This document shows positions 1 through 52,193 of a DNA stretch of 52,193 bases, piece after piece. The position numbers were made by a program, and so were the translations under genes. Position 1 is the stretch's first letter. Each line of letters opens with the position of its first letter. The notes beneath the pieces were generated by a model that searched no databases, had not been told where the DNA came from, and saw nothing but the letters and a program-made list of their open reading frames with translations. This DNA comes from Chloroflexota bacterium (lineage in GTDB: Bacteria; Chloroflexota; Chloroflexia; Chloroflexales; Roseiflexaceae): contig JAGWYG010000016.1 of assembly GCA_018969485.1 (NCBI GenBank), positions 1 through 52,193 of the forward strand, in the 5' to 3' direction.

Positions 1-83
1 AGCGCCGCTACCGGCGTCAGGCGGCAGCAGCCACGGCAGCCTGGCGACTCATGCTTGGACGCACCCCGCGAGGTTGCGACCAG

Positions 84-112
84 TTGCACCACCCTGCCAC
101 CTCTGGTATAAT
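84..112 (+). promoter_or_regulatory. Sigma70-like promoter of the rpsF operon
   Basis: A TTGCAC hexamer at 84-89 is followed after exactly 17 bases by a perfect TATAAT at 107-112. It lies about 100 bases upstream of rpsF, the first gene of the operon, so the mRNA would carry a leader of roughly 95 bases. Spacing and sequence are close to the housekeeping consensus. Nothing coding is seen in bases 1-83. Confidence 0.75.
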
Positions 113-214
113 CCCCTCTTGCAAGTGAAGAGCGTTGCTCTTGCTCCGCCGTGTCGCGTGGCGTCGCGCTGCCACCCGAACCATGCGGCGGGGCCATAGA
201 CCACAGGAGGAACC

Positions 215-628
215 ATGCGCGAGCGTCGTCGCGACTACGAGATGATGTACATCATCTCACCCATGCGCACCGGCGAGGAAGAGATCGCCGAGGCCGTCAA
301 CCGCGTCAACCAGTCGATCACCAGTCTGGGCGGCGAGATCACCGCCGTGCAGCAGACGTCGCCGTGGGGTCGACGCAAGTTTGCCTACTCCATTCGCGAA
401 TATGCCGAAGGCGAGACCAGCCGTCGCATCTTCAACGATGGCTTCTATGTCCTGTGCAGCTTCAAACTGGCCTCCACGCAGCTGAGCGAACTCGAGCGCA
501 GCCTGAAGCTGAACGATTCGGTCTTGCGTCACCTGCTCATCCATGACGAGTCGCATCTCACGGTTCGGCGCATCGAGGAGCGTCGCGAGCGGCCCGAGCG
601 GCCCGCCAGCGACGGTGGCGCAGCCTGA
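215..628 (+). CDS. rpsF: 30S ribosomal protein bS6
   Basis: Small-subunit ribosomal protein that binds 16S rRNA as a heterodimer with bS18. The 137-residue product has the family core (MRERRRDYEMMYIISP at the N-terminus, then a WGRRKFAY strand near residues 50-57) followed by a charged R/E/P-rich tail from about residue 115 that extends past the usual ~95-residue core. The ATG is preceded by a clear AGGAGG. First gene of the classical bS6-SSB-bS18 operon, downstream of a good promoter, which makes the identification firm. The tail is low complexity and probably disordered. Confidence 0.97.
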   Translation: MRERRRDYEMMYIISPMRTGEEEIAEAVNRVNQSITSLGGEITAVQQTSPWGRRKFAYSIREYAEGETSRRIFNDGFYVLCSFKLASTQLSELERSLKLNDSVLRHLLIHDESHLTVRRIEERRERPERPASDGGAA

Positions 629-677
629 CATCCGGACGTGGTGGTGAGACAGGGCCGGTGAAGAGGAGGAGCACCCC

Positions 678-1097
678 GTGGCGAAAGACCTGAACAAGGT
701 GCTGATCATCGGTCGGTTGGGCAAAGATCCCGAGATGCGCTACACCGCAGGTGGCAGCCCGGTGACCACGTTCTCGGTCGCGGCCGGCCGTCAGTGGAAA
801 GATGGCACCGGCGAAATCCACGAAGAGACCGAATGGTTCAGCGTGGTGACGTGGAACAAACTCGCCGAGATCTGTCATGAGCATCTCCACAAAGCCAGCC
901 GGGTCTACATCGAGGGGCGGCTGCAGACGCGCCACTGGCAGGATCACGACGGTGTCGCACACCATCGCACCGAAGTCGTCGCCAGCGACATGATCATGCT
1001 CGATGCACGCGCCCCCCGCGATGCCCACCACGACGATGGCGACGTGCGCGACCCGCGGGTCGCGCGTCGCGATGAGGCGGGCGATATTCAGTACTGA
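678..1097 (+). CDS. ssb: Single-stranded DNA-binding protein
   Basis: Binds ssDNA during replication and repair. The 139-residue product opens with MAKDLNKVLIIGRLGKDPEM and contains WFSVVTWNKLAE, both typical of the bacterial SSB OB-fold (residues 1-105). The start is GTG at 678 with AGGAGGA just upstream. The C-terminal part is short and ends ARRDEAGDIQY: the acidic DDDIPF-type tip that recruits partner proteins is absent, although the approach to the end is rich in D and H. Sits between bS6 and bS18 as in many bacteria; another SSB with a normal tip may be encoded elsewhere (inference). Confidence 0.95.
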   Translation: MAKDLNKVLIIGRLGKDPEMRYTAGGSPVTTFSVAAGRQWKDGTGEIHEETEWFSVVTWNKLAEICHEHLHKASRVYIEGRLQTRHWQDHDGVAHHRTEVVASDMIMLDARAPRDAHHDDGDVRDPRVARRDEAGDIQY

Positions 1098-1152
1098 GCA
1101 GCCTGGATGATTGACCATGCGCGCCCCCGTGGCAACCACGGTGGAGCGCTGA

Positions 1153-1449
1153 ATGACAGACGAGGACACCATGAGCGATGATCAGGATCGGCGGCGTGGC
1201 GGTGCCCCGGGCGGGCGCCGCAAGTTTGGGACGCGGCGCAAAGTCTGTATTTTCTGCGGCGAGAAGGTCCGGCTCGTCGACTACAAAGACGTCAAGCGGC
1301 TCCAGCGCTTCGTCTCCGAGCGTGGCAAGATCCTGCCGCGTCGTCGCACCGGCACCTGTGCCCGTCATCAGCGGACGCTGACGGTGGCGATCAAGCGCGC
1401 GCGCCACATGGCGCTGCTGCCGTTCGTCGCGGCACAGACCCGCGCGTGA
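1153..1449 (+). CDS. rpsR: 30S ribosomal protein bS18
   Basis: Partner of bS6 in the central domain/platform of the 30S subunit. The 98-residue product contains [19 protein letters not shown] (residues ~32-50) and the conserved [18 protein letters not shown] core (~58-75). The Cys-x2-Cys pair plus the later C and H suggest the zinc-containing form. An Arg/Gly-rich stretch precedes the core. ATG at 1153; an in-frame ATG at 1171 is an alternative that would remove six residues. Third gene of the rpsF operon. Confidence 0.96.
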
Positions 1450-1456
1450 TGCATCG

Positions 1457-1497
1457 GGCGTGGCGAGTGTGCGGGAACGCTCGCCAACCGCCACGCC
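1457..1497 (+). promoter_or_regulatory. Nested GC-rich hairpin after rpsR
   Basis: GGCGTGGC (1457-1464) pairs with GCCACGCC (1490-1497), and inside it GGCGAG (1462-1467) can pair with CTCGCC (1480-1485). It starts eight bases after the rpsR stop and ends before the AGGAGGG of the next gene. No T-run follows, so it is not a canonical intrinsic terminator; it could be a processing, attenuation or mRNA-stability element. No stability calculation was made. Confidence 0.4.
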
Positions 1498-1524
1498 GCA
1501 GCGCTGCCAGAGCAGGAGGGCGCC

Positions 1525-3033
1525 TTGCCACCGAAACCATCTCCCGCGCCACGCCAGGGACCGCGTGCCCAGCGGACTGCCACCCGCCACGAGCGTGAGG
1601 CGCGCCGCCAGCGGGCCGTCGTGCTGCTGACGGCGGCCACGGTTGGCCTTGCGGTCTTCGCCATGCTCGTCGGGCTGGCGTACGACCAACTCTGGGTGCC
1701 GTCCCGGCCGGTCGCACGGGTGGGCGACGCGACGCTCACGAATGCTGATTACTGGACGGAACGCCGCCGCGATCATGCCAGAACGATCACCCAGAACCTG
1801 GCATTCGCCAGTTTTGGCCCCGAATTCGCCGCCCAATTCCTCGGCGACATCGGTCGCCTCGACGCTGAGGTCGACCAGTTGCGCACGGCAGAAGTGGACG
1901 AGACCGTCGTCGCTCGCTGGGTCGAACGCCAGACGCTGCGCCAGGCTGCGACGCGTGAGTTCGGCGTCGCCGTCGATGACGGCGCGGTGGCGCAGGCCTT
2001 TATGTCGCTCTATGGCGAGGCGTTCGATCCTACGCCGGACCTGACCAGCCCGGTGCCGCCGCTGCCGGAGCCGACGGCTGTGGCGACGGCGGTGCTGTCG
2101 GCGACGGTGGTGCCCGGCACGCCGACGGCTACGCTGCCGCCGACGGCTACGCTGCCGCCGACGGCTACGCTGCCGCCGACGGCCACGCTGCCGCCGACGG
2201 CCACGCTGCCGCCGACGGCCACCGCCTTGCCTGATGCCGCGCTGACGCGCGAGGCGAAGGTCCTCGATACGATCTTCAACGCCTACCTCGACCAACTGGC
2301 GCAGATCGATTCGCTCCGGCAGCCGAATCTCACGATCGACGATTTCCGCGCCGCGCTGCACGACCAGTTCGCCGACCAGGCACTGACCGATGTGGTGCAG
2401 GCGCGGCTTGTGCCCGACGAGGGCTTCGTCGTGTCGGAACAGCCACGGCAACTGCGCACGCGCCAGATCGCGTTGCGCGTGGATCCGGCTGCAACCGATC
2501 GCGAGGCGGCCTTTGTCGCACGGCTCGCCGACGCCGAAACGGTGCGGGCCGAGCTCGACGCCGGCGCCGACTTCGCCACGCTGGCCCGCGAGCGCTCCGA
2601 CGACACGCGCTCGCGCGAGGATGGTGGCACCGTCGCGGCATTCGACTGGTCGGGCGCAACCGACGGCGGCGAGCAGATCGATCCGGCATATCTCGAGGTC
2701 GCGCGCGGGCTCGAGGCTGGCGCCATCAGCGCGCCGTTCCGGACGACCTTCGGCTGGCACATCGTGCAGGTGGTCGAGCGCGTGGTCGATGAGCGCCCCG
2801 CGCAGCTTCGGACGGCGCGGACCACGGCCTTCGAGGCATGGATCGCCGAGCAGCGCGACCGCACGCCGGTCGAGCGCATTCCGGCACAATCGCCGACGCC
2901 GACCGCTGAGCCGACGGGCACTGCTGCGCCGTTGCCGACGGTCGATCTGGCCGCACCGCCGTCGCCGACGCCACTACCGTCGCCGACGCCATTGCCGCTC
3001 GAAGGAGTGACCGCCACGCCTACCGGTGATTGA
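1525..3033 (+). CDS. Membrane-anchored parvulin-type peptidyl-prolyl isomerase (SurA/PrsA-like)
   Basis: Probable extracytoplasmic foldase, 502 residues. A basic N-terminus is followed by a hydrophobic anchor (VVLLTAATVGLAVFAMLVGL, ~32-52), a SurA-N-like helical region (~60-170), a Pro/Thr linker with five tandem PTATLP units, and a PPIC (rotamase) domain at ~315-430 recognisable from ADFATLARERSDD and the FGWHIVQVVER end. The last ~50 residues are a second Pro/Thr-rich tail. The start is TTG at 1525: it has AGGAGGG at 1514-1520 with ideal spacing, and no better ATG fits before the membrane segment. Exact substrates cannot be told. Confidence 0.85.
   Translation: MPPKPSPAPRQGPRAQRTATRHEREARRQRAVVLLTAATVGLAVFAMLVGLAYDQLWVPSRPVARVGDATLTNADYWTERRRDHARTITQNLAFASFGPEFAAQFLGDIGRLDAEVDQLRTAEVDETVVARWVERQTLRQAATREFGVAVDDGAVAQAFMSLYGEAFDPTPDLTSPVPPLPEPTAVATAVLSATVVPGTPTATLPPTATLPPTATLPPTATLPPTATLPPTATALPDAALTREAKVLDTIFNAYLDQLAQIDSLRQPNLTIDDFRAALHDQFADQALTDVVQARLVPDEGFVVSEQPRQLRTRQIALRVDPAATDREAAFVARLADAETVRAELDAGADFATLARERSDDTRSREDGGTVAAFDWSGATDGGEQIDPAYLEVARGLEAGAISAPFRTTFGWHIVQVVERVVDERPAQLRTARTTAFEAWIAEQRDRTPVERIPAQSPTPTAEPTGTAAPLPTVDLAAPPSPTPLPSPTPLPLEGVTATPTGD
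2122..2223 (+). repeat. 18-bp coding minisatellite in the foldase gene
   Basis: Five full copies and a partial copy of the 18-base unit CCGACGGCTACGCTGCCG, starting at 2122, 2140, 2158, 2176, 2194 and 2212, with only C/T changes. Each full copy encodes six residues (PTATLP), so copy-number change keeps frame and alters linker length between the helical and PPIC domains. Confidence 0.9.
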
Positions 3034-3067
3034 GCGGGCCGGCGGTTTCTGAGCGAGGGAGTGCGAC

Positions 3068-3982
3068 ATGCGCCGTTGGAGACCGCAGGCATCGAATAAT
3101 CTCCTGATCGCGATCACGCTGTTCCTGGCCGCTGCCACGTCGGCGGCGGCCATCGGCAGCACGATCGCCGGGACGTTCGATGGACCACCTGAGAGTTGGC
3201 AGATCAATCTGCCAGTGTATGGCCGACTGGTGCTGACGCTGATGCTCGCGCTGGCGGCGCTGGCGCTGCTGTATCGTGTGATCGCCGGCGCGACGCTGGT
3301 GTATGATGTCGATCGCAATGGCGTCTACATCGCCAATTTCTGGCAGAAGGTGACGATCCCGCTGCACGAGATCCGCGATGTCAGCCAGGGCATCGACGGC
3401 GTCAGCCTGCCGTGGGGTTCGGCCCAGGCGCTCGGACACTACTGGGGAGCGGCGGCGCTGCCTGATGCGACGGCGCTGTACCTGTTCAGCAGCGTGCCGC
3501 CCGAACAGAGCGTGATCATCACGACGGGGCAGGGCGCATACGCCATCGCCCCGGGCGATCTCGATGCCTTCGTCCAGGACATCGAGCAGCGTCGCAAGCT
3601 AGGCGTGACCAAGCGCCTGAACCAGGCGGATGTCACCTTTGGCTGGGGCCTCGGCGGGTTCGTGGGTGATCCCCACGTACAGGCACTGCTGGCGCTGGCC
3701 GGGGTGGTGTACGTGCTCGGCCTGGGCTTGATTGCCTGGGCCTATCCGTCGCTCCCGTCACAGATCGACATGCGCTTCGATGCCACGGGCGAGACGACCG
3801 GCCTGCTGCCCCGGCATTTCATTCTCTACCTGCCGGCGGTCTCGCTGGCGGTGGCTGCGGTGAACCTGGTGCTGGGCCTGCTGGCGTATCGGTGGGAGCG
3901 TCTGGCGTCACGGGTGCTGCAGGCGGCGACGCTCATCGCCCAGTTGTTGTTCGCGCTGGCGGTGCTGGCGATCATCACCTGA
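3068..3982 (+). CDS. Membrane protein with bacterial PH-like domain and DUF1648-like segment
   Basis: Function unknown. The 304-residue product has two N-terminal transmembrane helices (~12-32 and ~55-78), a soluble domain (~80-175) that reads as a bacterial PH fold (LVYDVDRNGVYIANFW through DLDAFVQDIEQRR), then a C-terminal pair or triplet of helices. The sequence SQIDMRFDATGETTG between helices is typical of DUF1648 proteins. ATG at 3068 with GAGGGAG upstream. Same strand and close behind the foldase gene (34 bases), possibly cotranscribed. Confidence 0.75.
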   Translation: MRRWRPQASNNLLIAITLFLAAATSAAAIGSTIAGTFDGPPESWQINLPVYGRLVLTLMLALAALALLYRVIAGATLVYDVDRNGVYIANFWQKVTIPLHEIRDVSQGIDGVSLPWGSAQALGHYWGAAALPDATALYLFSSVPPEQSVIITTGQGAYAIAPGDLDAFVQDIEQRRKLGVTKRLNQADVTFGWGLGGFVGDPHVQALLALAGVVYVLGLGLIAWAYPSLPSQIDMRFDATGETTGLLPRHFILYLPAVSLAVAAVNLVLGLLAYRWERLASRVLQAATLIAQLLFALAVLAIIT

Positions 3983-4062
3983 CGCGCTGCCGTCGGCCGG
4001 CCGTGCGCGGCAGCGGCGGCGCGCGTGACGCTGGCGTCAGGCCATCATCCGGGGAGGTGTCG

Positions 4063-4533
4063 ATGTCACGGTTGTTGCAGCGCCGCGCGATTGAACTGAG
4101 CGATGCGGGCCATGCGCTGGCCGAACGCATGGCGGCGCTGGGGCACCGCGTGACCCAGCCGCGCCTGGCGGTGCTCGATGCGGCGGCGGCCCTGCCGGCG
4201 TCGTTCACGGCCGCCGAGCTCGAGCAGTGGCTCGTCGCACGGCAGCGCTCGCCGGGAACGGCCAGCATCTTCCGCACGCTGAAGCTGCTGGTCGAGGCAG
4301 GCATCCTCGAGCGCATCCACGGCGTGGATGAATGCCATCGCTACACGGTGAGCGCTGGCCACGGCCATCGGGTGGTATGCCTCGGGTGCGGCGCGCTGAG
4401 CAACTTCGAGCAGTGCGCCCTCGACGGGCTGGTCGTGTCGCTCGAGCAGGCGACGGGATACCGGATCTCGCAGCACCTGCTCGAGTTCTTCGGCCAGTGC
4501 CCGGCGTGTCAGCGCGGTGGCGTCGCCGTCTGA
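4063..4533 (+). CDS. Fur-family metalloregulator
   Basis: DNA-binding metal- or peroxide-responsive repressor, 156 residues. The winged-helix part is at ~20-90 (VTQPRLAVLDAAAAL; GTASIFRTLKLLVEAGILE) and the dimerisation part follows with HGHRVVCLGCG. Cys106/Cys109 and Cys146/Cys149 (CPAC) form the two pairs expected for the structural zinc site. The start at 4063 is chosen for GGGGAGG at 4051-4057 and family length; the open frame extends upstream without a ribosome site. Metal specificity (Fur, Zur or PerR) cannot be read safely. The 3' end overlaps the convergent gene by 25 bases. Confidence 0.88.
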   Translation: MSRLLQRRAIELSDAGHALAERMAALGHRVTQPRLAVLDAAAALPASFTAAELEQWLVARQRSPGTASIFRTLKLLVEAGILERIHGVDECHRYTVSAGHGHRVVCLGCGALSNFEQCALDGLVVSLEQATGYRISQHLLEFFGQCPACQRGGVAV

Positions 4534-4973
4534 TCGATCACGACCGGCTCGGCGGTGATGGCCGCGGGCGGCAGGGCTGCAGCGGCACGAACGCCGCGCA
4601 CCGTGTTGATCCCCCAGAGCAGCAATGCCGTCGCACCCGCCTCATCGAGGCTGCCGATGAACGGCAGCGCGTCGGGCAGCAGTTCGAGCAGGCCTCCGGT
4701 CGGCGCGAGGAGGTAGAGTGCTCCGACGGCGATGCCGATGATTCCGGCGAAGGTGTTGCGGTGCTGAACATTCACGGGGTCACCTCCTGTGGGTTCGAGG
4801 GCGCGGCGCGCCAGCAGGACGAGCAGGCTGGCACCGGCTTCGTCGAGCTGCCCGGTGAATGGTAGCAGATCGGGCAAGACCTCGAAGACGCCCCCGGTCG
4901 GGGCGATGAGGTAGAGCACGCCGACGATCACGCCGGTGATGGCGCCGAGTCGCTTGCCTGTGCTGCTGGCCAT
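4509..4973 (-). CDS. Small membrane protein with two DUF1232-like repeats
   Basis: Unknown function. The 154-residue frame contains the same ~50-residue unit twice: VLYLIAPTGGVFEVLPDLLP...LDEAGASLL and LYLLAPTGGLLELLPDALPF...LDEAGATALL, resembling the YkvA/DUF1232 core (hydrophobic helix, Pro-Asp turn, LDE). ATG at 4973 has GAGGAGGAT upstream. Between the repeats a GTG at 4775 has a perfect GGAGGTGA five bases before it, so a second product of ~88 residues could be made; no stop separates the units. Convergent with the Fur gene. Confidence 0.65.
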   Translation of the reverse strand: MASSTGKRLGAITGVIVGVLYLIAPTGGVFEVLPDLLPFTGQLDEAGASLLVLLARRALEPTGGDPVNVQHRNTFAGIIGIAVGALYLLAPTGGLLELLPDALPFIGSLDEAGATALLLWGINTVRGVRAAAALPPAAITAEPVVIDQTATPPR

Positions 4974-5057
4974 GCCTGGATCCTCCTCGCGCGCTGCAGC
5001 CGGTGCTGTGCGACAAGTGTGACGCCCGGCGCGGGCGATGGGTTGCAGGAGCGCGTG

Positions 5058-7016
5058 ATGGTCGAGGCGGCACGCTGGTCGCGCTGGTGGTACCTGGTCG
5101 TGGCGCTGGGGGCAGTGTGGCCGCGGGTGGACGGCCTGGGGCGCTACGCGACCGGCGACGAACTGATGTTCTGGCTGCCCCGCTCGCATCAGTTCGCCGC
5201 GGCGCTGATGTCGGGCGAGCTTGCCGGCACGGCGCTGTCGACGCACCCGGGGGTGACGACGATGTGGCTGGGGTGGGCGGGCATACGCCTGGGCGAGGTG
5301 CTGGCGCAGGCCGGCCTGATCGGGCTCGATGCGCCGATGGCGCTGCTGATGCTGCGCCTGCCGGCGGCGCTGGTGAATGCGGCGTGCGTGGTGCTGGGGT
5401 ATGGGCTGCTGCGGCGCGTGCTGCCGCGTGCGGCGCTGCTGGCAGCGCTGCTGTGGGCGTGGGATCCGTTCGTCGTGGCCTACAGCACGCAGCTGCACGT
5501 GGACGCACTGATGGGCTCGTGGCTGACCATCAGCCTGCTGGGGATGCTGCTGGCAGCCCAGCGGGGGTGGCATGCCGGCTGGGTGATGCTGTCGGCGCTG
5601 GCGGCGGCGCTGGCAGTGCTGAGCAAGTCGCCCGGCGTGCTGGTGCTGCCGCTGGGCGCGCTGGTGGGGCTGCTGTGGCTGTGGCGCCCGACGGATGCGG
5701 CGCCGGCTGACATGCGGACGCGGGCCGGGTTGCTGGGCCGCGCCGCCGTGCTGTGGTCGCTGACGGCTGCTGCAGTCATGCTGCTCTGCTGGCCGGCGCT
5801 GTGGGCCGCGCCGCAGGCAGTGTGGCAGCAGTTGCGCGCCGGCGTCGAGGCCGAGGCGGCGAGCCCGCACATGCGCGGCAACTACTTCCTCGGGCGGCCT
5901 GATGCCGCGCCGGGCTGGCTGTTCTACCCGGTGGCCCTGGCGCTGCGCAGCACGCCGCTGTCGCTGGCCGGCGTCGTGCTGGTGGCGCTGGCATGGCGCG
6001 GCAGCACGCCCGCCGAGCGACGGGCGCTGGCAGTGCTCGCCGCGCTGGTCGTCGGCCTGTGCCTCGGCCTCAGCGCGTTCGACAAGAAGCTCAACCGCTA
6101 CCTTGAGCCGGCCTTCGCCGCCTTCGACATCCTGGCGGCCGCAGGATGGCTGGCCGTGGTGGCGCGGCGGCCACGCGCCACGACGCTGCTGGTCGGCGCG
6201 CTGGCGGCGGCCAACCTGGCCTGGTGGCAGCCGTACCCGATCGCGGCGTTCAACCAACTGCTCGGCGGCGGCGCCGGCGGCGCGCGTACGTTCCTGGTCG
6301 GCACGGGCGAAGGGCTCGAGCAGGTGGCCGCCTACCTGGGCACGCGCGCCGACATCGGCGGCGTGGTGACCGTCGCGCCGATCGCCCGCACCGTGCAGTG
6401 GTTCATGCCACCCGGCGCACGGGTGATCGATCCGGCCGACGAGCAACTGCCCCACAAAGCCGGCTACGTGGTGGTCTACCGCCGACAGCTGCAGTTCACC
6501 CGCCTGCCCGGCCCGTATGCCGATGTCCATCAGCGTGGCGTGGCGCTGCGTACCTTTGCCATCCATGACGTGCCGTATGCCTGGGTGTACCAGGTGCCGC
6601 CTGCGACGCGCTACCGCTACGATGCCAGCTTCGCGCCGGGGCTGCGCCTGGTCGGCGCCGAGCCGGTCGGCGTGGCACAGCCGGGCGGTGCGCTGACGCT
6701 GCAGCTGGTGTGGCAGCCGCAGCAGGCGCCGCTCGAGGCCACGATGGTGTTCCTGCACCTCGTCGATGCGGCCGGCGTGCGCGTCGCACAGAGCGATGTG
6801 CCGCTCGACACCGCCGGCTGGGAGGCCGGCGCCATCGGCCGCAGCGAGCTCGCCCTGCCCCTGCCGGCCGATCTCGCCGCTGGCACCTACCAGGTGTTCC
6901 TGGGCACCTACGATCCGGCGACCGGTGCGCGCCGCCCGCTGCACACCACAGCAGCGCTCGATCCGGCGCGCAGTGGCGCCGACGCGCTGCCGCTGTTCGT
7001 CTGGAGCCTGCCATGA
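5058..7016 (+). CDS. GT39/ArnT-like membrane glycosyltransferase (copy 1)
   Basis: Probable polyprenyl-phosphate-sugar-dependent GT-C transferase, 652 residues. About ten transmembrane helices occupy the first ~430 residues; the acidic loop after helix 1 (GRYATGDELMFWL) and STHPGVTTMWLG, GNYFLGRPDAAPGWLFYPV and FDKKLNRYLEP are family landmarks. The last ~170 residues form a beta-rich extracytoplasmic domain. ATG at 5058 follows GCAGGAG; an upstream GTG at 5019 lacks a site. Its stop overlaps the start of the paralogue downstream (ATGA). Acceptor (protein or lipid) unknown. Confidence 0.8.
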   Translation: MVEAARWSRWWYLVVALGAVWPRVDGLGRYATGDELMFWLPRSHQFAAALMSGELAGTALSTHPGVTTMWLGWAGIRLGEVLAQAGLIGLDAPMALLMLRLPAALVNAACVVLGYGLLRRVLPRAALLAALLWAWDPFVVAYSTQLHVDALMGSWLTISLLGMLLAAQRGWHAGWVMLSALAAALAVLSKSPGVLVLPLGALVGLLWLWRPTDAAPADMRTRAGLLGRAAVLWSLTAAAVMLLCWPALWAAPQAVWQQLRAGVEAEAASPHMRGNYFLGRPDAAPGWLFYPVALALRSTPLSLAGVVLVALAWRGSTPAERRALAVLAALVVGLCLGLSAFDKKLNRYLEPAFAAFDILAAAGWLAVVARRPRATTLLVGALAAANLAWWQPYPIAAFNQLLGGGAGGARTFLVGTGEGLEQVAAYLGTRADIGGVVTVAPIARTVQWFMPPGARVIDPADEQLPHKAGYVVVYRRQLQFTRLPGPYADVHQRGVALRTFAIHDVPYAWVYQVPPATRYRYDASFAPGLRLVGAEPVGVAQPGGALTLQLVWQPQQAPLEATMVFLHLVDAAGVRVAQSDVPLDTAGWEAGAIGRSELALPLPADLAAGTYQVFLGTYDPATGARRPLHTTAALDPARSGADALPLFVWSLP

Positions 7017-8944
7017 CGCCGATGCTCCGCCGCCTGCTGGCCTGGGGCAGCATCGCGCTGGCTGCCGCAGTGCCACGCCTGCTCGACCTCGGTGGTTTTC
7101 TGACGGTCGACGAGGCCAATTTTTGGCTGATGCGCTCGGCGCGCTTTCTCGCCGCGCTCGAGCGCGGCGATGTTGCCGCCACCGCGCTGTCGACGCATCC
7201 GGGCGTGACGACGATGTGGGCCGGGGCGCTGGGCATCCGGCTGGGCGAGTGGCTCGCGACGGCCGGGCTGGTCGGGCTGGACTATCCGATGTTCCTGGCG
7301 CTGGCGCGCCTGCCGGCGGTGCTGCTGCACATCGGGTGCATCCTGGTGGGCTACGGGATGCTGCGCCGATTGTGGGGCGGTGGCGGCGCCTGGCTGGCGG
7401 CAGCCCTGTGGGCGCTGGATCCGTTCATCATCGGCTACAGCCGCCTGTTGCACGTCGATGCGCTCGCCGGCTCATTCATGACTGTCGCGCTGCTGGCGGG
7501 ATTGCTGGCGGGCCGCGCGGCACAGCCAGCGCGCTGGCTGGTGCTCGGCGGCATCGCCGGCGGTCTGGCGCTGCTCAGCAAATCCCCGGCGCTCGTCCTC
7601 GTGCCACTGGCGCTGGTGCTGGCCGGCTGGCAGGTGGTCGGCAGCCGTCGGGCTCCGGCCGGCGTCGCGCGCGGCCTGATGCTGTGGGGCAGTACCGTCG
7701 CGCTCACGGTCGTACTGCTGTGGCCCGCGCTGTGGGCTGATCCACTGGCGGCGCTGCGCTGGATCGGCTCGGGCGTGGCCGACGAGGGCGCGCAGCCACA
7801 CATGCTCGGCAACTTTTTCCGCGGCCAGCAGGACGACGCGCCGGGCTGGCTGTTCTACCCGGTGGCGCTCGCGGCGCGCAGCACCCCGCTGACGCTGCTC
7901 GGCGTCCTGCTGCTGCCATGGGTCTGGCGCCGCGTCGCACCAGACCACCGCGGCGACCTGGCGCGGCTGGCGCTGTTCGTTGTGGTGTTCGTCGTGGCGC
8001 TGAGCCTGTTTCCCAAGAAGTTCAACCGCTATCTCGAGCCGGCGATGCCGGCGATGGCGATCATGGCGGCGGCGGCCTACCCCGCCGCGGTCGGTGGCCG
8101 TCGGGCGCCGGTGGCACTTGCCAGCGTGGGGCTGCTGGCGGCGCTCAATGCCGCCGCGTGGCACCCCTATCCGATCGCTGCGTTCAACCAACTGCTCGGC
8201 GGCGCCGCGCTGGGCGCACGCACCTTCAGCATCGGCTGGGGCGAAGGCCTCGAGCAGGTCGCCGCCGCCCTCGCGACCCGCGACGACATCCGCGGCGTGG
8301 TGACGGTGACGCGCTTTGCCAGCAGCCTGGCGCCGTTCATGCCCGCCGGCGCCGCGGTGGCCCAGCCCGACGCGGGCGCGTGGCCGGAGCATGCCGGCTA
8401 TGCCGTCGTGTACGTGTCGCAGGTCCAGCGCGGTCTGCCCTCGCCGCCGCTCGATGCGCTGGTCCGCGATGGCGTGCCGTGGCAGACGATCAGCATCCAC
8501 GGTGTGCCATACGCGTGGATCTACCAACTGCCGCCGCCGGTGGCGCTGCCGCGCGCCGCGCGCTTCGGCGAGGCGCTGCAGCTCATCGGCGCCGATGCGG
8601 AGCGCGTCGTCGACGGCGCCTGGATGATGCAGCTGGTCTGGCAGGTGCGCCAGCCACCGCCCGATGATCTGATGCTGTTCGCCCACCTGATCGCGCCCGA
8701 TGGTATGCGCGTCGGCCAGGCCGATCTGCCGCTGGATGCGCATGGCTGGGCGACGGGGACGGTCGCACGAACCGAGTTTGCCGTCCCGCTGCCGGCGTCG
8801 CTGCCGGCGGGCCGGTACCGGCTCTACCTGGGGGTGTATCGCCGCGGCGATGGCCAGCGGCTGCCGCTGCTCAGCGCCATCCCGCTCGAGCCCGAACGCA
8901 GCGGCGCCGCCGCGCTCCCGCTGCACGATCTGGTGTGGCCGTGA
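7013..8944 (+). CDS. GT39/ArnT-like membrane glycosyltransferase (copy 2)
   Basis: Paralogue of the preceding gene, 643 residues with the same order of landmarks: LTVDEANFWLMR after helix 1, STHPGVTTMWAGALGIRLGE, GNFFRGQQDDAPGWLFYPV, FPKKFNRYLEPAMPA, LEQVAAALATRDDIRGVVT and a beta-rich C-terminal domain. Start at 7013 is fixed by the ATGA overlap with the upstream stop, which implies translational coupling. The two genes look like a tandem duplication with substantial divergence and may act on related glycan steps (inference). Confidence 0.8.
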   Translation: MTPMLRRLLAWGSIALAAAVPRLLDLGGFLTVDEANFWLMRSARFLAALERGDVAATALSTHPGVTTMWAGALGIRLGEWLATAGLVGLDYPMFLALARLPAVLLHIGCILVGYGMLRRLWGGGGAWLAAALWALDPFIIGYSRLLHVDALAGSFMTVALLAGLLAGRAAQPARWLVLGGIAGGLALLSKSPALVLVPLALVLAGWQVVGSRRAPAGVARGLMLWGSTVALTVVLLWPALWADPLAALRWIGSGVADEGAQPHMLGNFFRGQQDDAPGWLFYPVALAARSTPLTLLGVLLLPWVWRRVAPDHRGDLARLALFVVVFVVALSLFPKKFNRYLEPAMPAMAIMAAAAYPAAVGGRRAPVALASVGLLAALNAAAWHPYPIAAFNQLLGGAALGARTFSIGWGEGLEQVAAALATRDDIRGVVTVTRFASSLAPFMPAGAAVAQPDAGAWPEHAGYAVVYVSQVQRGLPSPPLDALVRDGVPWQTISIHGVPYAWIYQLPPPVALPRAARFGEALQLIGADAERVVDGAWMMQLVWQVRQPPPDDLMLFAHLIAPDGMRVGQADLPLDAHGWATGTVARTEFAVPLPASLPAGRYRLYLGVYRRGDGQRLPLLSAIPLEPERSGAAALPLHDLVWP

Positions 8945-9270
8945 TCGTTCGGCGCGTGGGGTGCGCCGCGGTCGTGATGGCAGCGGCGCGTCCGGCCAAG
9001 CCCTGAGGCACGCGCGCAGGCCATCAGGGCGGGCCGCTGCGGCAGCGTTGGCGCTCCCGGTCCTCGTGAACCGTTCTGCCACGGTCCGTGCTGCCGACTC
9101 ATCCCGTGCAGCATTCGGTGGTGCGCCGGAACCGGCGGCTGTGCTGCTGGAGGTCACCAGTCGCGCGGATGACAGCCGCAGCCGGTGGGGCGATGTGCCG
9201 TGTTCCGCTCAATCGCATGTGCCAGGAGCAAGGCATGAAAATAGTTGGAATGCACGATGCAATTGCTCTG

Positions 9271-9499
9271 ATTCATCCCGCACGGCCCTTGACAGCATCG
9301 GTGCCGTCGAGTATGATGCTGAGGCTTGATCGATATCGCTGCCGCCGACCGTCGCCCTGACGGCGTCCGGCCCGATCGGTGCCAATGCCTCCTCCGTTGT
9401 GCTCCTTGGTCGTTTGTGTTCCGTGTTCCGTCTGCCACGATCGCTGATCATCGGTGATCATGGGTTCATGCCCGAATGCGGCGCGCGATCCCCGTCGAT
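9271..9499. repeat. 229-bp direct repeat, copy 1
   Basis: Begins ATTCATCCCGCACGGCCC and ends at CCCGTCGAT; it recurs at a 260-base offset with about nine mismatches in 229 positions. The 31 bases between the copies are unique. The repeat contains the minus-strand relic of the MTDDQR...TTKE cassette. Confidence 0.92.
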
Positions 9500-9530
9500 C
9501 TCAGTTTGCGGAATGCCGCATTAGCCCTGG

Positions 9531-9759
9531 ATTCATCCCGCACGGCCCTTGACCGCATCGGTGCCGTCGAGTATGATGCTGAGGCTCGATCGATATCGCT
9601 GCCGCCGACCGTCGCCCTGACGGCGTCCGGCCCGATCGGTGCCAATGCCTCCTCCGTAGTACTCCTTGGTCGTTTGTGTTCCGCGTTCCGTCTGCCACGA
9701 TCGCTGATCATCGGTGAGCGTGGGTTCATGCCCGAATGCGGCGCGCGATCCTCGTCGAT
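9531..9759. repeat. 229-bp direct repeat, copy 2
   Basis: Second copy of the 9271-9499 unit, from ATTCATCCCGCACGGCCC to CTCGTCGAT. Differences cluster at the minus-strand start codon region (GATCATGGG versus GAGCGTGGG), so only copy 1 keeps an ATG in front of the DDQR relic. Confidence 0.92.
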
Positions 9760-9970
9760 ACATCGACTGGGTCGCGAGCGACCCGGCGCGGCGTGTCGCG
9801 CCCGCCGCGATTGAACGCCTGTCGGCCCTCATCGATGACGGTTTGCCCGCAGTCGTCGCCCATGATGCGCGCTGGTACGCTGTGGCGTGCCGCATGTCGC
9901 GTGGCGCGCTGCCGTGGCGGCATCACTGTGGGCCGACTGCGATGACGACTGTGAGTGAAGGAGAACCACC

Positions 9971-10648
9971 ATGAGCGCACTGACGATCACGACCATCCGG
10001 GAGCACGGCGGGCTGTTCCAGGCCATCCCGGCCGGCGACGGGGTGCCGGCGTTCCGGCTGATGCAGACGCCGGTGACCAACGCGCAGTATCGCGCGGCCG
10101 TGCTGGCCGGCGTGGTGCCGCCGCCGGCGGCCAGCAACCAGGTGTGGCAGCTGCGCACCCACGACGACCACCCGGTGGTCGATGTGACGCTGGCGCAGGC
10201 GCAGGCCTATGCGCAGTGGCTGGGCGGCCGGCTGCCGCGGGCGGTGGAGTACGCGCGGGCGCAGGGCGCGCAGCGCTACCCGTGGGGCGACGCGGCGCCG
10301 GAGCCGCGGCACGCCAACCTGGCACAGCCGGCGCTGCTGCCGGTGGGCAGTTGCCCGGACGGCGCGGGGCCGTACGGCACGCTGGACCTGGTGGGCGGCG
10401 TGTGGGAGTGGGTGCTGCCCGAGCAGCCGGGCGAGGTGGCGGTCACCGGCGGGGCGTACTGCACGACGCTGGCGCAGTTGGCGGCGGCGGCGCGCGTGGC
10501 GGTGCGCACGCGCTACTACTGGCTGACGCCGGGGATGATCGGCTTCCGCGTGGCGGTGGGGCCGCAGCCGCCGGCGCGGGTGGCGCTCGTGCCGCCACGC
10601 CGGGGACGCGGGCGGCCGCGCAAGGACGCGCTGCCACGCGCCGCGTGA
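9971..10648 (+). CDS. FGE-sulfatase-fold (SUMF1/PvdO-type) protein with AT-hook tail
   Basis: 225 residues. The FGE/C-type-lectin-like domain spans ~25-195: TPVTNAQYRAAV, HPVVDVTLAQAQAYAQWLGGRLPRA, RYPWGD, GGVWEWV, TGGAYC and a terminal IGFRVAVG. It is shorter than enzymatic FGEs and the two active-site cysteines of formylglycine-generating enzymes are not evident, so a binding role is more likely than catalysis (inference). The last ~25 residues are basic and contain RRGRGRPRKD, an AT-hook-like DNA minor-groove motif. ATG at 9971 has AAGGAGA upstream. It is related to the FGE domain of the convergent minus-strand gene (shared TNAQYR.AV.AG). Confidence 0.85.
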   Translation: MSALTITTIREHGGLFQAIPAGDGVPAFRLMQTPVTNAQYRAAVLAGVVPPPAASNQVWQLRTHDDHPVVDVTLAQAQAYAQWLGGRLPRAVEYARAQGAQRYPWGDAAPEPRHANLAQPALLPVGSCPDGAGPYGTLDLVGGVWEWVLPEQPGEVAVTGGAYCTTLAQLAAAARVAVRTRYYWLTPGMIGFRVAVGPQPPARVALVPPRRGRGRPRKDALPRAA

Positions 10649-11072
10649 GGCGCGCGGCGCCGGGGCGGTGGCGCGCGGAGCGTGGGCGACGCGCGCCGGT
10701 GTCGCAAGCGACGACTGTGCGCGAGACCCGACGATGGCGCATGCGGGGGCCTTGCGCCAGGCGCCGTGTGAGCGCGATCGATGCGAGCCGCAACAGATCC
10801 TCATCGCCAGGTCTCGGCCATCCTCGTTCCAATGCCTCATCCGATCGACGTAATCTGGCCTGATCATCGCCCCGACAGGCATGCGCGCAGGAGCAGCCGG
10901 ATCACGCCGACGACGTCGCACATGTCGGCCATCATCACGTCGTCGCGAGCCGGCTCGCGCACGAGTCGCGCATGGCCGGCGTGAGAACCGGTGCGCTTGC
11001 ACGATGATGCGGCATCCGGCTGCATCGCAGGGGCAGCAGCGCACCCGGATGTGCCGGGGCTCCTGCGGCGCA
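10649..11072. other. 424-base spacer between convergent FGE genes
   Basis: No gene, RNA or clear terminator seen. I looked here for a diversity-generating template repeat (a near-copy of the FGE 3' ends differing at adenines) and for a reverse transcriptase; neither is visible. Weak complementary stretches around 10905-10950 (ACGACGTCG and CGTCGTCG) could fold. Confidence 0.5.
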
Positions 11073-12596
11073 TCAGCGATCGGGTGCAGGGTGCGGATCC
11101 ATGCGTTCCGCATCGAGCCGATCCCAGACGACGCGAAAGCCGATGTGATACCCGGATGTGTCGGCACCATAGATCAGCCGTGCCGCGATCCCGGTGGTGG
11201 CTGCATCGCAATAGAATGCGCCCCCGCGCACCACATACGCCCCATCGGCGACCCATTCCCACACATTGCCGGCCATATCGACCATGTGATGCGGGCTGAC
11301 GCCCTGCGGGTACGCGCCGACCGGCGTCGTGCCGCCGGGGCCATGCGGCCGGCAGTTGGCCCGCGTCTCGTCGTGTCGCTGATTGCCCCACGGCCAGCGA
11401 CGCCCATCGCTACCCTGCGCCGCCCAGGTCCATTCGGCATCGGTCGGCAGCCGCCCGCCGACCCAGCTGGCATATGCGCATGCGTCGGCCCGCGTGACCT
11501 GCACCACCGGATGGTGAGCGTACTGCGGATCCATCAGCCGCTCGGCGTGCCGTCCCGCCGGCTGGCCGCAGACCCCCGCTGTCACTGCCCGACGGTACTG
11601 TGCGTTGGTGATTGGTGCGCGCGTCATCCAGTAGGCTGGCGCTGCGCTGTCAGGCGATAGCGTGACCGGCACCGCGTCGACTGTCTCCTGCCAGCGCTCC
11701 AGCAGTGCATCCAGCCGCGCGTTGAACCACGCGGGCTCCTTGGGCTGTGACTGAAACCCGGCATGCTGGATGTCATTGCGCACCTCCTGCACAGTGCGTC
11801 TGATATCCCCAACCTCGCTGCTCCAGCGCGTCTCCTGCGCCTGCCGCTCCTCGCGCCTGTACGCGCGCCAGCCAGGGCCGGCCGCGGCGTCGCTCCCACC
11901 ATACGAAATCCAGCCCTCGCGCACCACCGAGATTGCCTCGCTGTACCGTCCCATCGAACGGTACAGGCGGGCCAGCGCGATCAGCGCCTGCTGGCCCTGC
12001 ATGCTGCCGAGCCCGTGACCGCGCGTTTGCAGTGGTCCGGCCATGGCGCGCAGCTGGTCGAGCACCGGCAGCAGCGCCGGCAGATGCTCCGCGATTTCCG
12101 GCCTTGTGGCGTCCAGCGTCTCGACCAGCTGTTCGGCTGATGAATGCTGGCCTCGACTGCGGCCGATCAGCAGCGATCCGGTGCGGATGGTCGTGAGGTC
12201 GCCGCTGAATGCCTCGAGGTCACGTTTGAGCAGCCCCAGCGCGCGGGGCTGCCTGCCTGCGCGCCCACCATCTCGCCAGCGCTTCATCAGCGACTTGTTG
12301 ATCGCGTCCGTCGATCGGACGATCCCGCCCGCCTGTCCAGTGCGCAGCATCAGCATGAGGTCACGCGACCACGCCAGAACATCCAGAAAGGTGGTCAGCT
12401 CCCAGATCGGACTTTGGGCTGGCTGTGGTTTATACTCGGCATAGACCACGCGTATATTGGCATGACCTGGATTGATCGACTGGACGTATTGAATGCATGC
12501 GGCAGCAAAGAATGGCTGACTTCGGAAACCGTGTGTGATATCGAGCATGATATCATCTGTTTTTCTGGATAGCTCCTCGATGAGGATCGTAAACAA
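11073..12596 (-). CDS. C-terminal part of CARF(DxTHG)-HEPN-FGE fusion protein (broken gene)
   Basis: This 507-codon frame follows directly, in the same frame, after the UAA that ends the 12597-12863 frame, so the two are one gene with a single nonsense codon. DITHGFRSQP (residues 19-28 here) is the DxTHG motif of Csx1/Csx2 (TM1812) CRISPR-associated proteins; IRVVYAEYKP and the following helices complete the CARF domain. A helical region to ~310 holds EVRNDIQHAG, whose R-N-x3-H (Arg273, His278) is the HEPN RNase signature. From ~320 a complete FGE-sulfatase fold follows (APITNAQYRRAV, GGRLPTDAEW, RWPWGN, MAGNVWEWV, YVVRGGAFYC, YHIGFRVVW). The likely role, ligand-triggered RNA cleavage with an added binding module, is inferred. 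Confidence 0.8.
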   Translation of the reverse strand: MFTILIEELSRKTDDIMLDITHGFRSQPFFAAACIQYVQSINPGHANIRVVYAEYKPQPAQSPIWELTTFLDVLAWSRDLMLMLRTGQAGGIVRSTDAINKSLMKRWRDGGRAGRQPRALGLLKRDLEAFSGDLTTIRTGSLLIGRSRGQHSSAEQLVETLDATRPEIAEHLPALLPVLDQLRAMAGPLQTRGHGLGSMQGQQALIALARLYRSMGRYSEAISVVREGWISYGGSDAAAGPGWRAYRREERQAQETRWSSEVGDIRRTVQEVRNDIQHAGFQSQPKEPAWFNARLDALLERWQETVDAVPVTLSPDSAAPAYWMTRAPITNAQYRRAVTAGVCGQPAGRHAERLMDPQYAHHPVVQVTRADACAYASWVGGRLPTDAEWTWAAQGSDGRRWPWGNQRHDETRANCRPHGPGGTTPVGAYPQGVSPHHMVDMAGNVWEWVADGAYVVRGGAFYCDAATTGIAARLIYGADTSGYHIGFRVVWDRLDAERMDPHPAPDR

Positions 12597-12863
12597 TTAC
12601 CATAGCTCGCTGTGTCCCTGTTCTGTAGGAATGTGCCTATGACAAATAGAATTTGGCGATAATGTGCTCGTTATCAGTGCTCCGTGTCTGTCCCATGCTT
12701 CTTTGGTGGCAATGAACACAATGTCATCAATATGTGTACCGTTGTGTTTGAGTGCCGTCACAATTGCTTCTATGCAATAGCATGTTGTGATGATTTGCTG
12801 GCCGTCAAACGTATAATTCACTGCCTGATAGTTGCCTGTCCCGACAAAGCTGATGACGCGCAT
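12597..12863 (-). CDS. N-terminal part of the same CARF(DxTHG)-HEPN-FGE gene
   Basis: 88 residues: MRVISFVGTGNYQAVNYTF is the first strand and glycine-rich turn of the Csx2/TM1812-type CARF domain; IDDIVFIATKEAWDRH is the second strand region. It ends TEQGHSELW and a TAA at 12599-12597; reading on in frame gives LFTILIEEL and then the DITHG motif, matching the usual continuity of the family. A single base change (for example GAA or CAA to TAA) would explain the break. Start chosen at 12863, with GAGGA five bases upstream. The DNA here is clearly more AT-rich than the flanks, suggesting horizontal acquisition. Confidence 0.75.
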   Translation of the reverse strand: MRVISFVGTGNYQAVNYTFDGQQIITTCYCIEAIVTALKHNGTHIDDIVFIATKEAWDRHGALITSTLSPNSICHRHIPTEQGHSELW

Positions 12864-12873
12864 CGCATTCCTC

Positions 12874-13268
12874 GCACGATTCGGCTCGGCTCGACGATTG
12901 TTGCAGTGCTGATACCAGAGCTCCGAGGTATCCACGGGATGGCCGTTCTGCGGTGCGTCGTGGCCCGCCAGAGAATCCATTCATCGATGGTCGACTACGC
13001 ATCATTATAGCTGGATAGCTGGCAATCCGGCCCGGTTCAATGCCGTGGACCATTAACGGGACCATTATTGCCAACATCGCAACCATGCACGATTCGGCTC
13101 GGCCCGACGATCGTTGCAGTGCTGACACCAGAACTCCGAGGTATCCACGGGATGGCTGCGCTGCAGCGCGTTGTGGCCCGCGGACTATGCACCATGATAG
13201 CTGGCAGTACGGCCTGGTTCGATGCCGTGGACCATCAATGGGGCCATCATTGCCAACATCGTAGCCAC
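12874..13268. repeat. Tandem duplication of the CARF-gene leader
   Basis: Two head-to-tail copies of one segment: copy 1 at 12874-13086, copy 2 at 13087-13268 (offset 213). Shared blocks include GCACGATTCGGCTCGG, GAGGTATCCACGGGATGG and GATGCCGTGGACCAT-like sequence; copy 1 carries roughly 30 extra bases near 12975-13000. The repeat boundary is 11 bases upstream of the CARF gene ATG, so the 5' untranslated and promoter region has been duplicated. No repeated 25-40-base units with spacers are present, so this is not a CRISPR array. Confidence 0.8.
13004..13009 (-). promoter_or_regulatory. Candidate -10 box for the CARF gene
   Basis: The complementary strand reads TATAAT here, about 140 bases upstream of the CARF gene start. 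The equivalent place in the second leader copy reads TATCAT. No good -35 hexamer is found at 17 bases, so this is only a candidate. Confidence 0.3.
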
Positions 13269-13534
13269 CGTGCACGCGTCATTCCGTGCGTCCGCCCGCC
13301 GGCGCGGCGACGGGGCATTGTGGCAGCAGGCCAGCGCGGCACCCTCAGGCAGGTGGCCGATGGCCGCACTGCCGAGACCATGGGCACATGGCAGCGGCGG
13401 CCTGCGCCGGCCGCGCAGCGTGCCAGGCGCGCGGCGCCGCCATGGCGCAGACGGATGTCGCCCGCGCCGTGCTATACTGCGGCGGCGAGGAATGGCGTGG
13501 CCCGGATGGCCACGGCCGGATGCCGGGAGCCGCG
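13269..13534. other. Divergent upstream region of the polysaccharide cluster
   Basis: 266 bases without a supported gene. It holds a plus-strand TATACT at 13473-13478, about 57 bases upstream of the methyltransferase start, which may be its -10 box; no convincing -35 is seen at the proper distance. Confidence 0.35.
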
Positions 13535-14416
13535 ATGACGATGCCGACCCCACACCCCGATGACGAGCGCGAGGCACAGTTGGTGGCGCGCATCGACGCC
13601 TGGCTGGGGCACATGACGTGGCGGCCGGACTACGACGCCTGGCGGGCGGGCCGGATCTGGCAGGAGCGGCACCAGGCGGCGCGGCTGGCGCTGATCGCGC
13701 GGTATGCCGGGCCGGTCGGCGGGCGGCGGGTGCTCGACGTGGGCAGCGGCATGGGCGGCACAGCGGTGGCGCTGGCGCTGGACGGCGCCCGGGTGACGGC
13801 GCTGGAGTACCATCGGCCGTACTGCGACATCATCCGGCTGCGCGCGGCGCGCTACGCGCTGGCATTGCCGGTGGTGAACGGCGCCGGCGAGGCGCTGCCG
13901 TTGCCCGACGGTGCCGCCGACATCGTGTTGTGCTGGGATGTCGTCGAGCACGTCCAGGATCCGATGGCGCTGCTCGCCGAACTGGCGCGGGTCATGGCGC
14001 CCGGCGGCGTGCTGCTGCTGACGGTGATCAACCGGCTGGCCTTCCGCGATCCGCACTACCACCTGCCGTGGCTCAACTGGATGCCGCGCCGCTGGGCCGA
14101 ATGGATCATCGAGCGGCGCGGGCGCAGCAAGCGCGGCGCCGCCTTCCGCGACATGCAGCGGCTGTCACAGATGCATTACTTCACGTTCGCCGGGTTCGTC
14201 CGGCGTGCCCGCATGCATGGACTGGCGGTCGACGACATCGGCGAACTGGCGCTGCGCCGTGGCGAGCGGCGTGCGGGCGGCATGAAGGGCCGGCTGCGCG
14301 ATGGGTTGCGCCGCATCGGCGTGCTGATGCCGGCCTACCGGCTGTATCGCCTGCTGTTCCAGGGCACCTTCGAACTGGTCGTGCGGCGCGACGATGGCGA
14401 TGCTGCAACGACGTGA
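13535..14416 (+). CDS. Class I SAM-dependent methyltransferase
   Basis: 293 residues, Methyltransf_11/25 type. Motif I is VLDVGSGMGGTAVAL (~60-74), the acidic residue after strand 2 lies in VTALEYHR, ADIVLCWDVVEHVQDP and LARVMAPGGVLLLTV are motifs II-III. The C-terminal ~100 residues (HYLPWLNW-like segment, RRGRSKRG) are typical of polysaccharide or lipid methyltransferases. Start 13535 has GGGAG five bases upstream; an in-frame ATG at 13520 is possible. The next gene begins inside its 3' end. Substrate unknown; the context points to a surface glycan. Confidence 0.82.
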   Translation: MTMPTPHPDDEREAQLVARIDAWLGHMTWRPDYDAWRAGRIWQERHQAARLALIARYAGPVGGRRVLDVGSGMGGTAVALALDGARVTALEYHRPYCDIIRLRAARYALALPVVNGAGEALPLPDGAADIVLCWDVVEHVQDPMALLAELARVMAPGGVLLLTVINRLAFRDPHYHLPWLNWMPRRWAEWIIERRGRSKRGAAFRDMQRLSQMHYFTFAGFVRRARMHGLAVDDIGELALRRGERRAGGMKGRLRDGLRRIGVLMPAYRLYRLLFQGTFELVVRRDDGDAATT

Positions 14417-16298
14417 CTGGCGCTGGCTGGCGGCGGCGCTATGCGTGGCGCCGCTGGCGTGGTGGCTGGCGCTCCAGGCACCGGCGACGCTGCGGCTGCA
14501 GCCGGGCGGCGACGCGCTGACGCGCCAGCGCTGGCACGATGCGCCGTACCTCAGCGGCTTCAATGCCCCCGAGCCGGCTGATGCCGCGTGGTGGCAGGCG
14601 CCGCTGCGCTGGCGCTGGGCTGGCAGCGAGTCGCGCATCCGTGCGCCGTGGGCCGGCGGCGGGCCATGGCGCGCCGACCTGACCCTCGCCAGCGGGCGGG
14701 CCGACGGCTCGGCAATTGCGCTGCACCTGGTGTTCGGCGACACGCGCAGCACGGTGGTGGTCGGCGCGCTGCCGCGCCGCTACCGGCTGCTCGGGCCGGC
14801 GCGCGCTGGCGTGGTGGACATCGTGATGCACGCGCCGCGGTATCAGGTGCCCGGCGATCCGCGCGATCTCGGGCTGGTGATGGTCGATGCCGAACTGCGT
14901 GCGCTGCCCGGCTGGCGCCACGCCGATGCCGCGAGCCTGGGCTGGCTGCTGGTGATCGTCGCGGTGGCGGCGGTCGCCGGCGTGGCGACGCTGCCGCGCG
15001 GCAGGCGCGCGCTGCCCGCCTGGGCAGCCGTCCTGACGCTGACGGCCGTCACGCTCGGCTGGCGTTTCGCGCTGGGCGTGGCCATCCCGGCCTATGGCTG
15101 GCTGGCGCTGGCGAGCCTGCCGCTGCTGCTGCTCGTGCGCACCGGCGTGCGACGGCTCTGCCCCGACGACCCGCACGGCGCCGCGGCGGCGGCCGGCGCC
15201 TGGGCGCTCGGCTTCGTGGTGCGCCTCGCCGGCGTGCTGCACCCCGGCGCGCGCTTCAGCGACCTGGGGCTGCACGTCAACCATCTGACGCGGGTGCTCG
15301 GCGGCGATCTGCTGTTCACCACCGGGCTGCCGTGCGAGGCCGGCGCCGGGCCGCAGCCGTACCCGCCGGCGCTGTACATCCTGCTCGCGCCCGCCCGGCT
15401 GCTGGTCGACGATTCGCGCCAGTCGGCCGGGTTCCTGCTGCAGAGCGGCGTCGCCGCGCTGGAGAGCCTCGGCGCGGTGGCGTGCTGGTTCCTGCTGCGG
15501 CGCGCCGGCGTCGCGCCGTGGGGCGCAGCGGCGGCCGCGCTGGTGTATGCCGTCCTGCCGGCGACGTTGCGCTCGTACTCGGTCGGCGAGCTGACCAACC
15601 TGTTCGGCCAGGCGTTGATTGCGCCGGTGCTGGTGGTGCTGGCGCTGGGCGAGCGGCGGCAGCGCCTGGCGGCGGTGGCCGGCGGGCTGCTGGTGCTGGC
15701 CATCCTGCTCGGCCATACGGGCGCGACGCTGTCGCTGCTGGCGTGCGCCGGCGCGTGGCTGCTGCTCAGCCGCCTCGCCGGCGCCTGGCCGCGGCGCGTG
15801 CTGGTGATCGGCATCGGCATGGTGGTGCTGGCGGCGCTCGGCTACTATTCGGCCTTCGGCGATGTACCGGCGGCGCGCGAGCAGGCGGCGCGCGCGCTCG
15901 CCGCCCAGGGCGTGCGCTGCCCGCCCGGCATTCCGGTGGGCGACAAGCTGATCGGCGTGCTGGGTGGCGCTCTCGCCAGCAATGCGCTGCTCCCGCCGCT
16001 GGCGCTGGTCGCCGGGCTGGCCGGCGCGTGGCTGCTGCGCATGCGCGCCGCGCGCCACGCCGTGCTGGCGGCCTGGCTCGGCGTCGTGCTCAGCCTGGCC
16101 ACCCTGCTGGTCAGCGATCAGGCAGTGCGCTGGCAGCTGTTCCTGACCCCTGCGGTCGCCATCGGGGTGGGGGCCACCGCGGCGGCGCTGCGCCGGCGGG
16201 GCCGGGCCGGCGCCGGCGTGGCGCTGGGCCTGCTGGGTAGCATCGTGCTGCTCAGCCTGATCCGCTGGATCGATCAGGTGGTCCGATATCTGCATTGA
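14394..16298 (+). CDS. Polytopic membrane protein, GT-C-like, of polysaccharide cluster
   Basis: 634 residues. One N-terminal helix, a periplasmic beta-rich domain (~35-185), then about ten transmembrane helices rich in Leu/Ala/Val. FSDLGLHVNHLTRVLGGDLLF with an acidic residue after a helix resembles the first extracytoplasmic loop of GT-C transferases, and GPQPYPPALYILLAP follows. I do not recognise a named family. Overlaps the methyltransferase gene by 23 bases; ATG at 14400 is an alternative start. Likely acts with the next gene, which has a similar layout. Confidence 0.65.
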   Translation: MAMLQRRDWRWLAAALCVAPLAWWLALQAPATLRLQPGGDALTRQRWHDAPYLSGFNAPEPADAAWWQAPLRWRWAGSESRIRAPWAGGGPWRADLTLASGRADGSAIALHLVFGDTRSTVVVGALPRRYRLLGPARAGVVDIVMHAPRYQVPGDPRDLGLVMVDAELRALPGWRHADAASLGWLLVIVAVAAVAGVATLPRGRRALPAWAAVLTLTAVTLGWRFALGVAIPAYGWLALASLPLLLLVRTGVRRLCPDDPHGAAAAAGAWALGFVVRLAGVLHPGARFSDLGLHVNHLTRVLGGDLLFTTGLPCEAGAGPQPYPPALYILLAPARLLVDDSRQSAGFLLQSGVAALESLGAVACWFLLRRAGVAPWGAAAAALVYAVLPATLRSYSVGELTNLFGQALIAPVLVVLALGERRQRLAAVAGGLLVLAILLGHTGATLSLLACAGAWLLLSRLAGAWPRRVLVIGIGMVVLAALGYYSAFGDVPAAREQAARALAAQGVRCPPGIPVGDKLIGVLGGALASNALLPPLALVAGLAGAWLLRMRAARHAVLAAWLGVVLSLATLLVSDQAVRWQLFLTPAVAIGVGATAAALRRRGRAGAGVALGLLGSIVLLSLIRWIDQVVRYLH

Positions 16299-16305
16299 GG
16301 CCGAT

Positions 16306-16327
16306 GCCCGCCCATGCGCGGGCGGGC
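16306..16327 (+). promoter_or_regulatory. Perfect 8-bp hairpin between polysaccharide genes
   Basis: GCCCGCCC at 16306-16313 and GGGCGGGC at 16320-16327 flank a six-base loop. It lies immediately after the upstream stop (16298) and just before the GGAGGT ribosome site (16331-16336) of the next gene. No T-run; it probably modulates mRNA stability or translation rather than ending transcription. Confidence 0.5.
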
Positions 16328-16345
16328 TGGGGAGGTGGCGCGCGG

Positions 16346-18631
16346 ATGGCGGCGATACGGGCGATACGATGGATGGCCGGGCCCGGACGACGGGCATGGG
16401 CTGCGGCAGCGCTGGTGCTGGCAGCCGTCGTGGCGACGGCGCTCGGGTACCTGATGCGGCCGCGGCCGGTGATTGCGCTGGGCGACCGCGACAGCGCGCT
16501 GCTGGTGCGGCAGATGCACGAGCGCGAAGTGGCCGCGACCGGCCCGGGGACCGTGCTGGCGTGGCCGGCGGGCGCCGAGACGCTGCAGGTCGCCGGCGGC
16601 CACGACGGCTATCTGCTGATCACCGTCGTCGCGCGCGACGACCAGCCGGACGACGTGTACCGCCTGGCGATGCTGGCGGTGAACGGCGAGCGGGTGGCGG
16701 TCGGCCAGCGTGGCGCACGGCAGTTCAGTGCGATCGTGCCCCCCGGGCTCGCGCGCATGGCGCAGCTGGAGTTGCGGCTGGCGCCGGCGCTGACCGGCGA
16801 CGTGCCGCCGGCGGGCGCCAGCATCGCGTCGCTGACGATCGCGCCGGCGTATGCGTATCGCTGGACGCGCGGGCAGAGCGCGCTGCAGTTGCCCGGCATC
16901 GGCGCCGGCCCGTGGATTGTGGTCGCCGATGTCATCGCGCTCCACCCCGATGGCGGCACCGTCGGCGGCGTGATCAGCGCGGCCGGGCGCGTGCTGGCGC
17001 CGGTGCCGCCCACCGACGCCGCCGGGCGCCGGGTATGGCTGCTGGCGCCCGGCGCAGTGCTGGACGACGGCGATCTGACGCTGGAGTTCGGCGCGCGCGT
17101 CTACCGTGATCCGCGCCCGCTGGGCCTGGTGCTCGAGCGGGTGGCGCTGCTGCCGGCGGCCACGCCGTACGCGCCGCCACCGTGGCGCGCGCTGCTGGCC
17201 GGGCTGCTGATCGCGATCGGCGGATGCGTGGCGCTCGAGCGTACCACCCGCCGGCCGTGGCTGGCGGTCGGCGCGACGGCGGTGCTGCTGCTGGCGGGGG
17301 CGTGGGCGCTCGGCAGCGCGCGGCTCACCAGCGCGGTGATGCTGCCCGGCCTCGCCGGCCTGGCGCTCGGCAGCGCGCTGCTGGTGCTGGTGGGGCAGGC
17401 GCTGCTGCCACGGCTGGGCCGTCGGCTGGGCCTGCCGCTCGGCCGGCACCTGACCGACGCGCTGCTGCTGGCGATGGTCTGCTCGCTGTGGCTCAAGGCC
17501 GGCGCGATGCTCTATCCGCACTTCGTGGCCATCGATGTCGGCTGGCACATGGACCGGGCGCGCTGGATTCTCGATGGCCAGCTGCCGCTGCTGTACGGCA
17601 CCAGCAGCCCGCTCAACGAATCCACCATGCCGGTGGCCGAGTGGGGCCGGCAACCGCCGGTGATCCCGTACTCGCCGTGGTTTCACATGCTGGCGGCCAG
17701 CTTCAGCGTGCTGCCGTGGCCGCTCGAGCTGAGCGCCAATCTGGTCAGCGCCCTGCTCGACGTCTCGCGCATCCTGCTGATCGCCCTGATCGCCCGCGGC
17801 GTCGGGCTGAGCGAGCGCCAGGCGCTGTTCGCCGCGCTGGCCTATGCCGTCACGCCCGCCACGTTCCTGCTGCACTCGTGGGGCAACCTGCCGACCACCT
17901 ATGGCATGTGGTGGACGCTGGCGAGCACTGCGCTGATGGTGCTGCAGTGGCAGGCGCTGCCGCGGCCGCGCCTGGTGCTGGCGCTGAGCCTGCTGCTGCT
18001 GCTGACGTTCCTGCTCTACACCGTGATGGCGGTGTTCATGGGCGTCTTCCTGGTGCTCGCGCTGGCCGGGCTGCTGTTGCTCGGCGGTGACGACGGGCGC
18101 CGGCGCGCCCGCGCCATCGGCCTGGCCACGCTGCTGGCGGGCGGCGCGGCGCTGGTGATCTACTACGGCCAGTACCTCGGCCCGATCTGGCAGCGGACCA
18201 TCCCCTACTTCCTGCATGCCGGCGCCGGCGAGGGCGTCAACGCTGTGGCGCGCCCGCCGTTCGGCGACTACCTGGCGGCCTACTGGCCACGGCTCGGGTA
18301 CTTCCGCGCCGGCGGCCACTATGGCATGCAGCTCATCCTGGTCATCGGCCTGGCCGGGCTGCTGCTCGTCCGGCCGCGCTGGGTGCGCATCCTGCTCGGC
18401 GCGTGGCTGGCGGTCGGCGCGCTGTTCCTGGTCGCCGGCAGCCGCATGTCGATGGTCGACAAGCACGTGTTCTATGTCCTTCCGGCGCTGGCGCTCGGCG
18501 CCGGCGCGCTGCTCGGGCGGCTGTGGCGCCGTGGCCGCGCCGCACCGCTGGTGATCGGCGCCACCGCCGCGCTGACGCTGCTCTCGGCGGTGATCATGTG
18601 GTTCTTCCGCGTCGCGACGGTGCGCCAGTGA
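16346..18631 (+). CDS. Large polytopic membrane protein, GT-C-like
   Basis: 761 residues with the same design as the previous product: N-terminal helix, beta-rich extracytoplasmic domain (~40-275), then about eleven transmembrane helices. FVAIDVGWHMDRARWILDGQLPLLYG after a helix has the D/H residues expected in a GT-C catalytic loop; WGNLPTTYGMWW and KHVFYVLPALALG follow. Start at 16346 is chosen for GGAGGT nine bases upstream; in-frame TTG and ATG codons at 16295 and 16304 lack a site. Its stop overlaps the next start (GTGA). Probable glycosyltransferase or glycan-transport component. Confidence 0.65.
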   Translation: MAAIRAIRWMAGPGRRAWAAAALVLAAVVATALGYLMRPRPVIALGDRDSALLVRQMHEREVAATGPGTVLAWPAGAETLQVAGGHDGYLLITVVARDDQPDDVYRLAMLAVNGERVAVGQRGARQFSAIVPPGLARMAQLELRLAPALTGDVPPAGASIASLTIAPAYAYRWTRGQSALQLPGIGAGPWIVVADVIALHPDGGTVGGVISAAGRVLAPVPPTDAAGRRVWLLAPGAVLDDGDLTLEFGARVYRDPRPLGLVLERVALLPAATPYAPPPWRALLAGLLIAIGGCVALERTTRRPWLAVGATAVLLLAGAWALGSARLTSAVMLPGLAGLALGSALLVLVGQALLPRLGRRLGLPLGRHLTDALLLAMVCSLWLKAGAMLYPHFVAIDVGWHMDRARWILDGQLPLLYGTSSPLNESTMPVAEWGRQPPVIPYSPWFHMLAASFSVLPWPLELSANLVSALLDVSRILLIALIARGVGLSERQALFAALAYAVTPATFLLHSWGNLPTTYGMWWTLASTALMVLQWQALPRPRLVLALSLLLLLTFLLYTVMAVFMGVFLVLALAGLLLLGGDDGRRRARAIGLATLLAGGAALVIYYGQYLGPIWQRTIPYFLHAGAGEGVNAVARPPFGDYLAAYWPRLGYFRAGGHYGMQLILVIGLAGLLLVRPRWVRILLGAWLAVGALFLVAGSRMSMVDKHVFYVLPALALGAGALLGRLWRRGRAAPLVIGATAALTLLSAVIMWFFRVATVRQ

Positions 18632-20085
18632 GCGCCCGCGATGCTGCGCCGGCGCCGGGCAGCGTGGCGCTGGCGGTGCTGCTGGCCGGGTATGTGGCGC
18701 TGTTCGGCGGGGCCGCCTGGTTCAAATACGATGCCTTCCTGATGGGCTTCGACCTCGCCGTGCACGAGCAGGTGCTGTGGAACACGGCCCACGGCCGGAT
18801 CGCGGCCACCTCGGCGTTCGCCGCGACCGAGTCGTATCTCGGCATCGACCTGATCCCGAGCGAGTTGCTGCTGGCGCCGCTGTATGCCGTGCTGCCCGGC
18901 GTGCCGACGATGCTGTTCCTCAAGACGCTGGTGGTGGCGCTGGGAGCGGTGGCGGTGGAGCGGCTGGTGCGCCAGCATGGTGGCGACCACTGGAGCGGTG
19001 TAGCCTTCGCGGCGCTGTACCTGCTGTACCTGCCGGTGCAGTACACCAATCTGTACGAGTTCCAGATCCGTGCCTTCGCCACGACGCTGCTGCTGTGGGC
19101 GCTGTGGGCGCTCGGCCGGCGCGACGCCCGGCTGTTCTGGGCGTGCATCGCGCTGGCGCTCGGATGCCGCAGCGACGTCGGCCTGGTCGTGGCGGGCATC
19201 GGCGTCTGGCAGCTGAGCGAGCGCTGGTGGGGCGCCGGCCGGGCGGCATCGCAGCGCGACCGCCTGGCCTTCGGCTGGCTGCCGGTGGCCATCGGGCTGG
19301 GCTGGCTGGTGCTGGCCGTCGGCGTGCTGGTGCCGTGGTTTCGCGGCGGTGCGCCGTTTCTCTACACCCGCGTGATCTACGGCTGGCTGGGCGACACGCC
19401 GCCGGCGATGCTGCAGACCCTCGTGACCCGGCCGGGGTATGTCCTGGGGGTGATCGGCAGCGCCGACCGGCTGTGGTATCTGTTCGCGATGTTCGTGCCC
19501 TTCGCGTTCCTGGCGTTCGGCCAGCCACGGCTGCTGCTGATCACGGCGCCGATCTTCGCGCTGAACCTGCTGTCGAGCTCGCCCAACATCCATGCCTCGC
19601 CGCGCTATCACTACCAGGCGGTGATCGTGCCATTCCTCGTGCTGGCGGCGGCGCTCACCTGGCTGGCGCTGGCGCGGCGCTGGCCGGCATGGCGCACCCG
19701 GAGCCTGCTCCTGCTGCTGGTGCTGGCGATCGGCTGCAACCTGGCCGGGCGCAACCCGGTGCTGGCGCTGGCCACCCGCGACGACCGCGACCCGGCGCGC
19801 GAGGCGACGGTGGCGCGGCTGATCGCGCTGGTGCCCGAGGATGCCGCGCTGGCGACGACCAGCACGATCGGGCCGCACGTCGCGCGCCGCGAGGCGCTGT
19901 ACTTCTTTCCCGGCAACGTCATCTATCCTGCCGGGAAGCTGGCCCTGGCCGAGTATCTGCTGGTCGACGCGCGCGAGGCACGCCCCGCCGGCCATGCCTG
20001 GCTGGTGGCCGCACAGCGCGATGGGCAGATCACCCTGCTGGCGGCGGCCGACGGCGTGAGCCTGTGGCGCAGGAGCGACCCATGA
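18628..20085 (+). CDS. DUF2079 family membrane protein
   Basis: 485 residues, about eleven helices. The N-terminal FKYDAFLMGFDLAVHEQVLWNT reproduces the DUF2079 signature (a fast-varying FDLxxxxQxLWNTxHG motif), followed by LIPSELLLAPLYAVLP and LLYLPVQYTNLYEFQIRAF. DUF2079 proteins are GT-C-like and often sit in glycan clusters; activity unproven. The start is GTG at 18628, overlapping the upstream TGA, so translation is probably coupled. Stop overlaps the flippase start. Confidence 0.8.
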   Translation: MSARDAAPAPGSVALAVLLAGYVALFGGAAWFKYDAFLMGFDLAVHEQVLWNTAHGRIAATSAFAATESYLGIDLIPSELLLAPLYAVLPGVPTMLFLKTLVVALGAVAVERLVRQHGGDHWSGVAFAALYLLYLPVQYTNLYEFQIRAFATTLLLWALWALGRRDARLFWACIALALGCRSDVGLVVAGIGVWQLSERWWGAGRAASQRDRLAFGWLPVAIGLGWLVLAVGVLVPWFRGGAPFLYTRVIYGWLGDTPPAMLQTLVTRPGYVLGVIGSADRLWYLFAMFVPFAFLAFGQPRLLLITAPIFALNLLSSSPNIHASPRYHYQAVIVPFLVLAAALTWLALARRWPAWRTRSLLLLLVLAIGCNLAGRNPVLALATRDDRDPAREATVARLIALVPEDAALATTSTIGPHVARREALYFFPGNVIYPAGKLALAEYLLVDAREARPAGHAWLVAAQRDGQITLLAAADGVSLWRRSDP

Positions 20086-21752
20086 GCCTGAGCGAGCGGG
20101 TGGCCAGCGCCGCCGCGTGGAATGCCCTGCTGTTTCCGGCCCGGCTGCTGGTCGGGCTGGTGGCCAACGTGCTGCTGTTCAATGCGCTGACGCCCGCCGA
20201 GTATGGCGTGCTGGCGCTGCTCACCGGCCTGGCGGCGACGATCGGGCTGTATGCCGATCCGGGCATCGAGCGGGCGCTGCCGCGCTTCGTGCCCGAGGTC
20301 GAGCGCGCTCACGGCCGGGCCGGGCTGGCGCGCTTCATGCGCGGCATCGTCGGCGTGAAGCTCGCGCTGGTGGCGGTGTGCCTGCTGGCGCTGGCGCTGG
20401 CGCATCAGCCGATCATCGACCTGGTGCTGCAGCGCGAGCAGCAGCATCTCGCATCGCTGGAGGCCCAGGCCGGCGAGACTCACGATGCTGCGGGGCAGGC
20501 GGGCGTCGCCGGCGAGATCGCGCGACAACGCGATCTGATCGCGCTGATCGTCGCGCGGGGCGACTGGTTCCTGGCGGCGGTGGGCGCGCTGGTCGTGTTC
20601 GGCGCACTGTATGATGTGGCGATGCAGTTTCTCACGGCGTACTTCAAGCAGCGCGCCTGGAACCTGATCACCATCGTGGTGACGCTGCTGCAGCCGGCGC
20701 TGATCATCGCGCTGCTGCTGCCCGGCTGGGGGCTCAGCGGTGTCCTGCTCGGCCTGTGCCTCACGCCGGTGGTGGCGCTGCTGCTGGCGACACAGCAGGC
20801 GCGCCGCGCGGCTGCGGCCGTGCCGCCTGCGACGGCGGCGGTGGCCGGCGACCTTGCGCTGCTGCCGCGGTTCGCCCGCTTCGCCGGCATGAGCTGGCTG
20901 GTGCAGCTGAGCGGCTGGTTCTACGACGTGCAGTTCCTCACGTTCGTGCTGTTTGGCCTGGGAATGCGCCTCGAGCAGGTCGCCGTGCTGGCATTCGCCT
21001 ACAAGTTTGCCAAGGACTACCTGGGCTATGCCTACATGCCGTTCAGCGGGGTCGTGACGCCGCTGCTGGCACGCATCCGGGGGCGCGACGACCCTGCCGC
21101 GCTGCACGAGGCGGCGGCGGCGCTGACGCGCCTGTTCGGCCTGATGCTGCTGCCCGCCGGCATGGCGCTGGCGGCGCTCACACCGCGGCTGCTGGCGCTG
21201 CTGTATCCGGCCTACACCGAGACGGTGACGCTGATCGCGATCCTGATCGCCGGGACCTTTCTCGAGTCGCTGCTGAGCGTGCCCCATAATGTCCTGATGG
21301 TCTACGAGCGCTACCGCCCGGTGCTGGTCGCGCGCGCGCTGGCGCTGGTGAGCGTGCCGCTGCTGGTCGTGCTGGTGCCAGGCTTCGGGCTGGTCGGCGC
21401 GGCGCTCGCGGTGGCCGTGGCCCGGGTGGCGTCGCGCCTGGCGACGGTGGTGGCGCTGCGGCGGGCGCTGGGGGTGAATCTGCCGTGGCGGGCGCTGGCG
21501 CGCAACGCTGCCGCGAGCCTGGCGATGGTGGTGCCGCTGGCGCTGCTGGCGCAGGTCTGGCCATTGCCGGCGAGCGCCGCCGGCCTCGACGGCAAGCTGC
21601 TGGCCGCCGCCAGCCTGGCAGTGCTGGGCGTGCTGGCGCTGGCGGGCTATCTGCTGGCGCTGCGCTGGTCCGGCGGCATCGATCCGGCCGACCGGGCGCG
21701 GCTGCTGGGATTGCGCGTGCCATTCAGCGCGTGGCTCGCCCGGGTGCTGTGA
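20082..21752 (+). CDS. Wzx-like polysaccharide flippase (MOP superfamily)
   Basis: 556 residues with 12-14 helices in the MOP/PST arrangement. NALTPAEYGVLALLTGLAATIGLYADPGIERALPRFV is the typical first-repeat signature; LIALLYPAYTE-like and FLESLLSVPHNVLM segments lie in the second half. A hydrophilic insertion rich in Glu/Gln at ~125-160 lengthens one loop compared with most Wzx proteins. Expected role: translocating lipid-linked glycan units across the membrane. ATGA overlap with the preceding gene. Confidence 0.82.
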   Translation: MSLSERVASAAAWNALLFPARLLVGLVANVLLFNALTPAEYGVLALLTGLAATIGLYADPGIERALPRFVPEVERAHGRAGLARFMRGIVGVKLALVAVCLLALALAHQPIIDLVLQREQQHLASLEAQAGETHDAAGQAGVAGEIARQRDLIALIVARGDWFLAAVGALVVFGALYDVAMQFLTAYFKQRAWNLITIVVTLLQPALIIALLLPGWGLSGVLLGLCLTPVVALLLATQQARRAAAAVPPATAAVAGDLALLPRFARFAGMSWLVQLSGWFYDVQFLTFVLFGLGMRLEQVAVLAFAYKFAKDYLGYAYMPFSGVVTPLLARIRGRDDPAALHEAAAALTRLFGLMLLPAGMALAALTPRLLALLYPAYTETVTLIAILIAGTFLESLLSVPHNVLMVYERYRPVLVARALALVSVPLLVVLVPGFGLVGAALAVAVARVASRLATVVALRRALGVNLPWRALARNAAASLAMVVPLALLAQVWPLPASAAGLDGKLLAAASLAVLGVLALAGYLLALRWSGGIDPADRARLLGLRVPFSAWLARVL

Positions 21753-21793
21753 CGGGGCGCGCCGGCGGTGTGGCGGCAGTGTGCGAGGATGTG

Positions 21794-22921
21794 ATGAAGA
21801 TTGCCTATTACAACCTGACCACGACGACCAAACACGGCGGCGTCGAGAGCTTCGTATGGGAGGTGGCGCGACGCGTGGCCGAGGCGGGCCACACGGTGAC
21901 GCTGTTCGGCGGCGCCGGGCCGATCGATCGCGGCTATCCGGCGATTCACGTGCGCCATTACCCGTTCATCGCGCGGGAGCGCTGGGGCCGCTCGCGCGTC
22001 CTGCGGCGCTCGCTCAACCTGCTCAAACTGCTCGAGCGCTGGTCGATGGCGCGGCATGCCCTGCCCGATCTGCTGCGCGGCGGCTACGATCTCATCCAAC
22101 TGTCGAAGCCGTACGACTTCCCCGTCGCTGCGCTGGCGCGCCGCCGTGGCGCGCGCGTGGTGTACAACGCCCAGGGCACCGACTTCTTCGCCGGCGATCG
22201 CTGGTTTCGTGGCGCGATCGATCGGGCGTTCGGCTGCTCGCAGTACAACGCGACGATGGTGGCGCAGCACTTCGGCTTTCCGGTGGGCGTCTCGTACAAC
22301 GGCTTCGACGATGGCCGGTTCCGGCCCGAATCCGCCGACAGCGCGCTCCGGGCGCGGCTGTCGCCCGACGGTGCGCCGGTGGCGCTGTATGTCGGCCGGC
22401 TGGTGACATTCAAGGGCCTCGATCATCTGCTCGATGCGTTGGCGCTGGTGCGGCGGCGCGGCCGGACGCCGCCACGGCTGGTGCTGGCCGGCGATGGGCC
22501 ACACGGCGCCGCGCTGCAGCAGCGCGTGCGGCAGCTGGGGATCGACGACCGGGTGCAGTTCATCGGGCCGCAGCCCAATCACACGCTGCCCGCGCTGCAT
22601 GCCGCCAGCGATCTGCTGGTGCTGCCGAGCACCGATCACGAGACGTTCGGCATCGCGGCGTGCGAGGCGATGGCCTGTGGCCGGCCGGTGATCGCGGCGC
22701 GCACCGGTGGCCTGCCGGAGGTGGTGCGCCACGAGCAGACCGGGCTGCTGGTGGCGCCGGCGGACGCGACGGCGCTGGCCGACGCGCTCGAGCGCCTGGC
22801 CGACGACGCGGCGCTGCGTGCGCGCTACGGCGCCGCCGCCGCCGAGTGGGTGCGCACGATGTTCACCTGGGATCACGTCCTGCGCCGGGTCTGGCAGTTC
22901 TATGATGAGGCATGCGCATGA
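21794..22921 (+). CDS. Family 4 glycosyltransferase (GT-B)
   Basis: 375 residues. N-terminal acceptor domain begins MKIAYYNLTTTTKHGGVESFVWEVA; donor-binding domain has VALYVGRLVTFKGLDHLLDALA (~195-215), LAGDGPHGAAL and the E-x7-E motif in DHETFGIAACEAMACGRPVIA (~280-300). Cytosolic transferase using a nucleotide sugar, probably assembling the repeat unit exported by the neighbouring flippase. ATG at 21794 with GAGGATG upstream; ends in an ATGA overlap with the next gene. Confidence 0.9.
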   Translation: MKIAYYNLTTTTKHGGVESFVWEVARRVAEAGHTVTLFGGAGPIDRGYPAIHVRHYPFIARERWGRSRVLRRSLNLLKLLERWSMARHALPDLLRGGYDLIQLSKPYDFPVAALARRRGARVVYNAQGTDFFAGDRWFRGAIDRAFGCSQYNATMVAQHFGFPVGVSYNGFDDGRFRPESADSALRARLSPDGAPVALYVGRLVTFKGLDHLLDALALVRRRGRTPPRLVLAGDGPHGAALQQRVRQLGIDDRVQFIGPQPNHTLPALHAASDLLVLPSTDHETFGIAACEAMACGRPVIAARTGGLPEVVRHEQTGLLVAPADATALADALERLADDAALRARYGAAAAEWVRTMFTWDHVLRRVWQFYDEACA

Positions 22922-24081
22922 TGACGGATCTGTGGCTGCGCGCCACCCCACGCGCTGCGGCGGGGCCGCCGCTGTCGTCCCGGCCGCGGCGGCTGCATCG
23001 CCAGCTCCCCGGCTACACCAGCACGCCGCTGCTGTCGGCGCCGGCGCTGGCCGAGGCGTGCGGCATCGCCTCGCTGCACCTCAAGCTCGAGGATTGCCGC
23101 CTGGGGCTGCCGGCGTTCAAGATCCTGGGCGCCTCGTGGGCGGTGGTGGCCGAGCTCGAGCGCCGCGGCGCGCTGACGCCCGGCTGGACGACGCTGGCCG
23201 CCGCGCGCGAACAGGTGGCGCCGCACCGCCTGACGCTGGTGGCGGCGACTGACGGGAACCACGGGCGGGCGGTGGCGCGCATGGCCCGCGTGCTGGGCTG
23301 TGCCGCACACATCGTGGTGCCGGCGGCGATGGTGCTGGCGCGCCGCGCCGCGCTGACCGGCGAGGGCGCCAGCGTCCAGGTGGTGGACGGCAGCTACGAT
23401 GATGCGGTGGCGCTGGCGGCGGCGCTGGCCGACGGGCAGCGCATCGTGATCGCCGATACGGCGTGGGAAGGCTACGACCGCGTGCCGGCCGATGTGATCG
23501 AGGGCTATGGCACCATCGGCGCCGAGCTTGATGAGCAGGGCATCGCCCCCGATCTGCTGCTGCTCCAGATCGGCGTCGGTGCGCTGGCGGCGGCGCTGGT
23601 GCGCCACGCCGACCGCTGGCCGGCCTGCACCATCATCGGCGTCGAGCCGCGCGCCGCCGCGTGTGCGCTCGCCTCGCTGCGCGCCGATCAGCCGGTGGCG
23701 GTGCCCGGCCCGCACCCCACCGTCATGGCCGGCCTGGCGTGTGGCGAGCTCTCGCCGCTGGCCTGGCCGGTGCTGCGCGCCCGGCTCGATGCGGCGCTCG
23801 CGATCGACGACGCGGCAGTCGCACCGGCGCTGCGCGGCCTGGCGGCGGCGGGCATCAGCGCCGGCGAGACCGGCGCCGCCGGCGTGGCGGGCCTGCTGGC
23901 GCTCACCGCCGATCAGCGCGCCGCCCTGGGCATCGGCCGCCAGACCCGCGCGCTGGCGATCATCAGCGAGGGGGCGACCGATCCGGCGGCGTATGCGGCG
24001 CTCACCGGGGTGCCACCGCTGGCGTGTGCCGCGGCGCGCCGCTGCCCGCTGTGCCGCGATGGCCGGCGGCACGACTGGTGA
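22918..24081 (+). CDS. PLP-dependent lyase-like enzyme, diaminopropionate ammonia-lyase type
   Basis: 387 residues, fold-type II. The Schiff-base lysine is Lys68 in GLPAFKILGASWA; ATDGNHGRAVARMARVLG binds the PLP phosphate side; VIEGYGTIGAEL and LQIGVGALAAALV complete a pattern close to DpaL/threonine-dehydratase-like proteins. Such an enzyme would normally deaminate 2,3-diaminopropionate, but a different amino acid is possible. The C-terminus ends in a Cys cluster (CAAARRCPLCRDG) that looks like half a zinc site and is unusual. Start at 22918 (ATGA overlap); 22912 is also possible. Confidence 0.75.
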   Translation: MMTDLWLRATPRAAAGPPLSSRPRRLHRQLPGYTSTPLLSAPALAEACGIASLHLKLEDCRLGLPAFKILGASWAVVAELERRGALTPGWTTLAAAREQVAPHRLTLVAATDGNHGRAVARMARVLGCAAHIVVPAAMVLARRAALTGEGASVQVVDGSYDDAVALAAALADGQRIVIADTAWEGYDRVPADVIEGYGTIGAELDEQGIAPDLLLLQIGVGALAAALVRHADRWPACTIIGVEPRAAACALASLRADQPVAVPGPHPTVMAGLACGELSPLAWPVLRARLDAALAIDDAAVAPALRGLAAAGISAGETGAAGVAGLLALTADQRAALGIGRQTRALAIISEGATDPAAYAALTGVPPLACAAARRCPLCRDGRRHDW

Positions 24082-24120
24082 CCGGCCGCGGCGAACGCAT
24101 CGGAGCGCCGCCGCCGGCGT

Positions 24121-25389
24121 TCACTGGCCGCACGCCAGCGGATTGACGCCCAGATCGTACAGCCGATCGAACTCGGCGACATACGCCGCGACCACTGCCG
24201 GATCCTCGATGAACACCAGATTCTCGTCGTTGCTCGTCTCGGCGCTGCCGGTGAAGTTGTACGAGCCGGTCAGCACCAGCCGGTCATCGATGATGATCAC
24301 CTTGTGGTGCAGGATGTAGCAATTGCCGTCACGTACCACGTCGATGCCGGCGTCGACCAGTTTGTCGTACTCGGCGCCGGTGCCACGGGAGTTGGTCTTC
24401 TCGAACACGCCGCGCACCGGGATGCCGGCCTGCTGCTGTGCGATCATCGCATCGGCGATCGGATCGGCGGTGAACGAGAACGTCATGAACCGGATCGACT
24501 CGCGGGCTGCGGCGATCGCCGCCACGATCGTGTCGGACGGCCGATCGCGCGGCGAGAAGAACACCCGTACCGCCGCCGAACCGACGGTGATCGTCTCGGT
24601 CGGGCCATGCTGCGCCTTGCGCGGGCCGAAATTGCCGGCGTACATCGTCTCGAACTCGGTGGTGTAGGCCGCGGCGAGCGCCGGGCTCACCAGCCGCAGC
24701 ATGTTGTTGTTGTTGCGAAACGTGTCATTGGCGGTCATGTTCCACGAGCCAGTCCAGACGATCGTGCCATCGACCACGAGGAACTTGCTGTGCATGAACG
24801 CCTCGCGGTCGTCGGTGACGACCGTCACCTGGCCCTGCTCGAGGATGCCGATGACCTCGGCGACCTCCGGCGACTCGAGGTGCTCGCTGTCGAGGACCAC
24901 GCCGACGGCCACGCCGCGCTCGGCGGCGCGGCGGAGCGCCTCGGCCAGCGTCGGCAGGTCGAGATCGAACACTGCGACGTCGACCCGCGCGGTCGCGGCG
25001 TCGATGTCGGCGATGACATCCTCGAGCAGCGGCACGATCGGCCGGCTGTCGCGCCGGTCCGGGTAGATCAGCGACGGCGTGGTGAAGTAGACCCGCACGG
25101 CATCATTGGCTGCAGGCGGGGCATCGGTCGCCGGCTCTGCCGCCGGCTCTGCAGCGCCCTCGCTGGCGGCGGTCGGAGTGACGGGATCGGCGGCGATCGG
25201 CGCGCCGTCGGCCTCGCTCACCTCCGTGGGCGTCGATGGCGCGCCCGCCGGCGGAACCTCCTCGGCGCTGTCGGTGCCCCCGAAGAAGAATCGCAGCACG
25301 ATGAAGATGAGGACGATGATGACGGCGCCGATGCCACCAACGGTTCCGGTCCGGCGACCGGTCGTGCGCCGGGTACTGCGGTTGCTCAC
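24121..25389 (-). CDS. Membrane-anchored phospholipase D-like protein
   Basis: 422 residues. One transmembrane helix near the N-terminus (GGIGAVIIVLIFIVLRFFF, ~18-36) is followed by a long Pro/Ala/Glu linker (to ~98) and two PLD repeats carrying HxK motifs, HSKFLVVDGTIVWTGSWN and HHKVIIIDDRLVLTGSYN, each followed by the expected Asp and a Gly-Ser. The pair makes one active site. It could be a phospholipase, transphosphatidylase or nuclease outside the membrane; the sequence does not decide. The start is GTG at 25389 with GGAGGT upstream, overlapping the stop of the upstream gene. Confidence 0.85.
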   Translation of the reverse strand: MSNRSTRRTTGRRTGTVGGIGAVIIVLIFIVLRFFFGGTDSAEEVPPAGAPSTPTEVSEADGAPIAADPVTPTAASEGAAEPAAEPATDAPPAANDAVRVYFTTPSLIYPDRRDSRPIVPLLEDVIADIDAATARVDVAVFDLDLPTLAEALRRAAERGVAVGVVLDSEHLESPEVAEVIGILEQGQVTVVTDDREAFMHSKFLVVDGTIVWTGSWNMTANDTFRNNNNMLRLVSPALAAAYTTEFETMYAGNFGPRKAQHGPTETITVGSAAVRVFFSPRDRPSDTIVAAIAAARESIRFMTFSFTADPIADAMIAQQQAGIPVRGVFEKTNSRGTGAEYDKLVDAGIDVVRDGNCYILHHKVIIIDDRLVLTGSYNFTGSAETSNDENLVFIEDPAVVAAYVAEFDRLYDLGVNPLACGQ

Positions 25390-25919
25390 GTTGACCTCCT
25401 CAGGGTGCGCTTCAACCAGTCGGTGAAACGCTGCCACCAGCCGGGGCGTTCTGCCGCGACGGACGCATCCGGCACGGCGGGCGCCTCAGCCACGGCGGCG
25501 GGTGCGTCAGCCACGGCGGCGGGTGCGTCAGCCACAGCGGCGGGTGCGTCAGCCACAGCGGCGGGTGCCTCGGGGGCGTCAGCCACGGCGGGCGCGGTGG
25601 GCGTGACGGCATGCAGCACCCGGCCACGCGTCGGCGTCGCCGACTGGCCGTGTCGGCCGAGCAATTCCGCAGCAGCACGCTCCACCACCGTCGCGGCGTC
25701 ACCGCCTGCGCGGGCCGCGGCGCGGGCGGCAGCGCGAATCTGCTGCACCTCGATCTCAATGCCAGCCAGATCCATGGATTCATCGTCGCAGGCAATCTGT
25801 GTCTGCTGCTGAGCCCATTCCAGCAACGCCAGCGCCGCCGCATCCTCCAGATCACCACGCAGACGTTCGTCCTCCTGCAGCCGCTCCAGCCAGGCCTGAC
25901 GCTGATCGTCGTCCACCAT
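25386..25919 (-). CDS. Ala-rich hypothetical protein coupled to the PLD-like gene
   Basis: 177 residues, no family recognised. The N-terminal third is helical and charged (DDDQRQAWLERLQEDERLRGDLEDAA), the middle is Ala-rich, a repeat region of VADAPAA units follows, and the C-terminus is a basic amphipathic segment (PGWWQRFTDWLKRTLRR). ATG at 25919 has GGAGGTGGC upstream. GTGA overlap with the PLD-like gene indicates an operon. It may be a soluble or membrane-peripheral partner; this is inference from position only. Confidence 0.7.
   Translation of the reverse strand: MVDDDQRQAWLERLQEDERLRGDLEDAAALALLEWAQQQTQIACDDESMDLAGIEIEVQQIRAAARAAARAGGDAATVVERAAAELLGRHGQSATPTRGRVLHAVTPTAPAVADAPEAPAAVADAPAAVADAPAAVADAPAAVAEAPAVPDASVAAERPGWWQRFTDWLKRTLRRST
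25489..25572 (-). repeat. 21-bp coding repeat in the Ala-rich gene
   Basis: Four head-to-tail copies of a 21-base unit beginning at 25489, 25510, 25531 and 25552, differing only by single G/A changes and degenerating at the end. Each encodes seven residues of the type AVADAPA. Confidence 0.88.
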
Positions 25920-25951
25920 GTGCCACCTCCCATCGCGAGCCGGACGCGCGC

Positions 25952-25957
25952 AGTATA
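25952..25957 (-). promoter_or_regulatory. Candidate -10 box of the Ala-rich/PLD operon
   Basis: The complementary strand reads TATACT 33 bases upstream of the 25919 start. A convincing -35 hexamer is not visible. Confidence 0.35.
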
Positions 25958-26122
25958 CACGAGCGTCGCCGGCGGGCGCGGACGGCGTTGCATCGCGCTC
26001 ACGGGTTGTACGGCGGGACGCATTCCAGGCGCATCGCAGTACGGCGGCGCACCTCTGGCATCGTCGGGAGTACCACGCGCGGACGAGAGCGTCGCCAACT
26101 GGATCCGCGTCGGCGGACAGGG

Positions 26123-26614
26123 TCAGGCGGGTGTGATGTCCGGGCGTGAGGTGAGCGCTGCCGACATGGTGAACCTGCCCGCCTCCCTGCGGACACGCAA
26201 GCCGTAGTCAGTCCGTTGGGGCGCCCACCGCGGCTCGTCGCGGTGGGCACCCAGAGGGTACCGTATGCAGGTCACTGATGCGAGCCCCCGAGGGAGAACG
26301 GCTGCGACGGCCGCCGGGTCGGCCTGGTACGCGATGACCAGCATGTCACCGACGTAGTGCCAGGGCGGCGGCGGGACCAGGTTGGCGATGCCGAGCGGCA
26401 CCGGCGGCCACGCGCGCCGCATCGGCCCACACTGACTGCGCATTGTCGCGTGCGCTCTCGCCACTATGTCGGATTCCCGGCGATCGGTTCGCCGATACGC
26501 TGCCGTGACCTCGTGCGCGAAACGTGCAGCGGCGGCGGCATTGACCGCATCACGCAGCGCGTTGTGGCCAGCGACCAGCATGGCGTCGTCGGTCGTGTCG
26601 GCGTCTTCGGTCAT
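26123..26614 (-). CDS. Chimeric small gene: cassette-type N-terminus fused to decarboxylase fragment
   Basis: 163 residues. The first ~70 (MTEDADTTDDAMLVAGHNAL... RRTDRRESDIVARAHATM) are acidic-helical and match nothing I know; the start follows the cassette junction AAGAAGGC-ATGACC-ATGACC, the second ATG (26614) having proper spacing. From ~72 the frame runs into LGIANLVPPPPWHYVGDMLV, the N-terminus of an acetoacetate-decarboxylase-like protein, then loses similarity. Probably a fusion produced when the cassette chain inserted at or near that gene's start. Expression is plausible but function is doubtful. Confidence 0.45.
   Translation of the reverse strand: MTEDADTTDDAMLVAGHNALRDAVNAAAAARFAHEVTAAYRRTDRRESDIVARAHATMRSQCGPMRRAWPPVPLGIANLVPPPPWHYVGDMLVIAYQADPAAVAAVLPRGLASVTCIRYPLGAHRDEPRWAPQRTDYGLRVRREAGRFTMSAALTSRPDITPA
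26282..26402 (-). pseudogene. 5' remnant of an acetoacetate decarboxylase-like gene
   Basis: From a GTG at 26402 the frame reads PLGIANLVPPPPWHYVGDML and AYQADPAAVAAVLPRGL, the characteristic opening of PF06314-type proteins (normally ~250 residues). After about 40 residues the similarity stops, so the catalytic lysine and the rest are missing. It is in frame with the upstream cassette gene. Confidence 0.55.
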
Positions 26615-26616
26615 GG

Positions 26617-26750
26617 TCATGCCTTCTTGGTCGTCTTGTTGGCGTAATACCGTGCACGCGCTCGGCCGCGCGCTGGTCATCGGTCATGGCCGCACGCCAT
26701 GCGCGCCGATACTCGCGCGCTGCCGCGCGCTGATCATCGGTCATGGTCAT
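26617..26750 (-). pseudogene. Short MTDDQR-cassette gene, frameshifted
   Basis: Starts with three successive ATG codons (26756, 26750, 26744) right behind AAGGAGGC. It reads MTDDQRAAAREYRRAWRAAMTDDQRAAE, then one frame change within the GCGCGC tract allows RARARYYANKTTKKA and a stop (26619-26617) that overlaps the next start. Without the frame change the ORF runs on as unrelated Arg/His-rich sequence. The same tail in other members shows which frame is original. Could equally be an assembly indel in a GC tract. Confidence 0.5.
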
Positions 26751-26752
26751 GG

Positions 26753-27008
26753 TCATGCCTCCTTGGTCGTCTTCTCAGCGTAACGCTGTGCGCGCGATGC
26801 GGCGCGCTGGTCATCGGTCAGTGCAGCGTACCGTGCGCGCGCTGCCGGCCGTTCTTTCGCGCGCTGCCGCGCGCTGGTCACGGGACATGGCGTAGTACGT
26901 CGCGAGTGAGCGCTGGCGCTGGGCAGTGCGCCATGCTTCGAGCTCGTCATCGGTCATGGCGGCACGCCGTGCGCGCTGACGAACTGCCGCGCGCTGGTCA
27001 TCGGTCAT
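26753..27008 (-). pseudogene. MTDDQR-cassette gene with several repeat units, frameshifted
   Basis: From ATG 27008: MTDDQRAAVRQRARRAAMTDD, ELEAWRTAQRQRSLATYYAMSRDQRAAARERT, and then the open frame ends at 26811. In a neighbouring frame RARYAALTDDQRAASRAQRYAEKTTKEA continues to a stop at 26753-26755 that overlaps the next cassette's first ATG. So one frameshift near 26855 separates a four-unit protein of about 84 residues. The units are basic, helical and resemble the (M)T.(D/E)QR..R.R.YYA repeats seen in HNH-associated and phage proteins. Confidence 0.5.
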
Positions 27009-27083
27009 GGTCACGCCTATCGACCGCTGGCGTTCGGTGCCCAGCGCTTGACCGACCAGTGCAGAAGCGCGGCGCTGGCTTCA

Positions 27084-27377
27084 TCAAGCGCCGCGGCGAT
27101 GCTCACGTTCGTCGATGCGCTGGCGAAGCCGCGCGGCGTGCTCGTCGACCGATGTCGACTGCGCGGCCATCAGCCATACAATCGCGTAGTGCGTGCGCGC
27201 CTCGACGGCGTCGGCGTGGCGCGTGGCGGCATCGATGAACGCCTCGGCGTGCTGGCGCTCGTGCCGGTCGGCGCCAGTGCGTGCAAACGTCGTCATGTCG
27301 ATGGCTGCTTCGCGCGTGCTGATCGCGCACCGATGCAGCCGTGCGATGATGGCGTCAGCGGTCTGGTCGTCGGTCAT
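27084..27377 (-). CDS. Small protein of the DDQ cassette cluster
   Basis: 97 residues, MTDDQTADAIIARLHRCAIS... ending RLRQRIDEREHRRGA. Predicted largely helical, with ERQHAEAFIDAATRHADAVEARTHYAIVWLMAAQ in the centre; part of this could be a short hydrophobic helix. ATG at 27377 (a first ATG at 27383 is only one base from GGAGG). Starts at the same kind of junction as its neighbours. No family recognised. Weak similarity in style (EAR, AEAF, AIVWLMAA) to the 27452-27943 product. Confidence 0.5.
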   Translation of the reverse strand: MTDDQTADAIIARLHRCAISTREAAIDMTTFARTGADRHERQHAEAFIDAATRHADAVEARTHYAIVWLMAAQSTSVDEHAARLRQRIDEREHRRGA

Positions 27378-27379
27378 GG

Positions 27380-27448
27380 TCATGCCTCCGTGGTCGTCTT
27401 CGTGGCGTGGTACCGTGCACGTGCTGCCGCGCACTGTGCCGCCGTAAC
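27380..27448 (-). pseudogene. Tail remnant of a DDQR cassette
   Basis: Reads VTAAQCAAARARYHATKTTTEA and a stop overlapping the first ATG of the next gene. It matches the C-terminal tail of the other cassettes (RARYYANKTTKKA), with a decayed head (VTAAQCAA against MTDDQRAA). Confidence 0.45.
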
Positions 27449-27451
27449 ACA

Positions 27452-27943
27452 TCACGCGGTCGGTGCGCGTTTTGTTCGACGTATACTAGTGCCAGTGCTT
27501 TTGAGGTCCGGTAAGTCGCGCTCGATGCCGAGCGCATCCTGCATGGCTTGCATCATGGCTCCTATTGACATTACAATCTGAATTGTAACGTGCGCGTATC
27601 CGATCAATCGATGCGCGCACTGGAAGCGTTCGTCGAATGCTACCGATCGATTGTTGACGAGCGCGATCATACCCTTTGACATTCCGCCAAAAAACACAAT
27701 CATGTTGACTGCTCCCGGTACCCACACTTGCGCATATTCCATCGACATCATCGTACCACTCGTGACGAGCGGGTCAGTGGCATCCGGGTGTCGCTCTGTA
27801 TACGTGTCGATGTATGTAAGCAATAAATTCGCGGACTCCTTCGCCACCTCCGCGGCATCGTTCAAAAAGGCTTCAACGTATCTCGCTTCTGCAATCGTTT
27901 CTACTTGCACCGTGTGCGGATAGTGCACTGTTGGAAGTCGCAT
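27452..27943 (-). CDS. Unknown protein with two hydrophobic segments, low-GC
   Basis: 163 residues from ATG 27943, which has AAGGAGA seven bases upstream. Helical N-terminal half (ARYVEAFLNDAAEVAKESANLLLTYID), then two hydrophobic stretches, VWVPGAVNMIVFFGGMSKG (~70-90) and LIGYAHVTIQIVMSIGAMM (~115-135), that may be transmembrane, and a short basic tail (SIRRTKRAPTA). The DNA is visibly less GC-rich than the flanks. No homologue comes to mind. It heads the chain of small DDQR genes on the minus strand and may be the cluster's membrane component (inference). Confidence 0.6.
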   Translation of the reverse strand: MRLPTVHYPHTVQVETIAEARYVEAFLNDAAEVAKESANLLLTYIDTYTERHPDATDPLVTSGTMMSMEYAQVWVPGAVNMIVFFGGMSKGMIALVNNRSVAFDERFQCAHRLIGYAHVTIQIVMSIGAMMQAMQDALGIERDLPDLKSTGTSIRRTKRAPTA

Positions 27944-27984
27944 GGCTGTGATCTCCTTCGCGCCTCGCGCTGGTCATCGGTCAT
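27901..27984 (-). CDS. 27-residue DDQR leader peptide frame
   Basis: ATG at 27984 opens MTDDQREARRRSQPCDFQQC... and ends at 27901, overlapping the start of the 27943 gene in another frame. Either a truncated cassette head or a translated leader; its ribosome site is poor, so translation is uncertain. Confidence 0.25.
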   Translation of the reverse strand: MTDDQREARRRSQPCDFQQCTIRTRCK

Positions 27985-28186
27985 GGTCTGAGGCAACTCG
28001 GGTTGATTCCTGATCCACCAGAGGCGGTTGCGCTCCAAGTATAGCTGCCGCTTCAGCGCGAGCCTGTTCGAGGATCGCGACCCGCCCTTCGAGGCTCATC
28101 GTCGACATCTGCCTCTTCCGTACATCTCTGCTTCTCGCATTCTACCCTCCCGACCGGCGCGTTGCCAGCGCCGGTGTATGTTGTGT

Positions 28187-28236
28187 GTCGCTGCGACACC
28201 AGAAGCCCCCCCGCGTTTGCTTCTGGTCTCAGCGAC
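28187..28236. other. Long imperfect hairpin upstream of a TnpB-like remnant
   Basis: GTCGCTGCGACACCAGAAGC (28187-28206) pairs with GCTTCTGGTCTCAGCGAC (28219-28236) with one mismatch and one bulge, leaving a ~12-base loop. No T-run follows on either side. Its place ~100 bases ahead of a decayed tnpB frame would fit a subterminal palindrome of an IS200/IS605-type element, or a bidirectional terminator. The rest of 27985-28338 holds no supported gene. Confidence 0.5.
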
Positions 28237-28338
28237 GTGTCGTGCAGGGGCATGGCGGTACGCAGGGCATCCGCTGTCCACACGGGAGCTGTGAGCGCGA
28301 CCATTGACATGCACCGCATATCATGGATGGTGCACTGT

Positions 28339-28630
28339 ATGACTCGCAGCACCACCCCCTCGTTCGCCCGTGAACTGCCGCGCGTGCTCGTCGGCGCGGA
28401 TGAGCGGCACCTGCTGATCCGGCTGGATGCTGCCCGGCAGGCATACAATGCAGCGCCGGGCGAGTCGCTGCGGCGGTTGAAGCTGTTGCGCGAGCCAGAG
28501 GAGTATACCGTGCCCACACGCTGCCGCATCGCACCAACGCTGGGCGCACCGCCCGTGCCATCGCTCTCCGCCAACTGGACATCCGCTTTCGGCTGCGCGA
28601 ATACGATCGCCACGCCTATGCCACGCAGTC
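28339..28630 (+). pseudogene. N-terminal remnant of a TnpB/IS605 OrfB-like gene
   Basis: From ATG 28339: ARELPRVLVGADERHLLIRL then DAARQAYNAAPGESLRRLKLLREPEEY, which has the D..R..YN..L.E.L.R pattern that opens many TnpB proteins. After a frame change near 28510 it continues as ARAIALRQLDIRFRLREYDR and HAYATQ, again family-like. The rest, including the RuvC-like domain, is missing. Apparently a decayed, truncated element with no intact ends found. Confidence 0.5.
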
Positions 28631-28694
28631 CAGGCGATGCTGGAGGCCAGCACCTCGATGCAAACACCATCCAGACCGCCCCACGGATTGGTGC

Positions 28695-28723
28695 TTGACA
28701 ACCACCACCTGTCGATGTAGAGT
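28695..28723 (+). promoter_or_regulatory. Sigma70-like promoter of the GntR-led sugar operon
   Basis: A perfect TTGACA (28695-28700), 17-base spacer, and TAGAGT (28718-28723), which keeps the key T, A and final T of a -10 box. It lies 50 bases upstream of the GntR gene. Confidence 0.7.
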
Positions 28724-28730
28724 CGCGGTG

Positions 28731-28742
28731 TGGTATAGACCT
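28731..28742 (+). promoter_or_regulatory. Candidate HutC-type GntR operator
   Basis: TGGTATAGACCT differs at two positions from the palindrome TGGTCTAGACCA bound by DasR/NagR-type GntR regulators. It lies just after the -10 box, where binding would block initiation, and immediately upstream of a HutC-type regulator gene, so autoregulation is likely (inference). Confidence 0.5.
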
Positions 28743-28774
28743 CTGGTGGTCTCGCCTCAGCAACGAGGGCAGGC

Positions 28775-29584
28775 ATGAGCCTGAACCGTACCAGCCCGGT
28801 GCCGTTGTATTATCAGCTGGCCGAGGCGTTACGCGAGCAGATCCGCGCCGGCGAATGGCAGGCCGGCGACCGGCTGCCACCCGAGCGCGTCCTCGCCGAG
28901 CAGCACGGCATCAGTCGCATGACCGCACGGCAAGCCGTCTCGTATCTGGTACGGGAAGGCACGCTGGTCGTACGGCACGGCCTCGGCACCTATGTCGCGG
29001 CGCCGCGCTACGGCTTCGACGCATTCCACCTGTTCGGCTTCAGCGAAGACGCGCGCGCCCAGGGTGCCGCCGTGCGATCGCGCGTGATCGAGCACGGCCC
29101 GTGCGCGCCGCCGCGGCGCGTCGCGCGACAGCTACGGCTGGCCGACGGCGACGATGCGATGCGGCTGGTCCGGCTGCGCCGCGCCGACGAGACCGCCGTG
29201 CTGCTCGAGACGTTATACCTGCCGATGCAGTACTGCGCCGGCTGGCAGCGCAGCGAGCTCGAGCAGGGTTCGATCTACGCGCTCCTCGAGCAACGTGGCG
29301 TGCGGCTGGCGCGTGCCGAGCAATCGCTCGAAGCCACGATCGCCAACGAATACGAGAGCCGGCTCTTCGGCATCGAGCAGGGCGCGCCGATGATCCTGCT
29401 CGAAGGCGTCACCAGCGACGCACACGGTCAGCCCATCGAATACTTCAAAGCCGTCTACCGTGGCGACCGCTTCACGTTTCGCTTCGCCAGCGAGCGTGGC
29501 CTCGTCATGCCACTGACAGCCTGGCATAGTGCCGTCGGCCGTGGCTACGACACCGCCGACCGGGGAGAGCGGAGACGATCATGA
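28775..29584 (+). CDS. GntR family regulator, HutC subfamily (UTRA domain)
   Basis: 269 residues. Winged-helix domain at ~8-75: PLYYQLAEALREQIRAGEW, LPPERVLAEQHGISRMTARQAVSYL, and GTYVAAP. UTRA effector domain at ~90-245, with LVRLRRADETAVLLETLYLP and FKAVYRGDRFTFRF near the end. Such proteins respond to small metabolites, often phosphosugars. First gene of a carbohydrate operon; its stop overlaps the bicupin start (ATGA). Likely represses the operon and itself through the 28731 site. Confidence 0.9.
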   Translation: MSLNRTSPVPLYYQLAEALREQIRAGEWQAGDRLPPERVLAEQHGISRMTARQAVSYLVREGTLVVRHGLGTYVAAPRYGFDAFHLFGFSEDARAQGAAVRSRVIEHGPCAPPRRVARQLRLADGDDAMRLVRLRRADETAVLLETLYLPMQYCAGWQRSELEQGSIYALLEQRGVRLARAEQSLEATIANEYESRLFGIEQGAPMILLEGVTSDAHGQPIEYFKAVYRGDRFTFRFASERGLVMPLTAWHSAVGRGYDTADRGERRRS

Positions 29585-30444
29585 CGTACAAACCATCGCC
29601 GCGCCCGACGTTCGATGGCCCGGCCGCCATTCCGCTGGCGAGCACCGCGCGGCACCTGTGGGGCGACGCCGAGGCCGGCGAGGTCTCAGACTGGATCTAT
29701 GTCTCGAGCGACAAGATTCACCAATTGCTCTTCGGCCTGAATCCCGGCGAGATGTTCCGCCACTCGCCGGCACACCGCACGATCTTCGCCGCCGACGAGA
29801 TCTACTATGTCGTCGCGGGCGCCATGGCGCTGGCCAACCCGGCCACCGGCGAAGTGCAGTTGGTGCGCGCCGGCGAAGCGGCCTTCTTCCGCCGTGACAC
29901 CTGGCACCACGCGCTGGCGCTGGGCGGCGAGCCGCTGCGAGTGCTGGAGTTCTTCGCGCCACCGCCGTCGCAGGGCACATCGGGCGCCTACTCGCGCACC
30001 CGGCCGTACCTGAGCGAATCGCGCTACGTCGCTGACCAACTGCTCGGCCGCTGGCCGATGGAGCGCGCGGCCATCGAGGCCGGCTTCAGCCTGCGACTGG
30101 TGCGCGACGCCGACCTGCTCTGGCGCATCGAAGGCCACGAGCATCGCACGCTGATCGGGCTGCTGTGCGCCACCGAGCACCTGACCGTCGGGCGCGCAGA
30201 CCTGCGGCCGGGAACGCGCAGCGATCCGCGGCAGCACGGCGGCGATGCCAGCCTGTACGTGCTCGCCGGCGTCCTGCACGTCTTGCTGCCGGATCACGAT
30301 GGCCCGCGCTGGTTCGAGCTCCAGCCGGGCGACGGCTTTTACGTCCCCGAGGGCGTGCGGTATCAGTGGTTCAACACCGGCACGTGCCCGGCCAGCCTGC
30401 TGTTCGGCGTCGCGCCGGCGTATCTGCCGCGGAGTCAGCCGTGA
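29581..30444 (+). CDS. Bicupin protein
   Basis: 287 residues with two cupin folds. Domain 1 (~45-130): HRTIFAADEIYYVVAGAMAL and RAGEAAFFRRDTWHHAL; domain 2 (~190-280): HGGDASLYVLAGVLHVLLP, LQPGDGFYVPEGVRYQWFN. Some metal-ligand histidines are present (TWHH), others replaced. Could be an isomerase or a sugar-acid processing enzyme; cupins beside GntR, ROK and SDR genes often handle sugars or uronates, but the substrate is not readable. Overlaps neighbours at both ends. Confidence 0.78.
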   Translation: MTYKPSPRPTFDGPAAIPLASTARHLWGDAEAGEVSDWIYVSSDKIHQLLFGLNPGEMFRHSPAHRTIFAADEIYYVVAGAMALANPATGEVQLVRAGEAAFFRRDTWHHALALGGEPLRVLEFFAPPPSQGTSGAYSRTRPYLSESRYVADQLLGRWPMERAAIEAGFSLRLVRDADLLWRIEGHEHRTLIGLLCATEHLTVGRADLRPGTRSDPRQHGGDASLYVLAGVLHVLLPDHDGPRWFELQPGDGFYVPEGVRYQWFNTGTCPASLLFGVAPAYLPRSQP

Positions 30445-31352
30445 CTGCGGTCGATGTCGCCATCGGCGTCGACGTCGGCGGCACCAAGATCGCCGCCGGG
30501 CTGGTACGCCTGCACGACGGCGCGGTCCTCGAGCGCCTGCAGCGGCCGACTGCGGCGGCGCGTGGCGGTGCGGCGGTGCTCGACGACGCGTTCGACATGG
30601 CGCGGCAGCTGTGGCATGTGGCCGAACGCACGGCGCAGCCCCCCACTGCCATCGGCGTCGCGCTGTGCGAGCTCGTCGATCCCACCCAGCGGCCGACCAG
30701 CGGCCATGCCGTCGACTGGCGCGCTCTTGCGGCGCGCGAGCGGTTTGCCACGCTGGCGCCCACCACACTCGAGGCCGACGTGCGGGCACACGCGATCGCC
30801 GAGGCGCGCTTCGGCGCCGGGCAGGGGCACGGGTCGTTCGCGTTCATCTCGATCGGCACCGGCATCAGTTCGACGGTGATGATCGACGGCATGCCGTGGC
30901 GTGGCGCGCGCGGCAACGCGCTGGTGCTGGCCAGTTCGCCGCACCCGCAGTGGTGCGGCCGCTGCGGCGCCCACGAGGCCGTCGTCCTGGAGGATGTGGC
31001 CGCCGGTCCGGCCATCCTGGCGCGCTACCGCGCGGCTGGTGGCAGCGCCGCCGACACCGCCGAGATTCTGGCCCGCATCGGGCACGACCCACGCGCCGCG
31101 ACGGTCGTCGGTGAGGCTGCCGCCGCGCTCGGCAGCGCGATCGGCTGGCTCGTCGACGTCATCGACCCGGCGGCGGTCGTGCTGGGGGGCGGCCTCGGCA
31201 GCGTCGCCGGTGTCTACCACGACTGGCTGTGCCAGGCGATCCGTGCGGCGATCTACGCCGATGACACCCGCCATCTGCCGATCGAGCGGGCGCGCTGTGG
31301 CGCCGACGCCGGCGTGATCGGCGCCGCGCTGGCGGCAGGGGGGCGCCGATGA
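30441..31352 (+). CDS. ROK family sugar kinase
   Basis: 303 residues. ATP-binding start AIGVDVGGTKIAAGLV; ISIGTGISSTVMIDG is the second phosphate motif; WCGRCGAHEAVV aligns with the ROK zinc motif but keeps only part of the Cys set; VDVIDPAAVVLGGGLG is the C-terminal adenosine motif. In ROK kinases the catalytic Asp lies in an E-N-D segment; here LEADVRAHAIAEARFG has D in that position. Start GTG at 30441 overlaps the bicupin stop. No DNA-binding domain, so a kinase rather than a repressor. Substrate unknown. Confidence 0.85.
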   Translation: MTAVDVAIGVDVGGTKIAAGLVRLHDGAVLERLQRPTAAARGGAAVLDDAFDMARQLWHVAERTAQPPTAIGVALCELVDPTQRPTSGHAVDWRALAARERFATLAPTTLEADVRAHAIAEARFGAGQGHGSFAFISIGTGISSTVMIDGMPWRGARGNALVLASSPHPQWCGRCGAHEAVVLEDVAAGPAILARYRAAGGSAADTAEILARIGHDPRAATVVGEAAAALGSAIGWLVDVIDPAAVVLGGGLGSVAGVYHDWLCQAIRAAIYADDTRHLPIERARCGADAGVIGAALAAGGRR

Positions 31353-32161
31353 GCGCCGTACAGCCCGGCTGGCGCAGTTGGCCGCTCGTGCGACACCTGC
31401 GCGCCATCTGGCTGCGGCGCCTCGCCCCGCTCGCCGGCGGCCGCATGCCGCGTGGCACCGTCATCGTACGCTACTACTGGGCACGCTTCCTCGAGCGCCA
31501 CCGCGGCGACATCCGCGGCCGCGGCCTCGAGATCGGCGAGACCACCACGCTGCGCCAGTACGGCGGTGCCGCCATCACCAGCGCCGAGGCGCTCGATCTC
31601 GCGCCCCACCACGATGCCGTCACCGTCGTCGCCGACCTCACCAGCGCCGATCACGTCGCCGCCGACCAGTACGACTGCTTCGTCATCCCGTTCACCATGA
31701 CGGTCATCTACGACGTCGAGTCGGCACTCTACCACGCGGTGCGCATCCTCAGGCCGGGCGGCGTGCTGCTGGTCAACTTCGCCTGCGTCGATTACTACCT
31801 GTACCGTGGCCTCGATATGGGTACGGGCGCGCCACTGTACATGTACTGGTGGTTCACCCCGCTGCAGGTCGAGGAGCTGCTCCACCGCTGCGGGCTCGGC
31901 CCGGCTGATTACCAGCTTGATATCCAGGGCAACCTGTTCAGCCGCATCGCGTTTCAGCTCAACCTGCCCATCGAAGATCTCAGTCACGCCGAGCGTGACA
32001 CCGTCGATCCCGGTCATCCGTTGCTGATCTCGGCGCGCATCGTCAAGCCCGCAGGCTGGGCCGGTGCGCGCCCGACGCCGCGTCAGCCCCAGGTACGGCC
32101 CGGCCTGCACCCGGCGCGGCTCGATCCCGACGCCGGGCACTATGGCGATGCCTATCGTTGA
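31349..32161 (+). CDS. Class I methyltransferase-like protein in sugar operon
   Basis: 270 residues. RYYWARFLERHRGDIRGRGLEIGE is the entry to a Methyltransf_11 domain; VADLTSADHVAADQYDCFVIPFTMTVIYD and LRPGGVLLVNFACVDYYL follow, as in glycosyltransferase-associated methyltransferases. Motif I is unusual (LEIGETTTLRQYGG instead of the G-x-G-x-G pattern), so SAM binding should be tested before calling it active. ATGA overlap with the ROK gene. An odd member of a sugar-uptake operon. Confidence 0.65.
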   Translation: MSAVQPGWRSWPLVRHLRAIWLRRLAPLAGGRMPRGTVIVRYYWARFLERHRGDIRGRGLEIGETTTLRQYGGAAITSAEALDLAPHHDAVTVVADLTSADHVAADQYDCFVIPFTMTVIYDVESALYHAVRILRPGGVLLVNFACVDYYLYRGLDMGTGAPLYMYWWFTPLQVEELLHRCGLGPADYQLDIQGNLFSRIAFQLNLPIEDLSHAERDTVDPGHPLLISARIVKPAGWAGARPTPRQPQVRPGLHPARLDPDAGHYGDAYR

Positions 32162-32182
32162 TCGAATCTGGAGGGACTCACC

Positions 32183-33595
32183 ATGGATCACGACACGCAC
32201 GGACCCAGCCGCTTCGGACGTCGCTCGTTCCTGCGCGCGCTGCTCGCCGGCGGCGGCGCAGCGCTGCTGGCCGCCTGCGGCCAGGCTGCAACCCCCGCCG
32301 CCCCGACGGCCGCGCCGGCCGAGCCCGCCGCCCCGCCCACCATCGAGCCGGTCTCCGGCCCGGTGACGCTCACCTGGTCGAATCGCTACTCGACCGCGAC
32401 CACCCAGGAGATCCTGCCGCTGATGGTCGGCGAGTTCGAGAAGCAGTACCCCAACATCAAGGTCGACTACGAGAACCCGGGGGTGGGTGATGCGTATGTC
32501 GAGGGCTTGCTGGCCAAGATCGCCGGCGGCAATCCGCCCGACGTCGCCACGCTCTACGAGCCGCCCGCCGAGTTCGCCGCCCGCGGCTCGCTGCTGGCGA
32601 TCGACGACTACATGGCCTCGGCGGCGACTGCCAAGGCCGATGCGTTCTACCCCTCGGTGCTCAAGTCGACGCAGTGGCAGGGCAAGACCTATGGCCTGCC
32701 GTCGTCGGCCGGCGCCGGCGCGATCTACACCAACACCGCCATGCTCACCGCTGCCGGCGTCTCCGCCGACCGCGACGCCTTCCCGAAGACCTGGGATGAC
32801 CTCAAGGCGCTGTCGGGACAGTTCGTCACCGCCGAGAACGGCGAGGTGCAGCAGGCCGGCTTCGTGCCGTTCGTCGGCAACAGCTGGCTGTATCCCGCCT
32901 GGTCGGCGATGAACGGTGGCCAGATCTACGATTCTGCCGCCAACGCCTACCGGATCGACAGCGACCAGAACGTCGAGTGGATCGAGTACTGGGTCAAGTG
33001 GCTCGATGACCAGTACGGCGGCAACCTGGAGCAGCTGACCATCGCCGGCAACTGGGCCGGCACCTACCCCGACAGCGCATTCCACCTCGGCCGCGCCGCG
33101 ATGGCCACCGAGGGCAGCTGGGCCTCGACCGACGCCGAGATTCCGTTCGACTGGGAGGTCATGCGCTTCCCGGTCGGCCCGAGCGGCAGCAAGTCGTTCA
33201 CCGCCTTCTGGCCCAACTGGTGGGTCATCCCCCAGGGCGCCAAGCAGCCCGAGGCCGCCTTCCAGTTCATCGAGTTCGTCGCCACCCGCGGCTGGGAGAT
33301 CTGGTACCAGTACATCATGGACACGCCGTCGTGGCGTGGCTTCCCACCCTCGGTGCTCACGACCAAGCTGGTCACCCAGACCAGCCCCGAGCGGGCGCAG
33401 AATGTCAACGCGTTCTTCGCGAATTACCTCGAGGATGCCGTCGAGATGTGGACCTCGCCGGTCGAGACGTTCGCGCAGGACACGCTGACGGCGGCCATCG
33501 ACGAAGTGCTGAACAAGCGCAAGTCGGCGAAGGATGCGCTGGCCGAGGCCCAGGCGACGTGTCAGGCCAAGCTCGACGAGACGCTCAAGGGTTGA
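32183..33595 (+). CDS. ABC transporter sugar-binding lipoprotein
   Basis: 470 residues, extracellular solute-binding protein family 1. The N-terminus has a twin-arginine-like RRSFLRALL and a lipobox LLAAC with Cys32, so it is probably exported and lipid-anchored. A Pro/Ala linker precedes the mature domain (VTLTWSNRYSTATTQEILPLMVGEFEKQYPNIKV). FWPNWWVIPQGAKQPEAAFQF is typical of sugar-binding proteins near the C-terminus. GGAGGG upstream of ATG 32183. Partner permeases follow directly. Confidence 0.92.
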   Translation: MDHDTHGPSRFGRRSFLRALLAGGGAALLAACGQAATPAAPTAAPAEPAAPPTIEPVSGPVTLTWSNRYSTATTQEILPLMVGEFEKQYPNIKVDYENPGVGDAYVEGLLAKIAGGNPPDVATLYEPPAEFAARGSLLAIDDYMASAATAKADAFYPSVLKSTQWQGKTYGLPSSAGAGAIYTNTAMLTAAGVSADRDAFPKTWDDLKALSGQFVTAENGEVQQAGFVPFVGNSWLYPAWSAMNGGQIYDSAANAYRIDSDQNVEWIEYWVKWLDDQYGGNLEQLTIAGNWAGTYPDSAFHLGRAAMATEGSWASTDAEIPFDWEVMRFPVGPSGSKSFTAFWPNWWVIPQGAKQPEAAFQFIEFVATRGWEIWYQYIMDTPSWRGFPPSVLTTKLVTQTSPERAQNVNAFFANYLEDAVEMWTSPVETFAQDTLTAAIDEVLNKRKSAKDALAEAQATCQAKLDETLKG

Positions 33596-33602
33596 CCAGC
33601 TT

Positions 33603-33638
33603 CAGCGGGGGTGGCCGGCGTGCCGGCCATCCCCGCTG
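33603..33638 (+). promoter_or_regulatory. Intercistronic hairpin after the binding-protein gene
   Basis: CAGCGGGGGTGGCCGGC and CCGGCCATCCCCGCTG form a ~16-bp stem with one G-T pair and a 3-base loop, seven bases after the stop of the binding-protein gene and before the permease ribosome site. Such hairpins, as in malE-malF, protect the upstream mRNA and raise binding protein over permease levels; the same role is inferred here. Confidence 0.75.
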
Positions 33639-33656
33639 CCGGGAAGGAGCCGGATC

Positions 33657-34616
33657 ATGGCATCGATCACGCCGGCCGACCAGCCGCCCGTGGCGCGGCG
33701 CGCGCCACGGATCAGCAAGCAACTGCGGCGCGATCTTCAGGCCTACCTGTTCCTCGCGCCGTGGCTCTTCTCGCTGCTGGCATTCACCGCGTATCCGATG
33801 TTCGCGTCGTTCTATTTCTCGCTCACCAAGTACAGCATCCTGAACCCGCCGCGCTGGATCGGGGCGGATAACTTCGTCACGATGTTCACCAACGATCCGC
33901 TGTACTGGAAGGCGGTGGCCAACACCGCCTACTACACATTCGTGTCGGTGCCGCTCAGCATCGTGGTGGCGCTGGGGCTGGCGCTGCTGCTCAACCAGCG
34001 GGCGCGGGGCATCGGCATCTACCGGACGATCTACTATCTGCCGAGCCTGATGCCGGTGGTGGCGAGTACGCTGCTCTGGCTCGTGCTGCTCGATCCGCGG
34101 CTGGGCCTGGTGAATATCGGGCTGCAGGCGCTCGGGCTGCCCAAGCTCGGCTGGCTCAGCAGCGCCGACTGGTCCAAGCCGGGCATCATCCTGATGTCGC
34201 TGTGGACTGGGACCGGCTCGGCGATGCTGATCTTCCTGGCGGGCCTGAAGGACGTGCCGTCGTCGCTGCTCGAGGCGGCGATGATCGATGGCGCCAACGG
34301 CTGGCAGCGCCTGCGCCACGTCACCATCCCGCTGCTGACGCCGACGATCTTCTTCAACCTGATCATGAGCATCATCGCCTCGTTCCAGGTGTTCGGGCCG
34401 GCATATGTCGCCGGCGATGGCGGCGCGCGGCAGGCCGGGCCACTCAATTCGCTGCTGATGTACATGCTGCTGATCTATCGCAATGCCTTCCGCTTCTTCG
34501 AGATGGGCTACGCCTCGGCGCTGGCACTGGTGATGTTCATCGTCCTGGTGGCCCTCACGCTGGTGGTGGTGCGCTCGTCGGACTCCTGGGTGCATTACGA
34601 GGTCGGCCGACGTTGA
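33657..34616 (+). CDS. ABC sugar permease, MalF/UgpA type
   Basis: 319 residues, six helices. Cytoplasmic basic N-terminus, first helix AYLFLAPWLFSLLAFTAYPM, and the EAA loop LLEAAMIDGANGWQRLRHVTIPLLTPT (~205-230) that contacts the ATPase. Start at 33657 with AAGGAG upstream. Forms a heterodimer with the next product. No ATPase gene in this operon, so a shared MsmX-like ATPase is presumably used. Confidence 0.93.
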   Translation: MASITPADQPPVARRAPRISKQLRRDLQAYLFLAPWLFSLLAFTAYPMFASFYFSLTKYSILNPPRWIGADNFVTMFTNDPLYWKAVANTAYYTFVSVPLSIVVALGLALLLNQRARGIGIYRTIYYLPSLMPVVASTLLWLVLLDPRLGLVNIGLQALGLPKLGWLSSADWSKPGIILMSLWTGTGSAMLIFLAGLKDVPSSLLEAAMIDGANGWQRLRHVTIPLLTPTIFFNLIMSIIASFQVFGPAYVAGDGGARQAGPLNSLLMYMLLIYRNAFRFFEMGYASALALVMFIVLVALTLVVVRSSDSWVHYEVGRR

Positions 34617-34634
34617 ACCATCCGGGAGGTGCGT

Positions 34635-35513
34635 ATGACCGCGCATGAGATCGCCGCACAGGTCCGGCGGCAGCGACTGCTCTACCGCACCCTGGCGGGC
34701 GTCCTCGCGCATCTGGCGCTGAGCGGCGTGGCGGTGCTGTTCGTCGTGCCGTTCGCCTGGCTGATCGTGACATCGCTCAAGCCGCTCAACCAGGTCTTCA
34801 CCGATCCGCTGGTGTGGCTGCCCGATCCGGTGATGTGGGTCAACTACAGCGAGGCGCTGACCAGCCCGGCGTTTCCCTTCCTGCGGCTGCTGGGCAACAC
34901 GGTGGTCTACGCCGTCGCCTCGACGGCCGGGACGATCGTCTCGGCGGTGGTGGTCGCCTATGCCTTCGCGCGCCTCGAGTTCCGTGGCCGCGACCTGCTC
35001 TTCGGCATCACGCTGGCGACGATGATGCTGCCGGGGATCGTGACGCTCATCCCGACGTACCTGCTGTTCCGCTGGCTCGGCTGGATCGGCACCTACCTGC
35101 CGCTGGTCGTGCCGCTGTGGTTCGGCAGCGCGTTCAATATCTTCCTGCTGCGGCAATTCATGATGACCATCCCGGTGGACCTCACCGACGCGGCACGCAT
35201 CGACGGCGCCGGTGATTTCACCACGCTCTGGGCGATCATGGTGCCGCTGATCAAGCCGGCCCTGCTGGTGGTCGGGCTGTTCCAGTTCATGGCATCGTGG
35301 AATGATTTTTTTGGCCCCCTGATCTATCTCGACGAGGCCAGCGAGTATCCGCTCGTGCTCGGCCTCTATGCGTTCCGGACACGCTTCGGTGTGCAGTGGC
35401 ACCTGATCATGGCCGCATCGCTGGTCGTCACCTTTCCGATCATCGCGCTGTTCTTCGCGGCACAGCGCTATTTCATCGAGGGCGTGACGATGAGTGGACT
35501 GAAGGGGAGCTGA
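34635..35513 (+). CDS. ABC sugar permease, MalG/UgpE type
   Basis: 292 residues, six helices. VPFAWLIVTSLKPLNQVF near the N-terminus and the EAA loop DLTDAARIDGAGDFTTLWAIMVPLIKPAL (~180-208) are family marks; ends in FFAAQRYFIEGVTMSGLKG as usual. ATG 34635 has GGGAGG five bases upstream, better than the in-frame GTG at 34629. Confidence 0.94.
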   Translation: MTAHEIAAQVRRQRLLYRTLAGVLAHLALSGVAVLFVVPFAWLIVTSLKPLNQVFTDPLVWLPDPVMWVNYSEALTSPAFPFLRLLGNTVVYAVASTAGTIVSAVVVAYAFARLEFRGRDLLFGITLATMMLPGIVTLIPTYLLFRWLGWIGTYLPLVVPLWFGSAFNIFLLRQFMMTIPVDLTDAARIDGAGDFTTLWAIMVPLIKPALLVVGLFQFMASWNDFFGPLIYLDEASEYPLVLGLYAFRTRFGVQWHLIMAASLVVTFPIIALFFAAQRYFIEGVTMSGLKGS

Positions 35514-35541
35514 CTTCGGCGTCAACGCGTGCAGGAGAACA

Positions 35542-36660
35542 ATGCTCATGGCTCAATCCACCATTCGCATCGGCATCGTCGGCTGCGGCAGCGTGATGCG
35601 CGGGCCGTACACCAATCAGATCAAGCGCATGCTCGCCGCCGGCGCGGCGATCGAGGTCACCGCCGCCAGCGATGTCGATCCGCTGCGGCGCAGCATCGCC
35701 GAAGACCGCTTCGGCGAGATCCTGTTCTCGACCAATTACCGCGAGGTCGTCGAATCGCCCGACGTGGACCTCGTGCTGGTGCTGACGTCGATGCAGCAGC
35801 ACGGCGAGATCACGCGTGCGGCGCTCGAGGCCGGCAAGCACGTGCTGGTCGAGAAGCCGATGTCGACGTCGCTGAGCGAGGCGGCCGAGCTGGTCGAGCT
35901 GGCGAAGCGCAGCAAGGGCCTGCTGGTGCCGGCGCCGCATGTAGTGCTGAGCCCGACGTTCCAGGAGATGTCGCGGCGGATCCACCGTGGCGAGATCGGC
36001 CAGGTGCTGCAGGCGCGCGCGATCTACGGCTGGAACGGCCCGTCGTGGGGCAAGTGGTTCTACAGCCCGGGCGGCGGCTCGATGTTCGACCTGGGCGTGT
36101 ATAACGTGACCAGCCTGACGGCCCTGCTCGGGCCGGCGCAGCGCGTGACGGCGATGACCGGCATCGCGCGGCCGGAGCGGATCGTGGACGGCGAGCCGAT
36201 GAAGGTCAACGCCGAGGATACGGCCCACATCCTGATCGATTTCGGCCGCGACGTGTTTGCGGTGGTCACCACCGGCTTCACGATGCAGCGGTATCGCTGC
36301 CCGGCGATCGAGATCTATGGCAGCGCGGGCACCATCCAGATGCTCGGCGACGACTGGGACCCCGAGGGGTTCGAGCTGTGGCGCAACGATGTCGGCGCGT
36401 GGCAGCTGTTCGACGAGACGCGCCCCGACTGGCCGTGGACCGATGGGCTGCGCCACATGGTGGAGTGCATCCAGCAGGGGCAGCGGCCGATCATCACGCC
36501 GGAACATGGCTATCATGTGCTCGAGATCATGCTCAAGGCGGGCGAGGCGGGCCGTACCGGCCAGGCGTTGCCGATCGAGAGCCGCTTCACGCCGCCGAGC
36601 TTCCTCGCCGCCGGCGAGCGCGTCGCGGCGCACCTGGTCCACGATCCCGACAACCAGTGA
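35542..36660 (+). CDS. Gfo/Idh/MocA family oxidoreductase
   Basis: 372 residues. Rossmann start RIGIVGCGSVMRGPY (~8-22), the conserved EKPMSTSLSEAAELVELA (~103-120), and GGGSMFDLGVYNV in the catalytic domain, where the tyrosine replaces the common histidine. NAD(P)-dependent oxidation of a sugar or inositol derivative is expected. Start 35542 or 35548: AGGAGA lies 4 or 10 bases upstream. Downstream of the transporter, so it likely acts on the imported sugar. Confidence 0.88.
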   Translation: MLMAQSTIRIGIVGCGSVMRGPYTNQIKRMLAAGAAIEVTAASDVDPLRRSIAEDRFGEILFSTNYREVVESPDVDLVLVLTSMQQHGEITRAALEAGKHVLVEKPMSTSLSEAAELVELAKRSKGLLVPAPHVVLSPTFQEMSRRIHRGEIGQVLQARAIYGWNGPSWGKWFYSPGGGSMFDLGVYNVTSLTALLGPAQRVTAMTGIARPERIVDGEPMKVNAEDTAHILIDFGRDVFAVVTTGFTMQRYRCPAIEIYGSAGTIQMLGDDWDPEGFELWRNDVGAWQLFDETRPDWPWTDGLRHMVECIQQGQRPIITPEHGYHVLEIMLKAGEAGRTGQALPIESRFTPPSFLAAGERVAAHLVHDPDNQ

Positions 36661-36675
36661 TGCGGCGATGATGCT

Positions 36676-36709
36676 GCGGGGCGTCGCCCGGCCTGTGGCT
36701 GCGCCCCGC
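36676..36709 (+). promoter_or_regulatory. Hairpin upstream of the SDR gene
   Basis: GCGGGGCG (36676-36683) and CGCCCCGC (36702-36709) are perfectly complementary around an 18-base loop, ending next to the GAGGAG ribosome site of the following gene. No T-run. Probably an mRNA processing or stability element. Confidence 0.45.
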
Positions 36710-36723
36710 GAGGAGCGACATGC

Positions 36724-37572
36724 ATGACGATCCTGATCACTGGCGCGAGCGGCTATGTGACGGCGGCGGTGGCTGCAGACCTGGCCCACGATCACGCGGT
36801 GCGGCTGGTGGGCCGGCGCCCGCCGGCGGCGCTCGGCCGGCCGGTGCCGGCCGGCGCACACTTCATGGCGGGCGATCTGGCGCAGCGCGAGGACGCGCGC
36901 CGTGCCGTCGCGGGGGTCGATGCGATCGTGCACATCGGCGCGGATAACTGGATCTCGCCGGACACGTTTCGCAACAATGCGCTGAGCACGTATTACCTGC
37001 TCGAGGCCGCCGCCGAGGTGGGGGTGCGTCGGGTGGTGTTCGCCTCGAGCAACTGTGCGCTCGGCCATTGCGCCAGGCCGGCCGGCGTGCCGTTCGTGCC
37101 GCAGCGGTTTCCGATCGATGAGCAGCACCCGGCCGACGTGACCGACAACTATGGCCTGTCGAAGCAGGTCAACGAGCAGACGGCCGCTGCCTTCGCGCGA
37201 TCGCATCAGATCGACACGATCGCGCTGCGCCTGGCGTGGTGCTGGGGCGCCGGGGAGCTGCGGGCGCGGCTCGCGCGCGCGCATGCGCCGGACGACGGTG
37301 TGGGCGGGTTCTGGGCGTATGTCGATATGCGGGATGTAGCCCAGGCGTTTCGCAAGGCGCTCGCGGCGCCGCTGCCGGCGCAGGCTGCGTGTCGCGCGTT
37401 CTACATCAACGCCGCCGATACCTTCGCCGACCTGCCCTCGGCCGAGCTCGTCGAGCGCTACTACCCGGCGCTCGCCACATCGCACCAGCTCGACGGCCAC
37501 GAGTCGTTCTTCAGCTGGCGCGCCGCCGAGGCGGCGTTCGGCTACCGGCCGGAGTACTCCTGGCGCGCGTAA
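36724..37572 (+). CDS. NAD-dependent sugar epimerase/dehydratase (extended SDR)
   Basis: 282 residues. Cofactor motif TGASGYVTAAV (~6-16), catalytic YGLSK (Tyr-x3-Lys, ~141-145), FASSNCALGH with the catalytic Ser region. Resembles sugar epimerases and uronate dehydrogenase-like SDRs. ATG at 36724 with GAGGAG upstream. Last gene of the sugar operon; convergent with the next gene 27 bases away. The bases between (37573-37599) hold only a weak GGCGGC/GCCGCC stem. Confidence 0.85.
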   Translation: MTILITGASGYVTAAVAADLAHDHAVRLVGRRPPAALGRPVPAGAHFMAGDLAQREDARRAVAGVDAIVHIGADNWISPDTFRNNALSTYYLLEAAAEVGVRRVVFASSNCALGHCARPAGVPFVPQRFPIDEQHPADVTDNYGLSKQVNEQTAAAFARSHQIDTIALRLAWCWGAGELRARLARAHAPDDGVGGFWAYVDMRDVAQAFRKALAAPLPAQAACRAFYINAADTFADLPSAELVERYYPALATSHQLDGHESFFSWRAAEAAFGYRPEYSWRA

Positions 37573-37599
37573 TGCACGGTGTCCGTCGGCGGCGGGGCG

Positions 37600-38742
37600 T
37601 CAGCCTGCCGCCGGCCGGCACAGGGCGGTGCTGGCGAAGCGCTGCAGTGCCGTCGCATCGATGCTGACGGCTGCTCCCCGGCGGGCGGCCAGCGCGGCGT
37701 CGATGACCGGACGGTGCGCGGGCCAGGCCAGCCGGCCCCAGCGCGCGCCGGCGTCCTTCGACAGGATCAGGCCGTGGTGTGCCGCTGCAACGCGGCACAG
37801 GTTCAGCGTGACGTAGACCGGCTCGGCGGCGATGCGCGCCGGCGCGTCGGCGACATCGCCATCGATCGCATCGAGGTAGTCGGCCCACGGCACCACCGGC
37901 AGCACACGGCGGGCATCATCGCCCCAGACCGTCAGACCGCGCGCCCGGGCCACCGTGATGTGAGCCGCCAGGTCGGGATCGACGCGCACCGCCGGCGCCG
38001 ATCCCGGCGGCACGCCATCGGCCAGTTGCTGCAGCGTCAGGGTGCGCCACGTCTCGCCATAGTGCAGTTCGAACGGCGCGGGATGCCGCCATGGCTGAAG
38101 CTGGTCGGTCGTGATGACCGAGAGCTCGAGCGGCTGCGGCGCGCCCGAGGTGGCGAGCAGCAGTTGCGCCAGCGCCCGGCGCTGTCCGTCCCCGAGCGCC
38201 GCATCGGCCACCACCAGCACGTCGAGGTCGCTGTGGGCCGGGTGGACGCCACCGAGCGCCACCGAGCCATGGACGATCACCGAGCGCAGCGCGGCGCCGA
38301 GGATCTGCCGGCAGCCATTGGCCAGCAGCGCACACTGGGTCGTCAGCATCGCCGGCGGCGCTGCGTGCAGCGGCCGGCCCAGCCAGTGCCCGGCGGCGCC
38401 GTCGGCCACCATGCCACCCCGACGCCGCAGCCAGCCGTCGGCTGGTGCGCGCAGCCAGCAGGCGCCGTGCTGGCCGGCCAGCGCCAGCGCTGCCTCGAAG
38501 AGCACGCCGCCGATGCCGTCGCCGCGCGCTGCCGGCGCCACCACCAGCCCGTGGAGCAGCGCCGCGTCGCCATCGAACCCGAGCATGGCGCCGCCGACGA
38601 TCTGACCAGCCGCGCGCGCGACCAGCAGGGCCGGCGGCGCGGCATGGCCGGCCGCTGGCATGCCCTCGGCGGCCATCAGCGCCGCAAGCGGCGCCAGATC
38701 AGCGTCGCCGCCACGGGCGATCACGACTCCGCCCGGCATCAT
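37600..38742 (-). CDS. GNAT acetyltransferase - aminoglycoside-type nucleotidyltransferase fusion
   Basis: 380 residues. N-terminal GNAT fold (~1-115): LLHGLVVAPAARGDGIGGVLFEAAL is the acetyl-CoA loop. The C-terminal part (~130-375) is ANT/AadA-like: SVIVHGSVALGG and HSDLDVLVVAD give the GS...DxD nucleotidyltransferase motif, and the DUF4111-like helical domain ends in the usual LNLCRV...LSKDAGARW. Known AadA proteins adenylylate aminoglycosides, but a GNAT fusion suggests other substrates. Start at 38742 avoids overlap with the regulator; the longer frame (38796) overlaps it. No clear ribosome site. Confidence 0.75.
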   Translation of the reverse strand: MMPGGVVIARGGDADLAPLAALMAAEGMPAAGHAAPPALLVARAAGQIVGGAMLGFDGDAALLHGLVVAPAARGDGIGGVLFEAALALAGQHGACWLRAPADGWLRRRGGMVADGAAGHWLGRPLHAAPPAMLTTQCALLANGCRQILGAALRSVIVHGSVALGGVHPAHSDLDVLVVADAALGDGQRRALAQLLLATSGAPQPLELSVITTDQLQPWRHPAPFELHYGETWRTLTLQQLADGVPPGSAPAVRVDPDLAAHITVARARGLTVWGDDARRVLPVVPWADYLDAIDGDVADAPARIAAEPVYVTLNLCRVAAAHHGLILSKDAGARWGRLAWPAHRPVIDAALAARRGAAVSIDATALQRFASTALCRPAAG

Positions 38743-38765
38743 GCCCGCATCCGCCGCATGCGGGC
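38743..38765 (-). promoter_or_regulatory. Hairpin covering the GNAT-ANT translation start
   Basis: GCCCGCAT and ATGCGGGC, perfect 8-bp arms with a 7-base loop, lie between the regulator stop (38768) and the GNAT-ANT start (38742) on the minus strand. The initiating ATG follows the stem directly. It could attenuate transcription or hide the start. Confidence 0.5.
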
Positions 38766-38767
38766 GC

Positions 38768-39448
38768 TCAGAGCAGCCCCAGCTTGCGCGCCTCATTCAC
38801 CGCCACCCGGCGATTCGTCGCGCCAACCGCCTTCAACACATGCTCGACATGCTTGCACGCCGTGCGGTACTGAATCCCCAGGTGCGCCGCGATCTGCTGG
38901 TTCGTCAAGCCCTTGTCGAGTAACCGCAGCACCTCAACCTGACGATCCGACAGGAGCGTCCGGTGCGGTGCGTCTCCGCCCAGTTCGGCAAGCTGCTCGG
39001 CGGTGAAGCCCAGACGTCCATGATGCACCGCGCGCAGCACATCGATGATCTGATCCGATGAGCCGTCCTTGCTGAGGAACCCCACCGCACCTTCCTGCGC
39101 CACCGTTCGCAGCCACTGCTGCTCGGGCGCCGATGTGAACATCACCACCGCGACATTCGGATTCGATGCATGCAGCTCGTGCAGCAACGCCAGCCCGTGG
39201 CTGGCATCGGCCCGCTCGTCGCCGCTGCGACGCCGGATGCGCAGATCCAGCAGCACGATCGCCGATTCGAGCTGACGCAGGACGCTGTGCGCCTCCTCCG
39301 CGGTGCTCGCCGTGTGCATCGCACCAATCTCCGGCACCAACTGCAACAGACTGCGCATCGCATCGCCAATGAACCCGCTGTCGTCGACGACGAGCAGCTG
39401 ACTCGTGCCGATCTCTGATGCCGTCGATTCATCGATCATACGAGACAT
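38768..39448 (-). CDS. NarL/LuxR-type response regulator
   Basis: 226 residues. Receiver domain with acidic pair Asp22/Asp23, phosphoacceptor Asp68 (VLLDLR) and Lys127 (FLSKD). An insertion RIRRRSGDERADASHG after Asp68 lengthens loop 3. LuxR HTH at ~163-226: LSDRQVEVLRLLDKGLTNQQ, IAAHLGIQYRTACKHVEHVL. Lies 16 bases after the sensor kinase and transcribed with it. Targets unknown; the GNAT-ANT gene just downstream is in the same transcription direction. Confidence 0.93.
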   Translation of the reverse strand: MSRMIDESTASEIGTSQLLVVDDSGFIGDAMRSLLQLVPEIGAMHTASTAEEAHSVLRQLESAIVLLDLRIRRRSGDERADASHGLALLHELHASNPNVAVVMFTSAPEQQWLRTVAQEGAVGFLSKDGSSDQIIDVLRAVHHGRLGFTAEQLAELGGDAPHRTLLSDRQVEVLRLLDKGLTNQQIAAHLGIQYRTACKHVEHVLKAVGATNRRVAVNEARKLGLL

Positions 39449-39464
39449 CGCATTCTCTCCTCCC

Positions 39465-41234
39465 TCAGAGCGGGATCACGGCGCGAAACCGCGTGCCCGG
39501 CCGCAGGCCCTCGACCAGGAACGCTCCACCCAGATGTGCGACGCGCGCGCGCGCCGTCGCCAGTCCGAGCTGGCGGCGCACCGGCTGGCCAGTGCGCTGC
39601 GCCGGTTCTTCGCGAATGCCGACGCCGTCGTCGGTCACTGTCAGCACGACGTCGAGCGATGTGGCGCTCAGCTCGAGCCAGCAGTGCTGCGCCTCGGCAT
39701 GATCGCGCACATTGTTGAGCGCCGTTCGTGCCAACGAGAAGATCGTCTCCTGGATCGACTGTGGCACGTCGTCGAGCTCGGCCGAGATCCGGCAGGTATA
39801 GCGCGTCGCCCCCCCCGCGTTCATCTGGAACACCAGTCGTTCGAGGGCGCTCTCGAGGCTCTCGACGCTGAGATCGACCGGCTTGGCGCCATCGACAGTC
39901 TTGCGCAGCGTGCGCCCGAGCCCGACGCCCTGCGCGTGGATGGTGCCGAGCGCATCGCGCAGGCCGCCGGCATCGATGCGCCCCTCGGTCGTCTGGCGCA
40001 GCAGGGTGTAGAGCCGGATCTCGAGCGCCTTGCTCTCGGCCAGCGCACTGTCGTGCAGCTCCATCGCGATATCGTCGAGCGCGCGCTCGCGCAGCCGCTG
40101 CAGCTCGTCGAGCTGTTCGAGCAACTGACCGCGCAGCTCGTTCTTCTCCTCGAGCTCGGCGATGAGATCCGAGCCGGAGATCGCCAGCACCAGCCCGATC
40201 GGCATGATCGCGGCGACCGCCGTGACCAGATCGTAGGGCACGACGACGCGCAGGTTGGCGGCGCCGAGCGCCAGCACCAGGATGCTGCCGGCCAGGCTCC
40301 ACGACACCGCCATGATCCGCATCTGCCGCCGCTCGGTCTCGCTGCGCTGGTCGTTGTTCAGCAACTCGAGGGCGCCACGCACCAGGCTGGCGGCGAATCC
40401 GGTGGTGAGGAAAGCAACACTGGTGGCCTGCACCGGGAATTGCAGTCGCGCCATCTGCCGTATGCTGCTGAAATAGAACGTCAGCCCGAGCAGGACGCTG
40501 ATCGCGCTGCCGCTGCCGTAGATCACCGGCACCAGCCAGCGGTGCTGCTCCAGTAACGGCGACTTGCGCGGAAAGGCGAACGCCAGGTGCCACAATAGCG
40601 CGCCGAGCATGCCGTTGGGCGGCGAGCCCATCACCGCCGGGAAGATCGGCCGGTTGTAGAACCGGTCGACGTTGCCGTTGTGGCTGTGATAGAACGCGGT
40701 GTTGGCGGCGAATAGCATCACGAAGCCAATCAGCTGGCGCCCGGTATTGCGCGCCGAGGACAGCAGGATGTAGCCGCCGATGCTGAAGGTGATGCCGACC
40801 AGGAAGATGATGCCGTAGCCTTCGAGCAGATGGCTGAGATTGAAGGGCGTGATCGGGACAACGGTGCGCAGTTGCCGCCCGTCGGTGGTGACGACATCGT
40901 AGGTGACCGGCGCACCGATCGGCTGCGTCGCGTAGATCCGCGAGAACTCCATCGGATCCTGGCCGTTGATCGCGGTGATGTGCGTGTGCGGCCTGAGCCC
41001 GGCCTGCGGCCCCGGCCAGTGTCGCGGCACCTCGAAGCTCACGGTGTGCCCGCGCGTCGGATCGTACTGCCAGATGAACCCGCCGAAGCCCCGCCGGAAT
41101 GCGGTGCGGAACCGCGCCAGACCGATCACGCTCGCGATCAGCATCGCGATCGCCAGGAGTTGGTAGAGCCGTAGCGCGAACCGTCGCTGGGCGTCCGGCA
41201 TCGAAGGTGCGAAGGGCCGTCTGCTCGTCACCAC
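39465..41234 (-). CDS. PDZ-containing membrane sensor histidine kinase (NarX/HisKA_3 type)
   Basis: About 589 residues. One helix (LYQLLAIAMLIASVIGLARF) precedes an extracytoplasmic PDZ-like segment (GLRPHTHITAINGQDPMEFS), then about six to eight membrane helices, a dimerisation helix with the phospho-His in DIAMELHDSALAESKALEIR, and a HATPase_c domain (ALNNVRDHAEAQ, TVTDDGVGIRE, GLATARARV). Start is uncertain: a GTG at 41234 is downstream of the likely -10 box; an ATG at 41201 is an alternative, and the longest frame (41414) starts upstream of that promoter. Paired with the regulator at 38768. Confidence 0.85.
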   Translation of the reverse strand: MVTSRRPFAPSMPDAQRRFALRLYQLLAIAMLIASVIGLARFRTAFRRGFGGFIWQYDPTRGHTVSFEVPRHWPGPQAGLRPHTHITAINGQDPMEFSRIYATQPIGAPVTYDVVTTDGRQLRTVVPITPFNLSHLLEGYGIIFLVGITFSIGGYILLSSARNTGRQLIGFVMLFAANTAFYHSHNGNVDRFYNRPIFPAVMGSPPNGMLGALLWHLAFAFPRKSPLLEQHRWLVPVIYGSGSAISVLLGLTFYFSSIRQMARLQFPVQATSVAFLTTGFAASLVRGALELLNNDQRSETERRQMRIMAVSWSLAGSILVLALGAANLRVVVPYDLVTAVAAIMPIGLVLAISGSDLIAELEEKNELRGQLLEQLDELQRLRERALDDIAMELHDSALAESKALEIRLYTLLRQTTEGRIDAGGLRDALGTIHAQGVGLGRTLRKTVDGAKPVDLSVESLESALERLVFQMNAGGATRYTCRISAELDDVPQSIQETIFSLARTALNNVRDHAEAQHCWLELSATSLDVVLTVTDDGVGIREEPAQRTGQPVRRQLGLATARARVAHLGGAFLVEGLRPGTRFRAVIPL

Positions 41235-41340
41235 GCCCGCCAATCTCTCCAGCGCCGCTCTTCGTGCAGATACCCACAACAACGCACGTATCTGCCAGTC
41301 GAAGATGACACCGCGTGCCTGAACACTCGCTTCCCCGCAA

Positions 41341-41369
41341 AGTATAGCATGATCAGGTGCCTGAGACAA
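41341..41369 (-). promoter_or_regulatory. Promoter of the sensor kinase operon
   Basis: On the minus strand TTGTCT (41369-41364), 17-base spacer and TATACT (41346-41341). The mRNA would start near 41334, which rules out translation of the longest kinase frame. Confidence 0.55.
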
Positions 41370-41382
41370 TGCACGAATGGCA

Positions 41383-41592
41383 GGATTGTGCGCGCGCGTA
41401 CGGCAGGCAGTCACCCGCGTGCAAGTCCTCGAACAACGCCTCAGGATTGTGCGTGCGCGTACGGCAGGCAGACGAGCGCTACGGCGGCGACCAGCGCGGC
41501 GGTGGATTGTGCGCGCGCGTACGGCAGGCAGTCACCCGCGTGCAAGTCCTCGAACAACGCCTCAGGATTGTGCATGCGCGTGCGGCAGACAG
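41383..41592 (+). repeat. Four 28-bp direct repeats with 32-33-bp spacing (CRISPR-like)
   Basis: Units start at 41383, 41444, 41504 and 41565. Each is 28 bases beginning GGATTGTGCG and ending CGGCAGGCAG; unit 2 has one change, and unit 4 is degenerate with three. The intervening segments are 33, 32 and 33 bases. Segments 1 and 3 are identical, segment 2 differs. Periodicity resembles a small type I-E array with a degenerate last repeat, but a duplicated 61-base element is the simpler explanation. No cas1/cas2 genes or AT-rich leader nearby. Confidence 0.8.
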
Positions 41593-41681
41593 CCGGCGAT
41601 GCGGCGCCGGGCGGGCGCCGGCGGGGCGGCATCACCACGCCGGCGCGACACACACGGCGCCACGCGCCATGCCGACTGGTA

Positions 41682-41687
41682 TATACT
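41682..41687 (+). promoter_or_regulatory. Candidate -10 box of the ole cluster
   Basis: TATACT 32 bases upstream of the oleB start. No clear -35 hexamer. Transcription from here would give a very short leader, and no strong ribosome site precedes oleB. Confidence 0.4.
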
Positions 41688-41719
41688 GGGCGGGGACAGC
41701 AGCGATAGCGGGCTCAACG

Positions 41720-42631
41720 ATGACCGAGGCACCCCAATTCGATCTCACGCCGATCCGTGCGCTCTACCCGTTCACGTCGCGCTACGCGCGCACCCGGCGC
41801 GGTGTGATGCACTATCTCGACGAAGGGAGCGGCCCGGGCACGCCGGTGCTGCTCCTGCACGGCAACCCCACCTGGTCGTTCGCCTACCGCGACCTGATCC
41901 GTGCGCTGTCGGGGGACCGGCGCGTGATCGCGCCAGATCACCTGGGGCTGGGGCTGTCGGCGCGGCCGGGCGGCATGCGGCTGGCCGATCACATCGCGGC
42001 GCTGGGCGAGCTGGTGCGGCAGCTGGGCCTCGACCGCGTCGATCTGGTGGTACACGACTGGGGCGGTGCGATCGGGTTTGGCGCGGCGGTGCGGCAGCAC
42101 ATCCGGCCGCGGCGCATCGTCGTGCTGAATACGGCGGCCTTCCTGTCGCCGCGCGTGCCGCGGCGGATCGCGCTGTGCATGCCGCCGGTGCTCGGCGAGC
42201 TCGGCGTGATCGCGCTCAACGGGTTCGTGCGCGCGGGCACCGTGATGACGGTGACGCGTGCCCTGCCGCCGCTGGTGCGCGCCGGCTACCAACTGCCCTA
42301 CCGGCGGCGCGCCGATCGCGGCGGCGTGCTGGAGTTCGTCCGCGACATCCCGCGGCGCCCGCAGCACCCGACGTGGCCGGTGGTGGCGGCGATCGACGCC
42401 GGCCTGCCGGCGCTCGCCGGGGTGCCGCTGATGCTGCTGTGGGGCGGGCGTGACTGGTGCTTCGACGATCATTTTCTCGGCGAGTGGCGCGCACGCTTCC
42501 CCGCTGCGCCGGTGACGCGCATCGCCGAAGCCGGGCACTACGTGTTCGAGGACGCCGCCGAGGTGCTGCGTACGCGCGTGCGTGCGTGGTTCGCCGACGG
42601 TGGGGCCGGTGCAGGAGCAGCCGATGCCTGA
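41720..42631 (+). CDS. oleB: OleB-type alpha/beta-hydrolase (beta-lactone decarboxylase)
   Basis: 303 residues, haloalkane-dehalogenase-like. Oxyanion region LLLHGNPTWSFAYRDLI, nucleophile Asp113 in VVHDWGGAIGF, and the C-terminal EAGHYVFED histidine. In olefin synthesis OleB decarboxylates the beta-lactone made by OleC to a cis-olefin. Assignment as oleB rests on the adjoining oleC, oleD and oleA genes; alone it would be a generic dehalogenase-like hydrolase. The frame is open upstream to 41357, but 41720 is the start that fits family length. Its end overlaps oleC by eight bases. Confidence 0.85.
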   Translation: MTEAPQFDLTPIRALYPFTSRYARTRRGVMHYLDEGSGPGTPVLLLHGNPTWSFAYRDLIRALSGDRRVIAPDHLGLGLSARPGGMRLADHIAALGELVRQLGLDRVDLVVHDWGGAIGFGAAVRQHIRPRRIVVLNTAAFLSPRVPRRIALCMPPVLGELGVIALNGFVRAGTVMTVTRALPPLVRAGYQLPYRRRADRGGVLEFVRDIPRRPQHPTWPVVAAIDAGLPALAGVPLMLLWGGRDWCFDDHFLGEWRARFPAAPVTRIAEAGHYVFEDAAEVLRTRVRAWFADGGAGAGAADA

Positions 42632-44309
42632 GACGACCGGCACGCGCAATGTGGCGCGCTATCTGCCGCTGATGGCGCGCGAACGCGCCGAACAGACCGC
42701 CATCGTCAGCGTGGCGCGCCGGGAGCGCAGTGGCCGGCTGCACTACGTGCGCTGGACGTATGCCGAGCTGGATCGCGAGAGCGACGCGTATGCCCATGGG
42801 CTGCTCGCCGCCGGCATCTGCCGCGGCACCCGCGTGCTGCTGATGGTGCGGGCCGGTCTGCCGCTGATCGGGCTGACATTCGCGCTGTTCAAGCTCGGTG
42901 CCGTGCCGATCGTCATCGATCCGGCGATGGGTCGCCGCAATCTGCTGCAGTGCATCACCGAGTGTGCGCCGCAGGCGCTGATCGGCGTGCCGCGGGCCCA
43001 CCTCGCGCGCCTGCTGTTCCCCGCGCCGTTCCGCACGCTGCAGACGGCGGTCACCGTCGGGCCGCGCCTGGGCTGGGGCGGCCCGACGCTGGCGGCGTTA
43101 CGCCAGCAGGGGCTCGGGCGCGGCGCGTTCCCGCCCGCCGACGCGCCGGCCGATGAGCTGGCCGCCATCCTGTTCACCACCGGCAGCACCGGCGTCCCCA
43201 AGGGCGTCGAGTACACCCACGGCATCTTCGATGCCCAGGTGCAGCTCATCCGCGATGTCTATCACATCACGGCGGGCGAGATCGAGATGCCGGCGTTTCC
43301 GCTCTTCTCGCTGTTCAACGTCGCGCTCGGCCTGACGTCGGCCATCCCGCCGCTCGATCCCACCCGGCCGGCGCAGTGCGATCCACGCGGGATCGTGCGC
43401 ATGATCCACGACCTGCAGGTGACGTCGAGCTTCGGATCGCCGGCGATCTGGCGGCGCGTCGCGGCATACTGCCTGTCGGCGCGGCTGACGCTGCCATCGC
43501 TGCGGCGGGTGCTGATGGCCGGCGCGCCGGTGCCGCTCGAGGTGCACCGGCAGCTGCATCAGCTGATGCCGGCCGATGGCGACAGCCACACGCCGTACGG
43601 CGCCACCGAGGCGCTGCCGATCGTGAGTGCGCCGGGCCGGGCTATCCTCGCCGCGCACGCCGAGCACCCCGGGCCGCTCGGCGGCACCTGCGTCGGCTGG
43701 CCGCTGCCCGGCACCACCGTGCGGATCATCGCCATCGACGACGCCGCGATCGCGGTGTGGCACGACGCGCTGGCGCTGCCGCCGGAGCACGTCGGCGAAA
43801 TCGTGGTGCGCGGGCCGACCGTCACCGCCCGCTACCATCAGCGCCCGGCGGCGACGCGCCTGGCCAAGATCGCCGATGGCGATGCGGTATGGCACCGGAT
43901 GGGCGACATCGGCCGGCTCGACGCGGCGGGCCGGCTGTGGTTCTACGGCCGCAAGAGCCACCGCGTGATCCTGCCCGACCAGACGCTGTTCACCGAACCG
44001 GTCGAACTGGTGTTCAACAGCCACCCCGCAGTGCGCCGTACCGCGCTGGTGGGCGTGGCCCACGGCGACGGTATCCGGCCGGTCGTGTGCGTCGAGCTGC
44101 CCGATGGCCGCATCCCCGGCCGCGCCGACGCCGCGCGGCTGATCGACGGGCTGCGCACGCTGGGGGCGGCGTACGCGCCGACGGCGCAGATCGATACCTT
44201 CCTGTTCCATCGCGGCTTCCCCGTCGACATCCGCCACAATGCCAAGATCTTCCGCGAGCAGCTGGCCCGCTGGGCCAGCGCGCGGCTGGCACGCCAGAGG
44301 GGGCCATGA
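42624..44309 (+). CDS. oleC: OleC-type AMP-dependent beta-lactone synthetase
   Basis: 561 residues, ANL superfamily. P-loop AAILFTTGSTGVPKGVEYTH (~178-197), TPYGATEALPIV (A5) and WHRMGDIGRLDAAGRLWFYGRKSHRV (A7-A8). OleC converts beta-hydroxy acids to beta-lactones using ATP; the sequence RNVARYLPLMARE at the start is typical of OleC. ATG 42624 has AGGAG upstream. Stop overlaps the next start (ATGA). Confidence 0.9.
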   Translation: MPETTGTRNVARYLPLMARERAEQTAIVSVARRERSGRLHYVRWTYAELDRESDAYAHGLLAAGICRGTRVLLMVRAGLPLIGLTFALFKLGAVPIVIDPAMGRRNLLQCITECAPQALIGVPRAHLARLLFPAPFRTLQTAVTVGPRLGWGGPTLAALRQQGLGRGAFPPADAPADELAAILFTTGSTGVPKGVEYTHGIFDAQVQLIRDVYHITAGEIEMPAFPLFSLFNVALGLTSAIPPLDPTRPAQCDPRGIVRMIHDLQVTSSFGSPAIWRRVAAYCLSARLTLPSLRRVLMAGAPVPLEVHRQLHQLMPADGDSHTPYGATEALPIVSAPGRAILAAHAEHPGPLGGTCVGWPLPGTTVRIIAIDDAAIAVWHDALALPPEHVGEIVVRGPTVTARYHQRPAATRLAKIADGDAVWHRMGDIGRLDAAGRLWFYGRKSHRVILPDQTLFTEPVELVFNSHPAVRRTALVGVAHGDGIRPVVCVELPDGRIPGRADAARLIDGLRTLGAAYAPTAQIDTFLFHRGFPVDIRHNAKIFREQLARWASARLARQRGP

Positions 44310-45043
44310 CACGACGACCGCTGACGCTCAGCCGGGGCAACAAGCTGCTGCTCGACATCGTGATGGGCGCCGTGATCCCCATCCTGGTGCTCAACTACCT
44401 CACCGAACCGCTCGGCGCGCCGGCAGCATACCTGCTCTCGGCGCTGGTTCCCGTCGCCTGGATCGCCATCGACCTGCTGCTGCTCACGCGTCAGTTCAAT
44501 TTCATCACCGCCTACATCGGCATCGGCGCGATCGTGCGCGGCATCCTGGCGTTCTGGTTCGTCGACGGCTGGCGCTTCGCGCTGAAAGACAGCGCCGGCC
44601 TGGCGGTGGCGACCCTGATCTTCGCGGTGACGCTGGTGCGCGGCCGGCCGATGCTGCAGCACTTCCTCCATCAGGCGATCGGCCCCGACACCGCCGAGCG
44701 CGAGGCGATCTTCGCCGACGCCTGCCGCCATGCGGCGGTGGCTGGCGCGCTGCGCCGCGGCACCTGGATGCTGCTGCTCGTCAACGCCGCCAGCACGCTG
44801 GCGAACGTCTGGCTCAACCTGGCGATCGTGGTGGCGCCGTTCGGCACCACCGCATTCAACCTGCAGGTCGCCGAGGTCAATGCGATCACGCGCATCGCCT
44901 TCGTCGTGCCCGACCTGATCGCGTTCGGCATCGCGTTTGTGGGCATCCACCGCGCGATCTTCGCCGGACAGCCGATCGGCGCCGAGACGCTCGAGGACGA
45001 GGACGGGCTGTGGCGGGCGCTGGCGGCGCGGGTAGGCACCTGA
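44306..45043 (+). CDS. VC0807-like membrane protein inside the ole cluster
   Basis: 245 residues, about five helices. LLLDIVMGAVIPILVLNYLTEPLGAPAAYLLSALVPV opens the protein and is like VC0807-family proteins of unknown function. No catalytic motif. ATGA overlap with oleC and TGATG overlap with oleD make it a genuine operon member; it might hold the soluble Ole enzymes at the membrane or handle the product (inference). Confidence 0.65.
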   Translation: MTRRPLTLSRGNKLLLDIVMGAVIPILVLNYLTEPLGAPAAYLLSALVPVAWIAIDLLLLTRQFNFITAYIGIGAIVRGILAFWFVDGWRFALKDSAGLAVATLIFAVTLVRGRPMLQHFLHQAIGPDTAEREAIFADACRHAAVAGALRRGTWMLLLVNAASTLANVWLNLAIVVAPFGTTAFNLQVAEVNAITRIAFVVPDLIAFGIAFVGIHRAIFAGQPIGAETLEDEDGLWRALAARVGT

Positions 45044-46038
45044 TGCGCGCGCTGGTCACCGGCGCGGCGGGTTTCATCGGCGGCGCGCTGACGCGCCAGC
45101 TGCTCGCCGCCGGACACCAGGTGGTGGCAGTGGTGCGGCGCGACGTGCCGGCACTGCGCGCGGCCGGCGTCGCGTTGCACCACATCGACCTGGCCGCGGC
45201 CGACGGTGCGGCCGTCGCCGGGGCCCTGCGGCAGGCCTGCGACGGCTGCGATGTCGTCTACCACGTCGCCGCCCGCGCCGGCGTCGCCGGGCCGATGACC
45301 GCATTCTACGCCGCGAATGTGGTGGCGACCGTGCGCATGCTCCAGGCAGCGCGCGCCGCGGCGGTCGCGGCGCTGGTCTACACCTCGACGCCGTCGGTGG
45401 TCTTCGGCGACGAACCCATCGCCGGCGCCGATGAGTCGGCGCCATATCCGGCGCGGCTGAGCTCGGCCTACGCCACCACCAAAGCGCTCGCCGAGCGCGC
45501 CGTGCGCCAATTCGCCGACGTGCCGACCGTCACCATCCGGCCGCCGCTGGTCTGGGGGCCGGGCGACCCGCACCTGATCCCGCGGCTGGTCGCGCGGGCG
45601 CGCGCCGGGCGGCTGGCGCAGATCGGCGATGGCACCAATCGCGTCGACGTCACGTTCGTCGAGAATGCCGCCGAGGCGCACCGTCTGGCGGCGGCGGCGC
45701 TGCTCGCCGGCCGGATCGCCGGCGGACGCGTCTTCTTCATCGGTCAGGAGCAGCCGGTTGCGCTGTGGCCGTTCATCGGCGAGATCCTGCGCCGCTCCGG
45801 TGCGCCCGCCGTGCGCCGCCGCCTGTCGCCGGCGCTCGCCTGGCAGTTGGCCGGGGCATTCGAGGCGCTGGCCGGCATCACCGGCCGCGAGCCACCGCTC
45901 ACGCGCCTCGTCGTCGCGCAGCTCAGCCGCGACCGCTGGTTCGACCAGACGGCGGCCCGGCGCGAACTGGGCTACGGGCCATCCATCTCGCTCGAAGCCG
46001 GACTCGAGCATACGTTTCCCGGCACAGCTATGGTATGA
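45043..46038 (+). CDS. oleD: OleD-type beta-keto acid reductase (SDR)
   Basis: 331 residues, extended SDR. Cofactor motif VTGAAGFIGGALTRQLL, YTSTPSVVFGDEP and catalytic YATTK. OleD reduces the 2-alkyl-3-keto acid from OleA to the beta-hydroxy acid used by OleC; it resembles 3-beta-hydroxysteroid dehydrogenases. Start by TGATG overlap. A weak TATGAT at 46034-46039 at its end may provide extra transcription of oleA. Confidence 0.87.
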   Translation: MRALVTGAAGFIGGALTRQLLAAGHQVVAVVRRDVPALRAAGVALHHIDLAAADGAAVAGALRQACDGCDVVYHVAARAGVAGPMTAFYAANVVATVRMLQAARAAAVAALVYTSTPSVVFGDEPIAGADESAPYPARLSSAYATTKALAERAVRQFADVPTVTIRPPLVWGPGDPHLIPRLVARARAGRLAQIGDGTNRVDVTFVENAAEAHRLAAAALLAGRIAGGRVFFIGQEQPVALWPFIGEILRRSGAPAVRRRLSPALAWQLAGAFEALAGITGREPPLTRLVVAQLSRDRWFDQTAARRELGYGPSISLEAGLEHTFPGTAMV

Positions 46039-46065
46039 TTCCTCCAATGTCGGAGGGAGTTCGCA

Positions 46066-47088
46066 GTGATACAGTTTCAACATGTCACGATCGAGTCGAT
46101 CGGGTACGAACTGGCCCCGCATCGTGTTGCATCGTCGTGGATCGAAGAGCAGATCGCTGGCACGATGCAGCGGCTGCACATCCCGCGCGGCCGCCTCGAG
46201 GATCTGACCGGCATCCATGAGCGCCGGTTCTGGGATCACGGCACGATGCCGAGCACCGTCGCCACCCGCGCGGCCGAACGCGCCATCGAGCTCGCCGGCA
46301 TCGATCGCGCGCGGATCGGCTGCATCATCAGCACATCGGTCTGCCGGGACTACGTCGAGCCGTCGGTGGCGTGTCTGGTGCATGGCAACCTCGGGCTCGC
46401 GTCCCACTGCATCAACTTCGACATCAGCAACGCCTGCCTCGGGTTTCTCAACGGCATGACCAGCGCCGCGCAGCTGATCGATGCCGGGCTGATCGACTAC
46501 GCGCTGGTGGTCGATGGCGAAGGCTCCCAGGAGGCGGTGACGGCGACGATCCAGCGCCTGCAGGCGCCGAACATCACCAGCCAGGAGTTCCGCGACAACT
46601 TCGCCACGCTGACGCTCGGCTCGGGGGCGGTGGCGATGGTGCTCAGCCACCAGCGCCTCAGCCGCTCGGGCCATCGGATGGTCGGCGCGGTGACGCTGGC
46701 CGACACCGCGCACAATCGCCTGTGCTACGGCCAGGTCGACTGGATGCGCACCGATGGGCCGGCGCTGCTGCTCCACGGCGTCAGGCTGGCGGGCCGCACC
46801 TGGCAACTGGCCAGCACGGCGCTGCCGGACTGGAGCGATGACCGGATCGCGCTCTACGCGCCGCATCAGGTGAGCGCCCGGCATACTGCCGCCGTCGCCG
46901 AAGAGATGGGCGTGACGATCGACAAGATGTTCCTCAACTTTCGCACCCTCGGCAACATCGGGCCGGCGGCGCTGCCGATCACGCTGGCGCAGGCGACCGA
47001 GGCCGGGCGCGTCCGGCCGGGTGATCGCGTCGGGTTGCTGGGGATCGGCAGCGGGCTCAACTGCTCGATGATGAGCGTCGTCTGGTGA
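46066..47088 (+). CDS. oleA: OleA thiolase (head-to-head acyl-CoA condensation)
   Basis: 340 residues, FabH-like thiolase. Catalytic Cys124 in FDISNACLGFLNGM, His267 in YAPHQVSARHT, Asn297 in FRTLGNIG; and Glu98 in RDYVEPSVACLV, equivalent to the glutamate special to OleA. Condenses two fatty acyl-CoA molecules to a 2-alkyl-3-ketoacid. The start is GTG at 46066 behind GGAGGGAG. Chloroflexus-type bacteria are known olefin producers with ole genes, which supports the call. The 180 bases after it (47089-47268) contain no gene. Confidence 0.93.
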   Translation: MIQFQHVTIESIGYELAPHRVASSWIEEQIAGTMQRLHIPRGRLEDLTGIHERRFWDHGTMPSTVATRAAERAIELAGIDRARIGCIISTSVCRDYVEPSVACLVHGNLGLASHCINFDISNACLGFLNGMTSAAQLIDAGLIDYALVVDGEGSQEAVTATIQRLQAPNITSQEFRDNFATLTLGSGAVAMVLSHQRLSRSGHRMVGAVTLADTAHNRLCYGQVDWMRTDGPALLLHGVRLAGRTWQLASTALPDWSDDRIALYAPHQVSARHTAAVAEEMGVTIDKMFLNFRTLGNIGPAALPITLAQATEAGRVRPGDRVGLLGIGSGLNCSMMSVVW

Positions 47089-47268
47089 TGGCGTCGCATG
47101 GCATGCGGCACTGAGCCCGCCGCTGGCACCGGCTGATCGCCCGGTCGCCGGGTGTCCGCCGCGCCGACAGCCCTTGCGTCTGGATGTCCCTACTTGAGCG
47201 CCTGAACCCGACTATGCTGATGACTGCGGGCATCAGCAGAGCCGGGTTCCGCGAGTGAGGAGGGCGTG

Positions 47269-47523
47269 ATGGGACATGACGCGCTGGCGCGCGCCACACC
47301 AGCCAGGGCCGACGACGCATGGCTACATCGCAGCATCGAGCTGTGGCTGCCGCTGGCCACCGACGCGAACGAGCGTTACGACTGGGGATACGGCGGGCAC
47401 GACATCGAGCGCCTGATCATCGTCGCATTGCCGGACCTCGAGCGTGCCGATTCGAGTGACGCCGCACGGGCGGTGCTGTGGTTCTGCCATCGCAGGCAGC
47501 ACAGCGCGGGGGCAGGGCGATGA
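47269..47523 (+). CDS. Small unknown protein coupled to WYL regulator
   Basis: 84 residues, acidic, no family recognised. Contains RSIELWLPLATDANERYDWGYG and HDIERLIIVALPDLERAD. ATG 47269 has GAGGAGGG five bases upstream, and its TGA overlaps the WYL gene start (ATGA). Good site and coupling support translation. It may be an effector-binding or regulatory partner of the WYL protein (inference from position). Confidence 0.6.
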   Translation: MGHDALARATPARADDAWLHRSIELWLPLATDANERYDWGYGGHDIERLIIVALPDLERADSSDAARAVLWFCHRRQHSAGAGR

Positions 47524-48560
47524 CGGCACACCCACGGGGCAATCGGCGCAGCTCCCTGCATACCTTCAGCCGGCGCCTGCTGATCATCCGCGCGCTGTTG
47601 CGTGAGCCGCTCGACCGCGAACAGCTCATCGCCGTGATCCGGCGCGAGCTCGGCGACGAAGCCTACCCCGAGCAGGCCACGATCGCCCTGAAACACGATC
47701 TCGATGCGCTGAAACGCGAATACGACTGCGTGATCCGCCACCAGCGCGAGACCGGCCGCTACGAGCTGCGCGATCTCGGCAAGCTGGCGCTGCTCGATCT
47801 GCCCGATGCCTGCCTCGAGGCGCTGGCATTCATCGACAGCAGCTTCCCCGAGGGTGCCGCCGTGCCGGCCACCATCGCGATCCGCGCGCTGCTGCAGCGC
47901 ATCGAGCAGCTGCTCCCCGACGAGCGGCGCGCCGCGCTGCGCACGCCCAGCCCGGTTCAGCTGCAGCTCGGCGCCGGCGGCGATCCGGCCAGAATCGACC
48001 AGGCGACGCTCAGGGCGCTGCGGCGCGCGATCACCGGGCGGCGCCAGCTGCGCTTCGCATACTTCAGCTCGCACGACACCGACACGCCGCGCACGCATAC
48101 CGTCGAGCCATACCGCATCTTCTTCTCCGACGTCGGTCACGGCTATCTGGATTGCACCCACGTCGGTGCGACGCCGTCGCGCGGCGAGCTCCCCGGGCAG
48201 TGGATCAACTACCGCCTCGACCGCATCGTGCCCAAATCCGCGACCGTGCTGGGCCAGATGCTGCCGCCGACCCGCCGGCAGCCGCCGAGCTACACCGTGA
48301 GCTACACCCTCAGCGCGCGGGTGGCGCGCCACCGCAACGTGGCACACCTCTTCCCGCACTCACAGTTCGTCTGGCATGATGATGGCAGCGCCAGCGTCAC
48401 AGCGACGGTCACCGACCTCTGGCAGGCGCGGCTGACGCTGATGCGCTATGCCGGCGCGTGCGCCGTCACCGGCCCGCCACAGCTCGTCACGATGATGCGG
48501 GAGGCTGTCGCCGAGATGATGGCGGTGTACGGCCTGGCGGGCGCGCCGGCGCCGGAGTAG
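47520..48560 (+). CDS. WYL-domain transcriptional regulator
   Basis: 346 residues. N-terminal winged helix (SLHTFSRRLLIIRALLREPLDREQL, ALKHDLDALKREY), a linker, WYL domain at ~165-245 (GRRQLRFAYFSSHDT; HTVEPYRIFFSDVGHGYLDC, with GYL in place of WYL) and a C-terminal WCX extension. WYL proteins sense ligands, often nucleic acids or nucleotides, and frequently regulate defence genes; none is seen immediately here. ATGA overlap with the preceding small gene. Confidence 0.85.
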   Translation: MTAHPRGNRRSSLHTFSRRLLIIRALLREPLDREQLIAVIRRELGDEAYPEQATIALKHDLDALKREYDCVIRHQRETGRYELRDLGKLALLDLPDACLEALAFIDSSFPEGAAVPATIAIRALLQRIEQLLPDERRAALRTPSPVQLQLGAGGDPARIDQATLRALRRAITGRRQLRFAYFSSHDTDTPRTHTVEPYRIFFSDVGHGYLDCTHVGATPSRGELPGQWINYRLDRIVPKSATVLGQMLPPTRRQPPSYTVSYTLSARVARHRNVAHLFPHSQFVWHDDGSASVTATVTDLWQARLTLMRYAGACAVTGPPQLVTMMREAVAEMMAVYGLAGAPAPE

Positions 48561-48661
48561 CGCGATCGTGGCGCAGTTGCGGAACTTTTGGGCGCGCGCC
48601 GTCGTCATGACGGTACGGCGGGCGATCCGGTCCCGCACGTGCCCGGAAGGAGCAGATCATC

Positions 48662-49402
48662 ATGGACGCAAGACAGATTGCCGGCGTGAGCGCCGCCGTC
48701 GCCGCCCTGGCGCTGGTCGTCGCACTGGTCGTCAGCATCGGCGTTGGCGCGGCACCGACGCCGGTCGCGGCGCAGTCGGCTGCTGCGACGCCGCTGCGCA
48801 CCATCAGCGTGGCGGGTCAGGGCGTCGTGTCGGGTACCCCCGACATGGCGCAGGTGCAGATCGGCGTCGTGACCACCGCCAAGACCGCCGACGCGGCGCT
48901 GGCGCAGAACTCGACCCAGACCAAGGCGATGCTCGACAAGCTCAAGGCGCTCAAGATCGACGCCCGCGATCTCCAGACGTCGGGGTTCAGCATCTATCCA
49001 ACCTACGACAGCAGTGGCACGACGATCACCGGGTACCAGGTGAGCAACACCGTCACCGTCACGATCCGCGATCTGACGAACGCCGGTACGCTGCTCGATG
49101 AGGTGGTGGTGGCCGGCGCCAACAGCATTGGCGGGATCTCGTTCGGCATCGCCGATACCAGCGCGCTGATGAACGACGCGCGGAAGGCCGCGGTCGCCGA
49201 TGCGCAGGCGCGTGCCGCCACGCTGGCCACCGCCGCCGGCCTCAAGGTGGGCGATGTGATCTCGATCAGCGAGTCGGCGTCGTATTCGCCGATGCCGGTG
49301 ATGGCGGCTGCCGACATGGCGATGGGCCGCGAGGCGGTGCCGATCCAGCCGGGCCAGCAGCAGATCACCGTCGACATCCAGATGTCGTTCGTGCTGCGCT
49401 GA
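48662..49402 (+). CDS. SIMPL (DUF541) domain exported protein
   Basis: 246 residues. Signal-anchor helix (VSAAVAALALVVALVVSIGVG, ~9-29) then SIMPL domain: ISVAGQGVVSGTPDMAQVQIGV, LQTSGFSIYPTYD, YQVSNTVTVTIRDL and ARAATLATAAGLKVGDVISISE. Periplasmic or surface protein of unclear function; family members include oxidative-stress-related proteins. AAGGAG before ATG 48662. The 100 bases upstream and the ~130 bases after it hold no gene. Confidence 0.88.
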   Translation: MDARQIAGVSAAVAALALVVALVVSIGVGAAPTPVAAQSAAATPLRTISVAGQGVVSGTPDMAQVQIGVVTTAKTADAALAQNSTQTKAMLDKLKALKIDARDLQTSGFSIYPTYDSSGTTITGYQVSNTVTVTIRDLTNAGTLLDEVVVAGANSIGGISFGIADTSALMNDARKAAVADAQARAATLATAAGLKVGDVISISESASYSPMPVMAAADMAMGREAVPIQPGQQQITVDIQMSFVLR

Positions 49403-49535
49403 CGGGCCGACCGCAGGCGCGGCGCCGCTCCGCACGGGCCGGCGCCACCCGATCCCCGGCGCCACATCTGCCGCTACCCGGCGGCCGGTGTGGCGCGCAC
49501 TCGTATGGCGTGCAGTCATCACAGGAGGCCGACCG

Positions 49536-50267
49536 ATGGTTTCGACGTCGCGGTACGAGCAGTTGCTCCCCGGTGCGTTTCGCGCCCGGCTGGCGGCCGC
49601 ACCGATCGCCTGGCTGCCGCTGGGCACGCTCGAATGGCATGGTGAGCACATGGCGCTGGGCAGCGATGCCCTGATCGCCCGCGGAATCTTCGAGCGCGCT
49701 GCGGACCGCTTCGGCGGAATCGTGTTTCCCGCCATCCATCTGGGGCCAGACCGAACCACCACCATGCCAGACGGGCGCATCCTGCAGGGGATGGAGTTCG
49801 ACCAGACGACGGCGCCGCCACAGCAGCTGGACGGCAGTTGCTACTGGGCGCCCGAGGGGGTGTTCCTGGCGATGTGCGAGGCGATCGTCGCCCAGGCCGC
49901 GCGCGCGGGCTTTCGCGTGCTGGTCGCCGATGGGCATGGCCCGTCGCGGCGCTGGTGGGGCCACGCCGCCGCCCTGTGGGAGTCGCGCTATCCGCTCCGG
50001 CTGGTCAGCGTCGCGCGGGATCTGGGCGCGGGCTGGCGCTGCCAGAATGATCACGCGGCCCGCAACGAGACATCGCTGCTGCTGGCTCTGGCGCCGACGC
50101 TGGTGGACATGGCGCGCCTGCCGGGCGATCGCGCCAACTGGCCGCTGGGGGTCGGCGGCGAGGACCCCCGCGATGCGTCGGCAGCCTACGGCGAGTCGCT
50201 GATCGCCGAGTCGCTGGACTGCCTCGCAGCGCACCTGCGGCGCATCGGCGCCATCGCCGGCGCGTGA
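49536..50267 (+). CDS. Creatininase/creatinine amidohydrolase family protein
   Basis: 243 residues. LPLGTLEWHGEHMALGSDALIA supplies the Glu, His and Asp metal ligands, and VLVADGHGPSRR plus QNDHAARNETSLL the second Asp/His and Glu sites. Metal-dependent amidase of the same fold as MftE and FAPy deformylase; substrate unknown. ATG 49536 behind AGGAGG. Confidence 0.88.
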   Translation: MVSTSRYEQLLPGAFRARLAAAPIAWLPLGTLEWHGEHMALGSDALIARGIFERAADRFGGIVFPAIHLGPDRTTTMPDGRILQGMEFDQTTAPPQQLDGSCYWAPEGVFLAMCEAIVAQAARAGFRVLVADGHGPSRRWWGHAAALWESRYPLRLVSVARDLGAGWRCQNDHAARNETSLLLALAPTLVDMARLPGDRANWPLGVGGEDPRDASAAYGESLIAESLDCLAAHLRRIGAIAGA

Positions 50268-50277
50268 CATCGCGGCG

Positions 50278-52020
50278 TCATGACGGCGGCGCGTGTGCCA
50301 GCAGCCAGCGCCGCAGCACTCCAGGGATCTGGTAGCGCCCCGGCGTGGTGGTGGCGAGCAGCGACCAGTCGCCGGCGATGGACAGCAGCTCGGCGGCCGC
50401 GGCGGCGCCGAGCAGTGCGGCCGCGTCCTCGCGCTGAAACGACGCGCCGAGTGCCGCCAGGCGAACGAATGCACTGCGCTGTGCGTCGTCGAGCACCGCG
50501 AGCGTCGCGGCGAAGATGGCGGTCAGGCTGCGCTGCCGTGGCGGCACATCGATCAGCGTGGTGACGAGCATATCCAGCTCGCCCGCTTCGATCATGGCGC
50601 AGAGTTCATCGCAGAGGTAGAGGCGCAGCAGCGGTGCAACCAGCTCGAGCGCCAGCGGAACGCCATCGAGCGCGACGCATAGCGCCAGGCAGTGCGCGGG
50701 GCTGATGCGCACCGCCGCATCGCGCGCCACGCAGCGGTCGAGCACGGCAGACGCAGCCTCGGGTGCCAGCCCGCCGAGGTTGAGCTGTGCGGCGCCCACG
50801 AGCGCCAGCCGTCGTCGTTGTGTGGTCAGCACGCTCAGCCACGGTGCTGCGCCGCGCACGTCGAGCACAAGCGCCGCGTTCGCCGGGTCGCCATCGAGCC
50901 CATCGAGAATCAGCAAGCCATCGCGCGGCGGGTGCCACGCATCGGCCGGCGTGTCGGCCGCCAGCGCGATGCCGCGCGCGCCGCAGCGCCGCACGATCTG
51001 CTGCCAGAGCCGCTCGGGCTGCGTGATGCCGTGACAGTCGACCAGCACGACGCGTCCATCGAACATCACGTGGAGCTCGGCGTCGAGATCGGCGATCAGG
51101 TGGCTCTTGCCGATGCCGCCCAGCCCGCTGACGCAAATCAGGCACGGGAGCGGCTGGTTGAGCCAGTCGAGCAGCGTGGCGCGCTCGTGCTCGCGGCCGA
51201 GGCCGGCAGGCGATGGCGGTGCCGCGGCCACGCGCGGCGTGAGCGCATGCTGGCGAATCCGCGCACCGAGCTCTGCCAGTTCCGGCGGCAGGCTCGCGCC
51301 AAACTCCTGCAGCAGCATCTGCCGGCACGCCTCGAGTTGTCGCAGCGCGGCGGTGCGCCGCCCGCTGTAGGCCAGTGCGAGCGCCAGTTGGCGATGCGCC
51401 TGCTCGTTCCATGGATCGATCCGCAGCCAGGCGCTGCACCAGTCGATCGCGTCCGCATCGTCGCAGCGACGGATCGCCTGCGCCACACGAATAGCATACA
51501 GCTCGGCAGCCGTCCGCATCAGCCGCGCGCGGCGTTCGACCAGCCAGTCATCGAACCGGTCGCCTGGCACCGGGACGATGCCATCGAGCAACTCGCCGCG
51601 ATACATGCCGAGCGCCAGATCCAGTACGTCCCGGCATTCGCGGCATCCTTCGGCCGAGCGATGGCCGTGCTGCCGCACCCGGGCACGTGCGTCCTCGATG
51701 ATGCGCGCGTCCACCCGGACGAGGGTGGTGTCGAGCTGGACGGTGTGGCGATCGATGCGCAGCGGCGCGCCTGCCTGGCCACCGACGTCGAGCAGGGCCG
51801 CCAGGCGGTAGAGCGTCTGGCGCAGCAGGCGAAGCGCCGCCGTCTCGTCCAGATCGGGCCAGAAGAGCGCGGCCAGCGAACTGCGCAACTGCGCCCGGTC
51901 GGCTTCGAGCGCCAGGTATGTCACCAGTGCCCGCATCCGGCCGCTGCCCAGCTCGGGGAGCGGCGTCAGCCCGATCCGGGCTTCGAAGGCGCCGAGGACG
52001 CGGATGTCGACGAGGCTCAT
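50278..52020 (-). CDS. BTAD/SARP-type regulator with P-loop ATPase domain
   Basis: 580 residues. N-terminal trans_reg_C/SARP-like winged helix (VDIRVLGAFEARIG; RSSLAALFWPDLDETAALRLLRQ), BTAD domain (~95-240: CRDVLDLALGMYRGELLDGI, YAIRVAQAIRR), then an NB-ARC-like NTPase with Walker A GLGGIGKSHLIAD (~285) and LLILDGLDG as Walker B. It lacks the TPR sensor of longer AfsR/MalT-like proteins, ending about 580 residues in PGVLRRWLLAHAPPS. Start at 52020 (GGTGGAG upstream); a longer frame to 52080 is possible. Bases 52081-52193 contain only upstream DNA. Confidence 0.82.
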   Translation of the reverse strand: MSLVDIRVLGAFEARIGLTPLPELGSGRMRALVTYLALEADRAQLRSSLAALFWPDLDETAALRLLRQTLYRLAALLDVGGQAGAPLRIDRHTVQLDTTLVRVDARIIEDARARVRQHGHRSAEGCRECRDVLDLALGMYRGELLDGIVPVPGDRFDDWLVERRARLMRTAAELYAIRVAQAIRRCDDADAIDWCSAWLRIDPWNEQAHRQLALALAYSGRRTAALRQLEACRQMLLQEFGASLPPELAELGARIRQHALTPRVAAAPPSPAGLGREHERATLLDWLNQPLPCLICVSGLGGIGKSHLIADLDAELHVMFDGRVVLVDCHGITQPERLWQQIVRRCGARGIALAADTPADAWHPPRDGLLILDGLDGDPANAALVLDVRGAAPWLSVLTTQRRRLALVGAAQLNLGGLAPEAASAVLDRCVARDAAVRISPAHCLALCVALDGVPLALELVAPLLRLYLCDELCAMIEAGELDMLVTTLIDVPPRQRSLTAIFAATLAVLDDAQRSAFVRLAALGASFQREDAAALLGAAAAAELLSIAGDWSLLATTTPGRYQIPGVLRRWLLAHAPPS

Positions 52021-52193
52021 CAGCTCCACCCGGACGAATCGTTCAAGCGATGCCGTCGCCATGCGACAGACGCACGCCATCGGCTGGCGCTATTGTCGCA
52101 CACCGAGACGATCGCTGTGCGGCGATGTGTCGAGTGGTCCGGCAGCCCGCCGCAGACGGCGGGGCCATGCGCGTCACGGGAGACGGGGGTCTC

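Follow-up and report, generated by a model that had tools for sequence, protein, structure and literature searches.

The gene described here lies on the minus strand of a contig of 52,193 nucleotides from a member of the Roseiflexaceae (Chloroflexota), which was analysed over its whole length and is called the window below. In a single frame running from 12863 to 11076 it joins a CARF domain, a HEPN RNase domain and a compact FGE-sulfatase domain. Minus-strand translation of 11073-12863 gives 596 residues, from an ATG at 12863 with an AGGA just 5' of it to a stop codon near 11073, and the frame holds a single in-frame TAA, at codon 89 (12597-12599), with no frameshift. The CARF domain covers about residues 1-178 (12330-12863) and carries the DxTHG signature of such domains as DITHGFR (residues 108-114, 12522-12542). 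A helical linker and the HEPN domain follow at about residues 179-400 (11664-12329), with the R-x4-H catalytic motif RNDIQH at residues 362-367 (11763-11780), and the FGE domain, of the C-type-lectin-like fold, takes up residues 404-582 (11118-11654). The motifs on which the original prediction of a CARF-HEPN-FGE fusion was built were all recovered on this strand, namely MRVISFVGTGNY at residue 1, DITHGFR, RNDIQH, GGRLPTDAEW, NVWEWV, RGGAF and IGFRVV, and those quoted for the three domains stand far above chance (profile E-values of 3e-100 and 1.8e-33, and a DxTHG match above the curated cut-off).

The TAA divides the gene into 88 and 507 codons of the same frame. The 88-codon part lies inside an ORF of 127 codons that starts further upstream, and the 507-codon part opens with a TTG directly 3' of the TAA. 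The stop falls between conserved blocks of the CARF domain, at a position where aligned homologues carry an ordinary sense residue (Q, E, R, D and others). Change-point analysis and composition by segment also delimit a GC-poor block at 12376-13263, with 52% GC in a window of 70%, which covers the CARF half of the gene together with duplicated DNA before it and contains the lowest-GC stretch of the window. The tandem copies upstream of the gene pair 12874-12968 with 13087-13181 and 13014-13085 with 13196-13267; the DNA 5' of the gene has no second copy in the host genome, and a search of the locus against Rfam gave no match. A simple transfer does not explain the GC-poor CARF half, as the genes of its relatives show no such break there.

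On the plus strand, at 9971-10648 and convergent with the fusion gene, lies a lone FGE-domain gene (PF03781, E=8.5e-24) whose product ends in an AT-hook-like tail, PRRGRGRPRK, with only a weak match to the AT_hook profile (E=0.29). At 9270-9759 a stretch of about 230 bp is duplicated in tandem, with 97% identity and a period of 260, and each copy carries a sigma-70-like TTGAC(A/C)-17-TATGAT.

Identity and origin of the CARF-HEPN part

In the Csx1/Csx2 family the CARF domain binds cyclic oligoadenylate (cOA) made by Cas10 and switches on RNA cutting by the HEPN domain. The PADLOC model PDLC01842 (CARF2, CARF_HEPN_CSX16) matches residues 1-418 of the window protein with E=3.2e-100 and 334 bits, and other Csx1 models also match this part. 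The DxTHG profile TIGR02549 scores 35.4 bits on the CARF domain, above its cut-off of 21; TIGR02221 (cas_TM1812) scores 66.2 bits, below its curated cut-off of 76.25, and the gene is not filed under that equivalog. Within the alignment D108, T110, F113 and R114 of the CARF signature and R362, N363, D364 and H367 of the HEPN motif are invariant, R362 and H367 aligning with those of all relatives. An AlphaFold model of the whole protein, built from an alignment of 45 rows, has a pLDDT of about 94 over residues 1-400 (about 93 for the CARF domain, which shows a Rossmann pattern, and about 95 for the linker and HEPN domain). Its best Foldseek matches in the PDB are Marinitoga Csx1-Crn2 and then Sulfolobus Csx1, the CARF part matching the CARF-HTH of Csx1. 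The first 400 residues thus give a Csx1-like CARF-HEPN fold, and the expectation of a CARF-HEPN pair of the Csx1/Csx2 kind is borne out by profiles, alignment and structure comparison. By profile, motifs and fold this part is an RNase of the Csx1/Csx2 type from the CARF2 clade, and cOA-activated RNA cleavage is predicted for it; the ancestral CARF half would have bound Cas10-made cOA and so turned on the HEPN domain.

The relatives of this part were sought apart from the FGE domain; the full-length search of the phylum was flooded by FGE matches. No close relative came up when genome and viral contigs were scanned with the single protein, the phage search found no relative, and the plasmid search gave only Csx2 proteins of about 25% identity. 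Among 150 related genomes the best match reached 71.8 bits at 27% identity, and in a sample of 400 genomes of the phylum the PADLOC model scored at most 167 bits, as compared to 334 for the window protein. Kin surfaced once an alignment was used to scan 84,980 species genomes; the nearest, with 45-48% identity over residues 1-398, were all Planctomycetota (loci L107-L112, L122 and L148). A maximum-likelihood tree nests the window protein within this Planctomycetota clade as sister to L108 (supports 98/93; 99/91 and 100/99 for the wider sets around it), on a branch that is long (0.9) against 0.18-0.51 for the other inner-clade members.

The original prediction had called for a look at the neighbours of any three-domain homologues; none with an FGE domain turned up, and the neighbours of the CARF-HEPN kin do include type III CRISPR genes. 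At L109 the CARF-HEPN gene adjoins Cas10b, Cmr4 and Csx3, at L111 it adjoins a Csm3-type fusion and Csx15, and in the flanks of other kin, judged by eye from ORF lists, several ORF openings resemble Cas10 and Cmr proteins. The L108 locus holds, at 2477-4204 and 6725-7828, a gene for a CARF-HEPN protein with an extension and, close to it, a CARF7-RelE gene. The simplest reading of these sequence relationships is that the CARF-HEPN gene would have come by lateral transfer from a donor like the Planctomycetota, in which genes of this kind adjoin type III CRISPR operons.

The FGE domain and its family in the host genus

The C-terminal domain matches PF03781 over residues 408-580 with 116.7 bits against a gathering cut-off of 23.3, and its matches in the PDB are ToxD, FGE and CalU17. 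In the 45-row AlphaFold model this part has a pLDDT below 50 and is unusable; a separate model of low-to-medium quality (mean pLDDT 61.6) gave Foldseek matches to ToxD, CalU17, EgtB and FGE. The domain had been described as complete, which holds for a compact form of about 175 residues that spans profile positions 34-255 of 255, and does not hold for a catalytic FGE. Both active-site cysteines of formylglycine-generating enzyme bind copper. In the alignment to T. curvata FGE the first of them is kept (GGAFYC) and the second is replaced by Thr, and a C-x4-C pattern was found in none of the FGE domains of the genus that were compared. With the second copper-binding cysteine missing, formylglycine activity is not expected, and the sequence indicates that the window FGE should not be a formylglycine enzyme. 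That the RNase carries a working formylglycine-generating or EgtB-like enzyme, as the PF03781 match and the presence of one of the two active-site cysteines might suggest, is on this basis extremely improbable. Without the copper-cysteine pair the domain would be a non-catalytic add-on that binds a ligand or a protein and thereby may regulate or tether the RNase.

Matches to the window FGE number 37 in the host genome and 13 in the sole other genome of the genus, as compared to mostly 1-7 copies per genome in the rest of the family and order. The closest is a protein of the same genome, with 58-59% identity, and in a quick FastTree analysis the window FGE groups with two same-genome copies and one same-genus copy, so that by sequence it is best placed in a genus-specific expansion of compact FGE domains. 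The partners of these domains, a few of them scanned against Pfam and the others judged by eye in the ORFs, include protein kinases, lipoprotein-like proteins, repeat proteins and a protein with an HExxH-like stretch, besides FGE domains that stand alone. The FGE nearest to that of the window is the C-terminal domain of a protein of 613 residues (L101 4376-6214, contig C246) with a metallopeptidase-like stretch, VHEIAHWAAH; apart from the FGE this protein has no Pfam match.

Several of the FGE paralogues of the host genome (L018, L022 twice, L025, L033 and the frameshifted L037) share a terminal block, GTTGTCTCCCCCGGGCCCTGA, which is identical, GC-rich and placed at the stop codon, and the roughly 25 codons before it are mostly NNC or NNT. 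These variable ends lie at L018 3250-3400, L022 6393-6480 and 4296-4383, L025 4388-4481, L033 107-191 and L037 410-501. Among three copies of equal length the differences at codon positions 1/2/3 number 28/32/5 in the end, as compared to 75/86/179 upstream (Fisher p about 1e-12, which is indicative only, the pairs not being independent). The codon pattern in these ends is that of adenine-directed variation by diversity-generating retroelements (DGRs). The suggestion that the FGE might be the variable receptor of a conflict system therefore stands in part, for paralogues and not for the window copy, which has neither a DGR-like variable repeat nor the shared 3' (IMH-like) block. Nor did the reverse transcriptase that had been proposed as a possible neighbour appear: no DGR reverse transcriptase was found in the host genome, and no template repeat in those host-genome stretches that were read, which cover part of the genome. 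The only RVT_1 match of the host genome is a fragment on contig C161 (L069/L100, 1-882) of the group II intron type; as a DGR reverse transcriptase it was rejected, as it matches group II maturases. The shared 3' block of the variable copies also forms the very end of contig C162 (L253, 18570-18619); assembly gaps may therefore hide more such copies, or the template repeat and reverse transcriptase. The genus-wide FGE expansion, with DGR-like ends in several members, is possibly the more valuable lead of this study.

A fusion in the C-terminal slot of the clade

In the wider clade the position after the HEPN domain is empty or is filled by Csx16 (L120), Csx3 (L113), Csx15 (L116) or, in L108, an unnamed extension of 190 residues in which, by eye alone, a PD-(D/E)xK-like ExK pattern may be discerned; a Pfam scan of the tails in L108, L116, L121 and L129 gave no match. 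The Planctomycetota fusion to Csx15 (L116 3150-4793) differs from the PADLOC architectures that we have seen, which name Csx16, Csx20 and Csx3. In homologues the chain either ends no more than about 15 residues past the last HEPN helix or goes on into a different tail. In the window protein Csx16, Csx3, Csx15 and Crn have no match in the C-terminal part, whose domain is PF03781, and the helix WFNARLDALLERWQETVDAV runs in frame straight into FGE sequence. FGE was absent from every ORF of 80 CARF-HEPN loci among the genome contigs and, even at E-values up to 1, from 54 such loci of related genomes (134 loci, with some overlap between the two sets). Since FGE is found in no homologue, the fusion would be local to this lineage, and we infer that it took place inside the genus, after the transfer, when the 3' end of the acquired gene was fused in frame to a member of the FGE family that has multiplied there.

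A single example naturally raises the question of an assembly chimera, or of chance read-through of two separate genes, the more so as repeats and FGE copies break the assembly and several FGE matches lie at contig ends. We regard this as very unlikely. The frame stays open from the HEPN domain into the FGE, the junction shows no start codon with a good ribosome site, and the gene is interior to the 52-kb contig; the best DNA match of this FGE within the host genome has only 74% identity, which makes a collapsed repeat unlikely. The predicted in-frame fusion is accordingly upheld by the profile match and the open junction; of the proviso that the FGE part might be joined here only by chance, its absence from all homologues is true, and the fusion itself is a genuine one. 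CARF-HEPN-FGE is a real and so far unique architecture built on a well-known effector, represented by one example, and the statement that no such protein had been described held up in a search of the open-access literature for CARF together with FGE-sulfatase or formylglycine. The C-terminal slot of this clade takes varied modules, and their comparison would show which couplings are possible for a cOA-activated RNase; we know of no earlier CARF effector that bears a lectin-like domain for recognition, and the FGE version, if functional, would be the first.

State of the gene and comparison with known systems

That the gene belongs to a CRISPR signalling system at work in this host is not supported. 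Profiles for RAMPs (PF03787), Cas10/Cmr2 (TIGR02577), Cas1 (PF01867) and SMODS had no match in the host genome (4.02 Mb in 247 contigs, 95.6% complete), a further TIGR02221 protein was not found there, and the gene itself contains a stop. Of the 68 deeply invariant residues the window protein keeps 59, as compared to at least 95% in each close relative. With no cOA source found in the host and the CARF domain cut by a stop, the likeliest state of the gene is that of an effector left stranded and in decay, and not that of a functioning part of immunity. We therefore consider it probable, on balance, that the gene encodes a laterally acquired cOA-activated RNase which was fused inside the genus to an FGE of ligand-binding type, and which is now orphaned and probably decaying. 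It would then plainly exemplify a type III effector transferred without its signal-maker, and this is likelier than a functional protein.

Several observations speak against decay. One stop in 596 codons with no frameshift would look the same if it were a recent variant in the population or had arisen in sequencing or assembly; the DxTHG and HEPN catalytic residues are intact, and third-position GC in the HEPN and FGE segments is still coding-like. As regards orphaning, about 4.4% of the genome is lacking and the assembly is split into 247 contigs, and a type III locus or a plasmid could have been missed. The main rival ascribes the stop to an assembly error or to strain variation and takes the gene to be working, the intact protein being served by a cOA source missing from this incomplete and fragmented assembly (a type III CRISPR system or an unrecognised synthase). 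The FGE would then sense or bind a second signal or, in a slot that often carries a regulator in this clade, keep the RNase in check as a ring nuclease otherwise would. We judge this unlikely, in view of the absence of matches to Cas10, RAMP, Cas1 and SMODS, of invariant residues lost faster than in the kin, and of the failure of the searches to yield a second example of the fusion.

Alternatively, the protein might have been recruited away from CRISPR, with the FGE controlling the HEPN domain and the CARF domain vestigial; a product of 507 residues may then arise by renewed initiation at the TTG after the TAA. The open 507-codon frame would fit this, as would the GC-poor, faster evolving CARF half, the many partners of the expanded FGE family and the DGR-like variability of some of its members. 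It is nevertheless rather improbable, as DITHGFR and other CARF residues 3' of the stop are still kept, the TTG lacks ribosome-binding evidence and the window FGE has no DGR-like end. One may further speculate, with a low expectation of being right, that the genus has rewired the RNase to a lectin-fold recognition domain from a family partly diversified by a retroelement, as a suicide RNase triggered or tuned by a recognised molecule in addition to cOA; if true, this would connect type III CRISPR signalling with antigen-receptor-like DGR systems.

Returning to a stranded and probably decaying effector as the preferred reading, the gene can be set beside known systems. With the PADLOC CARF_HEPN_CSX16 proteins (Csx1/Csx2) it shares full-length CARF-HEPN homology, DxTHG, R-x4-H and fold, but ends in an FGE rather than Csx16; the FGE sits where several relatives bear a ring nuclease (Csx16, Csx3) or Csx15. 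The Planctomycetota proteins, nearest in the tree and similar across the whole CARF-HEPN part, include two in type III operons (L109 and L111); only L108 has a tail, and none has an FGE. In contrast to CARF2-clade effectors generally, the window gene lies away from a type III locus, is interrupted by a stop and falls below the TIGR02221 cut-off. Its domain shares fold and PF03781 with the aerobic formylglycine-generating enzyme, but is compact and lacks the second copper-binding cysteine. FGE domains have been described as recognition modules of conflict systems, both in VMAP systems (PMC7159879) and in the EAD8-nSTAND1 targets of DGRs (PMC10907252). The window protein has in common with these an FGE-type lectin fold C-terminal to an effector or signalling protein, whereas STAND, VMAP, EAD and reverse transcriptase partners were not found for the window gene, and its copy has no variable repeat. 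Marinitoga Csx1-Crn2 (PMC7293037; PDB 8y6z, 8y7g) is likewise a CARF-HEPN RNase with an added C-terminal domain; there the addition is a cA4 ring nuclease, whereas the window protein carries a non-catalytic-looking FGE.
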